From positions 1,407,501 through 1,471,500 of the forward strand of contig NZ_CP025135.1 in NCBI RefSeq assembly GCF_002833405.1: a stretch of DNA of 64,000 nucleotides, in the 5' to 3' direction. Below, piece after piece: positions 1 to 64,000 of the stretch (within the stretch, counting starts at the first letter, position 1; each line of letters starts with the position of its first letter). The notes beneath the pieces were generated by a model, which searched no databases, was not told the DNA's origin, and saw nothing but the letters and a program-made list of their open reading frames with translations. The stretch is from Planococcus sp. MB-3u-03 (lineage in GTDB: Bacteria > Bacillota > Bacilli > Bacillales_A > Planococcaceae). The position numbers and the translations under genes are program-made.

Positions 1-226
1 CTAAAATTATAGAGTTTTTCTTTTTGTTTCTATCAATTGAAAAAGGCTTATCATTGTTGAGTAACAATACTATCTTAAATGGATGCACGAAGTTTTACTT
101 ATTAAAGGAATTAAGCTTCTGAAAAAAATTGAGATTGGAAAACTTACATAATACTATGACGAGAAAGGTATATGCTGAAGTAAAAGTGATATATTTGAAC
201 TACTAAAATGAATGTGAGGAAAAAAG

Positions 227-661
227 ATGAAGAAATTGATGTTAGTTAATCTCTTATTAATGCTAGTTCTGCTATGTGGATGTTCCTCTAATGAAAGTGC
301 TTTAGAAAAAGCTCCACCCTACATAAAAGAAACTTGGTTTTTTTATGAATCAATGAGTAAAGCAACAGATGCTTTAGATGGTGGGGAACATGTTGATATA
401 GCATTTGATAAACATTTTTCGAATGAAAGTGAAATCATTTCCTATATTGATTCAGCGTCATCTGAAACAGAAGAAGAAGAACTGGTTAATCTAAATATTC
501 ATCTGATGCATCTTCAATTGTCTACCCTGGGCATCGCTAACTTTAACGAATCTATGGGAGGCGAAACAGTTGATGTAGAACAATTTGTATATGACCTTCA
601 AGTTCCAAGATATGAACTTGCAAAAATTTATGATAAATATGGATTGGAATACGAAGAATAG
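227..661 (+). CDS. small putative lipoprotein, function unknown
   Basis: 144-residue protein. The N-terminus is a lipoprotein signal: Lys2-Lys3, a hydrophobic core to about residue 16, then a lipobox LCGC with the lipidated Cys at 19. The mature part should therefore be anchored on the outer face of the cytoplasmic membrane. The rest is acidic and rich in Glu, Asp and Ser, with no motif I recognise. The start is supported by a purine-rich stretch (gtgaggaaaaaag) just before the ATG. The gene stands alone in AT-rich DNA and is followed by a hairpin terminator. It resembles the small cargo lipoproteins of Bacillales islands, but no function can be assigned. Confidence 0.7.
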   Translation: MKKLMLVNLLLMLVLLCGCSSNESALEKAPPYIKETWFFYESMSKATDALDGGEHVDIAFDKHFSNESEIISYIDSASSETEEEELVNLNIHLMHLQLSTLGIANFNESMGGETVDVEQFVYDLQVPRYELAKIYDKYGLEYEE

Positions 662-732
662 ACAGCACAAAGCCATATAGAAATAAAATCGCTTGCTTTA
701 ATAAGTTTGATTCCTGCAAAAGAAAAGATTAA

Positions 733-778
733 ATAAGGAAGCACCTGTGATGTTGCAGGAGCTTCTTTTTTTATTGTG
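733..778 (+). terminator. rho-independent terminator after the lipoprotein gene
   Basis: gaagcacctg and caggagcttc form a hairpin with one A-A mismatch around a short loop, followed by a run of seven T. It closes the lipoprotein transcript before the recombinase gene. Confidence 0.7.
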
Positions 779-878
779 TATCATTTGACTACACCTACTT
801 GAAACACTTCTGAGTCATTGATATGATTGACTGCACAGAGTCTCATATACATGAATCAAAATGAAGGGTGGATAACAC

Positions 879-1481
879 ATGAAAAAGATAGGGTATGCAA
901 GGGTATCATCAACAGGACAAAACTTATCTGCGCAGATTAATCAATTGAAAGAAGCAGGATGTATTACCATCTTCCAAGAGAAAGTATCTGGCAGGAAGAC
1001 AGCAAACAGAGAACAGTTTAACAACTTACTTGATGCTGTCTGTGAAGGTGATACTATTGTTGTGACAAAACTTGATAGGTTTGCCAGAAGCACTAAGGAT
1101 GCATTACATACTATTGAGCTTTTAAATAACAAAGGAGTCTCATTGATTGTATTGAATATGGGAGGGGACAGAGTAGACACAAGCACAGCGATTGGTAAGT
1201 TAATGATAACGGTGTTATCTGGGATTGCTGAATTTGAAGCAGATATGATACGGGAGCGGCAAATAGAAGGTATAGCAGAAGCTAAGGCTAGAGGAGTGTA
1301 TAAAGGCAGACCGCATACTTATACAGAGAGGCATAGTGGCCTAAAGCACGCTATAGAACTGTATGAACAAAGAAAGACCAATAAGAAGACCGTAAAGGAA
1401 ATTGCTAAGATTACCAATATAAGCAAAGCAACTATTTATAGAGCAATAAAAGAGAAAAAAGAAAAGCGGCAGCTCTTGTAA
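879..1481 (+). CDS. serine recombinase, resolvase/invertase family
   Basis: 200-residue small serine recombinase that would cut and rejoin DNA at short crossover sites through a phosphoserine link. The N-terminal catalytic domain (about 1-140) opens with IGYARVSS, giving the conserved Arg8 and nucleophile Ser10. The central TKLDRFARS block holds the other conserved arginines, and a long E-helix region runs around EFEADMIRERQIEG. A short C-terminal helix-turn-helix (about 150-190, EIAKITNISKATIYRA) binds DNA. The length is normal for the Tn3-resolvase/Hin group. RBS-like gaagggtgg lies before the ATG. It sits in the AT-rich island and may be the island's mobility or dimer-resolution enzyme. 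No clear recombination sites were seen beside it. Confidence 0.93.
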   Translation: MKKIGYARVSSTGQNLSAQINQLKEAGCITIFQEKVSGRKTANREQFNNLLDAVCEGDTIVVTKLDRFARSTKDALHTIELLNNKGVSLIVLNMGGDRVDTSTAIGKLMITVLSGIAEFEADMIRERQIEGIAEAKARGVYKGRPHTYTERHSGLKHAIELYEQRKTNKKTVKEIAKITNISKATIYRAIKEKKEKRQLL

Positions 1482-1868
1482 CTTCTTCGTTAGCACTCAT
1501 GATTATTAAATTTTTTTACAGGTTGTATACATCTTCTGAAGAATGGTTGCAAAGGTTAGATAAGTTCTAATGAGGTTTAGAATTGATGCGTCTAGTATTT
1601 ACAGATTTTTAGTTAAGAAGTGTAAGTAAAAGTTGAAAGAGTTTTCGAATTACAAAAAAGTATGGGGGGTACATTTGACCAAATCATTACTACCTACTAC
1701 CCTATATACATACGCTGTTACGCTCCCAGAATAGGATTGCATATTATACAAAGTATATGGTGAGCCTCTCTATCCTTATTTTAAAACTTTGAATACACAA
1801 ATTGGTATATTGTGGTTTTTATGATTTAATTTGTAGTATATATGGACTGATTGTAGGAGGGGAAGATA
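1482..1868. other. AT-rich intergenic region, no gene seen
   Basis: 387 bases between the recombinase and the tandem-repeat gene. It holds only short open frames without ribosome binding sites. A good AGGAGG-type site (taggaggggaag) lies just before the ATG at 1869 and belongs to the next gene. Confidence 0.5.
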
Positions 1869-2849
1869 ATGGATGATTTTTCTAAGGAGTTTAACCAACA
1901 ACAAAGAACAATAGATGCAATAGTGCAAGGTTGGAAAAGCCCAATTAAGGAGTTCAACCAACATCAAAGAACAATAGATGCAATAGTGCAAGGTTGGAAA
2001 AGTCCAATTAAGGAGTTCAACCAACAACAAAGAACAATAGATGCAATAGTGCAAGGTTGGAAAAGCCCAATTAAGGAGTTCAACCAACATCAAAGAACAA
2101 TAGATGCAATAGTGCAAGGTTGGAAAAGTCCAATTAAGGAGTTCAACCAACATCAAAGAACAATAGATGCAATAGTGCAAGGTTGGAAAAGTCCAATTAA
2201 GGAGTTCAACCAACATCAAAAGAACAATAGATGCAATAGTGCAAGGTTGGAAAAGTCCAATTAAGGAGTTCAACCAACATCAAAGAACAATAGATGCAAT
2301 AGTGCAAGGTTGGAAAAGCCCAATTAAGGAGTTCAACCAACAACAAATTGAATTGCAAAAGATATTGTCTTCTATAGAGAGTAAATCTAAAACACAATCA
2401 TTTGATTTTAGTGAAAGTTTATTGGTAGTGAATAATGTACTCGAGGATACACGCATTGATATTGAGACTAACGTGACGTCTAACCCAACTGAATTTGAGC
2501 AGGAATTATTAACATGGACGCATGAACAAATCGAGATTTTTCGAGCTAAGCAATTCTTTAAGAAACATGTGTAATGCAATTGATACTAAAATAGCAGGCG
2601 CATATATGGGATTTACTTAATAAAATAGCTACAATAATTGCAATTGTAAACTTTTGCAAGCAAACGAGCAAGATATTCATATTCATAATTACCACGATGA
2701 TGTAATTATAGAATCTGAGACTGATGGTAATAAGACTGATATATTGAGAAAAAGAAGACCAACATAAACTAAAATTTGAAAATGATAATGAAAAATATTC
2801 AGGTGGAGAGTACCTAGGAAAAATACCTTTATTCAAAAATGCGTACTAA
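1869..2849 (+). CDS. tandem-repeat protein, unknown function (frameshifted)
   Basis: The gene starts at ATG 1869 after a strong RBS (aggaggggaag). After a five-residue lead it encodes seven full and one partial copy of a 21-residue unit (KEFNQQQRTIDAIVQGWKSPI, varying QQQ/QHQ at one spot). One extra A in the sixth unit, near 2218, shifts the frame. The frame then continues through IELQKILSSIESKS to 2574. Further frame changes between about 2560 and 2770 would join a short hydrophobic stretch (KIATIIAIV) and a hydrophilic tail ending in GKIPLFKNAY at the TAA at 2847. Each unit has an amphipathic helix-like pattern, so the array may form a coiled or solenoid rod. The next gene starts 24 bases later with its own RBS, so the two are probably co-transcribed. 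I do not recognise the family. Confidence 0.6.
1884..2352 (+). repeat. 63-bp tandem repeat array inside a coding region
   Basis: Unit starts are at 1884, 1947, 2010, 2073, 2136, 2199, 2263 and 2326. All spacings are 63 bp except the sixth (64 bp, one extra A). Units are nearly identical and fall into subtypes by CAA/CAT in the QxQ codon and AGC/AGT in the serine codon. The order (Q-AGC, H-AGT, Q-AGC, H-AGT, H-AGT, H-AGT, H-AGC, Q) suggests recent copying, including of two-unit blocks. Because the unit is a multiple of three, copy-number changes keep the frame. Confidence 0.95.
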
Positions 2850-2873
2850 CAAGAAAGGTTTAAAGGAGATTAT

Positions 2874-4700
2874 ATGTCCAAAATAAAATTCTATTCTGAG
2901 TATAGTTTCGGTATGATGGAAGATTTAGAAAAATAGCAGAAAAGATTAACAACGAAGATATTGATGCCAAGTGGGATATTAATGATTTGTTGGAATTTCA
3001 TAATATTTTAAAATACATAAAGGTTGAAAGTTTTAGAGAGTATATTATCCAAGAAACTAAGATAGATATAAAAATACGAGGAAAAGATTAAGCGGAAAAT
3101 TGGTATCTTTCTAAGCAATCACAACGATGATTTTCTCCATTTATTCCACAATATCGACTTTGATAATTCAGATGACTTCTTTGAAGTTTTGAAGACTACA
3201 AGGTATATAAAAGCATTAAAGCGGAATGTCTCCAACAATTTTCGAAAAAGAAAATGTGCATATTTACGCGTTCCTAAAGTCGAAGAGGCTAACTAATTTT
3301 TGATGAGGTAGTTAGGAGTGTATTAATATCTGACCCTAGTAATGCAGAAATAGTTCTGTCAAAGTATTTAAAAGAAAATGAATTGTTCATGCCGCCTTCT
3401 TTGACAGAATCAGATATCTTAATTTTGATTCAAGAATATAGTTTCCCCACAAGTTAATACAAATGTATTAAGGAAAATAATCACTTTTCCACCTAATAAG
3501 GGTATGAAAATACCTGACAAAATCAAGTTGTATGCTAAGAGGAAAGTAAACGAAGAGGAGGAAAGGGTATTTGCTAACGAAACAGGAATCGAGTCTAGAA
3601 TAATGATTTCTTATTTGGGAGACCAAGAAGAAGAAGTCTCATTTAGAACGGAAGGTAGAAATATATCTATAAAGGTGAGTAAAAGTGGATTGAAGAAAAT
3701 ACTGATTACCCTACACTTTGGAACAATTTCATTTATCTATTTGGATTTGTTGATGAAACTATGAGGTTATTTCTCGATTCTAGAAAAGAAAGCTCTGCTC
3801 TAGAATCTCTATTTATCCCACAAGCAGCGCACTTATATTATAAATCATCCACTTTCGATACCAAAGAAATGGTGTCTAATATTCAGATACAGAGTTATGC
3901 TCAAGTTTTAAGGAGTTTTGGGGTAAATTTGGAAGAAATGATTGAATGGTTCTTCGACATTTATATGAAAGAAGAATTTCAAATTGATGATTTTATAGTT
4001 AAAATGCCGTCGACAGATGCATCTTACTTCGAAAAGTGTAGGACTATTCTGCCTGAGATAGATAGAATTTTAAACAGTATAATACTTTGGTTGAAGACGG
4101 AGTGATAGACCATGACTTAATCCAAATGTCATCTTCTAGTTTTAAAACTAAAGAGATTATATCCTTTAATAGAAAAATATGTTTATTCAACTAGTAATTG
4201 GTTTAAAACAGTTTCCAATTTATTGTTTTCTGACCAAAGTGGCATATTTCGTTTGCCGAACAGAAGTAAGAAACACTGAATTTTTCAACTTGATAAATGC
4301 TGAAAAGTTAAGTAAAAGTGAATTTCACGAACATCAATTGAGAAAGCTGCAATGGTTGTTTGATAACGATTTAATTTTGAAAGTTTCTCGGGTCATATTG
4401 AGTTTGTTGACTGGAAAACAATATATTCTTAAAGAACTCTATGATTCAGAAGTAATGAGTTACTGGCATTATCCTCATGAAATACAAGTATTAATTGAGG
4501 AGTTAGAAAGTCGAAATCTTGTTGATATAGAAACTAGTCTCTTTTCAAGAAACGAACAAGATTACATTGACTATTATCTAAATAAATCTAAGTTCACCAA
4601 TGGTCATGACATTCGAAATAAGTATTTACATGGAACAAATACTAACGATGAGAGAGAATATGAAATAGACTACTATATGATTCTTAAACTTTTGTCATAA
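2874..4700 (+). pseudogene. large unknown protein with C-terminal HEPN-like motif (frame broken many times)
   Basis: A good RBS (aaaggaga) precedes ATG 2874, and coding sense can be followed to the TAA at 4698 only by changing frame many times. The pieces are: MSKIKFYSEYSFG; RKIAEKINNEDIDAKWD; KYEEKIKRKIGIFLSNHNDD; DEVVRSVLISDPSNAEIV; NKGMKIPDKIKLYAKRK (3504-3764); a long piece 3761-4105; and 4260-4700. Joined, they give a protein of roughly 600 residues. Near the C-terminus is DIRNKYLHGT, an R-x4-H arrangement like the catalytic motif of HEPN RNases, as in several abortive-infection proteins. Frames end and resume within a few codons, as with random indels, and housekeeping genes in this window show the same damage. 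The real gene may therefore be intact. A defence role is inferred only from the motif and the island setting. Confidence 0.5.
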
Positions 4701-4849
4701 TAGTTCTTAAAATAAATGATGATTTATGTGTTAGAGGAGGGAAACAATAAACTTTAAAGTAAAAGTGATTACTGGAAAACTCATTTTAACGAGGCAATGA
4801 TTCCGTGTAAATAGAATGGTTAGCAGCTTAGTTGGTAAATAGGAATGAG

Positions 4850-5346
4850 GTGAATGTAATCGAAAACTTACAAAAAGAGAAAAGCGAAAAGAGCAGAGCT
4901 GAAGACATTATAGAAGGAATTAGTTTATCTATAGTATTTATAGGTATAGGAACAGCATTATATTTTGTGCCTACTTTCTTTTATTTTGAAATTCTCACTG
5001 TCATTGTAGGTGTAGTTTCTCTCTTGTAGTGGGATTATTATTTTGAGTATTGAATTGTCTAAAATGGGTGGGAAGAATATAGGTTTTGATGATTTAGGTT
5101 TGGGGTTAGGGTTTCTAATAGTATGGTCTTTCATCTACTTTTATTTCCTTTATACATGGTTGAACTTTATAAGTATCTTTATTTTGTTTTTGGAATGTAT
5201 GGCTTTGTAAGTGGTTTTAAAGTTGGTATATGGATTTTAAAAGAAAATGACAGCAAAAGTGAGATATTTGTAAAATAGGTCTTATAATCTTGCAAATTGT
5301 TGGTTTTATTTCAGCTGTATTAACAATAGTTAGTGCATTGAACTAA
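4850..5346 (+). pseudogene. multi-pass membrane protein, unknown (frame broken)
   Basis: Begins at GTG 4850 after ggaatgag (a TTG at 4832 is an alternative). A charged N-terminus (about 25 residues, Lys/Glu-rich) is followed by hydrophobic segments ISLSIVFIGIGTALYFV and ILTVIVGVVSLL. After frame changes near 5020, 5040, 5200 and 5275 come GLGFLIVWSFIYFYFLYTW, FISIFILFLE, FGMYGFVSGFKVGIWIL and a last segment IGLIILQIVGFISAVLTIV, ending at the TAA at 5344. This predicts five or six membrane helices. It follows the HEPN-like gene in the same direction and could be the third gene of the cassette. No family is recognised. Confidence 0.45.
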
Positions 5347-5451
5347 AATAAAGGATTGAGTTAAATAGAAATTAACATATAATAAGGAAAGAAGATAATA
5401 ACGGTCTTAGTTCGGGAAATGTTCTAATCCCACTTTCGTGAGGAAAGTCAT

Positions 5452-5524
<73 letters not shown>

Positions 5525-5527
5525 TCT

Positions 5528-5568
5528 CAAAACCTTGTTTTCCCTTATCGGGAAAGCAAGGTTTTTCA
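5528..5568 (+). terminator. terminator of the tRNA-Arg transcript
   Basis: aaaaccttgttttccc and gggaaagcaaggttttt form a long hairpin just after the tRNA, ending in a T-run. Confidence 0.85.
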
Positions 5569-5685
5569 TTTTGTGAAAACGCTTGTGAAGAAATGATGGA
5601 CATTTGATTTTTCGCTGTTTATTTGCGAGGTATGTCGTATAATGGAAAAGATAGAGAAAAACATACCAAAAGGTGGAAATGAAAC

Positions 5686-6282
5686 GTGTTCAGAAACAAA
5701 TGGAAACGGATTTTGATCGTACTTTCCCTCATACAAACCATTTTAATTGCGGCGACGGCGACGAGCATTTGGACCTTTGCCAGTGAATCTGAGTTAATGG
5801 AAGCTGACGCGGCGATCGTGCTCGGCACGAAAGTCGTCGGCGGGGAGCCTTCGCCGGTGCTCGAGCAGCGCATTCGCCACGCCATCGATCTATATGAGGC
5901 GGGCTATGTCGAGAAGATCATCTTTACAGGAGGCCTCACGGACGGAGCGGACCTCGCTGAGTCGGTCGTGAGCCGCGATTTCGCGATCCGCAATCATGTC
6001 CCTGAAGAAGATATTCTGATCGAAACCCAATCGCTCATCACGGAAGAGAATTTCCGTTTCGCCGGTGAACTGGCGGATGAAAACGGATTGTCGAGCTTTC
6101 TCGTCGTCAGCGATCCCTTACATATGAAACGTGCACTCCTCATGGCGGAACACGCCGGAATCGATGCCCACTCCTCTCCGACGCCTTCGACCGAATTCAA
6201 GGGCTTTGCGAACATCGCGCCGTTCTTCGCGCGTGAAGTCGTTTGCTATATGGCTTACGTCGCGATGCACGCTGTCATTTAA
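5686..6282 (+). CDS. YdcF/SanA-like DUF218 membrane-anchored protein
   Basis: 198-residue member of the DUF218 (YdcF/SanA/ElyC) family, whose members are linked to envelope barrier functions; the chemistry is not settled. An N-terminal helix (about 8-30) should anchor it with the domain outside. Family signatures are DAAIVLGTKVVGGEPSPVL (first strand and loop), IIFTGG, ESVVSRDF and the SDPLHMKRAL block. The start is GTG 5686 after aaaggtgg; the nearby ATG at 5679 is out of frame. A TATAAT at 5638 suggests its own promoter. It is the first clear core gene after the tRNA and is closed by its own terminator. Confidence 0.88.
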   Translation: MFRNKWKRILIVLSLIQTILIAATATSIWTFASESELMEADAAIVLGTKVVGGEPSPVLEQRIRHAIDLYEAGYVEKIIFTGGLTDGADLAESVVSRDFAIRNHVPEEDILIETQSLITEENFRFAGELADENGLSSFLVVSDPLHMKRALLMAEHAGIDAHSSPTPSTEFKGFANIAPFFAREVVCYMAYVAMHAVI

Positions 6283-6284
6283 CG

Positions 6285-6318
6285 AAACTGTCCCGCTGAT
6301 GCGTGGACAGGTTTTTTA
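6285..6318 (+). terminator. terminator after the DUF218 gene
   Basis: aaactgtcc and ggacaggttt pair around an 11-base loop, followed by six T. Confidence 0.8.
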
Positions 6319-6385
6319 ATTTAACAGATGAACACGGCTGCCCCTAGTGATACACTGATAAAAAGCTGTGAGGAGTGTGTTGTAG

Positions 6386-6820
6386 ATGGAAACCGATCAA
6401 CTGAAGCTCAGCACGAAATGGCAAGGGGATTTTGTATTTGAGGCTGCGGGACAAGGCGGCCATACGCTCCGGATGGATGCCCATCAAGGAGTCGGGAACG
6501 AGCAAGGATTGCTTCCGACGCAGGCGCTGCTCGGCTCGCTTGCCGGATGCGTCGGTATGGACGTCGTGATGATTCTGCGCGCCAGGATGAAAGAGGTTCG
6601 CTCTATCGAAATCGTCACGGAAGGAGACAAGCGCCGGAACCCGCCGAAGGAATTCTTGGCGATTACGGTGACTTTTATCGTGGAAGGGGACATCGACGCG
6701 GATAAAGTCTGGCATGCCATCAAAGTGAGCGGGGAGAAATACTGCCCGGTCGCCCATTCCTTAAAAGCGGAGGTCGCGTACAAACTGGTTTTAAACGGCG
6801 AAGAGGCTGGCGCAAAATAG
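6386..6820 (+). CDS. OsmC/Ohr-family peroxiredoxin-like protein
   Basis: 144 residues, the normal length for OsmC-like proteins, which reduce organic hydroperoxides through two cysteines. Both are present: Cys55 in SLAGCVGMDV and Cys120 in GEKYCPVAHS. Glu40 (GNEQGL) is at a place often conserved in the family. RBS gaggagtg stands before the ATG at 6386. It appears to be transcribed alone: a GC-rich hairpin (gctggcgc/gcgccggc) overlaps the stop codon and a new promoter follows. Whether it is a true peroxidase or the less-studied YhfA-type branch cannot be decided from sequence. Confidence 0.9.
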   Translation: METDQLKLSTKWQGDFVFEAAGQGGHTLRMDAHQGVGNEQGLLPTQALLGSLAGCVGMDVVMILRARMKEVRSIEIVTEGDKRRNPPKEFLAITVTFIVEGDIDADKVWHAIKVSGEKYCPVAHSLKAEVAYKLVLNGEEAGAK

Positions 6821-6834
6821 CGCCGGCTTTCGTT

Positions 6835-6862
6835 TTCACAGTGTATTTTCCTATGGTATGAT
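6835..6862 (+). promoter_or_regulatory. sigma-A promoter of the TPR gene
   Basis: TTCACA at 6835 and TATGAT at 6857 with 16 bases between. This places transcription start just before the RBS agaggtgg of the ATG at 6885. Confidence 0.65.
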
Positions 6863-6884
6863 GAATGGACAAAGAGGTGGTAGG

Positions 6885-7865
6885 ATGCGGAAGAAGTTTG
6901 GGGATTTGAAGCGCAGGGGCAATGTCATCGTCTTTCCGACAACGGTCACACGGCTTTTATCGGAAGGGATGACGAGTTTAAAAAATGAACAATACGCCGA
7001 CGCCCGCGATAAGCTGTACCAAGTGCTCGTCTACGAGCCGGACCATGCAGCGGCGCTCGGCGGATATGCCTACAGCTTGTACGAGCTGGGGGAATTCGAG
7101 GAAGCGCTCGAAGTCGTGCAGGAATTGCTGCGCGTCGGGCCGATCCATTATTTGGAGACGATGGAGCTATACATAAGCATTTTAATGCAAGTAAAGGAAT
7201 TCGAAGAAGCCGAGAAGATGATCGAAGTGCTCATCGAGGAAAACGTCCTGCCGAAAGAGCGTTTGGAGCAATTCCATCAATTGCGCGATCTCAATGAACG
7301 CATCGCCGAAAGCGCAGCTTCTGCCAAAAGGGAAACCGGCCAATTCAGCCTGGAGCAATTTTTGCCGCTTAGTGCTGCCGAACAGGAGCAGCGGGTGACT
7401 GAATTGCCGAAAGAAGCATATAGTGCCATAAGGAACCAGCTGATCGAATTGATCAAGCATCCGGAAGTGGATTGGGTGGCGAAATCTTATCTTTTGCTCA
7501 TGCTGCGTGAACAGCAAATAAGCGGGACTGTGCGTGTTGAAAAATTCCATTACAAAAACGAGCTTGCCATCAGCGAGTTGCCGGATCCGCTGAAGGACGA
7601 ACGCCTCCTCGGGATTCGCAAGCGTTTGGAAGAGGCGTTGGAAAAAGAGCCGGCCAAGCTGCAGATGGCGATGGAACTGGTCGACCGGCATATTTATCTG
7701 CTGTATCCGTTTTTCTTTGAAGAGTTTGAGGAAGCGGAAATCGCTGAAGCCTACCATGCGTATCTCGATAGTTTGTTCAGCGGCGACGCCGATGTAAAAG
7801 CTGATCCGAAACTGCTGGAAATGCTCATGCAGGCCGAGGCATACATAGAATTGCGCAATGGATAG
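6885..7865 (+). CDS. ysoA: TPR-repeat protein YsoA
   Basis: 326-residue soluble protein with tetratricopeptide repeats in its N-terminal half, for example LKNEQYADARDKLYQVL and ELGEFEEALEVVQELL, where the spaced Ala/Gly/Tyr pattern of TPR helices is clear. The C-terminal half is helical and charged, without recognised motifs. TPRs bind partner proteins, but no partner is known to me. Position directly upstream of tig matches ysoA of B. subtilis. ATG 6885 is chosen because aaagaggtgg lies eight or so bases before it; the upstream ATG at 6858 overlaps the -10 box. Confidence 0.85.
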   Translation: MRKKFGDLKRRGNVIVFPTTVTRLLSEGMTSLKNEQYADARDKLYQVLVYEPDHAAALGGYAYSLYELGEFEEALEVVQELLRVGPIHYLETMELYISILMQVKEFEEAEKMIEVLIEENVLPKERLEQFHQLRDLNERIAESAASAKRETGQFSLEQFLPLSAAEQEQRVTELPKEAYSAIRNQLIELIKHPEVDWVAKSYLLLMLREQQISGTVRVEKFHYKNELAISELPDPLKDERLLGIRKRLEEALEKEPAKLQMAMELVDRHIYLLYPFFFEEFEEAEIAEAYHAYLDSLFSGDADVKADPKLLEMLMQAEAYIELRNG

Positions 7866-7871
7866 AAATAG

Positions 7872-7899
7872 TTGAACCTGCTCATATGTGTGATATAAT
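7872..7899 (+). promoter_or_regulatory. sigma-A promoter of tig
   Basis: TTGAAC at 7872 and a perfect TATAAT at 7894, spaced by 16 bases, leaving a leader of about 60 bases before the tig ATG at 7969. Confidence 0.8.
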
Positions 7900-7968
7900 G
7901 TGGAGGTTGTCAAAAATCGTACAAATATCGTACATGACTTTGTAAAAAAATGTTTGGAGGGCTTATAC

Positions 7969-9270
7969 ATGTCAGCAAAATGGGAAAAGCAAGAAGGTAA
8001 TGTCGGAGTTCTTACAGTAGAAGTGCCGGCTGAAGAAGTAAACGGCGCGCTTGATAAAGCGTTCAAAAAAGTCGTTAAGGAAATTAACGTACCAGGATTC
8101 CGCAAAGGGAAAATGCCACGCCAAATGTTCGAAAAACGTTTCGGTGTAGAATCTCTTTACCAGGATGCACTTGATTTCATCCTGCCTGACGCTTACGCGA
8201 ACGCAGTCGAAGAAGCAGGCATCAACCCGGTTGACCGCCCTGAAATCGACATTGAAAAATTGGAAAAGAACGAGCCGTTGGTATTCACTGCTAAAGTAAC
8301 AGTGAAACCTGAAGTAGAACTTGGCGAATACAAAGGCCTTGAAGTTTCCAAAGAAGACACGAACGTGACGGATGAGGAAATCGAAGAGCAATTGAAAGAA
8401 AGCCAAGAACGCATGGCTGAATTGACTGTCAAAGAAGACGGACAAGTTGAAAACGGCGACACAGCTGTCATCGACTTTGAAGGATTCGTAGACGGAGAAG
8501 CGTTTGAAGGCGGAGCAGGCAACGACTACTCCCTAGAAATCGGTTCTAACTCATTCATCCCAGGCTTCGAAGAGCAATTGATCGGCGCTAAAACGGGCGA
8601 ACAAAAAGACGTAGAAGTCACTTTCCCTGAAGAATACCACGCTGAAGAGCTTGCTGGAAAATCGGCAACATTCAAAGTGACGGTAAACGAAGTGAAAGCG
8701 AAAGAACTTCCTGAACTGAACGATGAGTTCGCTAAAGAACTTGACGAAGAAGTAGACGGCCTTGACGCACTTCGCACGAAAATGAAAGAAAACTTGAAAG
8801 CGGAGAAAGACAACGCTTCTGAAACACAAATGCGCGATCAGCTTGTACAAAAAGCGGCAGAAAACGCTACAGTTGAAATCCCGCAAGCGATGATCGATTC
8901 TGAAATCGACCGCATGATGCAAGACTTCGAACAACGCCTAAGCCAGCAAGGCATGAACAAGGAATTGTACTTCCAGTTCTCAGGCCAAGACGAAGACGCT
9001 CTTCGCGAGCAAATGAAGGCTGATGCTGAAACACGCGTACGCGTATCATTGACGCTTGAAGCAATCGCGAAAGCAGAAAACATGGAAGTCACTTCTGAAG
9101 ACATCGACAAAGAGCTTGAGAAAATGGCTGGCCAATTCAACATGGACGCTGAACAAATCAAAACAGCTCTAGGCGGCACTGAAATGCTAGAAAACGACAT
9201 CCGTATGCAGAACACGGTTGAGTTCCTAGTGGAGAACGCTAAAATCTCTGACGCAAAAGCTGCTGAATAA
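7969..9270 (+). CDS. tig: trigger factor, ribosome-bound chaperone and peptidyl-prolyl isomerase
   Basis: 433-residue trigger factor that binds the ribosome exit tunnel and shields nascent chains. The ribosome-binding loop is visible as [12 protein letters not shown] near residue 45. The FKBP-type isomerase domain follows (about 150-245, [20 protein letters not shown] and [13 protein letters not shown]), then a helical C-terminal chaperone domain. Start ATG 7969 follows ttggaggg; the in-frame upstream start at 7900 overlaps the promoter. It has its own promoter and terminator and lies between ysoA and clpX, as in B. subtilis. The codon choice is restricted, as in highly expressed genes. Confidence 0.97.
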
Positions 9271-9287
9271 CACATAAGATTTTTAAT

Positions 9288-9319
9288 AGGACAAGGTGCG
9301 GCAACCGCACCTTGTTTTC
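9288..9319 (+). terminator. terminator of tig
   Basis: acaaggtgcgg and ccgcaccttgt form a perfect stem with a three-base loop followed by tttt. Confidence 0.9.
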
Positions 9320-9395
9320 TATACATAATGGCAAACAAAAATGAATGGCTTTTGCTGATCTCATAAATATTTATACTTTTAATGAGTTTAAATTA

Positions 9396-9510
9396 GCCGT
9401 AACACTACGGAGACTCCCGCGGGATAGCGAGACAGACGAGACCCCGCAAGAAGCGTAGCTTCTGAGGAGGCTTGCGCTCGCCCGCAGGAAAGCGTAGTAG
9501 TTTTACGGCG
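9396..9510 (+). repeat. dispersed GC-rich intergenic repeat, copy 1
   Basis: Contains the family core gactcccgcggga...gaccccgca...gaggaggcttgcgctcgcccgc. The two ends (gccgtaacactacg and cgtagtagttttacggc) are inverted, so the element can fold into one long hairpin. The tig-clpX gap holds nothing else but the clpX promoter. Confidence 0.85.
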
Positions 9511-9619
9511 ATTTTACCAGCTGAAGAAGTGTGGTTTTCTAAACAACTGCGTTATGACACTGCCGACAAATTCAAGTTCCTACATATAAAGGCAGTTTCT
9601 TTGGAATAGTTCTAATTAG

Positions 9620-9648
9620 TTGATACAATCATATTAATCTTGTAAGAT
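9620..9648 (+). promoter_or_regulatory. probable clpX promoter
   Basis: TTGATA at 9620 and TAAGAT at 9643 spaced by 17 bases; the shape fits sigma-A, with a weak -10. Confidence 0.45.
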
Positions 9649-9674
9649 AATGGCTTGAATAGGGGGTGACTACA

Positions 9675-10946
9675 TTGTTCAAATTCAATGATGAAAAAGA
9701 ACATTTGAAATGTTCGTTTTGCGGAAAACCGCAGGAACAAGTTCGTAAACTGGTCGCAGGGCCAGGTGTATATATTTGCGACGAGTGCATCGAGCTTTGC
9801 ACGGAAATCGTAGAAGAGGAACTCGGAACAGAAGAAGAAACTGAGTTCAAGGAAGTACCAAAACCTAAAGAAATCATGGATATCCTTGGTGGTTATGTAA
9901 TTGGCCAGGACAAGGCGAAAAAATCCTTGGCAGTAGCGGTTTACAACCATTACAAACGCGTCAATTCCCAAAGCAAGATCGACGATGTCGAACTTTCGAA
10001 ATCGAATATCGTCTTGATCGGGCCAACAGGGAGCGGGAAAACCTTGCTAGCGCAAACACTCGCGCGCATCCTGAATGTGCCGTTTGCAATTGCGGATGCA
10101 ACATCGCTTACTGAAGCTGGTTATGTCGGGGAAGATGTCGAGAACATCTTGCTCAAATTGATCCAAGCTGCAGACTACGATGTGGATCGTGCAGAAAAAG
10201 GCATCATTTATATCGATGAAATCGATAAAGTGGCACGCAAATCCGAGAACCCGTCGATTACACGCGACGTTTCCGGTGAAGGCGTACAACAAGCTTTATT
10301 GAAAATCCTGGAAGGCACGACGGCGAGCGTTCCCCCACAAGGCGGGCGCAAGCATCCTCATCAGGAATTCATCCAAATCGATACGACGAACGTCCTGTTC
10401 ATCGTAGGCGGTGCGTTTGACGGAGTCGACCAAATCATCAAACGCCGCCTCGGCAATAAAATCATCGGCTTCGGTGCAGATCCGAACAAAGAAGAAATGG
10501 ATGAAAAGTCCCTTCTTAGCCAATTAATCCCAGAGGACTTGTTGAAATTCGGCTTGATCCCTGAATTTATCGGCCGTTTGCCAGTGCTCGCAAGCCTTGA
10601 GCAATTGGATGAAAATGCACTCGTGCAGATTTTGACAGAGCCGAAAAACGCACTCATCAAGCAATACCAGAAAATGATGGAGCTTGACGGTGTTACATTG
10701 ACATTCGAACACGACGCGCTGATCGAAATTTCACGCCTCGCCATCGAGCGGAAAACAGGCGCTCGCGGATTGCGCTCAATCATCGAGAACATCATGCTTG
10801 ATGTCATGTATGATTTGCCATCCCGTGAAGATATCGTCGAATGCATCATTACGAAAGAAACAGTGACCGAGAATTCACAGCCGAAATTGATGCTGGAAGA
10901 CGGCACTGAGTACGATAACGGCAATAACGAAAAAACATCCGCTTAA
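9675..10946 (+). CDS. clpX: ClpX, ATPase subunit of ClpXP protease
   Basis: 423-residue AAA+ unfoldase that feeds proteins to ClpP. The N-terminal zinc-binding domain has CSFCGK and CDEC (four Cys). Walker A is GPTGSGKT, Walker B IIYIDEID, and sensor/arginine motifs follow in the AAA+ core (about 110-320). The IGFGAD loop, where ClpP-binding IGF is expected, is present. The best start is TTG 9675, giving MFKFND as in other Bacillales and lying six bases after agggggtga; GTG 9666 in the same frame falls inside that RBS. A strong terminator follows, so clpX is monocistronic here. LonB, next in B. subtilis, is absent. Confidence 0.97.
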
Positions 10947-10977
10947 GTTTTGGGCTGATGCACAAGAATAGGATGAT

Positions 10978-11032
10978 ACGGGCTGACTCTGAATCGTGCA
11001 CATCCGCGCGTATGGGAGTCAGCCCTTTTTCC
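10978..11032 (+). terminator. terminator of clpX
   Basis: gggctgactc and gagtcagccc are perfect inverted repeats around a 26-base loop and are followed by five T. Confidence 0.85.
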
Positions 11033-11109
11033 ACGAAAAAACAACAGTCTTCGAGATAATTGGCGCAGACTGACAGAGAGAAAGAGAAATGACGGAGGTG
11101 CACTTAATT

Positions 11110-13437
11110 ATGGCGAAGAAAAAAGTGACAAAACAAGTCCCGCTCTTGCCACTCCGCGGACTGCTCGTCTTCCCGTCGATGGTCCTGCATATTGATGTCG
11201 GCCGGGAGCGTTCAGTAGCAGCGCTTGAGCAAGCGATGATGGATGACCAAATCGTCTTTTTGGCGACCCAGAAAGATATGGCAGTAGAACAGCCAGACAA
11301 AGACGATTTGCATAAAATCGGTACTTTGGCTTACGTAAAACAAATGCTGAAATTGCCGAATGGTACGATCCGCGTGTTGGTGGAAGGCCTTGAACGCGGC
11401 CAGTGGAACCAGTACGAGGACGGCGAGAAATTCACGCAAGTGGAAGTGACGTCATTCCCGGATGAACCGGAGCGCGATGCAGAGCAAGATGCCTTGATGC
11501 GCATTTTGCTGGAGCAATTTGAAATCTTCGGCAAAGGCTCGAAAAAAGTGACGACCGAGACCTTCAATACAGTGGCAGATATCGAAGAACCTGGCCGTTT
11601 GGCGGACATGATCGCTTCTCATCTATCGCTGAAGTTGCAGGGGAAACAGGAAGTGCTTGAAACTTTCGATATCACGAAACGCCTTGAACTATTGATCAGC
11701 CGCCTGCATAACGAGCAGGAAGTGGCAGATATCGAAAAACGCATCAACGACCGCGTGAAAAAAGCGATGGAGCAAACCCAAAAAGAGTTTTATCTCCGCG
11801 AACAGATGAAAGCGATCCAAACCGAACTTGGTGACAAGGACGGCAAAGGCGCAGAAGTGGCCGACCTGAAAAAACGTATCGAAGAAGCCGGCATGCCAGA
11901 GTCGACCGAGAAGACGGCGTTGAAAGAATTGGACCGTTATGAGAAACTGCCATCCGCTGCGGCGGAAAGCGGCATCATCCGCAATTACATCGAATGGCTT
12001 GTAACGATTCCTTGGTCTGAAGCAACAGAAGACCGCTTGGATATCAATTATGCAGAAGAAGTATTGAACCGCGACCATGACGGCCTTGAAACAGTAAAAG
12101 AACGCGTACTTGAGTATTTGGCTGTCCAGCAGATGACCAAATCGCTGCGTGGGCCGATTCTTTGCCTTGTCGGGCCTCCGGGCGTCGGGAAAACTTCTCT
12201 TGCCCGTTCGATCGCCGATTCACTCGACCGCAATTTCGTCCGCATCTCGCTCGGCGGTGTGCGCGATGAATCCGAGATCCGCGGCCACCGCCGCACGTAT
12301 GTCGGCGCTATGCCGGGACGCATCATTCAAGGAATGAAAAAAGCAGGCACTGTAAATCCGGTATTCCTGCTTGATGAAATCGATAAAATGTCAAATGACT
12401 TCCGCGGCGACCCGTCGTCAGCGATGCTCGAAGTCTTGGACCCGGAACAAAACAATTCCTTCAGCGACCATTACATCGAAGAAAGCTATGACCTATCGAA
12501 TGTGCTGTTCATCGCGACCGCCAATGATCTCGGATCGATTCCAGGACCATTGCGCGACCGTATGGAAGTTATTTCGATTGCAGGTTATACAGAGCTTGAG
12601 AAGAAATTGATCGCCAAAAACCATTTGGCACCAAAACAATTGAAAGAACACGGCTTGACGCCGGAGCAATTGGATTTCCAAGAAGAAGCGTTCGTTTCTA
12701 TGATCCGCTATTACACGCGGGAAGCCGGCGTGCGCGGGCTGGAACGCCAAATCGCTTCTGTCTGCCGAAAAGTGACGAAGCAAATCGTTTCGAAAGAAAA
12801 AGAACAGGTGACGGTCGGCGCGGAAGAAGTCGAGAGCTATCTCGGCAAGAAGAAATTCCGCTACGGCGTGGCTGCAACACAAAACCAGATGTGGGTTGCG
12901 ACCGGACTTGCATACACCGATGTCGGCGGCGACACCTTGCAGATCGAAGTGTCGTTATCTGCAGGCAAAGGCAAGCTGCAATTGACCGGTAAATTAGGCG
13001 ATGTCATGAAAGAGTCGGCACAGACGGCGCTATCGTTTGTCCGTGCACAGGCAGAATCGCTTGGCATCGACCCGAATTTCCAGGAAGCACACGATATCCA
13101 TATCCACGTGCCGGAAGGAGCCGTTCCAAAAGACGGCCCATCCGCCGGTGTGACAATTGCGACAGCGCTCGTTTCAGCACTCACGAAGCGGCCAGTGCGC
13201 CGCGACGTCGGCATGACAGGGGAAATCACGCTTCGCGGACGCGTCTTGCCGATTGGCGGACTGAAGGAAAAAACTTTGAGCGCCCACCGTGCAGGATTGA
13301 AGACGATCATCGTCCCTGCGGAAAATGAACGCGACCTCGACGATATTCCGGAAACCATCCGTGAAGAATTGGAATTCCACCTCGTCAGCCAAGCAGAACA
13401 AGCGCTCGAAATTGCGCTGGAAGGAGCAAAAGAATGA
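11110..13437 (+). CDS. lonA: ATP-dependent serine protease Lon (LonA)
   Basis: 775 residues, the usual LonA length. The N-terminal substrate-binding domain (about 1-300, opening with [19 protein letters not shown]) is followed by an AAA+ module with Walker [10 protein letters not shown] and Walker [10 protein letters not shown]. The C-terminal protease domain carries the catalytic Ser in PKDGPSAG and the Lys in [13 protein letters not shown] 11110 follows gacggaggtg nine bases upstream; the ATG at 11089 lies before that RBS. The stop overlaps the engB start (ATGA), so the two are translationally coupled. It degrades misfolded and regulatory proteins in the cytoplasm. Confidence 0.97.
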
Positions 13438-14017
13438 AGGTCCATAAAGTAGAACTGGTGATTAGTGCGGTTCGTCCAGCGCAATACCCCGAAACCGAGC
13501 TTCCCGAGTTTGCACTCGCCGGACGCTCGAACGTCGGAAAATCGTCTTTTATCAATAAGCTGATAGGCCGTAAAAGCATGGCGCGTATTTCGTCCAAACC
13601 CGGCAAAACGCAAACTTTGAACTTTTACAAGATCGAAGAAGACTTGTTTTTGTCGACGTTCCAGGCTACGGGTACGCAAAGGTATCCAAAACCGAACGCG
13701 AAGCATGGGGCAAGATGATCGAGACATACATTACTAGCCGCGAACAATTGCGTGCAGTGGTCCAAATCGTCGACCTGCGCCATCCGCCGAGCAAAGATGA
13801 CCAGATGATGTATGATTTCATGAAACATTACAATATTCCGTGCATCATCATTGCGACAAAAGCCGACAAGATCCCGAAAGGCAAATGGGACAAGCACAAG
13901 AAAATCGTCCGTGAAGGACTTGATATGGAGAAAGGCGATCCATTAATCGTCTTTTCTTCCGAAACTGGGCTCGGCCAAGAAGCCGCCTGGCAGGAAATCG
14001 AAAACGCATGTAAATAA
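13434..14017 (+). CDS. engB: EngB/YsxC ribosome-assembly GTPase (frameshifted)
   Basis: Small GTPase needed for late 50S assembly; about 194 residues when repaired. G1 is GRSNVGKS, the switch region GKTQTLNFY follows, G3 is in DVPGYGYAK, and G4 is ATKADK. A one-base loss near 13652 (tttttgtcgac where a further G is needed) cuts the frame in the DxxG segment. Reading resumes as [14 protein letters not shown] and runs to the TAA at 14015. Because the gene is essential in B. subtilis, a sequencing error is more likely than a true break. It overlaps the lonA stop by four bases and is followed by a strong terminator. Confidence 0.93.
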
Positions 14018-14046
14018 GTAGGCAGTTCACCTTACTGGCTTGAAAT

Positions 14047-14093
14047 AAAACAGGGCCCGGAAAATCAATGATTTTCCGGGCCCTGTTTTTTGT
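14047..14093 (+). terminator. terminator of lonA-engB
   Basis: aacagggcccggaaaatca and tgattttccgggccctgtt form an almost perfect 19-bp stem followed by six T. Confidence 0.95.
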
Positions 14094-14900
14094 TTTGCAA
14101 ATAGTAACCAGCTGAAATATATGGACGAGATAATTAGATAAGTGGAGTGAGATAGATTGGTTTTGTAGGGTTCGTTTGAGATAGCCGCCTCCCGCTTAGG
14201 GCATGCCTCTTGCAATAGGCCGAGAAGAGCACTCGGCTTATTGCATCGGCTCGGCTTTTAGATTTCATTGGATGTTATTTGTGAGGAAGTGTCACTGTTA
14301 GTTGTCTTCATCAGCTTGTGGGAACGCTTATTTAGACTTGATAGTTATGAACCTGTGTGGCTATTCAATTTGGATTTACGAAGCTGAACAAAATTCATCA
14401 CACTTACTTCAATGTGTGATGAATTTCATTTCCTCGCTAAAACTAGAGATGGAGCGGAAGGAGGCGACGCCGGAGGGACTGCGCGGGCTGGCGAGACAAA
14501 TGTGCCGCGCACTTTGGCACATTGGCTCAACACCCGCCCCTCGGCAAGCGTCCTCCCTGAAGCGCAATCTCCACCACATACATCTCCTACTTAATTTTGA
14601 TAATATACATATCTTTTTCCTAATTCAACACCATGAAAATCATCATTCATTGTGCATAAGTTCACAGTTAATTCCGACTACGAGCGTTATACTTGTGACA
14701 CCATAATCGCTTTGCTAGAATTGTAATTAGCTTAAGTTTAGAATGATTATAAAGTGGAGTTTCCACAGCGGAAACCCTTGTACGATAAAGCAAAGTTCAA
14801 GTAGGTTCATGCCTTGTTCACAAAATCGCAGGCATAATCTGATGGAAAAGTGGTATACTTAGGGAAATGAAATATTGAACGCGAAAGGTGTTTTAAGCCC
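14094..14900. other. 800-bp intergenic region before hemA
   Basis: No convincing gene. It contains a stem-loop around 14211-14247 (ttgcaataggccgag and ctcggcttattgca), a degenerate copy of the dispersed repeat (14450-14565), and a short hairpin gtttcc/ggaaac near 14760. The likely hemA promoter is an extended -10 (tggTATACT, 14851-14859). The open frame 14302-14706 has no RBS and runs through the repeat. Confidence 0.5.
14450..14565 (+). repeat. dispersed intergenic repeat, divergent copy 2
   Basis: ggagcggaaggaggcgac at one end and agcgtcctccctgaagcgc at the other are inverted. The interior (gctggcgagacaaatgtgcc...ggcacattggctcaac) differs from the main family but has the same frame of blocks. 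Confidence 0.5.
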
Positions 14901-16283
14901 ATGCATACACTCGTAGTCGGGGTCAACTACCGTTCAGCGCCTGTATCGATCCGTGAGAAGCTATCGTTCATCGAAAGCGAGCTTCCACAAGCGATGCAAG
15001 CCCTGCAACAACAAAAAAGCATATTGGAGAACGTCATCGTATCGACATGCAACCGTACGGAGATCTATGCCGTCGTGGACCAACTGCATACCGGGCGTTT
15101 TTACGTGAAGCAATTTTTGGCTTCCTATTTCGACATTCCGATGGAGCAGTTCTCCCAGTATTTATTCCTTCATGAACAGGACGAAGCAATTGATCATTTG
15201 TTCCGTGTCACTGCCGGAATCGATTCGATGGTCCTTGGCGAGACGCAGATCCTCGGGCAAGTGAAATCGAGTTTCCTCGCAGGCCAGGAAATCGGCACAA
15301 CGGGAACCGTCTTCAATCAATTGTTCAAGCAAGCGGTGACGCTGGCGAAACGTGCGCATAGCGAAACAGCGATTGGCGAGAATGCCGTATCGGTTTCCTA
15401 CGCAGCGGTCGAGCTTGGCAAGAAAATCTTCGGTTCATTGAAGAACAAGCATGTCGTCATTCTCGGGGCAGGGAAGATGGGCGAACTCGCCATCAAGAAC
15501 CTGCAAGGAAGCGGAGCGGACCGCATCACGGTCATCAACCGCACATTCGAGAAAGCGGAAGTGCTCGCCGGTAAATTCGGCGGCACGGCGAAACCTTTGA
15601 ATCAATTGCAATGCGCCTTACTGGAAGCGGACATCCTGATTTCTTCTACTGGCTCGACTGATTTTGTCATCGACCTCGAATTGATGCAGTTTGTCGAGAA
15701 GCTGAGAAAAGGCAAGCCATTGTTCATGGTCGATATCGCGGTACCGCGCGATATGGATCCGCGCATCGGCGATCTTCAGAACGTCTTCCTATATGATATT
15801 GATGATATGCAGGGCATTGTCGAAGCGAATCTCGCTGAACGTGAACGTGCGGCGAAACAAATCACCGGCATGATCGAGCAAGAAGCAGAGCAGTTCAACG
15901 ACTGGCTTGGTACGCTCGGCGTCGTTCCGGTCATTTCCGCACTGCGTGAAAAAGCGCTTGGCATCCAGGCGGAAACGATGGAAAGTATCGAGAACAAAAT
16001 GCCGGATTTGACGGATCGCGAGAAGAAGATCCTCAACAAGCACACGAAATCGATCATCAACCAATTATTGAAAGAGCCGATTTTGCAGGCCAAGGAAATG
16101 GGTACGGCCAAGAAATCACGCGAACAGCTTGAATTGTTCATGCAGATTTTCGGCATTGAAGATGAAGTCGAAGAACAGCGTGAAAAACAAGCGCTTGCGA
16201 CGCGCCAAAAAGCGGAGCGTGCACGCCTTGAAAAGCAACAGGAAGCACTGCAAGGACAAGAAAATCCAGGCTATACTGTATAA
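14901..16283 (+). CDS. hemA: glutamyl-tRNA reductase HemA
   Basis: 460-residue enzyme that reduces glutamyl-tRNA to glutamate-1-semialdehyde with NADPH, the first committed step of haem synthesis by the C5 route. The catalytic Cys is in [12 protein letters not shown] near residue 50. [10 protein letters not shown] and the nucleotide-binding [13 protein letters not shown] follow, and a C-terminal dimer domain ends in a charged Gln/Glu/Lys tail. RBS gcgaaaggtg precedes ATG 14901. It heads hemA-hemX-hemC-hemD-hemB-hemL, the standard Bacillales haem operon. Confidence 0.97.
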
Positions 16284-16444
16284 AAGCATTTCCAATTGGC
16301 GTGGATTTTCATCTCCATCGCCGTAAATGACCCAACTGGGCCGCGAAAGCGGGATAGAGCTATCTTATAATGAGGCGTTTTCGAATCTATATGTTAAAAT
16401 GTAGAGGCGAAACGCCTTTAATTATGGAAACGAAGGGGAATAGG

Positions 16445-17275
16445 ATGGCTGATATAACAATGGCAAGGCTGCATGAAGCTATGGTTATACTATATGCTAT
16501 CAGCCTTGTCTTTTATTTTGTCGATTATTTATATACTACGAAAAAAGCCATCCGGATCGCCATGTCACTTCTTGGGGCCGTGTGGTTATTGCAGACCGTG
16601 TTCCTGGTGCTCTATATCATCGAGACGCAGCGCTTCCCGGTACTGACTTTGTTTGAAGGCATTTATTTCTATGCGTGGCTATTGGTTACGCTATCGCTCG
16701 TCTTGCGGATTTTCTATCGCTTCGACTTTGCGGTATTTTTGATCAATATCATCGGATTCATCTTTATGGTTATCCATACTTTTGCGCCGGTCCAGATCGA
16801 ACGGTCGCCGGTCGGGGAAGCTTTGGTGTCGGAGTTGTTGTTCATCCACATCACGTTCGCCATCCTGTCTTATGCCGCATTTTCTCTGTCGTTCGTCTTT
16901 TCCGCGCTTCACTTGCTGTTGTACAGGCTGTTGAAGCAGAAAAAATGGACGAAGCAATGGAGCAGCTTGCCGTCACTCGGGCAGACCGAACAGGGCATGA
17001 CCATTTCCATCCTGGTCGGGATCCCGATGTTGTTCGTCTCTCTCGTTCTCGGCTTCCAATGGGCAGTGGTATCATTGGAGGAATTTTCCATTTTAGATGT
17101 AAAAATTGTGGGTTCGTTCATCCTGTTGATTGTCTATAGCTTCATTCTATGGCGTCACCGGCGGGGCAACTTGAATGGCATGAATTATGCCTGGGCCCAT
17201 TTGTATGCATTTTTGTTATTGCTGCTTAATTTCTTTTTCGGCAGCCGTTTATCGGAATTTCATTTTTGGTATTAA
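16445..17275 (+). CDS. hemX: HemX, membrane protein of the CcsA type, negative effector of HemA level
   Basis: 276 residues with about eight hydrophobic helices, starting with LHEAMVILYAISLVFYFVDY. It belongs to the cytochrome c assembly (CcsA/CcmC-like) superfamily. In B. subtilis HemX lowers the amount of HemA. The start is taken as ATG 16445 after gaaggggaatagg; an in-frame upstream ATG at 16370 lacks an RBS. It lies 160 bases after hemA and 18 before hemC, in the middle of the haem operon. Confidence 0.9.
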   Translation: MADITMARLHEAMVILYAISLVFYFVDYLYTTKKAIRIAMSLLGAVWLLQTVFLVLYIIETQRFPVLTLFEGIYFYAWLLVTLSLVLRIFYRFDFAVFLINIIGFIFMVIHTFAPVQIERSPVGEALVSELLFIHITFAILSYAAFSLSFVFSALHLLLYRLLKQKKWTKQWSSLPSLGQTEQGMTISILVGIPMLFVSLVLGFQWAVVSLEEFSILDVKIVGSFILLIVYSFILWRHRRGNLNGMNYAWAHLYAFLLLLLNFFFGSRLSEFHFWY

Positions 17276-17293
17276 TAGAAAGGTAGGATTCAG

Positions 17294-18222
17294 TTGAGAA
17301 AAATCATTGTAGGGTCAAGAAGAAGCAAGCTTGCGTTGACGCAAACCAACCAATTCATCGAGAAAATGAAAGCGGCAGGTGCGCCGTTTGAATTCGAGAT
17401 CAAGGAAATCGTCACAAAAGGCGACCGCATCCTGGATGTCCAATTGTCGAAAGTAGGAGGCAAAGGGCTATTCGTGAAAGAAATCGAGCAGGCGCTTTAT
17501 GCCAAGGAAATCGATTTTGCCGTCCACAGCATGAAAGACATGCCAGCTGTTCTTCCCGAAGGTTTTGTCATCGGCTGTATCCCGGACCGTGAAGACCCGC
17601 GCGATGCATTCATCGCGAATGATCATGTGAAATTGATGGATTTGCCAGTTGGCGCTGTCGTCGGCACAAGCAGCTTGCGCCGAAGCTCGCAGCTTCTTTT
17701 ACTGCGCCCGGACCTTGATGTCCAGTGGATCCGCGGAAATATCGATACACGCCTCGCGAAGCTCCATGCAGGAGATTTCGATGCCATCATCCTGGCAGCA
17801 GCCGGATTGAAACGCATGGGCTGGGGCGATGACATCGTCACTGAATTCATGACGACAGAAGACTGCCTGCCGGCAATCGGCCAAGGCGCACTAGCCATCG
17901 AATGCCGCGAAGACGACGAAGAGCTTCTGGCGGAACTTGCGAAAGTGAACGATAAAGAAACAGAGCTTGCCGTCACGGCGGAACGTAAATTCCTGAAAGA
18001 CATGAACGGCAGCTGCCAAGTGCCGATTGCGGGATACGCGACGGTTTCAGGTGATGAAATTTCGTTCACAGGATTAATCTCAGCCCAGAAGGCGACCAAG
18101 TGTATAAAGAATCAGCGGCTGGAAAAGACCCGATTGAAGCGGGCCGCATCGTAGCTGAAAAAACGAGTGCACACGGCGGATATGATTTGATCCAGCGTGT
18201 CATCGCAGAAAGCAATGTGTAA
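17294..18222 (+). CDS. hemC: hydroxymethylbilane synthase HemC (frameshifted near end)
   Basis: Porphobilinogen deaminase, joining four porphobilinogens into hydroxymethylbilane; about 309 residues when repaired. The N-terminus [17 protein letters not shown], the substrate-binding Arg block ([10 protein letters not shown]) and the dipyrromethane-cofactor Cys in NGSCQVPI are all present. A one-base loss near 18081 diverts the frame. The true C-terminus ([20 protein letters not shown] ... [10 protein letters not shown]) is readable in the neighbouring frame to the TAA at 18220. TTG 17294 is the start, after gaaaggtagg. The stop overlaps the hemD start. Confidence 0.93.
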
Positions 18223-18901
18223 GAAAAAACCGGTCATCATTTTTACCGGCAGCCGGCTACCGAAAGAAGCGGCAGAGCTGGCACAGCAAAACGGGGCGCA
18301 AGTGGAATATTTTCCGCTGATCGAAACGGTGTTGCGAAACACATATGCGCCTGATTTCGAACGTTACGGCTGGCTTATTTTCACGAGCCGCAATAGCGCA
18401 CAAGCATTTTGCAAGCTGCGTCCCGAAATTCATGCAAAAATAGCGGCTGTCGGCGATAAGACCGCTGAAATGCTTGAAGAACACGGCTATACGGTCGACT
18501 TCATCCCATCAACGTTCAGTGCCGATGTCTTTGTCCAGGAATTTCCGGACATCGCCGGCAAGGAACGCTGTTTGCTTGTCCGGGGGGCTCTCGCCAAAGA
18601 CACCATTTTGTCGATGCCTCTTGCGATCGATGAATGGACCGTCTACGATACCGTCAAAAAGCACAGCAACGCACAAGCGCTCGCCGGGATGTCCGATGTC
18701 ACGATTATTTTCGCCAGCCCTTCGGCAGTTTCCGCTTATACGGAAGCGGGCGGGAATTTCAAGAACATCAAGACTGCCGCGATTGGGCATATTACTGAAC
18801 GAGCCATTACGGAAGCAGGGGGAGAGGTCGATTTCCGCCCTGAAACCTATACCTATTTTGAAATCATCCAGACAATAGCGAAAGGAAGTTGCAACTTATG
18901 A
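18215..18901 (+). CDS. hemD: uroporphyrinogen-III synthase HemD
   Basis: 228-residue enzyme that closes and isomerises hydroxymethylbilane to uroporphyrinogen III. Sequence in this family drifts widely. Recognisable parts are the opening [24 protein letters not shown] in the first half, and the C-terminal [14 protein letters not shown] and [19 protein letters not shown] 18215 overlaps the end of hemC, and GTG 18197 in the same frame is possible. The stop overlaps the hemB start as ATGA. Position between hemC and hemB confirms the call. Confidence 0.93.
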
Positions 18902-19878
18902 AAGACTTGAAATTCGATCGCCACCGCCGTTTGCGCGGTTCAGCGAATCTTCGTGCAATGGTCCGTGAAACTTCTATTCAAAAAGAGGATTTCATTTACC
19001 CAATATTTGTCGTGGAAGGCGAAAACTATAAAAAAGAAATTTCTTCGATGCCAGGAGTCTACCATTATTCAATTGACCGCCTTGGCGAAGAATTGGACGA
19101 AGTGGTCGAGCTCGGCATCCCGTCCGTCATTCTTTTCGGTGTTCCAAAAGATAAAGACCCAGTCGGTTCGCAAGCTTATCATGACCACGCGATCACGCAA
19201 GAAGCGATCCGTTTTGCCAAACAGCGCCATCCGGAACTCGTTGTCATTGCCGATACATGCCTGTGCCAATATACAGACCATGGCCATTGCGGCGTCATCG
19301 AAGACGGCGTCATCTTGAACGATGAATCGCTCGACCTGTTGGCGCGTACAGCAGTATCCCAAGCGAAAGCCGGGGCAGACATCATTGCGCCATCGAACAT
19401 GATGGACGGGTTTGTCGCAGCGATCCGCTACGGTCTTGATGAAGCAGGATTCAGCCATATTCCAATCATGTCATACGGCGTGAAATATGCTTCCGCTTAT
19501 TACGGCCCATTCCGCGAAGCGGCACACTCAACGCCTCAATTCGGCGACCGCAAAACCTACCAAATGGACCCGGCAAACCGCATGGAAGCACTGCGCGAAG
19601 CATCATCCGATGTTAATGAAGGCGCAGATTTCATGATCGTCAAACCGGCCTTGTCTTATCTTGATATTATCCGCGAAGTTCGCGATAACTTTGACATCCC
19701 GATCGTCGCTTACAATGTTTCGGGCGAATACGCGATGGTTAAAGCAGCCGCGCAAAACGGCTGGGTCGATGAAGAAAAAATCGTCCTTGAAACTTTACTC
19801 AGCATGAAACGTGCTGGGGCAGATATTCTGATGTCGTACCACGCAAAAGACGCGGTACGCTGGCTGGAGGGAAAATAA
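18898..19878 (+). CDS. hemB: delta-aminolevulinic acid dehydratase HemB
   Basis: 326 residues. It condenses two 5-aminolevulinates to porphobilinogen. Zinc ligands are seen as [14 protein letters not shown]. The two Schiff-base lysines are in [10 protein letters not shown] and [15 protein letters not shown] 18898 is chosen because aaaggaag stands before it. The four-base overlap with hemD and the two-base gap to hemL indicate one operon. Confidence 0.97.
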
Positions 19879-19879
19879 T

Positions 19880-21164
19880 ATGGGATACGAACACTCTAAA
19901 CAAGCATTCGAAGAAGCAAAACCACTGATGCCAGGCGGCGTCAACAGCCCGGTGCGCGCCTTTAAATCGGTCAATATGGAACCGATTTTTATGCAATCCG
20001 GCAGCGGAGCAACCATTACGGACATCGACGGTAACACGTATATCGATTACGTCTTGTCTTGGGGCCCGCTGATTCTGGGCCATGCCCATCCTGAAGTGGT
20101 GAAAGCCATCCAGGAACAGGCAACACTTGGCACTTCATTTGGCGCACCGACGATCCTTGAAAACGATATGGCAAAACTCGTCCAAGAGCGCGTGCCATCA
20201 ATTGAAATGGTCCGTATGGTATCGTCCGGTACAGAAGCGACGATGAGCGCACTTCGCGTAGCGCGGCTATACAGGACGCAACAAGATCCTGAAATTTGAA
20301 GGCTGTTACCACGGCCACGGCGATAGCCTGTTGATCAAAGCGGGATCTGGCGTTGCGACACTCGGCTTGCCGGACTCACCAGGCGTTCCGGAATCAGTGG
20401 CGAGAAACACGATCACGGTTCCTTATAATGATTTGGAAAGTGTGCGCCTTGCGTTTCAGGAATTCGGCGATGACTTGGCGGCAGTGATCGTCGAGCCGGT
20501 TGCCGGCAATATGGGCGTCGTGCCGCCAGCTGAAGGATTCCTTCAAGAGCTGCGCAACTTAACGCATGAAAACGGAACGGTCTTGATCTTCGATGAAGTC
20601 ATGACTGGCTTCCGCGTCGGCTATAATTGTGCACAGGGCCATTACAGCGTCACGCCGGACATGACATGCCTCGGCAAAGTCATCGGTGGCGGTTTGCCTG
20701 TCGGCGCATTCGGCGGCAAGCGTGAAATCATGGAACAAGTCGCACCAAGCGGCTCGATCTACCAGGCGGGCACATTGTCCGGAAACCCGCTCGCGATGCG
20801 TGCAGGCTTTGAGACTTTGTCGCGGTTGAACGAAGCAAGCTACGAAACATTCGTTGAACGCGCAGACCAGCTGGAAAAAGGTTTCCGCGAAGCGGCTGAA
20901 AAATACAATATTCCGCACACGGTCAACCGTGCAGGCTCGATGATCGGTTTCTTCTTCACAGATCAGGAAGTGACGAACTTCGAGACAGCTTCCAGTTCCG
21001 ACCTCGAATTGTTTGCGGATTATTACCGCTTGATGGCGGAAGAAGGCATTTTCCTGCCGCCATCCCAGTTTGAAGGCATGTTCTTATCGACTGCCCATAC
21101 ACCTGAACATATCGAACGCACCGTCCAAGCATTCCATAATGTGTTTGCAAAACTGGCGAGATAA
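19880..21164 (+). CDS. hemL: glutamate-1-semialdehyde aminotransferase HemL (frameshifted)
   Basis: PLP enzyme that turns glutamate-1-semialdehyde into 5-aminolevulinate; about 428 residues when repaired. The PLP lysine lies in [17 protein letters not shown], and the family opening is [14 protein letters not shown]. Near 20268 the expected ALRVARGYTGR is broken: gcgcggctat stands where gcgcgcggctat is needed (loss of two bases in a GC repeat). Frame resumes as [23 protein letters not shown] ctggaggg precedes ATG 19880. Last gene of the haem operon; a terminator follows. Confidence 0.93.
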
Positions 21165-21173
21165 CTGAAATGA

Positions 21174-21223
21174 ACCGTCCTTGAAGGCCAGTTTGACTGG
21201 CTTTTGGGGGCGGTTTTTGTAGT
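21174..21223 (+). terminator. terminator of the hem operon
   Basis: aaccgtcc ... gggcggttttt with an inner hairpin gccagtttgactggc, ending in T-run. Confidence 0.75.
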
Positions 21224-21274
21224 TGAGTTAAATTTTAATCATGGCTTGTGCATTAATAATAGAGAGTGTGGGGT

Positions 21275-21396
21275 TTGGAGATTACGCTTCAGGGGCACGC
21301 TTTCCGGAGGGCTCGCATTGAGCCGCTTCGTCACTACGTTCCTGCAGGGTCTCAATTGTCTCGCTATTCCTCCAGGAGTCGGCCCCTTCCGCTCCA
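21275..21396 (-). repeat. dispersed intergenic repeat, copy 3 (inverted)
   Basis: Read on the minus strand it gives gcggaaggggccgactcctggaggaa...gagaccctgcagg...gcggctcaatgcgagccctccggaaagcgtg, the family pattern. It fills much of the gap between hemL and the transporter gene; nothing else is seen there. Confidence 0.75.
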
Positions 21397-21588
21397 TCTC
21401 TGTATGTAAAATAAACCATATCGTTGTTTTATTCAGAGTTTAATTTTATTACGTACATACCATGATAAAAAAGCTGATTCGGAGTTGCTTCAATCGATAT
21501 TCTCAAATCTAATACGCTTCCATATTTTTGAGAAGTTCATTTTCTATCTAATAGTCTGGTAATATAAAACTAATGGTAATTTTAATTA

Positions 21589-22656
21589 GTGAAAGTTGGT
21601 AACGCATTGAAACGTTTTCTTATAACTTTGGCCATCGCGCTGGGCGCTGGCTTTTTGTTCAGTTTGACCGGCTTGTTCCTGCCGTGGCTGTTGGGCCCGA
21701 TGGCGGCTTTTCTTATCTTGCGTCAAGTGACCGATATGAAGTTCCACTGGCCGAAAGTGTTCCGTACGCTCGGGCTATTGCTGCTCGGTGTTCAAATCGG
21801 TGCAGCCTTTACGCAGGAGTCGGTATTGTTGATGGCGGCGGATTTGCCGTATATGTTCATCATGACGATCGCGGTCGTCGCATTTTCCTTAGGGCTCGGC
21901 TTGTTGTTTCAGCGCATGACGCGCGTGACGATGTCGACGGCCTTGCTTGGCTCGATGCCGGGCGGCTTGTCGCAGATGGTGCTCATTTCTGAAGAAGTGA
22001 AATCCGCTAATGTAACGATCGTGTCGGTCATGCAGACCTTCCGCATCCTGCTCATTGTCTTCACCGTGCCGCTCGCAGCAGGACTCTTGTCGGGACGTGC
22101 GCCTGGTGATATCGTGGAGGCAGGCTTCCGTTTCTCACCATATGCATTCGGTATCGCGCTCGTCTTCGGCTATGTATTGTACTGGATCATGAAGCGCATT
22201 TCTTTTCCAGCGCGTGAATTGATGGCGCCGGTTCTTGCGATGGCGGTCGTCCAGACTTTGACAGGTAGTGATTTGGTCGATCTGCCGAGTCTTGTCGTCG
22301 TCATCGCGCAAGTGTTGATCGGGACGCATCTCGGCTTGTCGATGGAAAAGCTCGGCGATTCCTTGGACGGGCGGATTGCAGGGGCGGTGCTCCTCAATAC
22401 CATACTGCTCATCGCGTTTTCAGCGGGTCTTGCTTACGGGCTGGAACTGTTATTGCCGGATTATCTATTTCTCGACTTTTTCTTGAGTGCAGCTCCCGGC
22501 GGCATGGCGGAGATGACCATTACCGCACTCGAAGCGGGGGCGGATGTGCCGCTGGTCACGAGCTTCCATTTGTTCCGGCTGTTCTTCATCTTGCTTGTTG
22601 CGGCGCCGCTCGTGTCTTACTACGTGAAAAAGCTTGACGCTAAATCAGGCTATTGA
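21589..22656 (+). CDS. AbrB-family (PF05145 type) membrane transporter
   Basis: 355-residue protein with about ten hydrophobic helices, beginning RFLITLAIALGAGFLFSL. Two similar halves are visible: FLPWLLGPMAAFLILRQ in the first, and SAAPGGMAEMTITALEAGADVPLV (second half) matching SMPGGLSQMVLISEEVKSANV (first half). This is the duplication that defines the AbrB or putative ammonia monooxygenase family; it is unrelated to the AbrB regulator. The substrate is unknown. GTG 21589 has only a weak upstream purine stretch. It occupies the place where sporulating Bacillus species carry spoVID and ysxE. Confidence 0.85.
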   Translation: MKVGNALKRFLITLAIALGAGFLFSLTGLFLPWLLGPMAAFLILRQVTDMKFHWPKVFRTLGLLLLGVQIGAAFTQESVLLMAADLPYMFIMTIAVVAFSLGLGLLFQRMTRVTMSTALLGSMPGGLSQMVLISEEVKSANVTIVSVMQTFRILLIVFTVPLAAGLLSGRAPGDIVEAGFRFSPYAFGIALVFGYVLYWIMKRISFPARELMAPVLAMAVVQTLTGSDLVDLPSLVVVIAQVLIGTHLGLSMEKLGDSLDGRIAGAVLLNTILLIAFSAGLAYGLELLLPDYLFLDFFLSAAPGGMAEMTITALEAGADVPLVTSFHLFRLFFILLVAAPLVSYYVKKLDAKSGY

Positions 22657-22683
22657 GTACAATAAGCTTAACAGGATATTGAT

Positions 22684-22917
22684 GCGTTGATGAGGATAGT
22701 AAAGTGTCCGGTACATTTCAGAGAGGAAGCCGAGTGGTGAGAAGCTTCCATGTTCCGCATTTGAATGTCACCTCGGAGCAGTTGCCGTGAAATGAGTAGC
22801 GGGAACCGGATGCGAATCCGTTATCGAACTTGAGAGCCAGGCGAATTCTGCCTGTGTATAAAGGTGGTACCGCGAAAAACTCCTTCGTCCTTTACGAGAC
22901 GACAGGAGTTTTTTTGT
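22684..22917 (+). promoter_or_regulatory. T-box riboswitch of valS
   Basis: A typical T-box leader. The stem I region has agagaggaagcc and a probable valine specifier GTC at 22767-22769. The conserved T-box AAAGGTGGTACCGCG is at 22860-22874, and the terminator aactcct...aggagtttttttg at 22878-22917. Binding of uncharged tRNA-Val should stabilise the antiterminator and turn on valS. Confidence 0.9.
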
Positions 22918-22976
22918 ATTCATTTTCAAGTTCGACAGTAAACAGAGCCGAATGTTGGCCAAGAGGAGGAATTTGG

Positions 22977-25597
22977 ATGAGCAAGCAATTATCAACGAAA
23001 TACGAACCGCAAGCAATCGAACAAGGGCGTTACGACTGGTGGGTGGAGAATAAATTCTTCGAAGCGAAACCGGAAAGCGGCAAAACGCCATATACGATCG
23101 TCATCCCGCCGCCGAACGTAACGGGTAAGCTTCACTTGGGGCATGCTTGGGATACGACCTTGCAGGACATCATGACACGCATGAAGCGCATGCAAGGCTA
23201 CGACGCCTTGTGGCTCCCTGGGATGGACCATGCCGGCATCGCGACACAGGCGAAAGTCGAAGGCAAGCTGAAAGAAGAAGGCCGTTCACGCCACGAAATG
23301 GGCCGCGAAGCGTTCCTTGAAGAGTCGTGGAAATGGAAAGAAGAATACGCAGGCCATATCCGCCAGCAATGGTCGAAGCTCGGGCTTGGGCTCGACTATT
23401 CACGCGAGCGTTTCACCTTGGATGAAGGCTTGTCAAAAGCGGTGCGTGAAGTATTCGTCAAATTATACGAGAAGAAATTGATCTACCGCGGCAAGTACAT
23501 CATCAACTGGGACCCGGCGACTAAAACGGCGATCTCGGATATCGAAGTTATCTACAAAGACGTACAAGGCGCGTTCTATCATATGCGCTATCCGCTTGCT
23601 GATGGTTCTGGCCATATCGAAATCGCGACGACTCGCCCGGAGACGATGCTCGGCGATACAGCAGTAGCGGTTCACCCGAGAGATGAACGCTATCAGCATT
23701 TGATCGGCAAAAAAGTCATCTTGCCAATCATCGGCCGTGAAATTGAAATCGTTGCCGACGATTACGTGGATCGTGAATTCGGAAGCGGCGCGGTTAAGAT
23801 CACGCCTGCGCATGACCCGAACGACTTTGAGATCGGCAATCGCCACAATTTGGAGCGCGTCCTCATCATGCACGAAGACGGCTCAATGAACGAAAATGCC
23901 GGCAAATACGAAGGCATGGACCGCTTCGAATGCCGCAAAGCAATCATTAAAGACTTACAGGACATGGACGTTCTGTTCAAAATCGAAGAACATCTTCACT
24001 CGGTCGGGCATTCCGAGCGCAGCGGTGCTGTTGTAGAACCATATTTGTCGACGCAATGGTTCGTAGACATGCAGCCACTCGCCAAAAAAGCGGTCGACAG
24101 CCAGAAGAGCGACGACGGTGTCAATTTCGTGCCGGACCGTTTCGAAAAAACCTATTTGCACTGGATGGAAAACATCCGCGATTGGTGCATCTCGCGTCAA
24201 TTGTGGTGGGGCCATCAGATCCCGGCTTGGTATCATAACGAAACCGGCGAAATCTATGTTGGTCACGAAGCACCGGCGGACGCAGAAAACTGGACGCAAG
24301 ATGAAGATGTACTGGATACGTGGTTCTCATCCGCCCTATGGCCGTTCTCGACACTCGGCTGGCCGGAAGAAAACGATGAGTTGAGCCGTTACTACCCAAC
24401 CGATGCACTCGTGACGGGTTATGACATCATCAATTTCTGGGTATCACGCATGATTTTCCAAGCGCTTGAATTCACTGGCGAAAAACCGTTCAAAGACGTG
24501 CTCATCCACGGCCTCGTTCGGGATGCAGAAGGCCGTAAAATGTCGAAATCACTCGGCAATGGCGTAGACCCTATGGACGTTATCGCAGAATACGGCGCAG
24601 ATTCCTTGCGCTACTTCCTGGCGACTGCATCATCTCCAGGACAGGACTTGCGCTATTCGAATGACAAAGTGGAGTCGGTTTGGAACTTTGCCAATAAAAT
24701 CTGGAACGCATCGCGCTTTGCAATGATGAACATGGAAGGTATGGAGCACAAAGACATCGATTTGTCAGGCGAGAAATCCGTGGCTGATACATGGATCTTG
24801 ACGCGCCTCAACGAAACGATCGAGCAAGTGACAGGCCTTGCGGAACGCTATGAGTTCGGGGAAGTCGGGCGCCTGCTTTATAACTTCATCTGGGATGATT
24901 TCTGTGACTGGTACATCGAAATGGCGAAATTGCCATTGTACGGAGAAGACGAACAAGAGAAAGCGATGACGCGTTCCGTTCTCGCTTATGTGCTCGATAA
25001 CACGATGCGCTTGCTTCACCCGTTCATGCCGTTTATCACGGAAGAAATCTGGCAGAACTTGCCGACAGAAGGCGAATCAATCACGATTGCGGCTTGGCCG
25101 ACAGTGAACGCTGAACTTAGCGACAACAAGAAAGCTGACAGCATGAAGCTCTTGATGGACGTTATCCGTTCGGTCCGCACAATCCGTGCCGAAGTCCAGA
25201 CGCCGATGAGCAAGAAAGTGCCGATGACGATCAGCGCGAAAGACGCGACAACTTTGTCGGTGCTCGAAGAAAACGCCGCGTACATCGAACGTTTCTGCAA
25301 TCCGGAGACTTTGACGATTGGCCACAACATCGAAGCACCAGAGAAATCGATGTCAGCAGTCGTGTCCGAGCGGAATTGTTCATGCCGCTTGAAGGCTTGA
25401 TCGATATCGAAGAAGAATTGAAACGCCTGCAAAAAGAACTCGACAAATGGGCGAAAGAAGTCAAGCTCGTTCAAGGCAAATTGTCGAACGAACGCTTCGT
25501 GTCGAAAGCACCGGAAGCGGTAGTGGCAGAAGAACGCAAGAAAGAAGCGGATTACCTCGAGAAGCACGCAACCGTTGAAAACGCATGGAAGAATTAA
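22977..25597 (+). CDS. valS: valyl-tRNA synthetase ValS (frameshifted near end)
   Basis: Class Ia synthetase of about 873 residues that charges tRNA-Val. The HIGH motif appears as [11 protein letters not shown] and the KMSKS motif as [15 protein letters not shown] connective editing domain follows HIGH ([17 protein letters not shown]), then the anticodon-binding domain and a C-terminal coiled coil. A one-base loss near 25366 (tccgagcgg for tccggagcgg) ends the frame early. The coiled coil ([20 protein letters not shown]) continues in the next frame to 25597. ATG 22977 follows aagaggagga. Essential gene, so probably intact in the cell; controlled by the T-box upstream. Confidence 0.96.
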
Positions 25598-25610
25598 AGA
25601 ACTTGTAATA

Positions 25611-25648
25611 GGAAAAGCGATTCCCTTTAAATGGGAATCGCTTTTTAG
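25611..25648 (+). terminator. terminator of valS
   Basis: aaaagcgattccc and gggaatcgctttt enclose a seven-base loop. A degenerate copy (aatgattcccctaaatggaaatcacttttt) lies at 25890-25921, at the end of the opposing ATP-grasp genes. Confidence 0.85.
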
Positions 25649-25684
25649 GTGTTGAGAAACTTCTGCAGTCTTTCAGGTTCCGTT

Positions 25685-25792
25685 ACAGCCGGACGCTTTC
25701 CGCGGGCACGGCCTCAGCCGCTTCGTCGCTGACGCTCCTGCAGGGTCTTCGGCTCGCGCTGTTCCCGCCGGAGTCGCCGGCTTTCACTTCAC
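25685..25792 (-). repeat. dispersed intergenic repeat, copy 4 (inverted)
   Basis: On the minus strand: aaagccggcgactccggcgggaa...cgaagaccctgcaggagcg...gcggctgaggccgtgcccgcggaaagcgtccgg, the family pattern. It lies between two convergent transcription units. Confidence 0.8.
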
Positions 25793-25918
25793 TAGCATTG
25801 ATGAATTTCTTTGACATACCTTTTATTAATAGTAAATGGAATATATAATTTATGAATGAAAAGCTTTGACTTAATCAACGCTCTGGAAAAAATGATTCCC
25901 CTAAATGGAAATCACTTT

Positions 25919-26708
25919 TTAGTTCCGGTCGCTGTCACGGAATGGATAGTTTTGTTCCAAGTTCGTGAAATGCTGTGACAAGAGCTCGGCAATATTGTCA
26001 TCGTGTGTTTGGTAAAGGAGCGGGCGCCGACGGGGTCTTCAAGTTCGTTGAACACATGGCGGCCGTCTTCCAATAGCAAAAATCGATGCCGAGATAATCA
26101 CTGTTCAAGGCTTTGGCGATTTTTCGACGTCGTTTCGCTGTGGGGCCGTCAGCTCGAAGCGATCAACGGAAGCGCCGAGCGAATAATTCGCTTTAAATGA
26201 ACCGGTAGCACTGCGTTTGACAGCGCCGACGATTTTCTTGCCGATCACATATGCTCGGACATCGGCTATATGCGGAACGACAGGCTGATAGAGGAGCGGC
26301 GATTCAACCGCAGGCACATCTTGCTGTGATTCGACGAGCCAGACTTCCGCGCCGCCGTGGCCATCCACACTTTTGGCGATGTACGGGTACGGCGGAGCCG
26401 ATCGATACGTCGGGATTGCGGGAGGCCAAGAACTTGGAAAAATTGATAACACTGCCATTTATCGTTGGCGATGCGGTTCACTTCCGCACGGTTAATGAGC
26501 CGGACGCCGCGATCTTCCAAAAACGGGCAGCATGAGGCTGGCGTACACGATAAAACACCGATTGCCCATGGACGCGCTGGATTAATTGTTCAAGCCCATC
26601 TTTGCTCCAGTCATCCCAGGTGAGTAACTCAATTGAACAAAAGCGCTTCAGCTCATCGATAAATCCTTGATTGTGCTGTGCGGCAGCGGATTCATACAAA
26701 ACGATCAT
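25919..26708 (-). CDS. ATP-grasp ligase-like protein, RimK/YheCD type (frameshifted)
   Basis: Second gene of an inverted pair, starting at ATG 26708 and overlapping the stop of its upstream partner. N-terminus: MIVLYESAAAQHNQGFIDEL. After frame changes it reads RGVRLINRAEVNRIANDKWQ, then PYIAKSVDGHGGAEVWLVE, VRAYVIGKKIVGAVKRSA, LNSDYLGIDF, LLEDGRHVFNELEDPVGARS, and ends YPFRDSDRN at 25919. The lysine/glycine loop (KSVDGHGG), the IGxxIVGAVKR block and the acidic FNELEDPVG metal site are ATP-grasp features. At least four indels break it, and since the partner shows compensating ones this is likely sequence error. Probable substrate: a peptide or carboxylate; unknown. Confidence 0.7.
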
Positions 26709-27565
26709 GCCAAATCCTCCTGGATATAGCGCATCATCGCATCTGCGACATTGACGCCTGTGACATTGAGGATATTGCGGATATGCGCAGCGGCATTAAC
26801 TTCACAGACGAGCGTCTGGCCGTCGGGTCCGTAGAGCAGATCGACGCCGGCAAATACGGCACCGACTGCTTGCGCCGCATCCAGTGCGAGTTGTTCTTGC
26901 TGGGGAGTTAGTTCGACAGGGAATGCCCGGCCGCCATTTGTGATATTTGCACGGAAATCGGTATCGGATTGCCGTTTCATGGCAGCGACGATTTTTCGCC
27001 GACGATATTGACGCGGATGTCGCGCCCCGGCTTTCTGCGATGAATTCCTGGAACACGTAATCGATGCCCGATAAGCTTTCGACTTTTCGTAAAACTGTCC
27101 TTCGGTTTCGATCAGATACACTTTCATGCCGAACGACCCGTGCCCTTCCTTGATGATCATCGGCAAGCCGAGTTGATCCAAGACGCCTTCGTAATAACCC
27201 GAACCCTGAATCGGGAAGTTCGGGTACACTTTCGGTGCGACGATCGTCTTCGGCATCGGGATCTTTCGTTCCGACAGGCGAATGTATTGCGTTGCCTTAT
27301 TGTCACATAAATCGATGATCGCAGGATCGTTATAGACAGGGACGCCGCGGCTTTTCAGGAAATAGCCAAGCAAGATATCTTTGTCGAGCAATACGGCAAA
27401 ATCCGGAAATATCTGCTGTTCAGACAGCGACATTTGGATTTCATAATTTTTCATAATTGACACTTGGATGCCTTGGCGCTCGGCGGCTTCTGCCATCAAT
27501 TGCGCTTGGTCTTGAAATTTATCGGAAACGAGGCTTCCGTTATAGATAACCCAACAACTCAGCAT
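26705..27565 (-). CDS. RimK-like ATP-grasp protein
   Basis: About 286 residues. The N-terminal half is unusual (LSCWVIYNGSLVSDKFQDQA). An ATP-grasp core follows: IPMPKTIVAPK, PMIIKEGHGSFGMKVYLI (ATP lysine and Gly loop), EKIVAAMKRQS, FRANITNGG and a C-terminal VCEVNAAAHIRNI metal-binding block. Around 27000-27090 three single-base losses that cancel give a false stretch. The expected residues (VFQEFIAESRG, DIRVNIVG) are readable in other frames. ATG 27565 has gaaggtgg at good spacing; ATG 27571 is too close to it. It is transcribed away from folC and shares ATGA overlap with the next gene. RimK relatives add amino acids to C-termini; the true substrate is unknown. Confidence 0.78.
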   Translation of the reverse strand: MLSCWVIYNGSLVSDKFQDQAQLMAEAAERQGIQVSIMKNYEIQMSLSEQQIFPDFAVLLDKDILLGYFLKSRGVPVYNDPAIIDLCDNKATQYIRLSERKIPMPKTIVAPKVYPNFPIQGSGYYEGVLDQLGLPMIIKEGHGSFGMKVYLIETEGQFYEKSKAYRASITCSRNSSQKAGARHPRQYRRRKIVAAMKRQSDTDFRANITNGGRAFPVELTPQQEQLALDAAQAVGAVFAGVDLLYGPDGQTLVCEVNAAAHIRNILNVTGVNVADAMMRYIQEDLA

Positions 27566-27637
27566 TTCCATTCCACCTTCATGATATACTCATACTAAAA
27601 AAGTGTATCATGTTTACTTACAGAAAGAGGTTTTTTT

Positions 27638-28828
27638 ATGATTACAGGACTCGATTACTATAAAGATAAATGGGGTGTCCGGTCGGACGCTTCGATTCAA
27701 CCTGGACTAGAAGCAATGGAATCCGCGTTAGCTGAATTGGGGAACCCCCACCACGGGCTGCCATTTATCCACATTGCTGGAACCAATGGCAAAGGCTCAA
27801 CGGCAGCTTTCGTTTCATCCATTCTCATGGCGCACGGAAAACGTGTCGGGAATTTCTTTTCGCCTGCGATCGAAGATATCCATGACCAAATCCAAATAGA
27901 TCGGCAGCCGGTCGGAGCAGCGGAATTCGACAAGGCAATGGAGCAGCTGGCGAAAGTAAAAACGCCATTGACGGATTTTGAATTGTTGACGGCGGCTGCC
28001 TTTCTTATATTGAAGGAAAAATCTCCAGATTACATGATCATCGAAGCAGGCATGGGAGGCAGATTCGACAGCACCAATGTCATCGAGCCGCTCATTGCGA
28101 TCATCACCAGCATTTCCAAAGAACATACAAAGTTTCTCGGCGACAGTATTGAAGAAATTGCCTGGCATAAAGCGGGGATCATCAAACAGGACAAGCCTGT
28201 CGTCATCGGCCCAGTGCCGCAATCAGCTCACAAGATCATCGATGAAATATCACAAGAAAACAATTCCTCCCTCGTAGCTGTGGATCACAGTTACGAAGGC
28301 CCGCTGAAATTAAAGGGAGAGCACCAGAAAGCCAATGCTGCATTGGCCTGGACGGCGGTTCAACAATTGCTGGGACAAGCGTTCGAAGAAGAACAAGCCG
28401 CTTTCGGCCTCACGCAAGCAAGCATTCCGTTCCGCTTTGAAGAAGTTTTCCATGATGTCATTTTCGACGGTGCCCATAATGAAGCGAGCATTAATGCTTT
28501 AGTGGAGACCATAACGGAAAATTATCCGAACAGAGAAATCCATATCGTTATGGGGTTAATTAAAGAAAAGGACTATTTATCCATTTTAAAGAGTTTGGAA
28601 AAAATAAGCAGTCACTTTACTTTTATTGATTTCGCTGATGAGCGTGCTATGCCGGCACAGATTTTATTTTCAGAAAATATAAGTAAAATAAAGACAATTC
28701 AAAATGATTATGATATATTACCTGTATGCAACAATGGAGAAGTGACAATAGTCACAGGATCTCTTTATCTATTGAGCCTATTGAAAAAACAACATTATCA
28801 AATGTTCCGGCATTACAAAAACCGCTGA
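27638..28828 (+). CDS. folC: folylpolyglutamate/dihydrofolate synthase FolC
   Basis: 396-residue Mur-ligase-like enzyme that adds glutamates to folates. The P-loop is IAGTNGKGSTAAF. The carbamylated-lysine region and metal site are seen in KEHTKFLGDSIEEIAWHKAG, the family block DYMIIEAGMGGRFDSTN is clear, and the C-terminal domain has FDGAHNEASI. RBS agaaagagg precedes ATG 27638. Somewhat short compared with about 430 in B. subtilis. valS-folC is a conserved neighbourhood in Bacillales, here split by the inverted ATP-grasp pair. Confidence 0.95.
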   Translation: MITGLDYYKDKWGVRSDASIQPGLEAMESALAELGNPHHGLPFIHIAGTNGKGSTAAFVSSILMAHGKRVGNFFSPAIEDIHDQIQIDRQPVGAAEFDKAMEQLAKVKTPLTDFELLTAAAFLILKEKSPDYMIIEAGMGGRFDSTNVIEPLIAIITSISKEHTKFLGDSIEEIAWHKAGIIKQDKPVVIGPVPQSAHKIIDEISQENNSSLVAVDHSYEGPLKLKGEHQKANAALAWTAVQQLLGQAFEEEQAAFGLTQASIPFRFEEVFHDVIFDGAHNEASINALVETITENYPNREIHIVMGLIKEKDYLSILKSLEKISSHFTFIDFADERAMPAQILFSENISKIKTIQNDYDILPVCNNGEVTIVTGSLYLLSLLKKQHYQMFRHYKNR

Positions 28829-28875
28829 TCAGCAAAAACGGGGGCGATGCGAGAACATAGCAAGGGAGAAGAGCG

Positions 28876-30582
28876 ATGGATCCTTTATCAAAAAGGAGGA
28901 GAATCCTGTGGACGGCATGGTTATTAGTCGTTCCGCCAGGACTTTACCTCATCTATCAATATTACCCGCCGCCTTCTATGGAAATGGCCGATGTTTTAGC
29001 CTATTTGGCCTTTTTTGTATTGGCTTGCCTGTTCCCGATGAACATCAGCGGCGTGCCGACTTACCTCGTCCAATGGCTGACGGTTGCAGTATTTTTGAAG
29101 TATGGGCTTTTCGTGGAAGTGGTTCTGTCCCAAATCACAATGATCATTGTCATTTTAAGGCTTCGCACGTCTGAAAGCCTGTCGGTCCGAATCCCTTTCA
29201 ATTCGATGATGTTCTACTTCATTTCTGTGCTTGCCGGCTTGTCATTCCTGTTTGCTGGCGGACAGATCGGTTCGTTGAATCTGGTCGATGTCGTTATATT
29301 CGGATTGATATTCCAGACCGTGTCGGTTATTTCCAATCAATTGATCCTCTATGGGTATGCACGGATCCTCGGGGAGCATAAGGACTTTTTCTCGCTGGAT
29401 TCCATTTGGGATTTTGCCATCACCTTTTTGGTGTTTCCATTCTCCATCGCCCTCTATATGTCAGAAGCTTATTTTGGCCTAGCAGCATTATTGCTTCTCG
29501 GCATCCCGTTTTTTACGATGACCGCCGTGATCCGCATGTACACCAATTCAGAAAAAGTGAACAACGATTTGAAAAAAGCGGGAGAGATTGGCCATCAATT
29601 GGCTGACCGCCTGTCTTCGGATGAAGTGCTCGATCAATTCGTCATTCAAGTCGCTCAATTATTCAAAGTGGATTATGCCTATGTAATCGATTACCGCAAT
29701 CATGAACAACTAGTCATGCTACGAGTGTTCGAAGACAATGAATTCAAGCCGCTCGACGCAGAGCCCTTCGACTACGATCAAGGGATCGCGGGAAAAGCGA
29801 TCATCGAAAACGATTCCTTTATGTTCAGCAGCAAAACCCAGTGGAAGAGCATTCAGACGGATTATATCCGTGCAGATTCGGAAAGCCTCATGGCGATGCC
29901 CATCTCACGCAATAATAAAATCGAGGGGGTCTTGGTACTCGCCGCACGGAGAAAACATGCGTTTGTCCACCATCAACTTCAAATTCTGGATATCTTGAGC
30001 ACTTATTTTGCCGTATCCTTGGAAAAAGCGGTCCTCGTCCAAAAAGCGATCGCCAAGAGTGAACGCTGCGGTTTGACCAAATTGTACAATTACCGCTACT
30101 TGGACGAAGCCATCGGAAAATGCATGGAGCAAGTCAATAGCGGCCAACTCGACCATCTGTCCGTAGTGATGATGGACATCGATTTTTTCAAAGCCATCAA
30201 CGATAAATACGGCCACCAAAGCGGCAATGAAATTCTGGTCGCGCTGGCCAATCTACTGACGAAAATGGTCGGAGATGAAGGAACCGTTGCCCGCTACGGG
30301 GGCGAAGAGTTTGTCATCTTGTTGCCCGGCTATAGCAAGGACGTGTCCATGCTGTTCGCTGAGAATATCCGCAAAGAAATAGAGAAGCATGAGTTCACCA
30401 TCCATAGTGACCTGGATGATCATCGCGGTACGGTGGGCATCAAGATCACCATGAGCATCGGCGTCTCTTCAGCGCCAGAAGATAGCGATGACGCCATGGC
30501 CATGATACGAAATGCAGACCGGGCATTGTATATCGGTGCCAAGCAGGCAGGACGCAATAAGGTCGCAGCCTACACGAAATAA
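28876..30582 (+). CDS. membrane diguanylate cyclase with GAF and GGDEF domains
   Basis: 568 residues. Roughly the first 210 form six or so membrane helices (LVVPPGLYLIYQYYPP, VLAYLAFFVLACLF and others). A GAF-like sensor domain follows (about 235-385, AYVIDYRNHEQLVML ... ALEKAVLVQ region), then a GGDEF domain (about 400-565). The active-site loop is intact as RYGGEEF, and MMDIDFFKAINDKYGH carries the metal-binding Asp and substrate residues. So synthesis of c-di-GMP is expected. The inhibitory I-site RxxD is absent at its normal place before GGEEF. RBS agggagaagagcg. It has its own terminator but directly precedes the pilus cluster, suggesting c-di-GMP control of pili. Confidence 0.92.
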   Translation: MDPLSKRRRILWTAWLLVVPPGLYLIYQYYPPPSMEMADVLAYLAFFVLACLFPMNISGVPTYLVQWLTVAVFLKYGLFVEVVLSQITMIIVILRLRTSESLSVRIPFNSMMFYFISVLAGLSFLFAGGQIGSLNLVDVVIFGLIFQTVSVISNQLILYGYARILGEHKDFFSLDSIWDFAITFLVFPFSIALYMSEAYFGLAALLLLGIPFFTMTAVIRMYTNSEKVNNDLKKAGEIGHQLADRLSSDEVLDQFVIQVAQLFKVDYAYVIDYRNHEQLVMLRVFEDNEFKPLDAEPFDYDQGIAGKAIIENDSFMFSSKTQWKSIQTDYIRADSESLMAMPISRNNKIEGVLVLAARRKHAFVHHQLQILDILSTYFAVSLEKAVLVQKAIAKSERCGLTKLYNYRYLDEAIGKCMEQVNSGQLDHLSVVMMDIDFFKAINDKYGHQSGNEILVALANLLTKMVGDEGTVARYGGEEFVILLPGYSKDVSMLFAENIRKEIEKHEFTIHSDLDDHRGTVGIKITMSIGVSSAPEDSDDAMAMIRNADRALYIGAKQAGRNKVAAYTK

Positions 30583-30624
30583 GACTACAGAACGGCTTTT
30601 GCCGATTCTGTAGTCTTTTTCTCT
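30581..30624 (+). terminator. terminator of the diguanylate cyclase gene
   Basis: aagactacagaa and ttctgtagtctt pair around cggcttttgccga, followed by a T-run. Confidence 0.9.
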
Positions 30625-30801
30625 CAGGAAAGATGGGAATAAAAGCTAAAGTTTTATTAAAAGTATAGATTATCCTGTAAAATACCGTGTCAAAACCAAG
30701 TAAACATGCAATAATATAGGCGTAGCAGGATTTAGATATAAAGACTTCACAATAAGGAAATTAATTACAATAAACGATGCAATTTTAGGGGAATGCAGGA
30801 A

Positions 30802-31315
30802 ATGAACAAGCTGAAATCGCAACAAGGCTTTAACGCTCGTCGAAGTGCTGGCGGCGCTCGTCATCCTCGGCATCGTATTCGTCGGCATCATGACCGTATT
30901 TCCCAAATGACCTTGTTCAACAACAAGACCGAAGCGAAGCTCGACACGATGAACTTGGCCAGGCAGGAGATGGCGAATATCACCAATGCTGACTGGCTGG
31001 GCGACCGCGACGAAGCGGATCCAGTCATTTATGAAAATTCGTCGATAAATACGAAGTGACGATGAACAGTTTGAGTTATACAAAGTTTCAGAACAAAACG
31101 GTTATGCTCGATTCGAAAAGCAGGATGGCTACACATACGAAGTAGAACTTGCACTCGCCTGTACGCCTTTTTGACTGAGAGCGAGACGAGCCTTTAAAAT
31201 GCGATGATCCTACTCTTGCCCAGCTGCACAAAATGCATTTAAAATTTATCAGGACGGCCAAGTGAATAGTGAAACATATGGCTATCTTCAATACCGTGTA
31301 GAGGAACAAAATTGA
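30802..31315 (+). CDS. minor prepilin, PilV-like (frameshifted)
   Basis: Starts at ATG 30802 after gcagga. The class III signal is clear after repairing one extra base: NKLKSQQGF, then TLVEVLAALVILGIVFVGIMTVF, with cleavage after Gly and Glu at +5. Then QMTLFNNKTEAKLDTMNLARQEM as in PilV-type minor pilins. Indels near 30826, 30908 and 31040 break the frame; the last readable part is YGYLQYRVEEQN, ending at the TGA at 31313. Its stop overlaps the next start (TGATG). It should be processed by PilD and help start pilus assembly. Confidence 0.75.
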
Positions 31316-31769
31316 TGGAGAGGCTAAATGAAAAGGGTTAGCCTTGTCGAAGTACTGGCAGCGCTTCTCCTTGTATCCATCATTGCAACTGCGGCTTTGA
31401 CGGCATTGTCCATTGGAATGAAACACACCACTGCAGAAACGAGCAAAACGGAAATCCAGCAAGATGCCAATATCATCATTACGAAGTTATCGGCCGCTCA
31501 TCGCCAGAACGAGACGTATTCACTCAAATTTGAAGGCGGCCAATTAATGATGAAAACTGAAGATGCAACAGGAGTGGGGAGTTTTGAGCGAGTGCTCGAT
31601 AAGGAATATGACTACACCGGCACTGTAATAGCCGGCAATCCAGACCTGACTGTTGAAACATTGATCGAACCGAAAAAGAACACGCTAATATTCATTTAAA
31701 TTTAACGAAAACGGCCGAAACTTGAGCATCCAGACGACGTTGACCCGCATCCGCACTGACCGGCCATAG
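31315..31769 (+). CDS. minor prepilin, PilW/PilV-like (frameshifted)
   Basis: From ATG 31315 the frame reads MERLNEKG, and with a two-base repair near 31323 it joins SLVEVLAALLLVSIIATAAL, a normal class III signal and transmembrane helix. An internal ATG at 31328 keeps the frame open but lacks the Gly before the cleavage site, so it is not the likely start. The globular part (ETYSLKFEGGQLMMKTEDAT) runs to about 31690, where another indel changes frame. The end is then NENGRNLSIQTTLTRIRTDR and TAG at 31767. Minor pilus or pseudopilus subunit, second gene of the cluster. Confidence 0.75.
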
Positions 31770-31779
31770 GAGGCGCTAT

Positions 31780-33286
31780 ATGGAAAAGGTAAAAAATGAA
31801 AAAGGCTATGCGCTTGTCATCGTCCTGCTCATCATCGTGCTGTTTATGGGGTTAGCGGCCACGTTCATGGCGGGCTCATTGAATCATGCGAAACAGGAAA
31901 AAGTTGTGGATACGGGAAACCAAGCGGTCGCAGCCGCTGAAATGGGCACGATCTATTATAGTTCGGACTTTGAACGCGAATTGAAGTTGTTGAAAGAAGA
32001 AATGCAGCAGGAAACACAACTCAAATTGAACGAACTCATTGCATGCATTGAATTGCCATTAGGCGCAACTTGCGATAGTGAATTAGAACGCACTATGTGG
32101 GAAGAAAAGATCGATAGAGAAATGAAAGAACTTTACGTCCAAAAGATTCTTGAAAAAAGCAATGAGTTAGATGCATTGAAATTAGCTGGTGAAGAAAATC
32201 CATTTGATGGAGAACAAGTGAAATACCATGTCAAATCAGCAACTGCCAAGAAAATGAATGCAGCACAAAATGATGTGGATGATATTCTGGTCAGCGACAA
32301 ACAAGTCAAATGGGTAGAGATCGTCCTAAATGTTGAAGGAAAAGCATTGGGTAACCAAAAAGAACTAAACGCAATTTTTCAAGTGGAAATTCCAGATAGT
32401 TTCCTCGACAGCACAGAAACACGAAAGATTAACACCATAGTCATCACTGAAGATGAAGACTTGACGTACGATAAAGTGTTTTCGCTGACACCGCCTACAA
32501 TCTCGTGCGCAGACTTAGTAACTGCTGTTAAAAACAAGACAGCGGAAGCACCTTATGAATGCAAAGCACAGGCCGATGAAACGTTAAAAGGATTTCTAGC
32601 CTCACTTGATGATGATATGGATCCGAAAGATTTTCGTGTTTTTACAAATGACTATGCGGACTTTGTTTGTGAGAAAAATTGTAACAATACAGATTTCCAA
32701 GGTATCAATATAGTCGTGAACGAAAACGATGCAGGGGCACCTAACAATATGAATAATCTGGTCAATGCCAATTTATTTATTTCGGGCAAGCTCTCAGTCG
32801 GAAATAATATTATAAACCTTGGCAAGAACGGAGAAAAACAGACAATTGTCGTAAAAGAGCTGGATGTCGACGTAAACCTGAAAAACATGTACAACACAAA
32901 TTTTCTCGTACTGGGGTATCAAGACAAAACGAGAAAAGCGCAAATAGATTGGAAAAACCATATTGAAGTCTCGAATCATTCCAACTTTTGCATAGATATT
33001 GACCGAATTGACCCGGATGATCTGTCACGTTTGGAGAGAAGTCGCGTTCTCGGATAGCGGCCATTTGATCTATTATACGGAAGTGGCAGAGAAGAATTTT
33101 GTTTTAAGGGATAAAAAAGGAAGAATCAATCAAGAACTAACTAGCATTTATGTAACGAGAGCCAGCGATTATTCAACATTCTTAGAAAACTGCGGCATCT
33201 CGATGAAAGAAAGCAAGATTGTTCCGATTGATGTCTCGGTTCCAGAACCGATCGGATCCGGTTTTGGTCTGGAAGTTGAATATTAA
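31780..33286 (+). CDS. PilX-like pilus assembly protein (frameshifted)
   Basis: About 500 residues. The N-terminus EKGYALVIVLLIIVLFMGLAA is a single membrane anchor of PilX type, with Gly-Tyr where prepilins have Gly-Phe. A long helical, charged part (about 40-200) follows, then a beta-rich C-terminal part with short Asn/Gly turns (NANLFISGKLSVGNNIINLG). The latter looks like a small beta-helix. Four Cys lie around SCADLVTAVK and CEKNCNNTDF. An indel near 33035 shifts the frame; the end (REVAFSDSGHLIYYTEVAEK ...) stops at 33284. RBS taggaggcg. Likely a minor pilus component that sits at the tip or helps assembly. Confidence 0.75.
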
Positions 33287-33319
33287 TAAAGAAATGAGCA
33301 AGGCGTAGGGGGAAGAGTA

Positions 33320-33733
33320 ATGATTAAACTATTAATTTGGGTCATGATCGCAGCGGGTGTCATGGCAGGAGTGGTCTTTTTCAAGAAAATAGAGAATAAG
33401 AAAAAGACCTATATTGTAGCAGTCGGTAGTCTTTTAGCTGCAGCCGTGGCGCTTTGGATGCAAGGGAATTTCGCCTGGCACATGAGCCTGCTCGCGATTC
33501 TCGGTCTGTCACTTGTGATAGCGCTTCTCTTCATGAAAATGGAAGAACGCGAGCAGCAGGAAAAAGAGCGTTTGAAACAGGAGCGCAAAGATCGCAAGAA
33601 GCAAGTTGCGGAACCACTAAAGTCGGAAAAAGAAGCTGAAAAGGCGCCAGAACGAGAAACAGAACCAGTTAAAGAGAAATCCGAGAAGGTATTTGGCATG
33701 GAGTCCATCGGCCAGGTCGGAAAGGGGAATTAA
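33320..33733 (+). CDS. membrane protein of unknown function in the pilus cluster
   Basis: 137 residues: three hydrophobic helices (LLIWVMIAAGVMAGVVFF, YIVAVGSLLAAAVALWM and MSLLAILGLSLVIALLFM), then a highly charged Glu/Lys/Arg tail of about 65 residues likely to be coiled coil in the cytoplasm. RBS tagggggaagag before ATG 33320. The next gene starts two bases after its stop. No known pilus protein matches; it may be a small adaptor between the inner-membrane platform and cytoplasm. Confidence 0.75.
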   Translation: MIKLLIWVMIAAGVMAGVVFFKKIENKKKTYIVAVGSLLAAAVALWMQGNFAWHMSLLAILGLSLVIALLFMKMEEREQQEKERLKQERKDRKKQVAEPLKSEKEAEKAPERETEPVKEKSEKVFGMESIGQVGKGN

Positions 33734-33734
33734 G

Positions 33735-35168
33735 ATGGACAATAAGCAATTCGGAAAAGTGTTTTGCGGCGTATTCGGAGCCGCCCTTGTCGTATTTGGC
33801 ACAGCCAATGCCGGGGCGTATGCGGTCGATGAATGGGTGTTCCCGTCGGCGGAATACGGTGAATATACATATATCGGCACGACCGACGTATCGAATATGG
33901 CGGTCGCGGACGCCAAGACTTTGTTTTTGAGCCAGGCTTCTGCGGTCCGGGAATCGTCGGAACTGCATGTGACGTATTTGGATGCGACTGCAAAATACCC
34001 ATTGAAAGATGTTGAAATTTCATTGGATGAAACTTTGGAAAGAGCACAGAGCGGCTCTCAGAATGACTTTGTATTCGATTTGTCGGAAACGACGACGCGT
34101 TCGTTCTTGAAAAAGCAGTTCACCGATGTGCCGTTTACAGAAGCGGATATCGCGAACATTCACCAGCAGCTTGAAACGGCCCTTGAAGGCGGACAGTCAG
34201 TGACCCGCATCGACATCAGCAGCGATTCTCTTGAAATGAGCCCGGAAGAAGTGGCCCAATCGAGTTTCTCCCATGATATAAACAGCGCTGGCGCAGAAGA
34301 ATTGATCGAGGTTATCGACGGCACAGTCATCGCTCCAGATGAGCAATTCGACTTTCTGTCAAAACTTGAAGAATTGGCTTTGCTTGATGCGACCGATGCG
34401 GAACTGACAGAAATCGCTTCAGCCATTTATGGAGCCGTATTGCGGACGAATTTCCTCATTGAGCAGCGCAGCATCAGCGAACAAGTGCCGGAAAATGTGC
34501 CTGCCGGGGAAGAAGCGGCGATCAACCGGTCATTGGGTGTCGATTTCGCCTTCTCCAATCCGAATGCCAGTTCATTCACATTGAATGTCTATCTGCAAAA
34601 TGGGGAACTGACGGCATCCATCCACGGGCAGCCGTTCGTCCACACCTATTACATCTCGAGCGCAGCCGATAAAGAAGTAGAACCGCGTCTCATCAAGCAA
34701 TACAGCGCATTCGTCTCGAGCGGCAAAAAAGTGAAAGAACAAGGCCGTGACGGCAAGCGCATCGAAGTGGTGAGAAGTGTGTTGGAAGGCGATAAAGAAG
34801 TGCGCGTCGAACCGGTGTCGAGCGATTTCTATCCGCCGGTCCACCGCGTCGAAGTGTATCCGCTCAACGTACCTGAAGCACCAGCGACCGATGCCAACGG
34901 TGAACCGATTCCGCAGCCAGGAGATGAAGGCTTTATTGATGCAAACAACAACGGCATCCATGACCCTGCAGAACAAAGTGCGGAAGACGAAACGGTTGTT
35001 GGAAATGAAGAAGGCGCTTATGCTGGAGCGGGACAAGCGACTGACGGCTCCACTCAAGATGGCGGCACAAATACAGACGGTGAAAATGACGAGACAAATA
35101 GTGAAAACGATCCATCGCAAGACGATGAACCAGTTTACGATAAAGCGGGAAAACGAGTCGACAAATGA
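33735..35168 (+). CDS. VanW-like exported protein in the pilus cluster
   Basis: 477 residues. An N-terminal membrane segment (KVFCGVFGAALVVFGTANAGA) leads to an extracellular part. Residues about 190-300 look like a VanW domain: GTVIAPDEQFDF, a degenerate middle where the usual GGGICQ-type block is replaced by LTEIASAIYGAVL, then GVDFAFSNPNASSFTLNVYL. A short beta-rich part of G5 type follows (KKVKEQGRDGKRIEVVRSVL). The last 90 residues are Asp/Glu/Asn/Gly-rich with a calcium-loop-like DANNNGIHDPAE. ATG 33735 has ggaaagggg before it. VanW's function is unknown; here it may tie pili to the wall. Confidence 0.8.
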   Translation: MDNKQFGKVFCGVFGAALVVFGTANAGAYAVDEWVFPSAEYGEYTYIGTTDVSNMAVADAKTLFLSQASAVRESSELHVTYLDATAKYPLKDVEISLDETLERAQSGSQNDFVFDLSETTTRSFLKKQFTDVPFTEADIANIHQQLETALEGGQSVTRIDISSDSLEMSPEEVAQSSFSHDINSAGAEELIEVIDGTVIAPDEQFDFLSKLEELALLDATDAELTEIASAIYGAVLRTNFLIEQRSISEQVPENVPAGEEAAINRSLGVDFAFSNPNASSFTLNVYLQNGELTASIHGQPFVHTYYISSAADKEVEPRLIKQYSAFVSSGKKVKEQGRDGKRIEVVRSVLEGDKEVRVEPVSSDFYPPVHRVEVYPLNVPEAPATDANGEPIPQPGDEGFIDANNNGIHDPAEQSAEDETVVGNEEGAYAGAGQATDGSTQDGGTNTDGENDETNSENDPSQDDEPVYDKAGKRVDK

Positions 35169-35190
35169 CGCTAGAGCAAGGGGGATTTGA

Positions 35191-36849
35191 ATGGTAATTA
35201 AACGGAGAAGGCTCGGTGATATCCTCGTCGAGCAAGGCTTATTGACGCAGGAAGATTTGCAAGGGACGCTCGATTCAAAACAGAATGACCAGAAACTAGG
35301 CGATGCCTTGTTGTCCCGTGGGCTCATCACTGAACAGCAATTGATCGAAACGCTTGAAGTGCAGCTCGGCATTCCGCATGTCTCGCTGTTCCGCTATCCA
35401 TTCGACCCGATGCTGTTCAACGTCGTGCCGAAGGAATTCGCGAAGCGCAAATTGCTCGTGCCGTTGAAAACGGAAGGCGACCGCTTGTTTATCGCGATGA
35501 CCGACCCGACCGATTTCATCACAATTGATGATTTGCGCTTGGCGACAGGCTTCCAGATCGAACCGACGATTGCGTCGAAAGAAGATATCATGAAAACAAT
35601 CGCCAAATATTACGAAGAAGAATCCTACGATGAACTCTTAGAGGAAATGCCGGATGCCAAAAAAGACAAAGAGGATGCCCTGACCGACCTCGATGCGCCG
35701 ATCGTGCGCCTTGTCAATCAGCTGCTGTCGAATGCGGTCGCGATGAAAGCATCCGATGTTCATCTCGACCCGCATGAAGGAAAGTTATTGGTGCGCTACC
35801 GAATCGACGGAACGCTCCGTACCGAACGGACTTTGCCGAAATCGATGCAGCAGATGATCACGGCGCGCATTAAAATCCTGGCGAATCTCGACATTACCGA
35901 AAACCGCATCCCGCAAGACGGCCGCATCAAGACGACTGTCGATTTCCGTGCGATCGACCTCCGCGTATCCTCGCTTCCGACAGTATTTGGGGAAAAAATC
36001 GTCATGCGGATTTTGGATTTGAGTCAGAACTTAACCGATATTTCCAAGCTCGGTTTCAACGAGACGAATATGGAACGTTTTATGCGCGAAATCGATAAAC
36101 CGAACGGCATCGTGTTGATTTCCGGCCCGACCGGTTCTGGGAAATCATCTACATTATATGCGGCGCTCAATAAGTTGAATTCCGAAGAAGTGAACATCAT
36201 CACCGTTGAAGACCCCGTCGAATATCAATTGGAAGGTATCAACCAAATCCAAGTGAACGCCAATGTCGGTTTGAGCTTTGCGGCAGGATTGCGCTCGATT
36301 CTGCGCCAAGATCCGGACATCGTCATGGTCGGGGAGATCCGCGACAAGGAAACAGCAGATATTTCCATACGCGCCTCGCTGACAGGGCATTTGGTGCTCA
36401 GCACGATCCATACGAACGATTCGATCGCCTCGATCACACGACTCATGGATATGGGCATCGAACCATTTCTCGTCACCGCGTCGCTCAATGCTGTCATCGC
36501 ACAGCGATTGATCCGCCGCGTGTGCCGGGATTGCCGGGAAACCCAGCCGGCGACCGTCCGTGAGAAAGAGATTTTCGCAAGAAGGGGCTTGTCGATCGAT
36601 ACGATTTCCCGAGGCACGGGCTGTCCGCAATGCAATATGAGCGGCTATAAAGGACGCATGGCAATCCACGAAGTGCTCGTTGTCGACGATGCCATCAAAG
36701 ACGTCATTAACCGCGGCGGCACGGCTGCCGAGATCCGCAAAATCGCCGTGGCCAATAAAACGATTTTCCTCATTGATGATGGCCTATTAAAAGTAAAGGA
36801 GGGCATGACGACGACGGAAGAAGTGCTCCGCGTTGCCATGAGTGACTAA
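35191..36849 (+). CDS. pilB: PilB/GspE-type pilus extension ATPase
   Basis: 552 residues. The N-terminal GspE-N (MshEN) domain (about 1-150, RRRLGDILVEQGLLTQEDL) is of a type that can bind c-di-GMP in some homologues. The ATPase core has Walker A GPTGSGKSST, an Asp-box, Walker B IVMVGEIRDKETA and a His-box HLVLSTIHTND. A tetracysteine zinc site (CRDC ... CPQC) is present. RBS gcaagggggat. Hexameric cytoplasmic motor that powers pilus extension through PilC. Its stop overlaps or abuts pilT. Confidence 0.95.
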   Translation: MVIKRRRLGDILVEQGLLTQEDLQGTLDSKQNDQKLGDALLSRGLITEQQLIETLEVQLGIPHVSLFRYPFDPMLFNVVPKEFAKRKLLVPLKTEGDRLFIAMTDPTDFITIDDLRLATGFQIEPTIASKEDIMKTIAKYYEEESYDELLEEMPDAKKDKEDALTDLDAPIVRLVNQLLSNAVAMKASDVHLDPHEGKLLVRYRIDGTLRTERTLPKSMQQMITARIKILANLDITENRIPQDGRIKTTVDFRAIDLRVSSLPTVFGEKIVMRILDLSQNLTDISKLGFNETNMERFMREIDKPNGIVLISGPTGSGKSSTLYAALNKLNSEEVNIITVEDPVEYQLEGINQIQVNANVGLSFAAGLRSILRQDPDIVMVGEIRDKETADISIRASLTGHLVLSTIHTNDSIASITRLMDMGIEPFLVTASLNAVIAQRLIRRVCRDCRETQPATVREKEIFARRGLSIDTISRGTGCPQCNMSGYKGRMAIHEVLVVDDAIKDVINRGGTAAEIRKIAVANKTIFLIDDGLLKVKEGMTTTEEVLRVAMSD

Positions 36850-36850
36850 T

Positions 36851-37903
36851 ATGACTGAAACCGCTATTGATTTTATCGATAAAGTTTTGACCGCAGCGCG
36901 TGAACTCGACGTATCCGATATCCATATGACCACCGGCATCCCGCCGGTTTTCCGCATGCACGGCTCGCTCAAGCGCTACGGGGAGGAGCGGCTGTTGCCA
37001 GAAGACACTGAAGCGATCGCGAAAGCCTTGATGCCCGAAAGTTTGTGGGACACTTTCCTGCAAAAAGGCGAGATGGATTATTCCTACTCGATCCCTGGCG
37101 TCGCGCGTTTCCGTGTCAACTCGTTCCACCAGCGCGGCTCCATTTCACACGCGTTCCGGACAATCCCGACGGTCATTCCGTCGATCGACGATTTGAAAAT
37201 GCCGGATACCTTGAAAAAATTGTCTGATACGCATCAAGGCTTGATCCTCGTCACCGGCCCGACCGGTTCCGGGAAATCGACGACTTTAGCTGCGATGATC
37301 CGCCATATGAATGAACATATGACCAAGCACATCATCACACTTGAAGACCCGATCGAGTATATGCATAAGCACGGCTCATCGGTCATCGACCAGCGCGAAG
37401 TCGGCTTTGATACGAAATCATTCGCCAACGGACTTAGAGCCGCACTCCGTCAAGACCCGGATGTCATCCTGGTCGGGGAGATGCGCGACCTCGAGACGAT
37501 CACGACCGCCATCACGGCCGCAGAAACAGGCCACTTGGTCATGGGCACGCTCCACACCTCGAGCGCTGCCTCGACCGTCGAACGGATCATCGACGTGTTT
37601 CCGCCAGAACAGCACGCACAAATCCGCACGCAGCTCGGCGGCATCTTAAAAGCGGTCATCTCGCAGCGACTGCTTCCGACAGCGGATGGCAAAGGGCGCG
37701 TCGCCGCGACCGAGATTATGATCCACAACACGGCGATCGCCAACTTGATCCGTACCGAGAAAGTCCACCAGATCCCAAACGTCATCTTGACGAACCGGGC
37801 GGCGGGGATGCACCTCATGCAGACATCGGTCCAGGAGCTTTTGAATAAAGGCCGCATCACGAAACAAATTGCGGCGCCTTATTTGATTGGAGGCGAAGAA
37901 TAA
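36851..37903 (+). CDS. pilT: PilT pilus retraction ATPase
   Basis: About 350 residues. N-terminal PAS-like domain (DVSDIHMTTGIPPVFRMHG), Walker A GPTGSGKSTTL, Walker B VILVGEMRDLETI, His-box GHLVMGTLHTSSA and the PilT signature block EIMIHNTAIANLIRTEK with AIxNLIR. No tetracysteine site, which separates it from PilB. Start ATG 36851; GTG 36842, overlapping pilB, is an alternative. Presence of a PilT means the pili can be retracted, unlike the competence ComG system of B. subtilis. Confidence 0.94.
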   Translation: MTETAIDFIDKVLTAARELDVSDIHMTTGIPPVFRMHGSLKRYGEERLLPEDTEAIAKALMPESLWDTFLQKGEMDYSYSIPGVARFRVNSFHQRGSISHAFRTIPTVIPSIDDLKMPDTLKKLSDTHQGLILVTGPTGSGKSTTLAAMIRHMNEHMTKHIITLEDPIEYMHKHGSSVIDQREVGFDTKSFANGLRAALRQDPDVILVGEMRDLETITTAITAAETGHLVMGTLHTSSAASTVERIIDVFPPEQHAQIRTQLGGILKAVISQRLLPTADGKGRVAATEIMIHNTAIANLIRTEKVHQIPNVILTNRAAGMHLMQTSVQELLNKGRITKQIAAPYLIGGEE

Positions 37904-39115
37904 GTGGCGCGCTTTAAATACGAAGGACGCGATCGGAAAAAGATCCGCGCCGGCTACGTGACGTCTGCGAACCGCAAGGAGGCGGTGCAAAAATTGCGCG
38001 AAGAAGGCATTCGTGTCATCGATATCCGTGAAGTGCCAGTCGGCGCTTTGCAAAAAGACATTTCGTTCGGCAGCCCGGTCAAGCGTGACCAGTTCATCAT
38101 GTTCTTGCGTCAGTTCTCGACTTTGATGCGCGCCGGCGTCACCATCGTCGATTCGGTGAAAATTTTGTCCCAGCAAGTTGAATCGAAACAATTACGCAAA
38201 ACGCTCGCGGAAATCGAAGAAGAACTGCGTAAAGGAAATTCCTTATCCGACTCGTTGTCGAAATATCCGAAGATCTTTGAACCATTAACGGTCAACTTAG
38301 TGCGCGCAGGGGAACTGTCCGGAAATATCGATGACTCGCTCGACCGCCTTGCGACGCATTATGATAAAGCGTACCAAACGAGACAGAAAGTCATCTCGGC
38401 GATGAGCTATCCGGTCGTCGTCGGCATTCTCGCAATCGGTGTTGTCATTTTCCTATTGTCGACAATCGTTCCGATGTTCGTCGATATGTTCCAAGGCTTT
38501 GGCGGTGAATTGCCGCTTGTGACACAACTCGTCATGGGAGCGAGCCGTTTCACAGTGCAGTATTGGTATTTGCTTGTGCTGTTCGCACTCGTTTTTGTCG
38601 GTGCGATTTGGCTCATGAAACGCAGCGAACAAGGGCGTATGGTGCTCGATACAGTCGTGCTGAAAATCCCGATTTTCGGCAAGCTCTTGCAGAAATCCGC
38701 GCTCGCCCGGCTCACCCGCACACTCAGTTCGCTGTTCACCAGTTCGGTGCCGATCTTGCAGGCGATGACGATGACCGAAAAAGTCGTCGGCAATGCGGTG
38801 ATGTCGAAAGTGCTGCTCGCGTCGCGCGATTCACTCGAACGCGGCGGTTCATTAACGGCGCCGATGAAGCAGCACTGGGCATTTCCGCCGCTCATTCCGC
38901 ATATGATTTCAATCGGTGAACAAACCGGATCACTCGATCATATGCTTGCTAAAGTAGCGGAATTTTACGAGAAAGAAGTGGAAGCAGAAACCGACAGACT
39001 GAAAGCCTTAATCGAACCATTGATGATTGTCGTGCTCGCGGCTCTCGTCGGGACTATCGTCTTGGCGATTATGATGCCAATGTTCGAGATGTTCAATAAT
39101 GTAGATAATTTGTAG
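37904..39115 (+). CDS. pilC: PilC/GspF inner-membrane platform protein
   Basis: 403 residues with two GspF domains, each a helical cytoplasmic part plus membrane helices. The first contains FLRQFSTLMRAGVTIVDSVK and VRAGELSGNIDDSLDRLA, and the second LTRTLSSLFTSSVPILQAM and ISIGEQTGSLDHMLAKVA. Hydrophobic segments are PVVVGILAIGVVIFLLST and a final IVVLAALVGTIVLAIMMPMF. GTG 37904 directly follows the pilT stop. It couples the ATPases to the growing pilus. Confidence 0.95.
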   Translation: MARFKYEGRDRKKIRAGYVTSANRKEAVQKLREEGIRVIDIREVPVGALQKDISFGSPVKRDQFIMFLRQFSTLMRAGVTIVDSVKILSQQVESKQLRKTLAEIEEELRKGNSLSDSLSKYPKIFEPLTVNLVRAGELSGNIDDSLDRLATHYDKAYQTRQKVISAMSYPVVVGILAIGVVIFLLSTIVPMFVDMFQGFGGELPLVTQLVMGASRFTVQYWYLLVLFALVFVGAIWLMKRSEQGRMVLDTVVLKIPIFGKLLQKSALARLTRTLSSLFTSSVPILQAMTMTEKVVGNAVMSKVLLASRDSLERGGSLTAPMKQHWAFPPLIPHMISIGEQTGSLDHMLAKVAEFYEKEVEAETDRLKALIEPLMIVVLAALVGTIVLAIMMPMFEMFNNVDNL

Positions 39116-39165
39116 GTAATTTAGCAATATTAACAAGAAATAATTTCTAAAAATATTAAAAGATA

Positions 39166-39193
39166 TTGTTTAATCTGCGACCATTGATATAAT
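39166..39193 (+). promoter_or_regulatory. internal promoter before the major pilin gene
   Basis: TTGTTT at 39166 and perfect TATAAT at 39188 with 16 bases between. A separate strong promoter fits the need for far more pilin than machinery. Confidence 0.7.
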
Positions 39194-39245
39194 TAAGCTG
39201 TACTGAAAGTGGTACTTACTTAACAAAATGATAGGGGAAAAGAGA

Positions 39246-39715
39246 ATGAAGAAATTTCTTCAGAAGAAATTGAAAGACCAAAAGGGATGACGCTGATCGA
39301 GCTTTTGGCGGTTATCGTTATCATCGCGATTATCGCGGCGATTGCGATTCCTGCGATAGGAAATATTATTGAGAATAGCCGGTATGGTGCAGCGAAGTCT
39401 GATGCATCTAACGTATTAAGTGCAGCAAATATCTACTTTACAGAAAATCCTGAGGATGATTCTGCTACTTTAACAGAGCTAAAAGCAGGCTATCTTCAAT
39501 CTGCAGGTATTTTCGATGATGCTACAACTGAAACTGATGTTTATGTAACTAAAGCAAATCCGAACACTTTAACGGCTCCATCTTTAGAATACTCAGGTGA
39601 CAAAACGATTGCTTTTACTGGGGCAACTCTAGACGCTATCAATGGTGATACTACAAAAGGCAGTGATGTAGCTACCGTAACTATTACTACTACAGTCACA
39701 ACAACTGCTGAATAA
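39246..39715 (+). CDS. pilA: major type IV prepilin (frameshifted in signal)
   Basis: About 156 residues. ATG 39246 follows ggggaaaagag. The leader MKKFLQKKLKDQKG ends at the prepilin cleavage site. One lost base near 39284 shifts the frame between Gly and MTLIELLAVIVIIAIIAAIAI, the class III helix with Glu at +5. The globular part has the ComGC/PilA pattern (NSRYGAAKSDASNVLSAANIYF) and ends with a Thr-rich tail (ATVTITTTVTTTAE). No Cys pair is present. It stands behind its own promoter and is the only pilin gene of the cluster with this strong signal, so it is probably the main fibre subunit. Confidence 0.88.
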
Positions 39716-39739
39716 TTTTAAAATATAGGAGCTGATCAA

Positions 39740-40670
39740 ATGGCTTTACCGTTTTCCAGAAAAAGCGCGTAGCGACGATTACAATAGAAGAAGATGCAAT
39801 CCGCTATGTTGAGCTGAAGTCTGCGGAACCGGTGTCGTTGATCCAGGCGGAAGAATTGTTTCTTCCAAAGGAATCATGGACAGCGGCAAAATCGCAGACC
39901 CAGAAGCGCTCTCTGTGGAACTCGGTAAGGCGGTCGATCAGTGGGGTCTCTCCAAAAAGTCAGTCCGATTCCTCGCCCCTGACGAATTTGTTATCATCCG
40001 CAAAGTCCCTTACCCCGAAGACGTCGAAGCCGACGAATTAAAAGGGCATTTCTTTATCGAGATCGGATCCACTTTGTATTTGCCATTCGAAGACCCGGTA
40101 TTCGATGTGGTGCCATACCACTTGGATTCCGATGAACCGGAAGCAATCATCATCGCCTCAAAAGAATCGGTCATCAAAGATTACGAAGATCTATTCGACG
40201 GTGCCAAACTAAAACCGCTCGTCGCGGATATTACGCCGCTTGCGCTTTACCGCTTGGCGTATCTCGAACATGATTTTCCGGAAGATGAACACATCATGCT
40301 CATCGATATGCAAGGCAAGAAAATGACGGTATCGATTTTCCATGAACATTTCCCGATGTTCATGCGGCCGGTCGACCTTACTGTGCTCGTCGCCGACCCG
40401 GAAGATCCGGCGCAACTGCTTGAGGCTGTCGAAGAAGAAGCTGAAAAGCTCGGCAATTTCTACCGTTATAATATGAATGAAGGCGAGCAAGGTATCACAA
40501 AAGTCATCTGCAACGGGGAGTTCGGCGATTGGCACGCATTTTGCGGGCGCTTGTCCGACCGGTTTTTGATAGACGTTGAGCCGCTCGTCAAAGACGGCAT
40601 TGAAGCGGACGGCAAAATCGTGCCACCGCGCTTTAACCGGGCAATCGGCCTGGCGTTGAAAGAGGTGTAG
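39740..40670 (+). CDS. pilM: PilM, actin-like pilus assembly protein (frameshifted)
   Basis: About 310 residues when repaired. Starts MALPFSRK at ATG 39740 after aggagctgatc. Single-base losses near 39760 (A-run) and 39869 (G/A) split the N-terminal part (RVATITIEEDAIRYVELK, IMDSGKIADPEALSVELGKA); the rest is one frame. FtsA/PilM-type fold features include the phosphate-loop-like MLIDMQGKKMTVSIFHE. Cytoplasmic; it binds the N-terminus of PilN. Confidence 0.88.
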
Positions 40671-40672
40671 GC

Positions 40673-41407
40673 ATGTTAGTCGATATTAATTTACTTCCAC
40701 AAAAAGAACGCGACCGGCCAGCTGTTTTAATCGCGGCGGTCGCGATTTTATTATTGGCGATCATTATTTGGGCAGTTTTCGCTATGATGTCACGAGCTGA
40801 AGCGAATGAACAACAGGCTTTGCAAGTCCAGGCGCAAGGCGTCATGGCTGAACAGGCGCAAATCCGCAGTGAACTCGAAGCGCGCCAAGGGATGAACGAA
40901 GAACAGCAATTGCAGGCGACTGTCGAATGGGCGGAAAGCTACCAATTCGATACGATTCCGCTATTAGAAGAACTCGTATCGCTGCTCCCGGCACGCGGCT
41001 TTTTCCAGACCTTCTCGTATACGGGGCTGGACCAGGCGCAGCTTGTCGTCCAGTTCGACTCTTCGCGCGAAGCGGCTTATTATTTGGCGCAGCTGAAATC
41101 ATCTGAACTGCTCACTTCCGCGACACTCGATAACGTCGCAACCGAAACTTTTGACGAAGCAGAAGAAGAGGAAATCATTGTCGACCCGAGCAAACCGCGC
41201 TATTTGGCGACTTACACGCTCTTGTTCCAGGACGAACGCATCCCGGTAGAAGGTGAAGAAGCAGAAGGTGAAGCGGTGGACGAAGCGGCACCAACTGACG
41301 GACCGGCCGAACAACCAGCAGATTCAACAGAGACGGAAGAAACCGATGTTGAAGTCGATGTGGATGTCGAGACAGACGATGCAGAATCGGGAGATGAATC
41401 CGCATGA
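40673..41407 (+). CDS. pilN: PilN, inner-membrane alignment protein
   Basis: 244 residues. The N-terminal motif LVDINLLPQKERDR is the conserved PilM-binding segment of PilN. One membrane helix (VLIAAVAILLLAIIIWAVF) follows, a coiled coil to about residue 85, then a ferredoxin-like part. The last 60 residues are almost all Glu/Asp/Ala/Thr/Val with VEVDVDVETDD. Stop overlaps the pilO start (ATGA). Confidence 0.9.
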   Translation: MLVDINLLPQKERDRPAVLIAAVAILLLAIIIWAVFAMMSRAEANEQQALQVQAQGVMAEQAQIRSELEARQGMNEEQQLQATVEWAESYQFDTIPLLEELVSLLPARGFFQTFSYTGLDQAQLVVQFDSSREAAYYLAQLKSSELLTSATLDNVATETFDEAEEEEIIVDPSKPRYLATYTLLFQDERIPVEGEEAEGEAVDEAAPTDGPAEQPADSTETEETDVEVDVDVETDDAESGDESA

Positions 41408-42153
41408 GCAGCATGACAAAAAACCAAAAAGAAAAAGCGCTCATCGCATTAGCCGTCTTGTTCTTACTGGCCCTTGGGTTTTATTCATACTTCTTGCTAT
41501 ATGCGCCGGCGAAAGATGCGCGCGAACAAGCCCAGCAATCGCTGCGCTCGGAACGCGATGTATTGATGGCCTTGAAGACACAAATGAAGGAATTGCCGGA
41601 AGGCGAAGCCGTCAGCACCCTTGAACTGCAGAAGAAAGTATCGATCGACCCGCTGTCCGAGTTGATGGTGTTGCAGATTGAAGAAGCAGAACTCATTTCC
41701 GGAACACGCGTCGAAGCGATCCAGCTCGCAGAAGCAGACGTCGCCCTCCCGGTTCCAGTTGAAGGACTGGAGAATTTAAAAGAAGTGGAAACAACTGTCG
41801 CGTTTACGGCAGAAAATTATAACGAAATTACGGACTTCATTTCTGAAATCGAGGAAATGGAACGCATTCTTGTCATCGAGTCGATCAATTTCGGCGCCAA
41901 TCCGGAAGTGCGGGAAGTCGTTGAAGAAACCGAACGGCTGCAAGTGACGCTGTCGTTTGCGGCGTATTACCGCCCGGACCTCATCGCATTGGAAGACACC
42001 GTCCCGAAAATCGATGCACCGGCGCCTGCGGATAAGCAAGATCCGCTGCCGGCGAACGATGGCACGGAATACGCCGATGACGAAGAGGAAGAAACAGATT
42101 CTGACGTGGATGTTGATGTTACGGTCGAAGAAAGTGCATCAGGGGAAGAGTGA
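41404..42153 (+). CDS. pilO: PilO, inner-membrane alignment protein
   Basis: 249 residues. A short cytoplasmic start, one helix (ALIALAVLFLLALGFYSYFLL), a coiled coil (AREQAQQSLRSERDVLMALK), then the PilO ferredoxin-like fold (VETTVAFTAENYNEITDFIS). The C-terminus is acidic with SDVDVDVTVEES, closely like the PilN tail. PilN and PilO form a dimer under the pilus. A terminator follows directly. Confidence 0.88.
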   Translation: MSSMTKNQKEKALIALAVLFLLALGFYSYFLLYAPAKDAREQAQQSLRSERDVLMALKTQMKELPEGEAVSTLELQKKVSIDPLSELMVLQIEEAELISGTRVEAIQLAEADVALPVPVEGLENLKEVETTVAFTAENYNEITDFISEIEEMERILVIESINFGANPEVREVVEETERLQVTLSFAAYYRPDLIALEDTVPKIDAPAPADKQDPLPANDGTEYADDEEEETDSDVDVDVTVEESASGEE

Positions 42154-42179
42154 AGGAAATCATCGCGATTTCCTTTTCT
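42151..42179 (+). terminator. terminator after pilO
   Basis: aaggaaatc and gatttcctt pair around a five-base loop and are followed by ttcttc; moderate strength. Confidence 0.6.
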
Positions 42180-42248
42180 TCATTTATTGGAAAATCCTTC
42201 GATTATAGACTTTCCTAAATTGCAGAATAAAACTCACCATATTATATA

Positions 42249-42358
42249 GCAAAACTGCTGAGACTCCCGCGGGAAAGCGAGACAGCCGAGACCCCGCAGG
42301 AAGCGGAGCTTCTGAGGAGGCTTGGCGCTCGCCCGCAGGAAAGCGAAGTAGTTTTGCG
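42249..42358 (+). repeat. dispersed intergenic repeat, copy 5 (best full copy)
   Basis: Ends gcaaaact and agttttgc are inverted. The core reads gactcccgcgggaaagcgag, acagccgagaccccgcagga, agcggagcttctgaggaggc, ttggcgctcgcccgcaggaa in order. Lies between pilO and pilD. Confidence 0.9.
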
Positions 42359-42427
42359 GAACATTAAAAAGCTGGAAATTTAAGTTGTACTGATAGCTAA
42401 CAAATTCTACTAGTAAAGAGGGACATT

Positions 42428-43178
42428 ATGATTGCTGTATATTCCGTTTTGCTTCTGTCTTCGGTTTGGTGTTCGGCTCGTTCTATAATGTCGTGGGCTT
42501 GCGCGTGCCGAAAATGAGTCAATCGCTTATCCGCCTTCGCATTGCACCACCTGCGACCGGCGTTTGACGGCGCTCGATCTCGTGCCGGTGTTTTCCTATC
42601 TGTTCCTGCGCGGCAAATGCCGGAAATGCGGTTCAAGCATCCACTGGGTTTATCCTTTAATGGAAGCGATCACCGCCGTACTGTTTACTGCCGTCTTCTT
42701 AAAATTCGGCTTTACGCCAGAACTCATCGTCGGTTTATTGTTCGTGTCGATGCTCGTCATCATCACCGTATCCGACATCGCCTATATGCTCATCCCCGAT
42801 AAAGTGCTATTGCCATTCGCGGCGGTGCTGCTCGTGTTGCGTTTTGTTATTCCACCTCGATCCGTGGTGGGATTCACTGCTCGGCGCAGCCGTCGATTTT
42901 CGGTGTTGTTGTTGATTGCGACAATATCTAAAGGCGGCATGGGCGGAGGCGACATCAAACTGTTCTTCGTCATCGGGCTCGTGCTCGGAACCGCCGGGAC
43001 CTTGCTGACTTTATTCCTCGCATCGTTCATCGGGGCGGTCGCCGGCATCGTTTTGCTGAGAGAGAAAACAAGGTAGAAAACACCGATCCCGTTCGGCCCA
43101 TCGATTGCCCTGTCCGCCGTACTCGTATATTTATGGGGCGAACAATTCATCGGCTGGTACATTAATTTATTTATGTAG
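42428..43178 (+). CDS. pilD: PilD/ComC prepilin peptidase (frameshifted)
   Basis: About 250 residues when repaired. Aspartic protease of the inner membrane that cuts and methylates prepilins. Visible parts are GLVFGSFYNVVGLRVPK, two CxxC pairs (HCTTCDRR and KCRKCG), YPLMEAITAVLFT, the catalytic Asp segments VSDIAYMLIPDK and GGMGGGDIKLFF. Indels near 42443, 42514, 42858, 42898 and 43075 break it. The end GWYINLFM stops at 43176. This is the locus of comC in B. subtilis (folC-comC-maf), so it probably serves both pilus and competence pseudopilus. Confidence 0.88.
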
Positions 43179-43287
43179 ATTATAATTTTATTATGTAAAG
43201 TAAGGAAACATTTACTGATGTTAGTGTTTTAGTTACAATATTCAAGCGCATTAAAATTTCATAAAATAATGAGATATCTAGATGTTT

Positions 43288-43375
43288 GAGAAGTGTTCGC
43301 TCGACTCCAGTGGATCAGCGAGACGACCGAGACCCCTCAAGGCGCGAGCCCACGGAAAGCGAGCGGTAAGCTTCG
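43288..43375 (+). repeat. dispersed intergenic repeat, shortened copy 6
   Basis: cgactccagtggatcagcga, gacgaccgagacccctcaag and gcgcgagcccacggaaagcg match the family in order, but the middle block (gaggaggct) is missing. Confidence 0.65.
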
Positions 43376-43407
43376 GAAAACATAATGATATAAAGTATAT
43401 TAAAAGC

Positions 43408-43444
43408 AAAAAGCGACAGAACCAAATCGGTTCTGTCGCTTTTA
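43408..43444. terminator. bidirectional terminator between pilD and the AbgT gene
   Basis: aaaagcgacagaacc and ggttctgtcgctttt form a perfect stem with A-run on one side and T-run on the other, serving convergent genes. Confidence 0.9.
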
Positions 43445-43447
43445 CTA

Positions 43448-44967
43448 TTAACCGTTATAGCGAATCGGTGAAGCTGGCCCAAGATCAAGGCCGAACAACA
43501 TCCAGACGATCAACATCAATGTCCAGAAAATCATGAAGAAAATCGAGTACGGGAACATGACCGAGATCAATGTACCGATGCCCATTTTCTTGTCGTATTT
43601 CTGTGCGAATGCGATAACGATCGCGAAATACGTCATAAGCGGCGTTATGATATTCGTCGATGAATCGGCGATACGGTAAGCCATTTGCGTCAATTCCGGG
43701 AATAGCCGAGCTGCATCATGATCGGCACGAAGACCGGTGCAAGCATTGCCCATTTCGCGGAAGCGGAGCCGATGAACAAATTGATGATCCCGACGACGAT
43801 GACGAAGCCGATGATCAACGGAATGCCCGTCAGGCTCATGGATTCCAGTGCTTGTGCACCGTAGACGCCGAGCACCATGCCCATATTTGATTCAGCGAAG
43901 TAAGCGACGAATTGTCCGGCTGTGAACGCCAGGACGATGAAGACGCCCATCGATGCCATCGTGTCAGACATTTGTGCAGCGACGTCTTTGTCGCTCTTGA
44001 TGTTCTTCGTGGCAATACCGTAAGCAAGGCCCGGCAAGAAGAACAGGATGGTGATGATCGGAACGAGCGAGCTCATGAACGGAGATTGGACGATGCCGCC
44101 GTCTTCTCCGCGCAATACGCCGTTTTCCGGAACGATAAGGAGTGCCGTCAAAATGACGCCGACCAAAGTCGTAATACCAGCCCATAGCAAGCCTTTTTCT
44201 CAAGCGTTGTCAGGCCGGTCATTTCTTCGCGGAACTCGCCTTTGTATTCGCCAAGGCGTGGTTCGACGACTTTTCCGTCACGACGGCGCCGACAATCGTC
44301 AACAAGAACACGGAGACGATGATGAAGTAATAGTTCATCGCAATGTTCATGCCTTCAGCATAGCCCGGATCGATAATCGAAGCGGCTGCGATGGTCAGTT
44401 CCCCAAGCATTGCATCCGTTGCGGATAGCAATAAGTTGGCAGAGAACCCGGCAGAGACACCGGCAAACGCTGCGGCAAGGCCGGCAAGCGGATGGCGCCC
44501 GAGTGCGATAAAGATCACCGCGCCCAGTGGAGGCAAGACGACATATCCAGCATCTGATGCGACACTCGACATGATACCAGCAAAGACAAGTCCGCCAGTG
44601 ATGAGGAATTTCGGAATCGACAGGACGAATCCGCGCAAGACAGCGGAGATGAGGCCTGTGCGTTCCGCGACCCGATCCCGAGCATTGTGACGAGCACGAC
44701 GCCGAGCGGTGCGAAGCCGATGAAGTTATCGACCATGCTCGCGAAGATGTATTGAATGCCTTCTGCGTTCAATAAGTTCTTCACTTCCACGATTTCGCCT
44801 TCTTGCCCTGGGTGTTCGACTGAGATGCCGAGATTCGCCAGCAAAGCGGAAACCGCGAGGACGATGATTGCGAGAACCGCAAACAAGGTCACCGGATGCG
44901 GCAGTTTATTACCGATCGTTTCGATACGGTCGAGGGATTTTGGAACAATCCTCGTTTTGTTTTTCAA
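43448..44967 (-). CDS. AbgT-family transporter (frameshifted)
   Basis: About 500 residues, ten or more membrane helices, transcribed against its neighbours. Pieces in order: IETIGNKLPHPVTLFAVLAI (start), FIGFAPLGVVLVTMLGIG, ITGGLVFAGIMSSVASDAGY, FAGVSAGFSANLLLSATDAM, LWAGITTLVGVILTAL, MSDTMASMGVFIVLAFTAGQ, INLFIGSASAKWAMLAPVFV, and ADSSTNIITPLMTYFAIVIA. The last are hallmark segments of AbgT proteins, which carry p-aminobenzoyl-glutamate or export sulfonamide-like drugs. Frame changes lie near 44668, 44203 and 43705. Start is probably TTG 44967, about ten bases after aaggag. Folate-related substrate is inferred from the family. Confidence 0.85.
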
Positions 44968-45287
44968 AATAGACAAACTCCTTCCAACATAAATATGAAA
45001 ACAACTATCAAATTATTGTGTAATAGTAATTTTCAAAAATTAAAGACTCTACCCATTATAAAACCTTAAGAAACATAAGAAAAGCAATTTAAGGAAGTGC
45101 CAATTGCGCTAATTTTGGATAATGTTTGACAAGTCTTGAGAATGCACTTAGGACGGGGCTAGAGAAGTGTGCAATAACATTAATAAAACAATAAAAAAAT
45201 TGAAATACCCCAAGTTCACATGAAAGCGCTATCTTAAAAAACGATATTTATCAGCTGTTTTCGGATGAAATTCAGTATTTCACCATT

Positions 45288-45316
45288 TTGCCCCGGCTTT
45301 TTGATAATGGTATGAT
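45288..45316 (+). promoter_or_regulatory. sigma-A promoter of maf
   Basis: TTGCCC at 45288 and TATGAT at 45311 spaced by 17 bases; RBS aaaggagg follows. The remaining bases from 44977 to 45287 hold nothing recognised. Confidence 0.75.
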
Positions 45317-45341
45317 GGCTTGAAAAAAGGAGGTATTTTTT

Positions 45342-45953
45342 ATGAAGTTCACAGCTAAACATCCACTCATCCTGGCCTCGCAATCGCCGCGCCGCCAAGA
45401 ATTGCTCGGCCTGCTCGGAATTCCGTTCGACATCGTGCCAAGCGATATCCCGGAACCGGATCCACAAGGCTTCAAGTCGCCAGTCGATTATGTCAACGCA
45501 TGCGCTGTCCAAAAAGCGAATGATATCGCAGGGAACCACCCTGAAGCGCTCGTCATCGGCTCGGATACAGTCGTCGTATTAAACGAGGAAATTTTATTGA
45601 AGCCAAAAGACAAACAGCAAGCGTCTGCGTATTTGCACAAGCTGTCTGGGAAGACCCATGAAGTCATCACTGCCGTCTGCGTGCGCCAAGGCGATGAGGA
45701 AGTATCGTTCCATGAACGCGTACAAGTGCGTTTCTACGAATTGCCAGAGTCTTGGATCGACGCCTATACCGATACAGAAGATCCTTACGACAAAGCAGGG
45801 GCGTACGGCATCCAAACGGTATCGGGTTTATTTGTGGAACAAATCGAAGGCGATTACAACGCAGTCGTCGGCTTGCCTATCGCACGACTGCTCCAGCACT
45901 TGACACGCGCGGGCTATGTAAAAGTCGAAGGGGCGCATGATTATGCCAAATGA
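45342..45953 (+). CDS. maf: Maf nucleotide pyrophosphatase
   Basis: 203 residues. Hydrolyses non-canonical nucleoside triphosphates (dTTP/UTP-type Maf). Signature parts: LILASQSPRRQELL at the N-terminus, VIGSDTVVVLNEEILLKP (metal-binding), SGKTHEVITAVC and DKAGAYGIQ. RBS aaaggaggt before ATG 45342. First gene of maf-radC-mreBCD-minCD, the usual Bacillales shape and division cluster; radC starts inside its end. Confidence 0.95.
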   Translation: MKFTAKHPLILASQSPRRQELLGLLGIPFDIVPSDIPEPDPQGFKSPVDYVNACAVQKANDIAGNHPEALVIGSDTVVVLNEEILLKPKDKQQASAYLHKLSGKTHEVITAVCVRQGDEEVSFHERVQVRFYELPESWIDAYTDTEDPYDKAGAYGIQTVSGLFVEQIEGDYNAVVGLPIARLLQHLTRAGYVKVEGAHDYAK

Positions 45954-46635
45954 CCAAGCGATGATGATCCGCGATGTCCACATTGCTGACCGGCCGCGCG
46001 AACGGCTCATTAAACAAGGAGCGGTGAGCCTGTCCAATCAAGAGCTCATCGCCATCCTGTTGCGCACCGGCACCCGTGAAGAATCGGTTTTGCATCTCGC
46101 GAACCGTGTACTCAAGCAATTCGAGCATCTCCACGAATTAAAACACGCCGCGATTGAAGAAATGACCGCTATCAACGGCATCGGTGAAGCAAAAGCCGTT
46201 CAGCTGCTCGCTGCTATTGAACTGGGACGCAGGCTTGCTTCCAAGCAAACCGATGAACGATTCACGATCCGTTCCCCGAAAGACGCCGCTACGTATTTAA
46301 TGGATGATATGACTTCGCTCAAGCAAGAGCATTTCGTCTGTTTATTCCTCAACATCAAAAACCAAGTGATGCACCGCCAAACCATCTTTGTCGGCAGCCT
46401 CAACGCCTCCATCGTCCATCCACGCGAAATCTTCCGCGAAGCTGTCAGACGCTCGACCGCATCAATCGTGTGCGCGCACAATCATCCGTCCGGCAACCCA
46501 GCACCTTCCCCTGAAGACATCGATGTCACGAAGCGGCTTATGGAAGCAGGCTCGATCATCGGCATCGAACTGCTCGACCATATCATCATCGGCGACCATC
46601 AATTCACTTCATTAAAAGAAAAGGGGTTCATGTAG
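45937..46635 (+). CDS. radC: RadC-family JAB-domain protein
   Basis: 232 residues (or 230 from ATG 45943). N-terminal helix-hairpin-helix-like part (RLIKQGAVSLSNQELIAILL, GIGEAKAVQLLAAIELGRR) and a C-terminal JAB/MPN metalloprotease-like domain with HNHPSGNPAPSPEDIDVT (His-x-His ... Asp metal site) and Glu in the preceding strand. The role in DNA repair is doubtful in other bacteria; a nuclease or peptidase activity is unproven. Overlaps the end of maf. Confidence 0.93.
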   Translation: MIMPNDQAMMIRDVHIADRPRERLIKQGAVSLSNQELIAILLRTGTREESVLHLANRVLKQFEHLHELKHAAIEEMTAINGIGEAKAVQLLAAIELGRRLASKQTDERFTIRSPKDAATYLMDDMTSLKQEHFVCLFLNIKNQVMHRQTIFVGSLNASIVHPREIFREAVRRSTASIVCAHNHPSGNPAPSPEDIDVTKRLMEAGSIIGIELLDHIIIGDHQFTSLKEKGFM

Positions 46636-46638
46636 CAC

Positions 46639-46667
46639 TGTATATTTTTTTCCGGATGTTCTATAAT
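46639..46667 (+). promoter_or_regulatory. possible mreB promoter
   Basis: TGTATA at 46639 and TATAAT at 46662 with 17 bases between; the -35 is weak. Confidence 0.45.
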
Positions 46668-46729
46668 GGGTGGTATTGCGCAAAGCTGTTGCCGGTACCC
46701 CCGGTTTACATAAGAAAGGACCGATTCAT

Positions 46730-47758
46730 GTGTTTGGATTTGCTTCAAAAGATATCGGCATCGACCTCGGGACGGCGAATACGCTCGTCTATTTAAAAGG
46801 GCGCGGCATCGTGCTCCGGGAACCATCGATTGTCATCAAAAATACCCGCACGAATGAAATCGTCGCCGTCGGGAAACGCGCGCGCGAAATGATGGGCAGA
46901 ACGCCTGCCAATATCGTCGCACTGCGGCCGATGCGGGACGGCGTCATTTCCGATTACGACACGACGCTTGCGATGATCAAACATTGCATCGCGGAAGCGA
47001 CCGGCAAAGCGCCTGGCAAATGGCGCGGCGGCAAGGTGATGATTTGTGTTCCTTACGGCGTGACATCCATCGAACAGCGTGCCGTACTCGATGCTGCGCG
47101 TGCAGTCGGGGCAGCGGAAGCTTATACGATCGAAGAGCCCTTCGCTGCAGCAATTGGCGCAGGGCTTCCGGTATGGGAACCTGTCGGCAGCATGGTCGTC
47201 GATATAGGAGGCGGAACAGCGGAAGTCGCCATCATCTCGCTCGGCGGCATCGTATCGAGTGAATCGATCCGCGTCGGCGGGGACGAGATGGACGAGGCGA
47301 TCAAGCAATACGTCCGCAAGCGCTATAATGTCGTCATCGGGGAACGTACGGCCGAAAACTTGAAAATGGGCATCGGCACTGCTGCGGTCTTAAGTGAGGA
47401 AGAGGCTCAGCTGGATATGGAAATCCGCGGGCGCGACCTTGTGACCGGCTTCCCGAAAACCTTGACGATCACCGCAACAGAAATGGAAGAAGCGCTGAAA
47501 GAATCAGTAGCGCGCATCGTTGAAGGCCTAGGTACCACGCTTGAGAAGACGCCGCCTGAACTGGCGTCTGATATCATGGACCGCGGCATCGTCTTGACGG
47601 GCGGCGGAGCGCTTTTGAAAAACCTCGACAAGGTGATCGCGGATGCGGTCGGCATGCCGGTGTTCACTGCGGACCATCCGCTCGATTGTGTCGCGCTCGG
47701 AACAGGGCGCGCACTCGAGGACTTCGACCGTTACCGCACGGCGATCGAAAGACGCTGA
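46730..47758 (+). CDS. mreB: rod-shape actin MreB
   Basis: 342 residues. Bacterial actin that moves along the membrane and directs lateral wall synthesis. Phosphate 1 motif [17 protein letters not shown], phosphate 2 [14 protein letters not shown], adenosine motif [15 protein letters not shown]. The start is GTG 46730 (giving [10 protein letters not shown]) after aagaaagga; the longer in-frame start at 46670 adds residues unlike any MreB. Followed by mreC and mreD. Planococcus cells are often coccoid, so a full mreBCD set is of note. Confidence 0.97.
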
Positions 47759-47804
47759 GTTTTACTGCTCTAAACGAGCCAATCAATAAGGAGGATGGCC
47801 TCAT

Positions 47805-48690
47805 ATGCCACAATTTTTATCGAATAAGCGGCTTATCCTGCTGTTGATCGGCGTCATCCTGCTCGTCGCCTTGATTTCCCTGACGCTCCGGGACCGCGGC
47901 CAAGTGTCGTTGCCCGAACAGATCGTCCAGGAAGCGGTAGGCGCCGGACCATCGGTATTTTCACGGCCTGCACATTTTGTGACCGGTGTTTTGACAATAT
48001 CGACTCGCTGATCAACACATTTGAAGAAACCGCCTGCTGAAAGCGCGCCTTGAGGAATTTGCGGGCGTGCAGGCAGAAGTGACCGATCTCCGTTCCGAAA
48101 ACGAGGAACTGAAAGAACTGGTCGACAAAGAAGAAGATTTACGTGAATACAACCCGATCCAGGCGGTCGTCATCGCCCGCAACCCGGATCAATGGGAAGA
48201 GAAAATTATCTTGAACCGAGGCACCAACCACGGCGTCAAGGAAAATATGGCCGTCATGACCGCCGGCGGCTTGATCGGCAAAGTGACGATCGTCACGCCG
48301 ACCACGTCGACGGTGGAACTGGTGACGACGCAAAACCCGAACTACCGCGTATCGGCGATGGTGCTTGGTGAGGACGATGTGTTCGGCTTGATCGAAGGCT
48401 ATGACGCTGAGCGCCGTGAGCTGCTGCTGAAGCGCATTGATTTCTCGGTCGATTTGAAAGAAGGCGACCAGGTCGTCTCGAGCGGGCTCGGCGGCATTTT
48501 CCCGAAAGGCATCGTCATCGGGGAGATTACGGAAGTGACGATCGATGAATTCGGCTTGACGAAACTGGCTTATGTCAAACCGGCAGCTGACTTCTCAATG
48601 CTCAATCACGTCGTCATCGCAGACCGTCTCGTACCGGAAGTTGACGGTGAAGACAACGGAATGACAGAAGAAGAGGAAGAGGAAACATGA
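47805..48690 (+). CDS. mreC: rod-shape protein MreC (frameshifted)
   Basis: About 295 residues when repaired. N-terminal membrane helix (LILLLIGVILLVALISLTL), a coiled coil (LLKARLEEFAGVQAEVTDLR), then the extracytoplasmic beta domain (VVIARNPDQWEEKIILNRG, VMTAGGLIGKV, VVSSGLGGIFPKGIVIGEIT). Two one-base losses, near 47990 and in the A-run near 48031, split the N-terminal quarter; together they restore frame with the rest. RBS aaggagga. The acidic tail EEEEEET overlaps mreD by four bases. Confidence 0.93.
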
Positions 48691-49217
48691 TCCGCTTCCT
48701 CGTTCCCATCGTCTGTCTCGTGCTGTTTTTTGTCGAACCGATCTTCGGGCTATTTTCGCCCCTGTCGATCGGTGGATCGTTTTATTACGTCGTCCCGCGT
48801 TTCCTCATTTTATTCCTAATTTTTTTGACCGTTTTCTATGAACTGCGCCATGCGTTGTTTTACGGTTTGTTCTTCGGCCTCTTGTATGATGTCTTTTACA
48901 TTGATATTATTGGATTATATTCTTTTCTGTATCCGGCCGTCTGCCTGATCGCCGCGTACTTTTTCAAAAAGATTCCACAAAATCTGCTATCGGCGACGCT
49001 GCTGGCACTCGGTCTTCTGCTCGCAATGGAAGTGGCACTTTACTTGTTCTTCCAATTGATCGGCTTGACCGATGCGCCGGCCGGGACGTTCCTGACATCC
49101 AGATTGTGGCCGACCTTAATCGCCAACGCCCTGTACTTAGGATTGCTTGGCTGGGTGTTCAGGTCGATGATGGTCACGCAAGATCCACAGCGTGGCACTA
49201 AGTTCGGGTTATATTAA
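48687..49217 (+). CDS. mreD: rod-shape protein MreD
   Basis: 176 residues, five or six membrane helices (FLVPIVCLVLFFVEPIFGLF, FLILFLIFLTVFYEL, ALFYGLFFGLLYDVFYIDIIG). The block GLFFGLLYDVFY is typical of MreD. Overlaps mreC (ATGA) and shares one base with the minC start. Confidence 0.93.
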   Translation: MIRFLVPIVCLVLFFVEPIFGLFSPLSIGGSFYYVVPRFLILFLIFLTVFYELRHALFYGLFFGLLYDVFYIDIIGLYSFLYPAVCLIAAYFFKKIPQNLLSATLLALGLLLAMEVALYLFFQLIGLTDAPAGTFLTSRLWPTLIANALYLGLLGWVFRSMMVTQDPQRGTKFGLY

Positions 49218-49906
49218 TGAAAGCGCAGGTGACAGGTTTTTTGAAAAATATCGTGAATATCAAAGGAACGAACAAAGGGCTTCTCATCCAGCTCAATGAT
49301 ATGGCCTCCTATACGGAAATCCTCGATGAGCTGAAGAAGAAAGTATCCGACCCTGCGCTCGAAGGGGACGCGGAAGTACAGGTCCAATTGGCGAATCGCC
49401 ATTACAGCAAAGCCCAGTTGGAAGAAATCAAGAAAGTCATCCATGACAATTCGAAGATGAAAGTGATCGGCACGAAATGCGATGTCGTCACTGTCGAAGA
49501 ATGCAACCGGATGATCGCTGAGCGCCAGTCGGAAACTTACGTCGGCATCGTCCGCTCAGGGCAAGTCGTCAAGGCAAAAGGCGATCTCGTCGTCATCGGC
49601 GACGTCAACCAGAACGGCCGCATCGAAGCAGGCGGAAACGTCTATGTGCTCGGGCGCCTCAAAGGCTTTGCCCATGCAGGCGCGAGCGGCAACAAAGAAG
49701 CGGTCATCGCCGCATCTTGGCTTGAAGCGACGCATCTAAAGATTGCCGATGAACTTGAGACGATGACCGATGAACTCGACAGCTTGTCGGAGCAGCCGGA
49801 AATGGAATGCGCCTATTTACATACCAGCGGCAAAATCATCATCGACCGACTGCAGGAACTGAGATTCCTGCGTCCGCAAATTTCTACGTTTAAAGGAGGA
49901 AGCTAG
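49217..49906 (+). CDS. minC: septum site-determining protein MinC
   Basis: 229 residues. The N-terminal domain blocks FtsZ. The C-terminal beta-helical domain (from about 110) binds MinD and dimerises, with turns such as GQVVKAKGDLVVIGDVNQNG, EAGGNVYVLGRLKGFAHAG and a region ending LRPQISTFKGGS. ATG 49217 overlaps the mreD stop by one base. Confidence 0.95.
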   Translation: MKAQVTGFLKNIVNIKGTNKGLLIQLNDMASYTEILDELKKKVSDPALEGDAEVQVQLANRHYSKAQLEEIKKVIHDNSKMKVIGTKCDVVTVEECNRMIAERQSETYVGIVRSGQVVKAKGDLVVIGDVNQNGRIEAGGNVYVLGRLKGFAHAGASGNKEAVIAASWLEATHLKIADELETMTDELDSLSEQPEMECAYLHTSGKIIIDRLQELRFLRPQISTFKGGS

Positions 49907-49907
49907 T

Positions 49908-50711
49908 GTGGGAGAAGCTATCGTAATTACATCAGGCAAAGGAGGCGTCGGCAAAACGACGTCGACTGCGAACCTCGGCACTGCATTGGCTCTTCAAGGC
50001 AAAAAAGTGTGCTTGATCGATACCGACATCGGGCTTCGCAACCTGGATGTTATTTTAGGCCTCGAGAACCGCATCATCTACGATTTGATCGATGTGCTCG
50101 AAGGCCGCTGCAAAATCCATCAGGCGCTTGTGAAAGACAAGCGTTTTGAAGACAAATTATTCCTGCTTCCGGCAGCACAGACGGCCGACAAGAACGACGT
50201 CAACCCGGAGCAGATGAAAGAATTGATCGAAGGGATGAAAGCGGACTACGACTTCATCATCATCGATTGCCCGGCCGGAATCGAACAAGGCTATAAAAAT
50301 GCCGTTGCCGGTGCTGACCGCGCAATTGTCATCACGACTCCGGAAATCTCCGCAGTGCGCGATGCTGACCGCATCATCGGCTTGCTGGAGTTGGAAGAAA
50401 ACCTGGAAGCGCCGAAACTCATCATCAACCGCATCCGCCCGCATTTGATGGAAGCGGGAGATGCACTCGATGTCAATGAGATCACGACGCATTTGTCGAT
50501 CGACTTGCTCGGTATCGTGCCGGATGACGAACGCGTCATTTCGAGCTCGAACAAAGGTGAACCAGTCGTCATGGACCCATCGAATCCTGCAGCACTCGGC
50601 TACCGCAACATCGCGCGCCGCCTGCTAGGTGAATCGGTTCCGCTCATGACCATGGATAAGCCAAAACCCGGCATGTTCGGCAAACTCAAATCTATTTTCT
50701 CAAGCAAATAA
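49908..50711 (+). CDS. minD: septum site-determining ATPase MinD
   Basis: 267 residues. Deviant Walker A ITSGKGGVGKTTST with the signature Lys, switch I DTDIGLRNLDVILG, switch II FIIIDCPAGIEQG, and a C-terminal amphipathic helix (GMFGKLKSIFSSK) that binds membrane when ATP is bound. GTG 49908 follows aaaggaggaagct. Recruits MinC to block division at the poles. SpoIVFA/FB, next in B. subtilis, are missing; a terminator follows. Confidence 0.97.
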   Translation: MGEAIVITSGKGGVGKTTSTANLGTALALQGKKVCLIDTDIGLRNLDVILGLENRIIYDLIDVLEGRCKIHQALVKDKRFEDKLFLLPAAQTADKNDVNPEQMKELIEGMKADYDFIIIDCPAGIEQGYKNAVAGADRAIVITTPEISAVRDADRIIGLLELEENLEAPKLIINRIRPHLMEAGDALDVNEITTHLSIDLLGIVPDDERVISSSNKGEPVVMDPSNPAALGYRNIARRLLGESVPLMTMDKPKPGMFGKLKSIFSSK

Positions 50712-50721
50712 TATTCAATAG

Positions 50722-50757
50722 TAGAAACGCCACTGCATTTGCGGTGGCGTTTTTGTT
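50722..50757 (+). terminator. terminator of the mre-min operon
   Basis: aaacgccactgc and gcggtggcgttt pair around attt and are followed by T-run. Confidence 0.9.
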
Positions 50758-51514
50758 TTCTAGAATTTAATAAAGAAGAAGTGTAGCGAATGGCTTGCGC
50801 TCCGGGCGGATGCTTTCCGAGGGGTGGGAATCGAGCCTCCTCGTCGCAAAGAACACGCTCCTGCGGGGTCTCTCAAACCCACTGATCCCTCAGGAGTCAC
50901 CGCCCTGCACTCCAGCCATTGTTGTGAGCGGGATCTTTACAACCTCACTGTTAGTTTGAAGTGAGAGATGTAGTTAACAATTCATAACATATTGTTGAAA
51001 CAGGGATTTTTATAAACGCAGAATCTTGCTAGTGCTAAACCAAAAAATGTATAGTCTTTTTTCTATGACGGAAAGCATGGCAAGAAGTCTAGCAATGGCG
51101 AAAACCCTATGCCCTGCACCGATATTCCAAAATGACACGTATTCTCTCGGTCATAACACCGCTCAAATTGGATCTCGCAAAGCACACATCATGACAGGGA
51201 AGCGATTTCCCCACTAGCCGGCAACTACCTCTAGAAACAGATCCGTTTAAACAAACATGGATCAACGGAATCTCCCAGCCGACCAGCGCCAAGGGTGAGC
51301 CGATGCCGAAAGACAAGCGTTCTTCTTGGCTTATGGCAAGAGGCCAACCCAAAGCAGGGAGGCGACGTTCCAAATTGACGCAAACTCGAACATAAACAAC
51401 ATCACCGCACTCTTCATTCCCAAAATCACAAACTAGTAAAGAAGCGATATTTAATTCCTTGACCACAATCCCAGGAATCGAAAGAGCACATCACCAACTC
51501 TTTTCAGTTCTCTG
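50758..51514. other. 750-bp region without recognised gene (place of spoIVFA/FB)
   Basis: Holds a dispersed repeat (50789-50920) and then about 600 bases with no gene I can defend. The largest open frame is on the minus strand (51107-51466, 119 codons, start MVKELNIASLLVCDFGNEEC); it has no RBS and no family resemblance. The plus strand is closed by several stops. It may be the decayed remains of spoIVFA/FB, but no reading frame supports that. Confidence 0.45.
50789..50920 (-). repeat. dispersed intergenic repeat, copy 7 (inverted)
   Basis: aatggct and agccatt form inverted ends. On the minus strand: ggcggtgactcctgagggat...gagaccccgcaggagcg...gaggaggctcgattcc...cggaaagcatccgcccgg. Confidence 0.8.
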
Positions 51515-51544
51515 TTGACGCGGGTCTCTCCCGCATGATATTAT
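51515..51544 (+). promoter_or_regulatory. promoter of the rplU operon
   Basis: TTGACG at 51515 and TATTAT at 51539 (18 bases apart), before the L21 leader. Confidence 0.6.
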
Positions 51545-51545
51545 T

Positions 51546-51655
51546 CTAATGTTATGTTTGTAGCGCACCCGTGCTACAACCGCTCGAACCAGGTCTTGAA
51601 GCATCGCGAGATCACCTGGATAGGCGAGTCTTAGTCTAAGAGGAGGTGCAAGGAT
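51546..51655 (+). promoter_or_regulatory. L21 leader RNA (ribosomal protein autoregulation)
   Basis: A structured 5' leader just before rplU: tgtagcgcacccgtgctaca forms a hairpin, then a second paired region around aggtcttgaagcatcgcgagatcacct, then the RBS aagaggagg. Position and form match the L21 leader known in Firmicutes, thought to bind L21 and limit the operon. Confidence 0.7.
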
Positions 51656-51964
51656 ATGTACGCAATTATTGAAACTGGTGGAAAACAAATCAAAGTGGAA
51701 GCTGGCCAAGAAATCTACGTTGAGAAAGTGAACGCAGAAGCTGGTGACACAGTAACATTTGACAAAGTTCTATTTGTAGGTGGAGACGATACTAAAGTGG
51801 GTGTTCCTTTCGTAGAAGGAGCAACTGTTACAGCGAAAGTTGAAAAACAGGGCCGCGGCAAGAAAATCACTGTCTTCAAATACAAAGCGAAAAAGAACTA
51901 CCACAAAAAACAAGGCCATCGTCAGCCATTCACGAAATTGACTGTTGATGCAATCAACCTGTAA
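51656..51964 (+). CDS. rplU: 50S ribosomal protein L21
   Basis: 102 residues, the normal bL21 length. Starts [20 protein letters not shown], contains [20 protein letters not shown], and ends [14 protein letters not shown] taagaggagg. First gene of rplU-prp-rpmA; strong codon bias. Confidence 0.97.
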
Positions 51965-51966
51965 AA

Positions 51967-52296
51967 ATGATCCAGGTGACTATTCATCAAACCGACAGCT
52001 ATATTCATGGCTTTGAAATGTCGGGGCATGCGGATTTTGCCGAACACGGCCAGGATCTTGTATGTGCCGGGGCTTCAGCTGTTTCCTTCGGGGCAGTGAA
52101 CGCCATTATGGAGCTGACGGGAATTGAACCGGACATCGAACAGGCGGATAGCGGTTTTTTGAAAATCGCCTTTCCGGAGAACATGGACAAAAAGACGGAT
52201 GAGCAGGTTCAACTGCTGGTACGCGCTATGATCATTTCTCTGGAAACGATTGAACATGAATATGCAGACTTTATAAAAATAACCTTCACAGCTTAG
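51967..52296 (+). CDS. prp: ribosomal-processing cysteine protease Prp (YsxB)
   Basis: 109 residues. Cuts the N-terminal extension from L27. The catalytic His is in FEMSGHADFA (near residue 22) and the Cys in DLVCAGASAVSFG (near 34). Starts two bases after the rplU stop, with rpmA 12 bases on. The substrate site in the next gene is intact, which supports the function. Confidence 0.95.
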   Translation: MIQVTIHQTDSYIHGFEMSGHADFAEHGQDLVCAGASAVSFGAVNAIMELTGIEPDIEQADSGFLKIAFPENMDKKTDEQVQLLVRAMIISLETIEHEYADFIKITFTA

Positions 52297-52599
<303 letters not shown>

Positions 52600-52609
52600 T
52601 AAAAAACGA

Positions 52610-52641
52610 AAAGGGCTGCTTTCGCAGTCCTTTTTCTTTTG
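52610..52641 (+). terminator. terminator of rplU-prp-rpmA
   Basis: aaaagggctgc and gcagtcctttt pair around tttc with one wobble, then T-run. Confidence 0.85.
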
Positions 52642-52728
52642 AAACAAGAGATATGCCAAAACCCGTGCCGGGAAATCCGGCCGGAAACTTGGTATACTGG
52701 TGGAAAGTGTGTGAAAAGGAAGTGCATT

Positions 52729-53241
52729 ATGGACGAAAGGCTAACGGTGGCACAATCGCTTCGGCATGCGCGCCATGATTTTTTGAATGAGCTGCAGATG
52801 ATCAAATTGAATCTGGATTTGGGGCGCACAGATAGAGCCCAGGCGCTCATTCGTACGTATGCCGAAGCGGCTATGCACCAAAGCCGGCTGTCGGCTCTCT
52901 CTATGCCTGAAACGGAAGAGTGGCTATTGACGGCTGGCTGGCGTTTTCCGGAGTTGCGCCTCGCGGTTTTCTGCGAAGCTAAGCGGGCGCCGCGCGAATT
53001 GGATGCGGCGCTTTGCAGCTGGCTCGAAACATTTGCGGATAGTGTCAAAAGAGCATTTTCTGACGCTTGGCCGTATCCGGTAGAGCTGCACATAATGGAA
53101 GCGGACGACCGGTTTTCGCTGGAACTGTCAGGTCCTGGCGATTGGTCGTCCCTGATTTTGGATTCACCGCAATTAGCAATTGGTAAAGCGTGCGGATCGG
53201 ATCGCTCGAAAGTTGAGATCCACGCACAGATGGAGGGATAA
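52729..53241 (+). CDS. spo0B: Spo0B-like phosphotransferase/sensor-kinase domain protein
   Basis: 170 residues. The N-terminal helical hairpin has [20 protein letters not shown], where the second His (RHDFLNEL) is the phosphorylated residue of Spo0B. A poorly conserved histidine-kinase-like C-terminal domain follows. In sporulating Bacillus species Spo0B carries phosphate from Spo0F to Spo0A, and the gene lies between rpmA and obg exactly as here. ATG 52729 follows aaaaggaag. The likely host does not form spores, so the protein may serve another phosphorelay. Only two bases separate it from the start of obg. Confidence 0.82.
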
Positions 53242-53242
53242 T

Positions 53243-54531
53243 ATGTTTGTCGATCACGTAAAAGTATATGTAAAAGGTGGCGACGGCGGGGATGGCATGG
53301 TAGCATTCCGCCGCGAAAAATATGTACCGAACGGCGGGCCAGCCGGAGGCGACGGCGGGAAAGGCGCTGATATCGTCTTCCAAGTCGATGAAGGCTTGCG
53401 CACGTTGATGGATTTCCGTTTCAAACGGATCTTTAAAGCCGAGCGCGGGACGCACGGCATGAGCAAAACCAGCACGGCGCCAAAGCACATGACACAATCA
53501 TCAAAGTTCCGCCGGGCACTGTCGTCAAAGACGCAGAAACTGGCGAAACGATCGCCGATTTGGTCGAAGAGGGACAAACGGCCGTCATCGCACGCGGTGG
53601 GCGTGGCGGACGTGGAAACTCGCGTTTTGCGACGCCTCAAAACCCGGCTCCTGAACTTTCGGAAAAGGGCGAACCGGGCTTAGAGCGCAATGTTGTCTTG
53701 GAATTGAAAGTATTGGCGGATGTCGGCCTTGTCGGCTTCCCGAGTGTCGGGAAATCGACGCTATTGTCGGTCGTCACTGCAGCCAAACCGAAAATCGGTG
53801 CGTATCATTTCACGACGATCGTCCCGAATCTCGGAATGGTCCAAACAGAAGACCAACGCAGCTTCGTCATGGCCGATTTGCCTGGATTGATTGAAGGCGC
53901 ACATGAAGGAATCGGCCTTGGCCATCAATTCCTGCGCCATATCGAACGGACGCGCGTTATCGTCCACATTATCGATATGTCGGGCATGGAAGGCCGCGAT
54001 CCTTATGAGGATTATGTGACCATCAACGAAGAACTGAAGCAATACAATATGCGCTTGACTGAACGCCCGCAACTCATTGTGGCGAACAAGATGGACATGC
54101 CGGATGCGGAAGAAAACTTGGAAGAGTTCCGCAAAAAATTGCCGGAAGACGCGAAAGTGTTCCCGATTTCCGCATTGTCGAGAAAAGGTTTGAACAATCT
54201 GATGTTTGCGGTAGCCGACTTGCTTGAAGTGACGCCTGAATTCCCGATGGAAGACGAGGCAGATCCGGATGCAGCGGATACGGTTCTTTACAAGCACGAA
54301 TTGCAAGGCGACGGATTCGATATTTCACGCGACCCGGACGGTGCTTTTGTTCTTTCCGGTTACGCAATCGAGCGGATGTTCAAGATGACCGACTTCTCTC
54401 GTGAAGATTCGATTCGCCGATTCGCCCGCCAAATGCGCGGCATGGGCATTGATGATGCTCTTCGCGAGCGCGGGGCAGAAAACGGCGACACGGTCCGTTT
54501 GCTTGAATTTGAGTTCGAATTCACCGACTGA
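53243..54531 (+). CDS. obg: GTPase Obg/CgtA (frameshifted)
   Basis: 429 residues when repaired. N-terminal glycine-rich OBG fold ([34 protein letters not shown]), GTPase domain with G1 [11 protein letters not shown]3 [10 protein letters not shown]4 NKMD, and a C-terminal OCT domain ([10 protein letters not shown] to FEFEFTD). A one-base loss in the A-run near 53466 breaks the Obg fold; expected [11 protein letters not shown] continues in the neighbouring frame. Essential for ribosome assembly, so an error is likely. RBS tggaggg. Confidence 0.95.
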
Positions 54532-54547
54532 TGCGGAGGGTACTTGA

Positions 54548-55000
54548 ATGAAGGATATTTCGGAACAACGCTATTACCTGGTGCGGGAAGATGTACTGAC
54601 GGAAGCGATGGTCAAGACGCTGGAAGTGAAAAAACTGCTTCAGCGGGACCGGATGTCCATTTTGGATGCGGTCGCACAGACCGGATTGTCGCGCTCGGCA
54701 TTCTATAAATACCGTGACGCGGTTTTTCCGTTTCATTCCATCGTCAAAGAGCGGATCTTGACGGTTTTCCTGCAATTGGAAGACCGTTCCGGCACGCTTG
54801 CAACTTTGCTTCAATCCGTTGCGGAAATGGGCTGCAATATTTTGACCATCCATCAGACCATTCCGATCCAAGGGCGTGCGAACGTGACCTTGTCACTCGA
54901 TGTGACGGCGATGGACGTCGACTTGGACATGTTCTTGCAGCAATTGAAAAAACTCGACTTTGTAGAGTCGGCCGATGTGGTATCGAGCGGTTCGTCATAA
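54548..55000 (+). CDS. pheB: ACT-domain protein PheB (ThrR)
   Basis: 150 residues: an N-terminal part with a helix-turn-helix-like segment ([20 protein letters not shown]) and a C-terminal ACT domain ([20 protein letters not shown] ... NVTLSLDV) that binds amino acids. In B. subtilis the homologue represses threonine-related genes (ThrR). RBS gcggagggt before ATG 54548. Lies between obg and pheA as in B. subtilis. Confidence 0.92.
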
Positions 55001-55019
55001 ATGTAGGGGGAATGAGTCC

Positions 55020-55880
55020 ATGACTAGAGAGAAAAAGAGAATTTCGTTTTTAGGCCCGGAAGCGTCGTTTACGCATTTGGCAGCTTCCAAAGTATTTCCA
55101 ACAGAACAGTTGATGCCGTATACGACCATTCCCGAATGCATCGAAGCGGTCGCGGATGGCACGGTCGATTATGCGGTTGTGCCGCTGGAAAATGCGCTCG
55201 AAGGATCGGTGCCGCTGACGGTGGATTATTTGTTCCACGAAGCGGAGCTCTATGTGACGGCGGAAGTGCTGTCGCCGATCGAGCAACATTTGCTGGTCCA
55301 TCCGGAAAACCGCGGCGCGGAATCGTTCGAAGCGATCTATTCACATCCGCACGCTTTGGCGCAATGCCATAAATTCCTGTACTACACTTACAAGCACACG
55401 CCGCTTGAGCAATACAGCTCGACAGCGGCGGCTGCTAAAATGGTGGCAGAACTGCCTGAGCGCAATATTGCGGCGATCGCCAATGATTACGCAGCGGAAA
55501 AATACGGCTTGGACATCGTGCAGCGCGACATCCACGATTTTCATTTCAACCACACGCGCTTTTTCGTGTTGTCGAGAAGCAACCATAAATTGACCGATCC
55601 GGGACACGAAGCGCAGATCAAGACGACCTTGATGATCACGCCGCCAAAAGACGACCGGTCTGGTGTTTTGCACCAGGTATTGTCGGTATTCGCGTGGCGC
55701 CAATTGAACTTGTCGAAGATCGAATCGCGCCCTTTGAAAACAGGGCTCGGCAATTATTTCTTTATCGCCGACGTATTGGAAGATGAGAATGCGGCGATGA
55801 TGCGCGGTGCCTTCGAAGAGCTCAAGGCTCTCGGCTGCGGCGTCAAGACGCTCGGTTCCTACTATACGTATAATTCATAA
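55020..55880 (+). CDS. pheA: prephenate dehydratase PheA
   Basis: 286 residues. Converts prephenate to phenylpyruvate for phenylalanine synthesis. The catalytic domain opens SFLGPEASFTHLAA and includes ADGTVDYAVVPLENALEGSV. The regulatory ACT domain (from about 200) has the phenylalanine-binding LSKIESRPLKTGLGNYFF. ATG 55020 follows gtagggggaatg. Ends at a bidirectional terminator shared with niaR. Confidence 0.96.
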   Translation: MTREKKRISFLGPEASFTHLAASKVFPTEQLMPYTTIPECIEAVADGTVDYAVVPLENALEGSVPLTVDYLFHEAELYVTAEVLSPIEQHLLVHPENRGAESFEAIYSHPHALAQCHKFLYYTYKHTPLEQYSSTAAAAKMVAELPERNIAAIANDYAAEKYGLDIVQRDIHDFHFNHTRFFVLSRSNHKLTDPGHEAQIKTTLMITPPKDDRSGVLHQVLSVFAWRQLNLSKIESRPLKTGLGNYFFIADVLEDENAAMMRGAFEELKALGCGVKTLGSYYTYNS

Positions 55881-55889
55881 GAAGCACGC

Positions 55890-55931
55890 ACGAAAAATCC
55901 CCGGACGCCTCATTGGCATCCGGGGATTTTG
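55890..55931. terminator. bidirectional terminator of pheA and niaR
   Basis: aaaatccccgga and tccggggatttt pair around a 13-base loop with A- and T-runs on the two sides. Confidence 0.9.
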
Positions 55932-55932
55932 C

Positions 55933-56466
55933 TTATTCTACTTCTTCGAGCAGATAGCCGTGCTGCTTCATCGCTTCGACTGCTTGCGCAAGTGTTTCAG
56001 GAAGGTCTGCCGTGATGGTGTGGATATGCGTGCCTTCTGTCAGTTCCAGTAAATAGCTGGCGCCGGTATCGCGTATGCGCTGCATGAACAAATCGACATC
56101 AAGCGGCGTCGAGACGTGGATCCCAGCCGTCAGTTCGCCGTAGACAGGATGTTCGATCGAGACGTCTTTGACCGTGACGCCGCAGTCGACCAATAGACGC
56201 AATTCCGCTTCCGTCTCTTGCGGCTGGTGATTGCAGGCGATGCGCCGGCTCACTTGTTTATTGCCGCTTGGGTCCAAGTACAGGTAGCCTTGGCTCGTCG
56301 CAATGATGGGCTCGCCTTTCGCTTTCAATAAGGTCATGTCGCCGACCACCACTTGCCGCGACACTTGCGCGAGTTTTGCAAGTGCGCTGCCGGTCATCGG
56401 CCGACCCGCCTGCTTCAGCTCATCCAATAAAACATTGCGGCGTTCTTCACCGTATAACTTTTTCAT
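55933..56466 (-). CDS. niaR: NAD-biosynthesis repressor NiaR (YrxA)
   Basis: 177 residues. N-terminal HTH of HTH-11 type (LLDELKQAGRPMTGSALAKL, SRQVVVGDMTLLKAKG) and a C-terminal 3H domain named for its three His, seen in CNHQPQ, SIEHPVYGE and TEGTHIHTI. Nicotinic acid is the co-repressor in B. subtilis. RBS ggagggtt on the minus strand. In B. subtilis it is next to nifS and nadBCA; none of those is here, so its targets must lie elsewhere. Confidence 0.93.
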   Translation of the reverse strand: MKKLYGEERRNVLLDELKQAGRPMTGSALAKLAQVSRQVVVGDMTLLKAKGEPIIATSQGYLYLDPSGNKQVSRRIACNHQPQETEAELRLLVDCGVTVKDVSIEHPVYGELTAGIHVSTPLDVDLFMQRIRDTGASYLLELTEGTHIHTITADLPETLAQAVEAMKQHGYLLEEVE

Positions 56467-56570
56467 GAAAACCCTCCGTTGATTACCAAATTACATATTG
56501 TACTCTGAAATTGCCTTTCTGTAAAAATCATTTAAGGCCACTCCTGGTGTGTTCAGCAATATATATAATG

Positions 56571-56672
56571 TAGCAAAACTGCGAAGACTCCCGCGGGAAA
56601 GCGAGAAAGCCGAGACCCCGCAGGTCGCAAAGCGACTGAGGAGGCTTGGCGCTCGCCCGCAGGAAACGAATG
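56571..56672 (+). repeat. dispersed intergenic repeat, copy 8
   Basis: gactcccgcgggaaagcgag, aaagccgagaccccgcaggt and gaggaggcttggcgctcgcc in order. The bases from 56673 to 56900 hold no gene; further short repeats (gaatggacgaaag...) follow. Confidence 0.88.
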
Positions 56673-56897
56673 GACGAAAGTAAGTGAGTCCATGCGTTTG
56701 CGATGCTCGAACGCAGAGAGAGTTGAGCAAAGCTTTTCTTTTAGCAGATTTGCGGAATGCGTTGAGTGAGTGAATTTGACTTCACCATATAATTTTATTT
56801 TAACATAAAGAGAAACTTCAATCAGCGAGGAGCTCTTTTAGCGCTTCACAATGTCCAGCCGAACCGGATAGCTTTCTTCGTAGGAGCGGGTGGAATA

Positions 56898-56906
56898 TGG
56901 TATAAT
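56898..56906 (+). promoter_or_regulatory. extended -10 promoter of ruvA
   Basis: tggTATAAT, 30 bases before the RBS aaagggcgag of ruvA; no good -35. Confidence 0.5.
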
Positions 56907-56936
56907 CAATAGGTTGAAAATGAAAGGGCGAGTGCA

Positions 56937-57533
56937 ATGTACGATTACATAAAAGGCCAAGTCACGCGTGTGACGCCTGAATATTTAGTAGTGGAACAGC
57001 AGGGAGTCGGCTGGCAGATCTTTGCCCCGAACCCGTATTCATTCGGATCGGATGAACTGCAGATTTTCGTGCATCATCATGTGCGGGAAGACGCACAATT
57101 TCTATTCGGCTTTCCAACGCTCGAGCAGCGGGAATTGTTCCGCAAGCTCATCAGCGTTTCCGGTATCGGCCCTAAAGGCGCACTTGCGATTTTGGCATCT
57201 GGCCAGCCGCAATTCGTCATCGAGGCGATCGAGCAGGAAGATGAGAAGTATTTAGTGAAATTCCCTGGCGTCGGCAAGAAAACCGCCCGCCAGATGATCT
57301 TGGATCTAAAAGGCAAGCTGACGGATTTCTTCGGGGAATCCTATGCAGAAGCCGGGCAGCCGGACTTGTTCGGTGGCGACGAATCAGAGCTTGAAGAAGC
57401 GATGCTCGCACTTGGGGCGCTTGGTTATTCCGAACGCGAGATCACGAAAGTGAAGCCTCAATTGAAAGGCCTGGAACTCGACACCGAAGGCTATATGAAA
57501 AAAGCGCTTCAATTATTATTGAAACAAACTTAA
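56937..57533 (+). CDS. ruvA: Holliday junction helicase subunit RuvA
   Basis: 198 residues. N-terminal OB fold ([20 protein letters not shown]), two helix-hairpin-helix motifs ([16 protein letters not shown] and [20 protein letters not shown]), then a linker and the C-terminal RuvB-binding domain ([18 protein letters not shown]). Binds four-way junctions as a tetramer. Starts ruvA-ruvB-queA-tgt-yajC. Confidence 0.97.
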
Positions 57534-57549
57534 CAAGGAGGCGAACGCC

Positions 57550-58544
57550 ATGGAAGAACGCATTATCGACGGCGAGATTTCGGAATTTGATGAGCGCTTT
57601 GAACAATCGTTGCGTCCACAGCGTTTGTCGCAATATATCGGCCAGCAGAAAGTAAAGCACAATTTGGAGATTTTCATCGAAGCGGCGAAAATGCGCAACG
57701 AATCGCTTGACCATGTGCTGCTTTACGGGCCGCCGGGTCTCGGGAAAACGACGCTGGCGACCGTCATCGCCAATGAAATGGAAGTCGGCGTGAAGATGAC
57801 TTCTGGCCCCGCGATTGAACGGCCCGGCGATTTGGCGGCGATCGTTTCGTCACTCGAGCCGGGAGACGTATTGTTCATCGATGAGATCCATCGATTGAAC
57901 CGTTCGATCGAAGAAGTGCTGTATCCGGCGATGGAGGATTTCTGCCTCGATATCGTTGTCGGCAAAGGCCCGACTGCACGTTCTGTGCGGCTCGATTTGC
58001 CGCCGTTCACTTTGATCGGGGCGACGACGCGCGCAGGCGCATTATCGGCCCCGCTGCGCGATCGTTTCGGCGTCTTATCAAGGCTCGAGTATTACGACAC
58101 GGAAGCCTTGACGGATATCGTCGAACGCAGCGCCGCTTTGTTCGAAGCGGATATCGACCCGCATGCTGCCATTGAGATCGCACGCCGTTCCCGCGGCACC
58201 CCGCGTATCGCGAACCGCTTGCTAAAACGCGTGCGCGATTACGCGATGGTGCGCGGCAATGGCTCGATCACGACCGAAATGGCCGAGCAAGCTTTGGAGA
58301 TGCTGCAAGTAGACCCGCTCGGTCTTGACCATATCGACCACAAGCTACTCACCGGCATGATCAGCCGTTTCCGCGGTGGGCCTGTCGGCGTGGACACGAT
58401 CGCTGCAAGCATCGGCGAGGAATCGACGACGATCGAAGACGTCTACGAACCGTATCTATTGCAGATCGGCTTTATTCAACGGACACCGAGAGGGCGCACT
58501 GTGACGCCTCTTGCATACGAACACTTTAAAATGGAGATGCCTGA

Positions 58545-58548
<4 letters not shown>
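57550..58548 (+). CDS. ruvB: Holliday junction helicase motor RuvB
   Basis: 332 residues. Walker [13 protein letters not shown], Walker [12 protein letters not shown], sensor 1 LIGATTRAG, arginine finger region ([13 protein letters not shown]), and a C-terminal winged helix ([18 protein letters not shown]). RBS caaggaggcg. Stop overlaps the queA start (ATGA). Confidence 0.97.
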
Positions 58549-60769
<2,221 letters not shown>

Positions 60770-60797
60770 TAGAGAACACGAAAGGGGAAATTGAACA

Positions 60798-61053
60798 ATG
60801 GAAACATTAATTGCGTTATCACCTTTACTATTGATGTTCTTGCTGATGTGGCTCTTCATCATCCGCCCGGCGCAAAACGCCAAAAACGACAGCCAACATG
60901 CAGTCGGAATTGAAGCGTGGGGACCGCATCGTGACGATCGGCGGCTTGCATGGCCAAGTCGACGCAGTAGACGATTCAACCATCTACATCACGGTAGCTG
61001 ACGGCACGCGTATGCAATTCGAGCGCCAAGCAATCGCCCGCATCGTTGAATAA
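60798..61053 (+). CDS. yajC: Sec translocase accessory protein YajC (frameshifted)
   Basis: About 85 residues when repaired. One N-terminal helix (LIALSPLLLMFLLMWLFIIRP), then a small beta domain (GDRIVTIGGLHGQVDAVDDS, FERQAIARIVE). Two base losses in the A-rich stretch near 60878-60895 change the frame between the helix and NMQSELKRGDR. RBS aaaggggaaa. Part of the SecDF-YajC complex; SecDF lies 800 bases on. Confidence 0.9.
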
Positions 61054-61057
61054 GTAA

Positions 61058-61096
61058 CCGCAAAACCGTCTTCCTTTCGGGAGGCGTTTTTCGTCC
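61058..61096 (+). terminator. terminator of the ruvA-yajC operon
   Basis: accgtcttcc and gggaggcgt pair imperfectly around tttc, followed by five T. Confidence 0.7.
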
Positions 61097-61234
61097 ATTG
61101 GGAAATCCACTATACTCTAACTGAACAAAGCTATTTATAGCCTTTATAAGAACAATATTATGTAAAATAAATGAAGCTGTAGATTAAGTAGCCTATTTTG
61201 GTTAGTTTCTTATCTAATGTATATACTCAAATTA

Positions 61235-61347
61235 AAGAGCGGAAGGCGGCGACTCCTGCGGGAATAGCATGAGTCTTGAGACCCCACAGGGAGCGAAGCG
61301 ACCGAGGAGGCTCAAGCCATGCCCGCGGAAAGCGTCCGCATGCAGCG
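61235..61347 (+). repeat. dispersed intergenic repeat, copy 9
   Basis: gagcggaaggcggcgactcc, tgcgggaatagcatgagtct, tgagaccccacagggagcga, agcgaccgaggaggctcaag and cccgcggaaagcgtccgc in order. The ends (gcggaaggcgg...) and (...gcggaaagcgtccgc) are partly inverted. The rest of the gap 61097-61469 is AT-rich with no gene. Confidence 0.85.
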
Positions 61348-61469
61348 ATTTCATTAACTTATTTTAACCAAAATAAATTAAACAATTTTCCAAAAATTTT
61401 TATGCATTTGTTCTAAAATTTCCATCTGGGAGTTACAATGGAAACAGAACTGCAGAAAGGAGAACCGAC

Positions 61470-61790
61470 ATGATGAGCTATCCGGAAAAATACGAGCAGG
61501 TGCTGCCAGCATTGGAAAGCAAATGCAGCGAATTCACGTATTTGCAATATGAAACATTCACCCCGGAAGCCTTGTGGGATTATTGCCTGAAAAAAGCGTG
61601 GAAAAAGAAAAAAGTCGAAGACATGCGCTTGCATGAGATGGTGTCGGATATTATGGATCTGACAGCCTCCGATTTTGTCGCTTACCATCAGGTGGAAGCC
61701 TTTAAAACCGCGAACTTTTTCACGGAAGACAGCATGGAGGATCTGCAGCAGCTTCTTCGTCCGGCGCGCCAGAAACCGCGTGGGATTTGA
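61470..61790 (+). CDS. comN: ComN-like post-transcriptional regulator (YrzD)
   Basis: 106 residues, soluble and helical, Lys/Glu-rich (YCLKKAWKKKKVEDMRLHEM). In B. subtilis ComN (YrzD) lies between yajC and secDF, controls comE mRNA after transcription and localises with DivIVA. The place and size match. RBS agaaaggagaac before ATG 61470 (ATG 61473 possible). A role in competence fits the presence of comC/pilD in the same window, but sequence motifs alone give little. Confidence 0.85.
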   Translation: MMSYPEKYEQVLPALESKCSEFTYLQYETFTPEALWDYCLKKAWKKKKVEDMRLHEMVSDIMDLTASDFVAYHQVEAFKTANFFTEDSMEDLQQLLRPARQKPRGI

Positions 61791-61853
61791 CACCTTTTGG
61801 CACGTCACCGATAATGTAAGTGCTGTGTTCTATATTGAGGAGGAACTATACAT

Positions 61854-64000
61854 ATGAAAGCAAGATCTCGCATCATCGCCTTTTTCCTGCTGGTATTCAT
61901 GCTCATTGGCCTGATTGGCACGACCAGCCTGCCGATTGCCAAAGACATCAATCTCGGGCTTGATCTGCAGGGCGGATTTGAAGTTCTTTATCAAGTCGAA
62001 CCGCTCGAAGAAGGACAGGAAATTACAGAAGAAGTCGTCTCTGATACGACAGATGCGCTGAGAAGCCGCATCGATGTGCTCGGCGTCAGTGAGCCGAGCA
62101 TCCAAATCGAAAGCGGCAACCGCATACGCGTTCAATTGGCGGGTATTGAAGACCAATCGTCTGCCCGTGAGCTGCTTTCAACAGAAGCGAATTTATCGTT
62201 CCGCGATGCAGATGATAATGTCATGCTATCGGGGAATGACCTCGCGCAAGGCGGTGCGACGGCTACTTTCAACCAGGAAGGCCAGCCGATCGTCACGCTT
62301 GAACTGAACGAACCGGGCAAATTCGCTGAAGTGACGGGCGAAATCGCTCAAAAGCCGGCACCGGATAATGTCCTGGTCATCTGGCTCGATTTTGAAGAAG
62401 GCGTCGATTCCTATCAGGAAGAACGCCTGGAAGCGGATCCGAAATTCGTTTCCGACCCGCGTGTGTCGCAACGCATCAATTCACCAAGTGTTGAAATCTC
62501 CGGTTCCTTTACAGTTGAGGAAACGCAGAATTTGGCCGGTATTTTGAACGCCGGGGCGCTTCCGGTAAAACTCGAAGAAGTGTATTCGACTTCTGTCGGG
62601 GCGCAATTTGGTGAACAGGCGCTTGACCAGACGACTTTCGCTGCCGGAATCGGCATCGCGGCAGTTCTCATCTTCATGCTTTTGTTCTACCGTTTCCCAG
62701 GCGCGATCGCAGTCGTCACGCTATCCGCTTACGTCTATTTGATCCTTGTGATCTTCCAGTGGATTGGCGGGGTGCTGACCTTGCCAGGTATCGCAGCTAT
62801 CATGCTCGGTGTCGGGATGGCAGTCGATGCCAATATCATCACCTATGAGCGCATACGCGAAGAATTGCGGACGGGTCAGTCTGTGCGGGATGCGTTTCGT
62901 ACAGGCGCAAGATCTTCATTTTCTGCGATCATCGACGCGAATATCACGACACTTCTAGCTGCCACCGTCTTGTTCTATTTCGGCACAAGCTCCGTCAAAG
63001 GGTTTGCGACGATGCTGATTATTTCCATTCTTGCCAGCTTCCTGACTGCTGTATGGGGTTCTCGTCTTCTGCTTGGTTTGTGGGTATGGAGCGGATTCCT
63101 GGATGATAAACCGGGATGGTTCGGCTTATCGAAAAACAAGATTCACTCAAAAGAAGAAAATCTTCACATCACGGATTTGACGACGCCTTACGACCGCTTT
63201 GATTTTGCCGGCAACCGCCGCAAATTCTTCGCTGCCTCGCTTGCGCTCATTTTAGCAGGCATGGTCGTGCTGTCGATTTTCCAATTGAACTTAGGAATCG
63301 ATTTCTCCAGCGGTACACGCGTCGAAGTCACTTCTGAATCTTCATTGACAAAAGATGAAGTGGAGAGCTTCGTGGAAAGTGCGGGCTACCCGTCTGACGA
63401 TATCGTCATGGCAGGGGAAGATTCTTCAATCGGCGTCGTCCGATACAGCGAAGAATTCAGCCAAACGGAAATTGAAGAATTGAAATCTGCGGCTATAGAC
63501 GAATACGGCATCGAGCCGAATGTCTCGACCGTATCACCGACCGTCGGCATTGAACTCGCACAAAATGCCTTGATGGCACTTGCCATTGCGGCAGTCGGCA
63601 TTATCATCTATGTGGCATTCCGCTTCGAATGGCGCATGGGTGTGGCCTCGGTCGTCGCGCTTCTGCATGATGCGTTCTTCATTGTCGCGGCATTCAGCTT
63701 GCTGCGGCTGGAAGTGGACATTACGTTTATTGCAGCCGTTCTGACGATTGTTGGTTATTCAATCAACGACACGATTGTCACCTTTGACCGGATCCGCGAG
63801 AATATGCGCCGCGTCAAGAAGGTGGAAACAGTGGAGCAATTGGAGAAAATCGTCAATACTTCGCTGCGCCAGACCTTGACGCGTTCGGTCAATACCGTCA
63901 TGACGGTATTCCTTGTCGTGCTCGCGCTTCTGATTTTCGGCGCTGCATCGATTACGAATTTCTCGATCGCATTATTGATCGGCTTGATCGCAGGAACGTA
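61854..64000 (+). CDS. secDF: SecDF protein export subunit, cut by window end
   Basis: At least 715 residues; the frame is open at the right edge, and the B. subtilis protein is 737, so only the C-terminus is missing. Fused SecD and SecF halves: N-terminal helix (IIAFFLLVFMLIGLIG), LGLDLQGGFEVLYQ, the P1 domain with RIDVLGVSEPSIQ, helices with GIAAIMLGVGMAVDANIITYER, then the SecF part with LNLGIDFSSGTRVEV and VGYSINDTIVTFDRIREN. The two Asp-containing helices (AVDANI and SINDTIVTFD) carry the proton-driven residues. RBS gaggaggaac before ATG 61854. Pulls secreted proteins through SecYEG by proton flow. Confidence 0.97.
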   Translation, partial: MKARSRIIAFFLLVFMLIGLIGTTSLPIAKDINLGLDLQGGFEVLYQVEPLEEGQEITEEVVSDTTDALRSRIDVLGVSEPSIQIESGNRIRVQLAGIEDQSSARELLSTEANLSFRDADDNVMLSGNDLAQGGATATFNQEGQPIVTLELNEPGKFAEVTGEIAQKPAPDNVLVIWLDFEEGVDSYQEERLEADPKFVSDPRVSQRINSPSVEISGSFTVEETQNLAGILNAGALPVKLEEVYSTSVGAQFGEQALDQTTFAAGIGIAAVLIFMLLFYRFPGAIAVVTLSAYVYLILVIFQWIGGVLTLPGIAAIMLGVGMAVDANIITYERIREELRTGQSVRDAFRTGARSSFSAIIDANITTLLAATVLFYFGTSSVKGFATMLIISILASFLTAVWGSRLLLGLWVWSGFLDDKPGWFGLSKNKIHSKEENLHITDLTTPYDRFDFAGNRRKFFAASLALILAGMVVLSIFQLNLGIDFSSGTRVEVTSESSLTKDEVESFVESAGYPSDDIVMAGEDSSIGVVRYSEEFSQTEIEELKSAAIDEYGIEPNVSTVSPTVGIELAQNALMALAIAAVGIIIYVAFRFEWRMGVASVVALLHDAFFIVAAFSLLRLEVDITFIAAVLTIVGYSINDTIVTFDRIRENMRRVKKVETVEQLEKIVNTSLRQTLTRSVNTVMTVFLVVLALLIFGAASITNFSIALLIGLIAGT

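Follow-up and report, generated by a model that had tools for sequence, protein, structure and literature searches.

A PDC-S56 homologue and candidate HEPN-type RNase on a tRNA-Arg island of Planococcus sp. MB-3u-03

The largest protein encoded by a three-gene cassette in Planococcus sp. MB-3u-03 is, judged by its sequence, a copy of PDC-S56, an already catalogued family of defence candidates. The reading we favour, with moderate confidence, is that of an island integrated at a tRNA-Arg gene with PDC-S56 as cargo, a candidate abortive-infection HEPN RNase standing beside unrelated genes. The genome is assembled in 13 contigs (3.6 Mb), and the 64,000-nucleotide stretch that we analysed, here called the window, is C13:1407501-1471500.

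The original prediction described three same-direction genes with their own ribosome-binding sites, lying with a serine recombinase in an AT-rich island and coding for a 21-residue repeat protein, a protein of about 600 residues ending in an R-x4-H motif and a membrane protein, all in frames that needed correction. The analysis bears out this description. Ribosome-binding-like sites are present, among them AAAGGAG in the 24-base gap between the stop of the repeat gene (2847-2849) and the ATG of the large gene; the large protein has ~625 residues; the third gene matches, from end to end, intact proteins with several hydrophobic segments; and all three frames are broken. The island, which is flanked by two tRNA-Arg copies, measures 14.0 kb and has 33% GC versus 49-51% in the flanks.

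Features of the cassette and its island (window positions unless a contig is named)
Feature	Position	Strand	Basis or remark
Serine recombinase (resolvase family), 200 aa, open frame	879..1481	+	Pfam Resolvase, E 5.3e-43
Repeat protein gene, frames broken; 21-aa repeats, then C-terminal part	1869..2849	+	Sequence and alignment to relatives
Repeat array	1883..2347	+	7.4 copies of a 63-bp unit, 97% matches
PDC-S56 homologue, candidate HEPN-type RNase, ~625 residues	2874..4750	+	14 frameshifts, 0 in-frame stops vs L057
RNKYLH (R-x4-H motif)	4614..4631	+	Sequence
Membrane protein gene, 5 frameshifts	4850..5346	+	Relatives 167-168 aa, 65-67% identity
tRNA-Arg(tct), right-hand copy	5451..5526	+	Duplicated stretch is 5440-5526
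tRNA-Arg, left-end island copy	L016:8816-8902		Duplicate of right-hand copy

The large protein and its C-terminal domain

Three intact homologues match the PADLOC PDC-S56 profile over nearly its full length (E 2.3e-198 to 4.6e-229). It was the intact homologues that were scanned, and the window copy is assigned through its 67% alignment with L057, an intact Bacillus pakistanensis protein from the same homologue set; the window copy differs from the family in its broken frames and in two neighbours not seen beside other copies. The earlier view that no described system fits is thus superseded, as the large protein was already in PADLOC. Names of the PDC type derive from Payne et al. 2021, according to PMC11811056; a search of an open-access library found neither PDC-S56 by name nor an anti-phage experiment on it. 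Relatives of the C-terminal piece (4179-4700) occur in 7 of 200 family genomes, its own included, four of them in open frames of 646-665 residues. At least 178 homologues were found at E <= 0.001 among the 7995 database candidates sharing the most words (120 listed). A scan of genome contigs gave at least 78 loci which, with five from the first search and after removal of two duplicates, made up the 81 distinct loci compared below. Five intact homologues gave no Pfam match above cut-off.

Near the C-terminus the motif takes the form R-N-x3-H, and its R, N and H are found in each of the 70 relatives that have letters at this place, one further relative having a gap; a conserved R-x4-6-H motif, a feature of the HEPN superfamily, is thus present. 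The modelled C-terminus also looks HEPN-like: the top VIA-align row is the C-terminal HEPN of AbiA (8oz7), with 121 residues aligned over the HEPN domain. PDC-S56 differs from AbiA in a winged-helix-like insert within its modelled bundle, in giving no reverse-transcriptase Pfam match in the intact homologues scanned (n=5) and in its motif, which is Rx6H in AbiA (PMC11077055). The RN-x3-HG motif is also reminiscent of the DUF4209 / C6orf70 HEPN family, and at least two PDC-S56 homologues are so named in public records; however, DUF4209 (PF13910) matches neither the five intact homologues, up to E 0.1, nor anything in the Planococcus genome itself, and the comparison of the DUF4209 / C6orf70 and PDC-S56 profiles was weak.

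An RNase is not the only role such a domain might have. The HEPN of AbiA is described in PMC11077055 as lacking RNase activity and serving dimer formation, and the winged-helix-like insert suggests binding of nucleic acid. The C-terminal domain might then be a HEPN that does not catalyse, or a different helical domain that binds nucleic acid, in a regulator or structural defence component. We think this unlikely given the conservation of R, N and H in the 70 relatives, residues likewise kept in catalytic HEPN domains (PMC3710099), and we continue to regard PDC-S56 as a candidate anti-phage RNA-cutting protein on a mobile island.

Broken reading frames

Frame-changing alignment of the large gene to L057 gives 414 identities over 618 aligned residues across the 14 frameshifts; against two further references the counts are 15 and 13, and none of the three alignments shows an in-frame stop. 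All 45 test residues, defined as conserved in at least 90% of 71 aligned relatives and present in L057, are kept in the window copy. Alignment of this kind favours matches, but for a related copy in genome G087 the same method yields 17 frameshifts, seven stops and 20 of 45 conserved residues, with the R and N of the motif lost; that copy looks like a real pseudogene. Of the 14 breaks, five fall no more than 9 bases from a stretch of five identical bases, versus 4.4% of random positions. The third gene has no stop against P0124 and one against P0125, and the repeat gene has one frameshift inside the array and an estimated four in its C-terminal part, where relatives are only ~33% identical.

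Genes outside the cassette are affected too. Relative to two close genomes, murI, ysxC, hemC, hemL and a gene that we take to be MarR-like (no NCBIfam match at E <= 1e-20) are broken in the same assembly; the damage to murI may go beyond indels, because its pieces match at only 58-59% and one contains five stops. The four named core genes are murI, ysxC, hemC and hemL. Broken core genes, these four among them, lie at L016:6071-7280 and at 13434-21161 of the window and suggest widespread indel errors.

Could the genes instead have been inactivated after arrival, leaving a decayed remnant whose broken frames are real? The frameshifts are denser in the cassette (14 in ~1.9 kb) than in the compared core genes, the island has four further ORFs of 138-423 aa with open frames, including the serine recombinase, and the G087 copy provides a precedent. 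Patchy polishing of an AT-rich stretch would account for both the dense breaks and the open island genes. With no in-frame stop, every conserved residue kept and hemC and hemL also broken, assembly indels are likelier than decay; the position of breaks near runs of equal bases and the damage to murI and ysxC weigh on the same side, and decay seems to us quite improbable. Broken frames in this assembly are not safely taken as gene decay without better reads.

The tRNA-Arg island and the neighbouring genes

The island combines an integrase with a duplicated attachment site, as integrative islands do: at its left end is a frame-broken piece of a tyrosine integrase, and the two tRNA-Arg copies, whose starts are 14,124 bp apart, share an exact core of 72 bp. 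It is most likely an element integrated at tRNA-Arg with a cargo that includes the PDC-S56 gene. A 261-bp tRNA probe matched in 46 of 46 genomes of the genus; 10 other genomes have one match running from its base 1 to base 257-261, an eleventh has one from base 2 to 260, and these sites look unoccupied. Three relatives have other DNA at the site. In G172 and G219, ~2.6 kb separates the tRNA from the following part of the probe, and for each one tRNA match is listed. In G097 two tRNA copies lie ~12.6 kb apart, and the insert holds defence-type genes: one codes for a SIR2 protein with matches to the ThsA and Dsr2 profiles, another for a DUF2326 protein with a match to PDC-M68B. An integrase and a serine recombinase in this insert look similar by eye.

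The C-terminal part of the repeat protein scores 109 and 112 against P0121 (query; 242 aa, Lysinibacillus) and P0122 (212 aa, Sporosarcina), its two database relatives, whereas 12 shufflings of the P0121 part give -21 to -59. Both relatives carry repeats of their own, nearly identical within each protein and built around an SPxKxxxQ core, and a single hydrophobic segment, which lies in the C-terminal part. For the membrane protein the database holds two full-length relatives, and distant ones occur in other families.

The original prediction saw in the trio a sensor, an RNase-like effector and a membrane partner, and proposed looking for the three together in other genomes. They were found together in this genome only, the outcome that the prediction itself had named as a refutation, in collections that lack the contigs from which the two closest relatives of the membrane protein and the Sporosarcina repeat protein come. 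The repeat protein is at none of 83 PDC-S56 loci (81 distinct), and its alignment A4 matches 2 of 261 family genomes, own included; two further weak matches of the window fragment (E 3e-4 and 6e-4), inside 834-aa frames, were taken for coiled-coil noise. Among the same 261 genomes a 58-aa piece of the membrane protein matches its own alone. P0125, an intact relative of the latter, matches in 8 of 398 class genomes, one of them the Planococcus genome itself; of the other seven loci four were opened, and none of these held PDC-S56. Since the two neighbours were not found with PDC-S56 elsewhere, the trio does not look like a unit in the collections searched, a new three-gene system is unlikely, and the repeat and membrane proteins would be separate accessory genes adjoining PDC-S56 by chance. 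What stands of the defence theme is the large protein, as a defence candidate in which the HEPN-type motif is conserved and the modelled C-terminus looks HEPN-like, and its mobile island, at a site that holds defence-type genes in G097; the three-part system is not supported.

In two other genomes the genes come in pairs: G195 has the repeat protein 370 bp upstream of the 221-aa P0123, and in L024 a P0123 homologue lies 197 bp from PDC-S56 on the opposite strand, so that the repeat protein, the P0123 family and PDC-S56 occur in more than one combination. These pairings, the shared strand, the 24-base gap and the ribosome-binding-like sites speak for a system in which a membrane-anchored repeat protein senses infection, PDC-S56 cuts RNA and the small membrane protein is a partner, but with the counts above we consider it very improbable. 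A conserved ~220-aa family with an RNTVH or RNTIH motif (L022:7776-8441, L024:7144-7803, L167:6058-6723) adjoins the repeat protein in one genome and PDC-S56 in another; the libraries against which it was scanned gave nothing above cut-off.

Restriction loci and a possible mode of action

Among the first neighbours of PDC-S56 (150, of which 147 were taken after two of L017 and one above 4500 bp were dropped, and 146 scanned), 8 have a type I specificity domain, 10 ResIII and 8 a phage integrase. A type I hsd gene lies in the fetched flank of at least 15 of the 81 loci, and in at least seven (L066, L073, L074, L076, L082, L084 and L088) PDC-S56 stands between hsdS and hsdR, directly adjoining both in at least three (L076, L084, L088); these counts are lower bounds, as some contigs end within the flank.

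The anticodon nuclease gene prrC is itself situated between hsdS and hsdR of a type IC restriction locus, and PrrC and PDC-S56 have the HEPN-type motif in common. PMC3710099 and PMC12707154 describe prrC as embedded in an hsd locus. The likeness has limits: PrrC and RloC carry an ABC ATPase fused N-terminally to HEPN, whereas five of five intact PDC-S56 homologues lack a Pfam ATPase match, and the island around the window copy contains no hsd gene that we recognised.

In three loci PDC-S56 is accompanied by a gene that we take to be rlmH, at 78 bp (L024), 1.0 kb (L021) and 5.6 kb (L020), the pairs spanning L024:8001-10490, L021:9157-12586 and L020:2313-10325; rlmH is an integration site of staphylococcal cassettes. 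Just upstream of PDC-S56, L020:3853-8241 encodes a 1462-aa protein with a partial PDC-M54A match (E 9e-11).

We infer a putative HEPN RNase whose N-terminal helical part, together with the inserted winged-helix domain, would keep it inactive. Phage infection would release it, and the freed enzyme would then cut RNA of the host or of the phage and thereby arrest growth, as in abortive infection. In relatives coded between hsdS and hsdR it may serve as a back-up to restriction, like PrrC. A bolder idea, which we offer tentatively and regard as rather doubtful, is that PDC-S56 is a second, independent HEPN lineage in the PrrC-like place of type I restriction operons, an RNase with its HEPN bundle split by a winged-helix domain that senses the state of the DNA or of the HsdS-DNA complex; it would also travel alone on islands and prophages, and would have acquired the membrane-anchored repeat protein as a local partner in this Planococcus island. 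If this is true, PDC-S56 would be a guard of the PrrC kind by virtue of its place in restriction operons and its split bundle. An apparently novel cassette is now assigned to a catalogued, little-studied defence candidate, for which a likely active site and a domain plan are indicated, together with a testable link to type I restriction operons.
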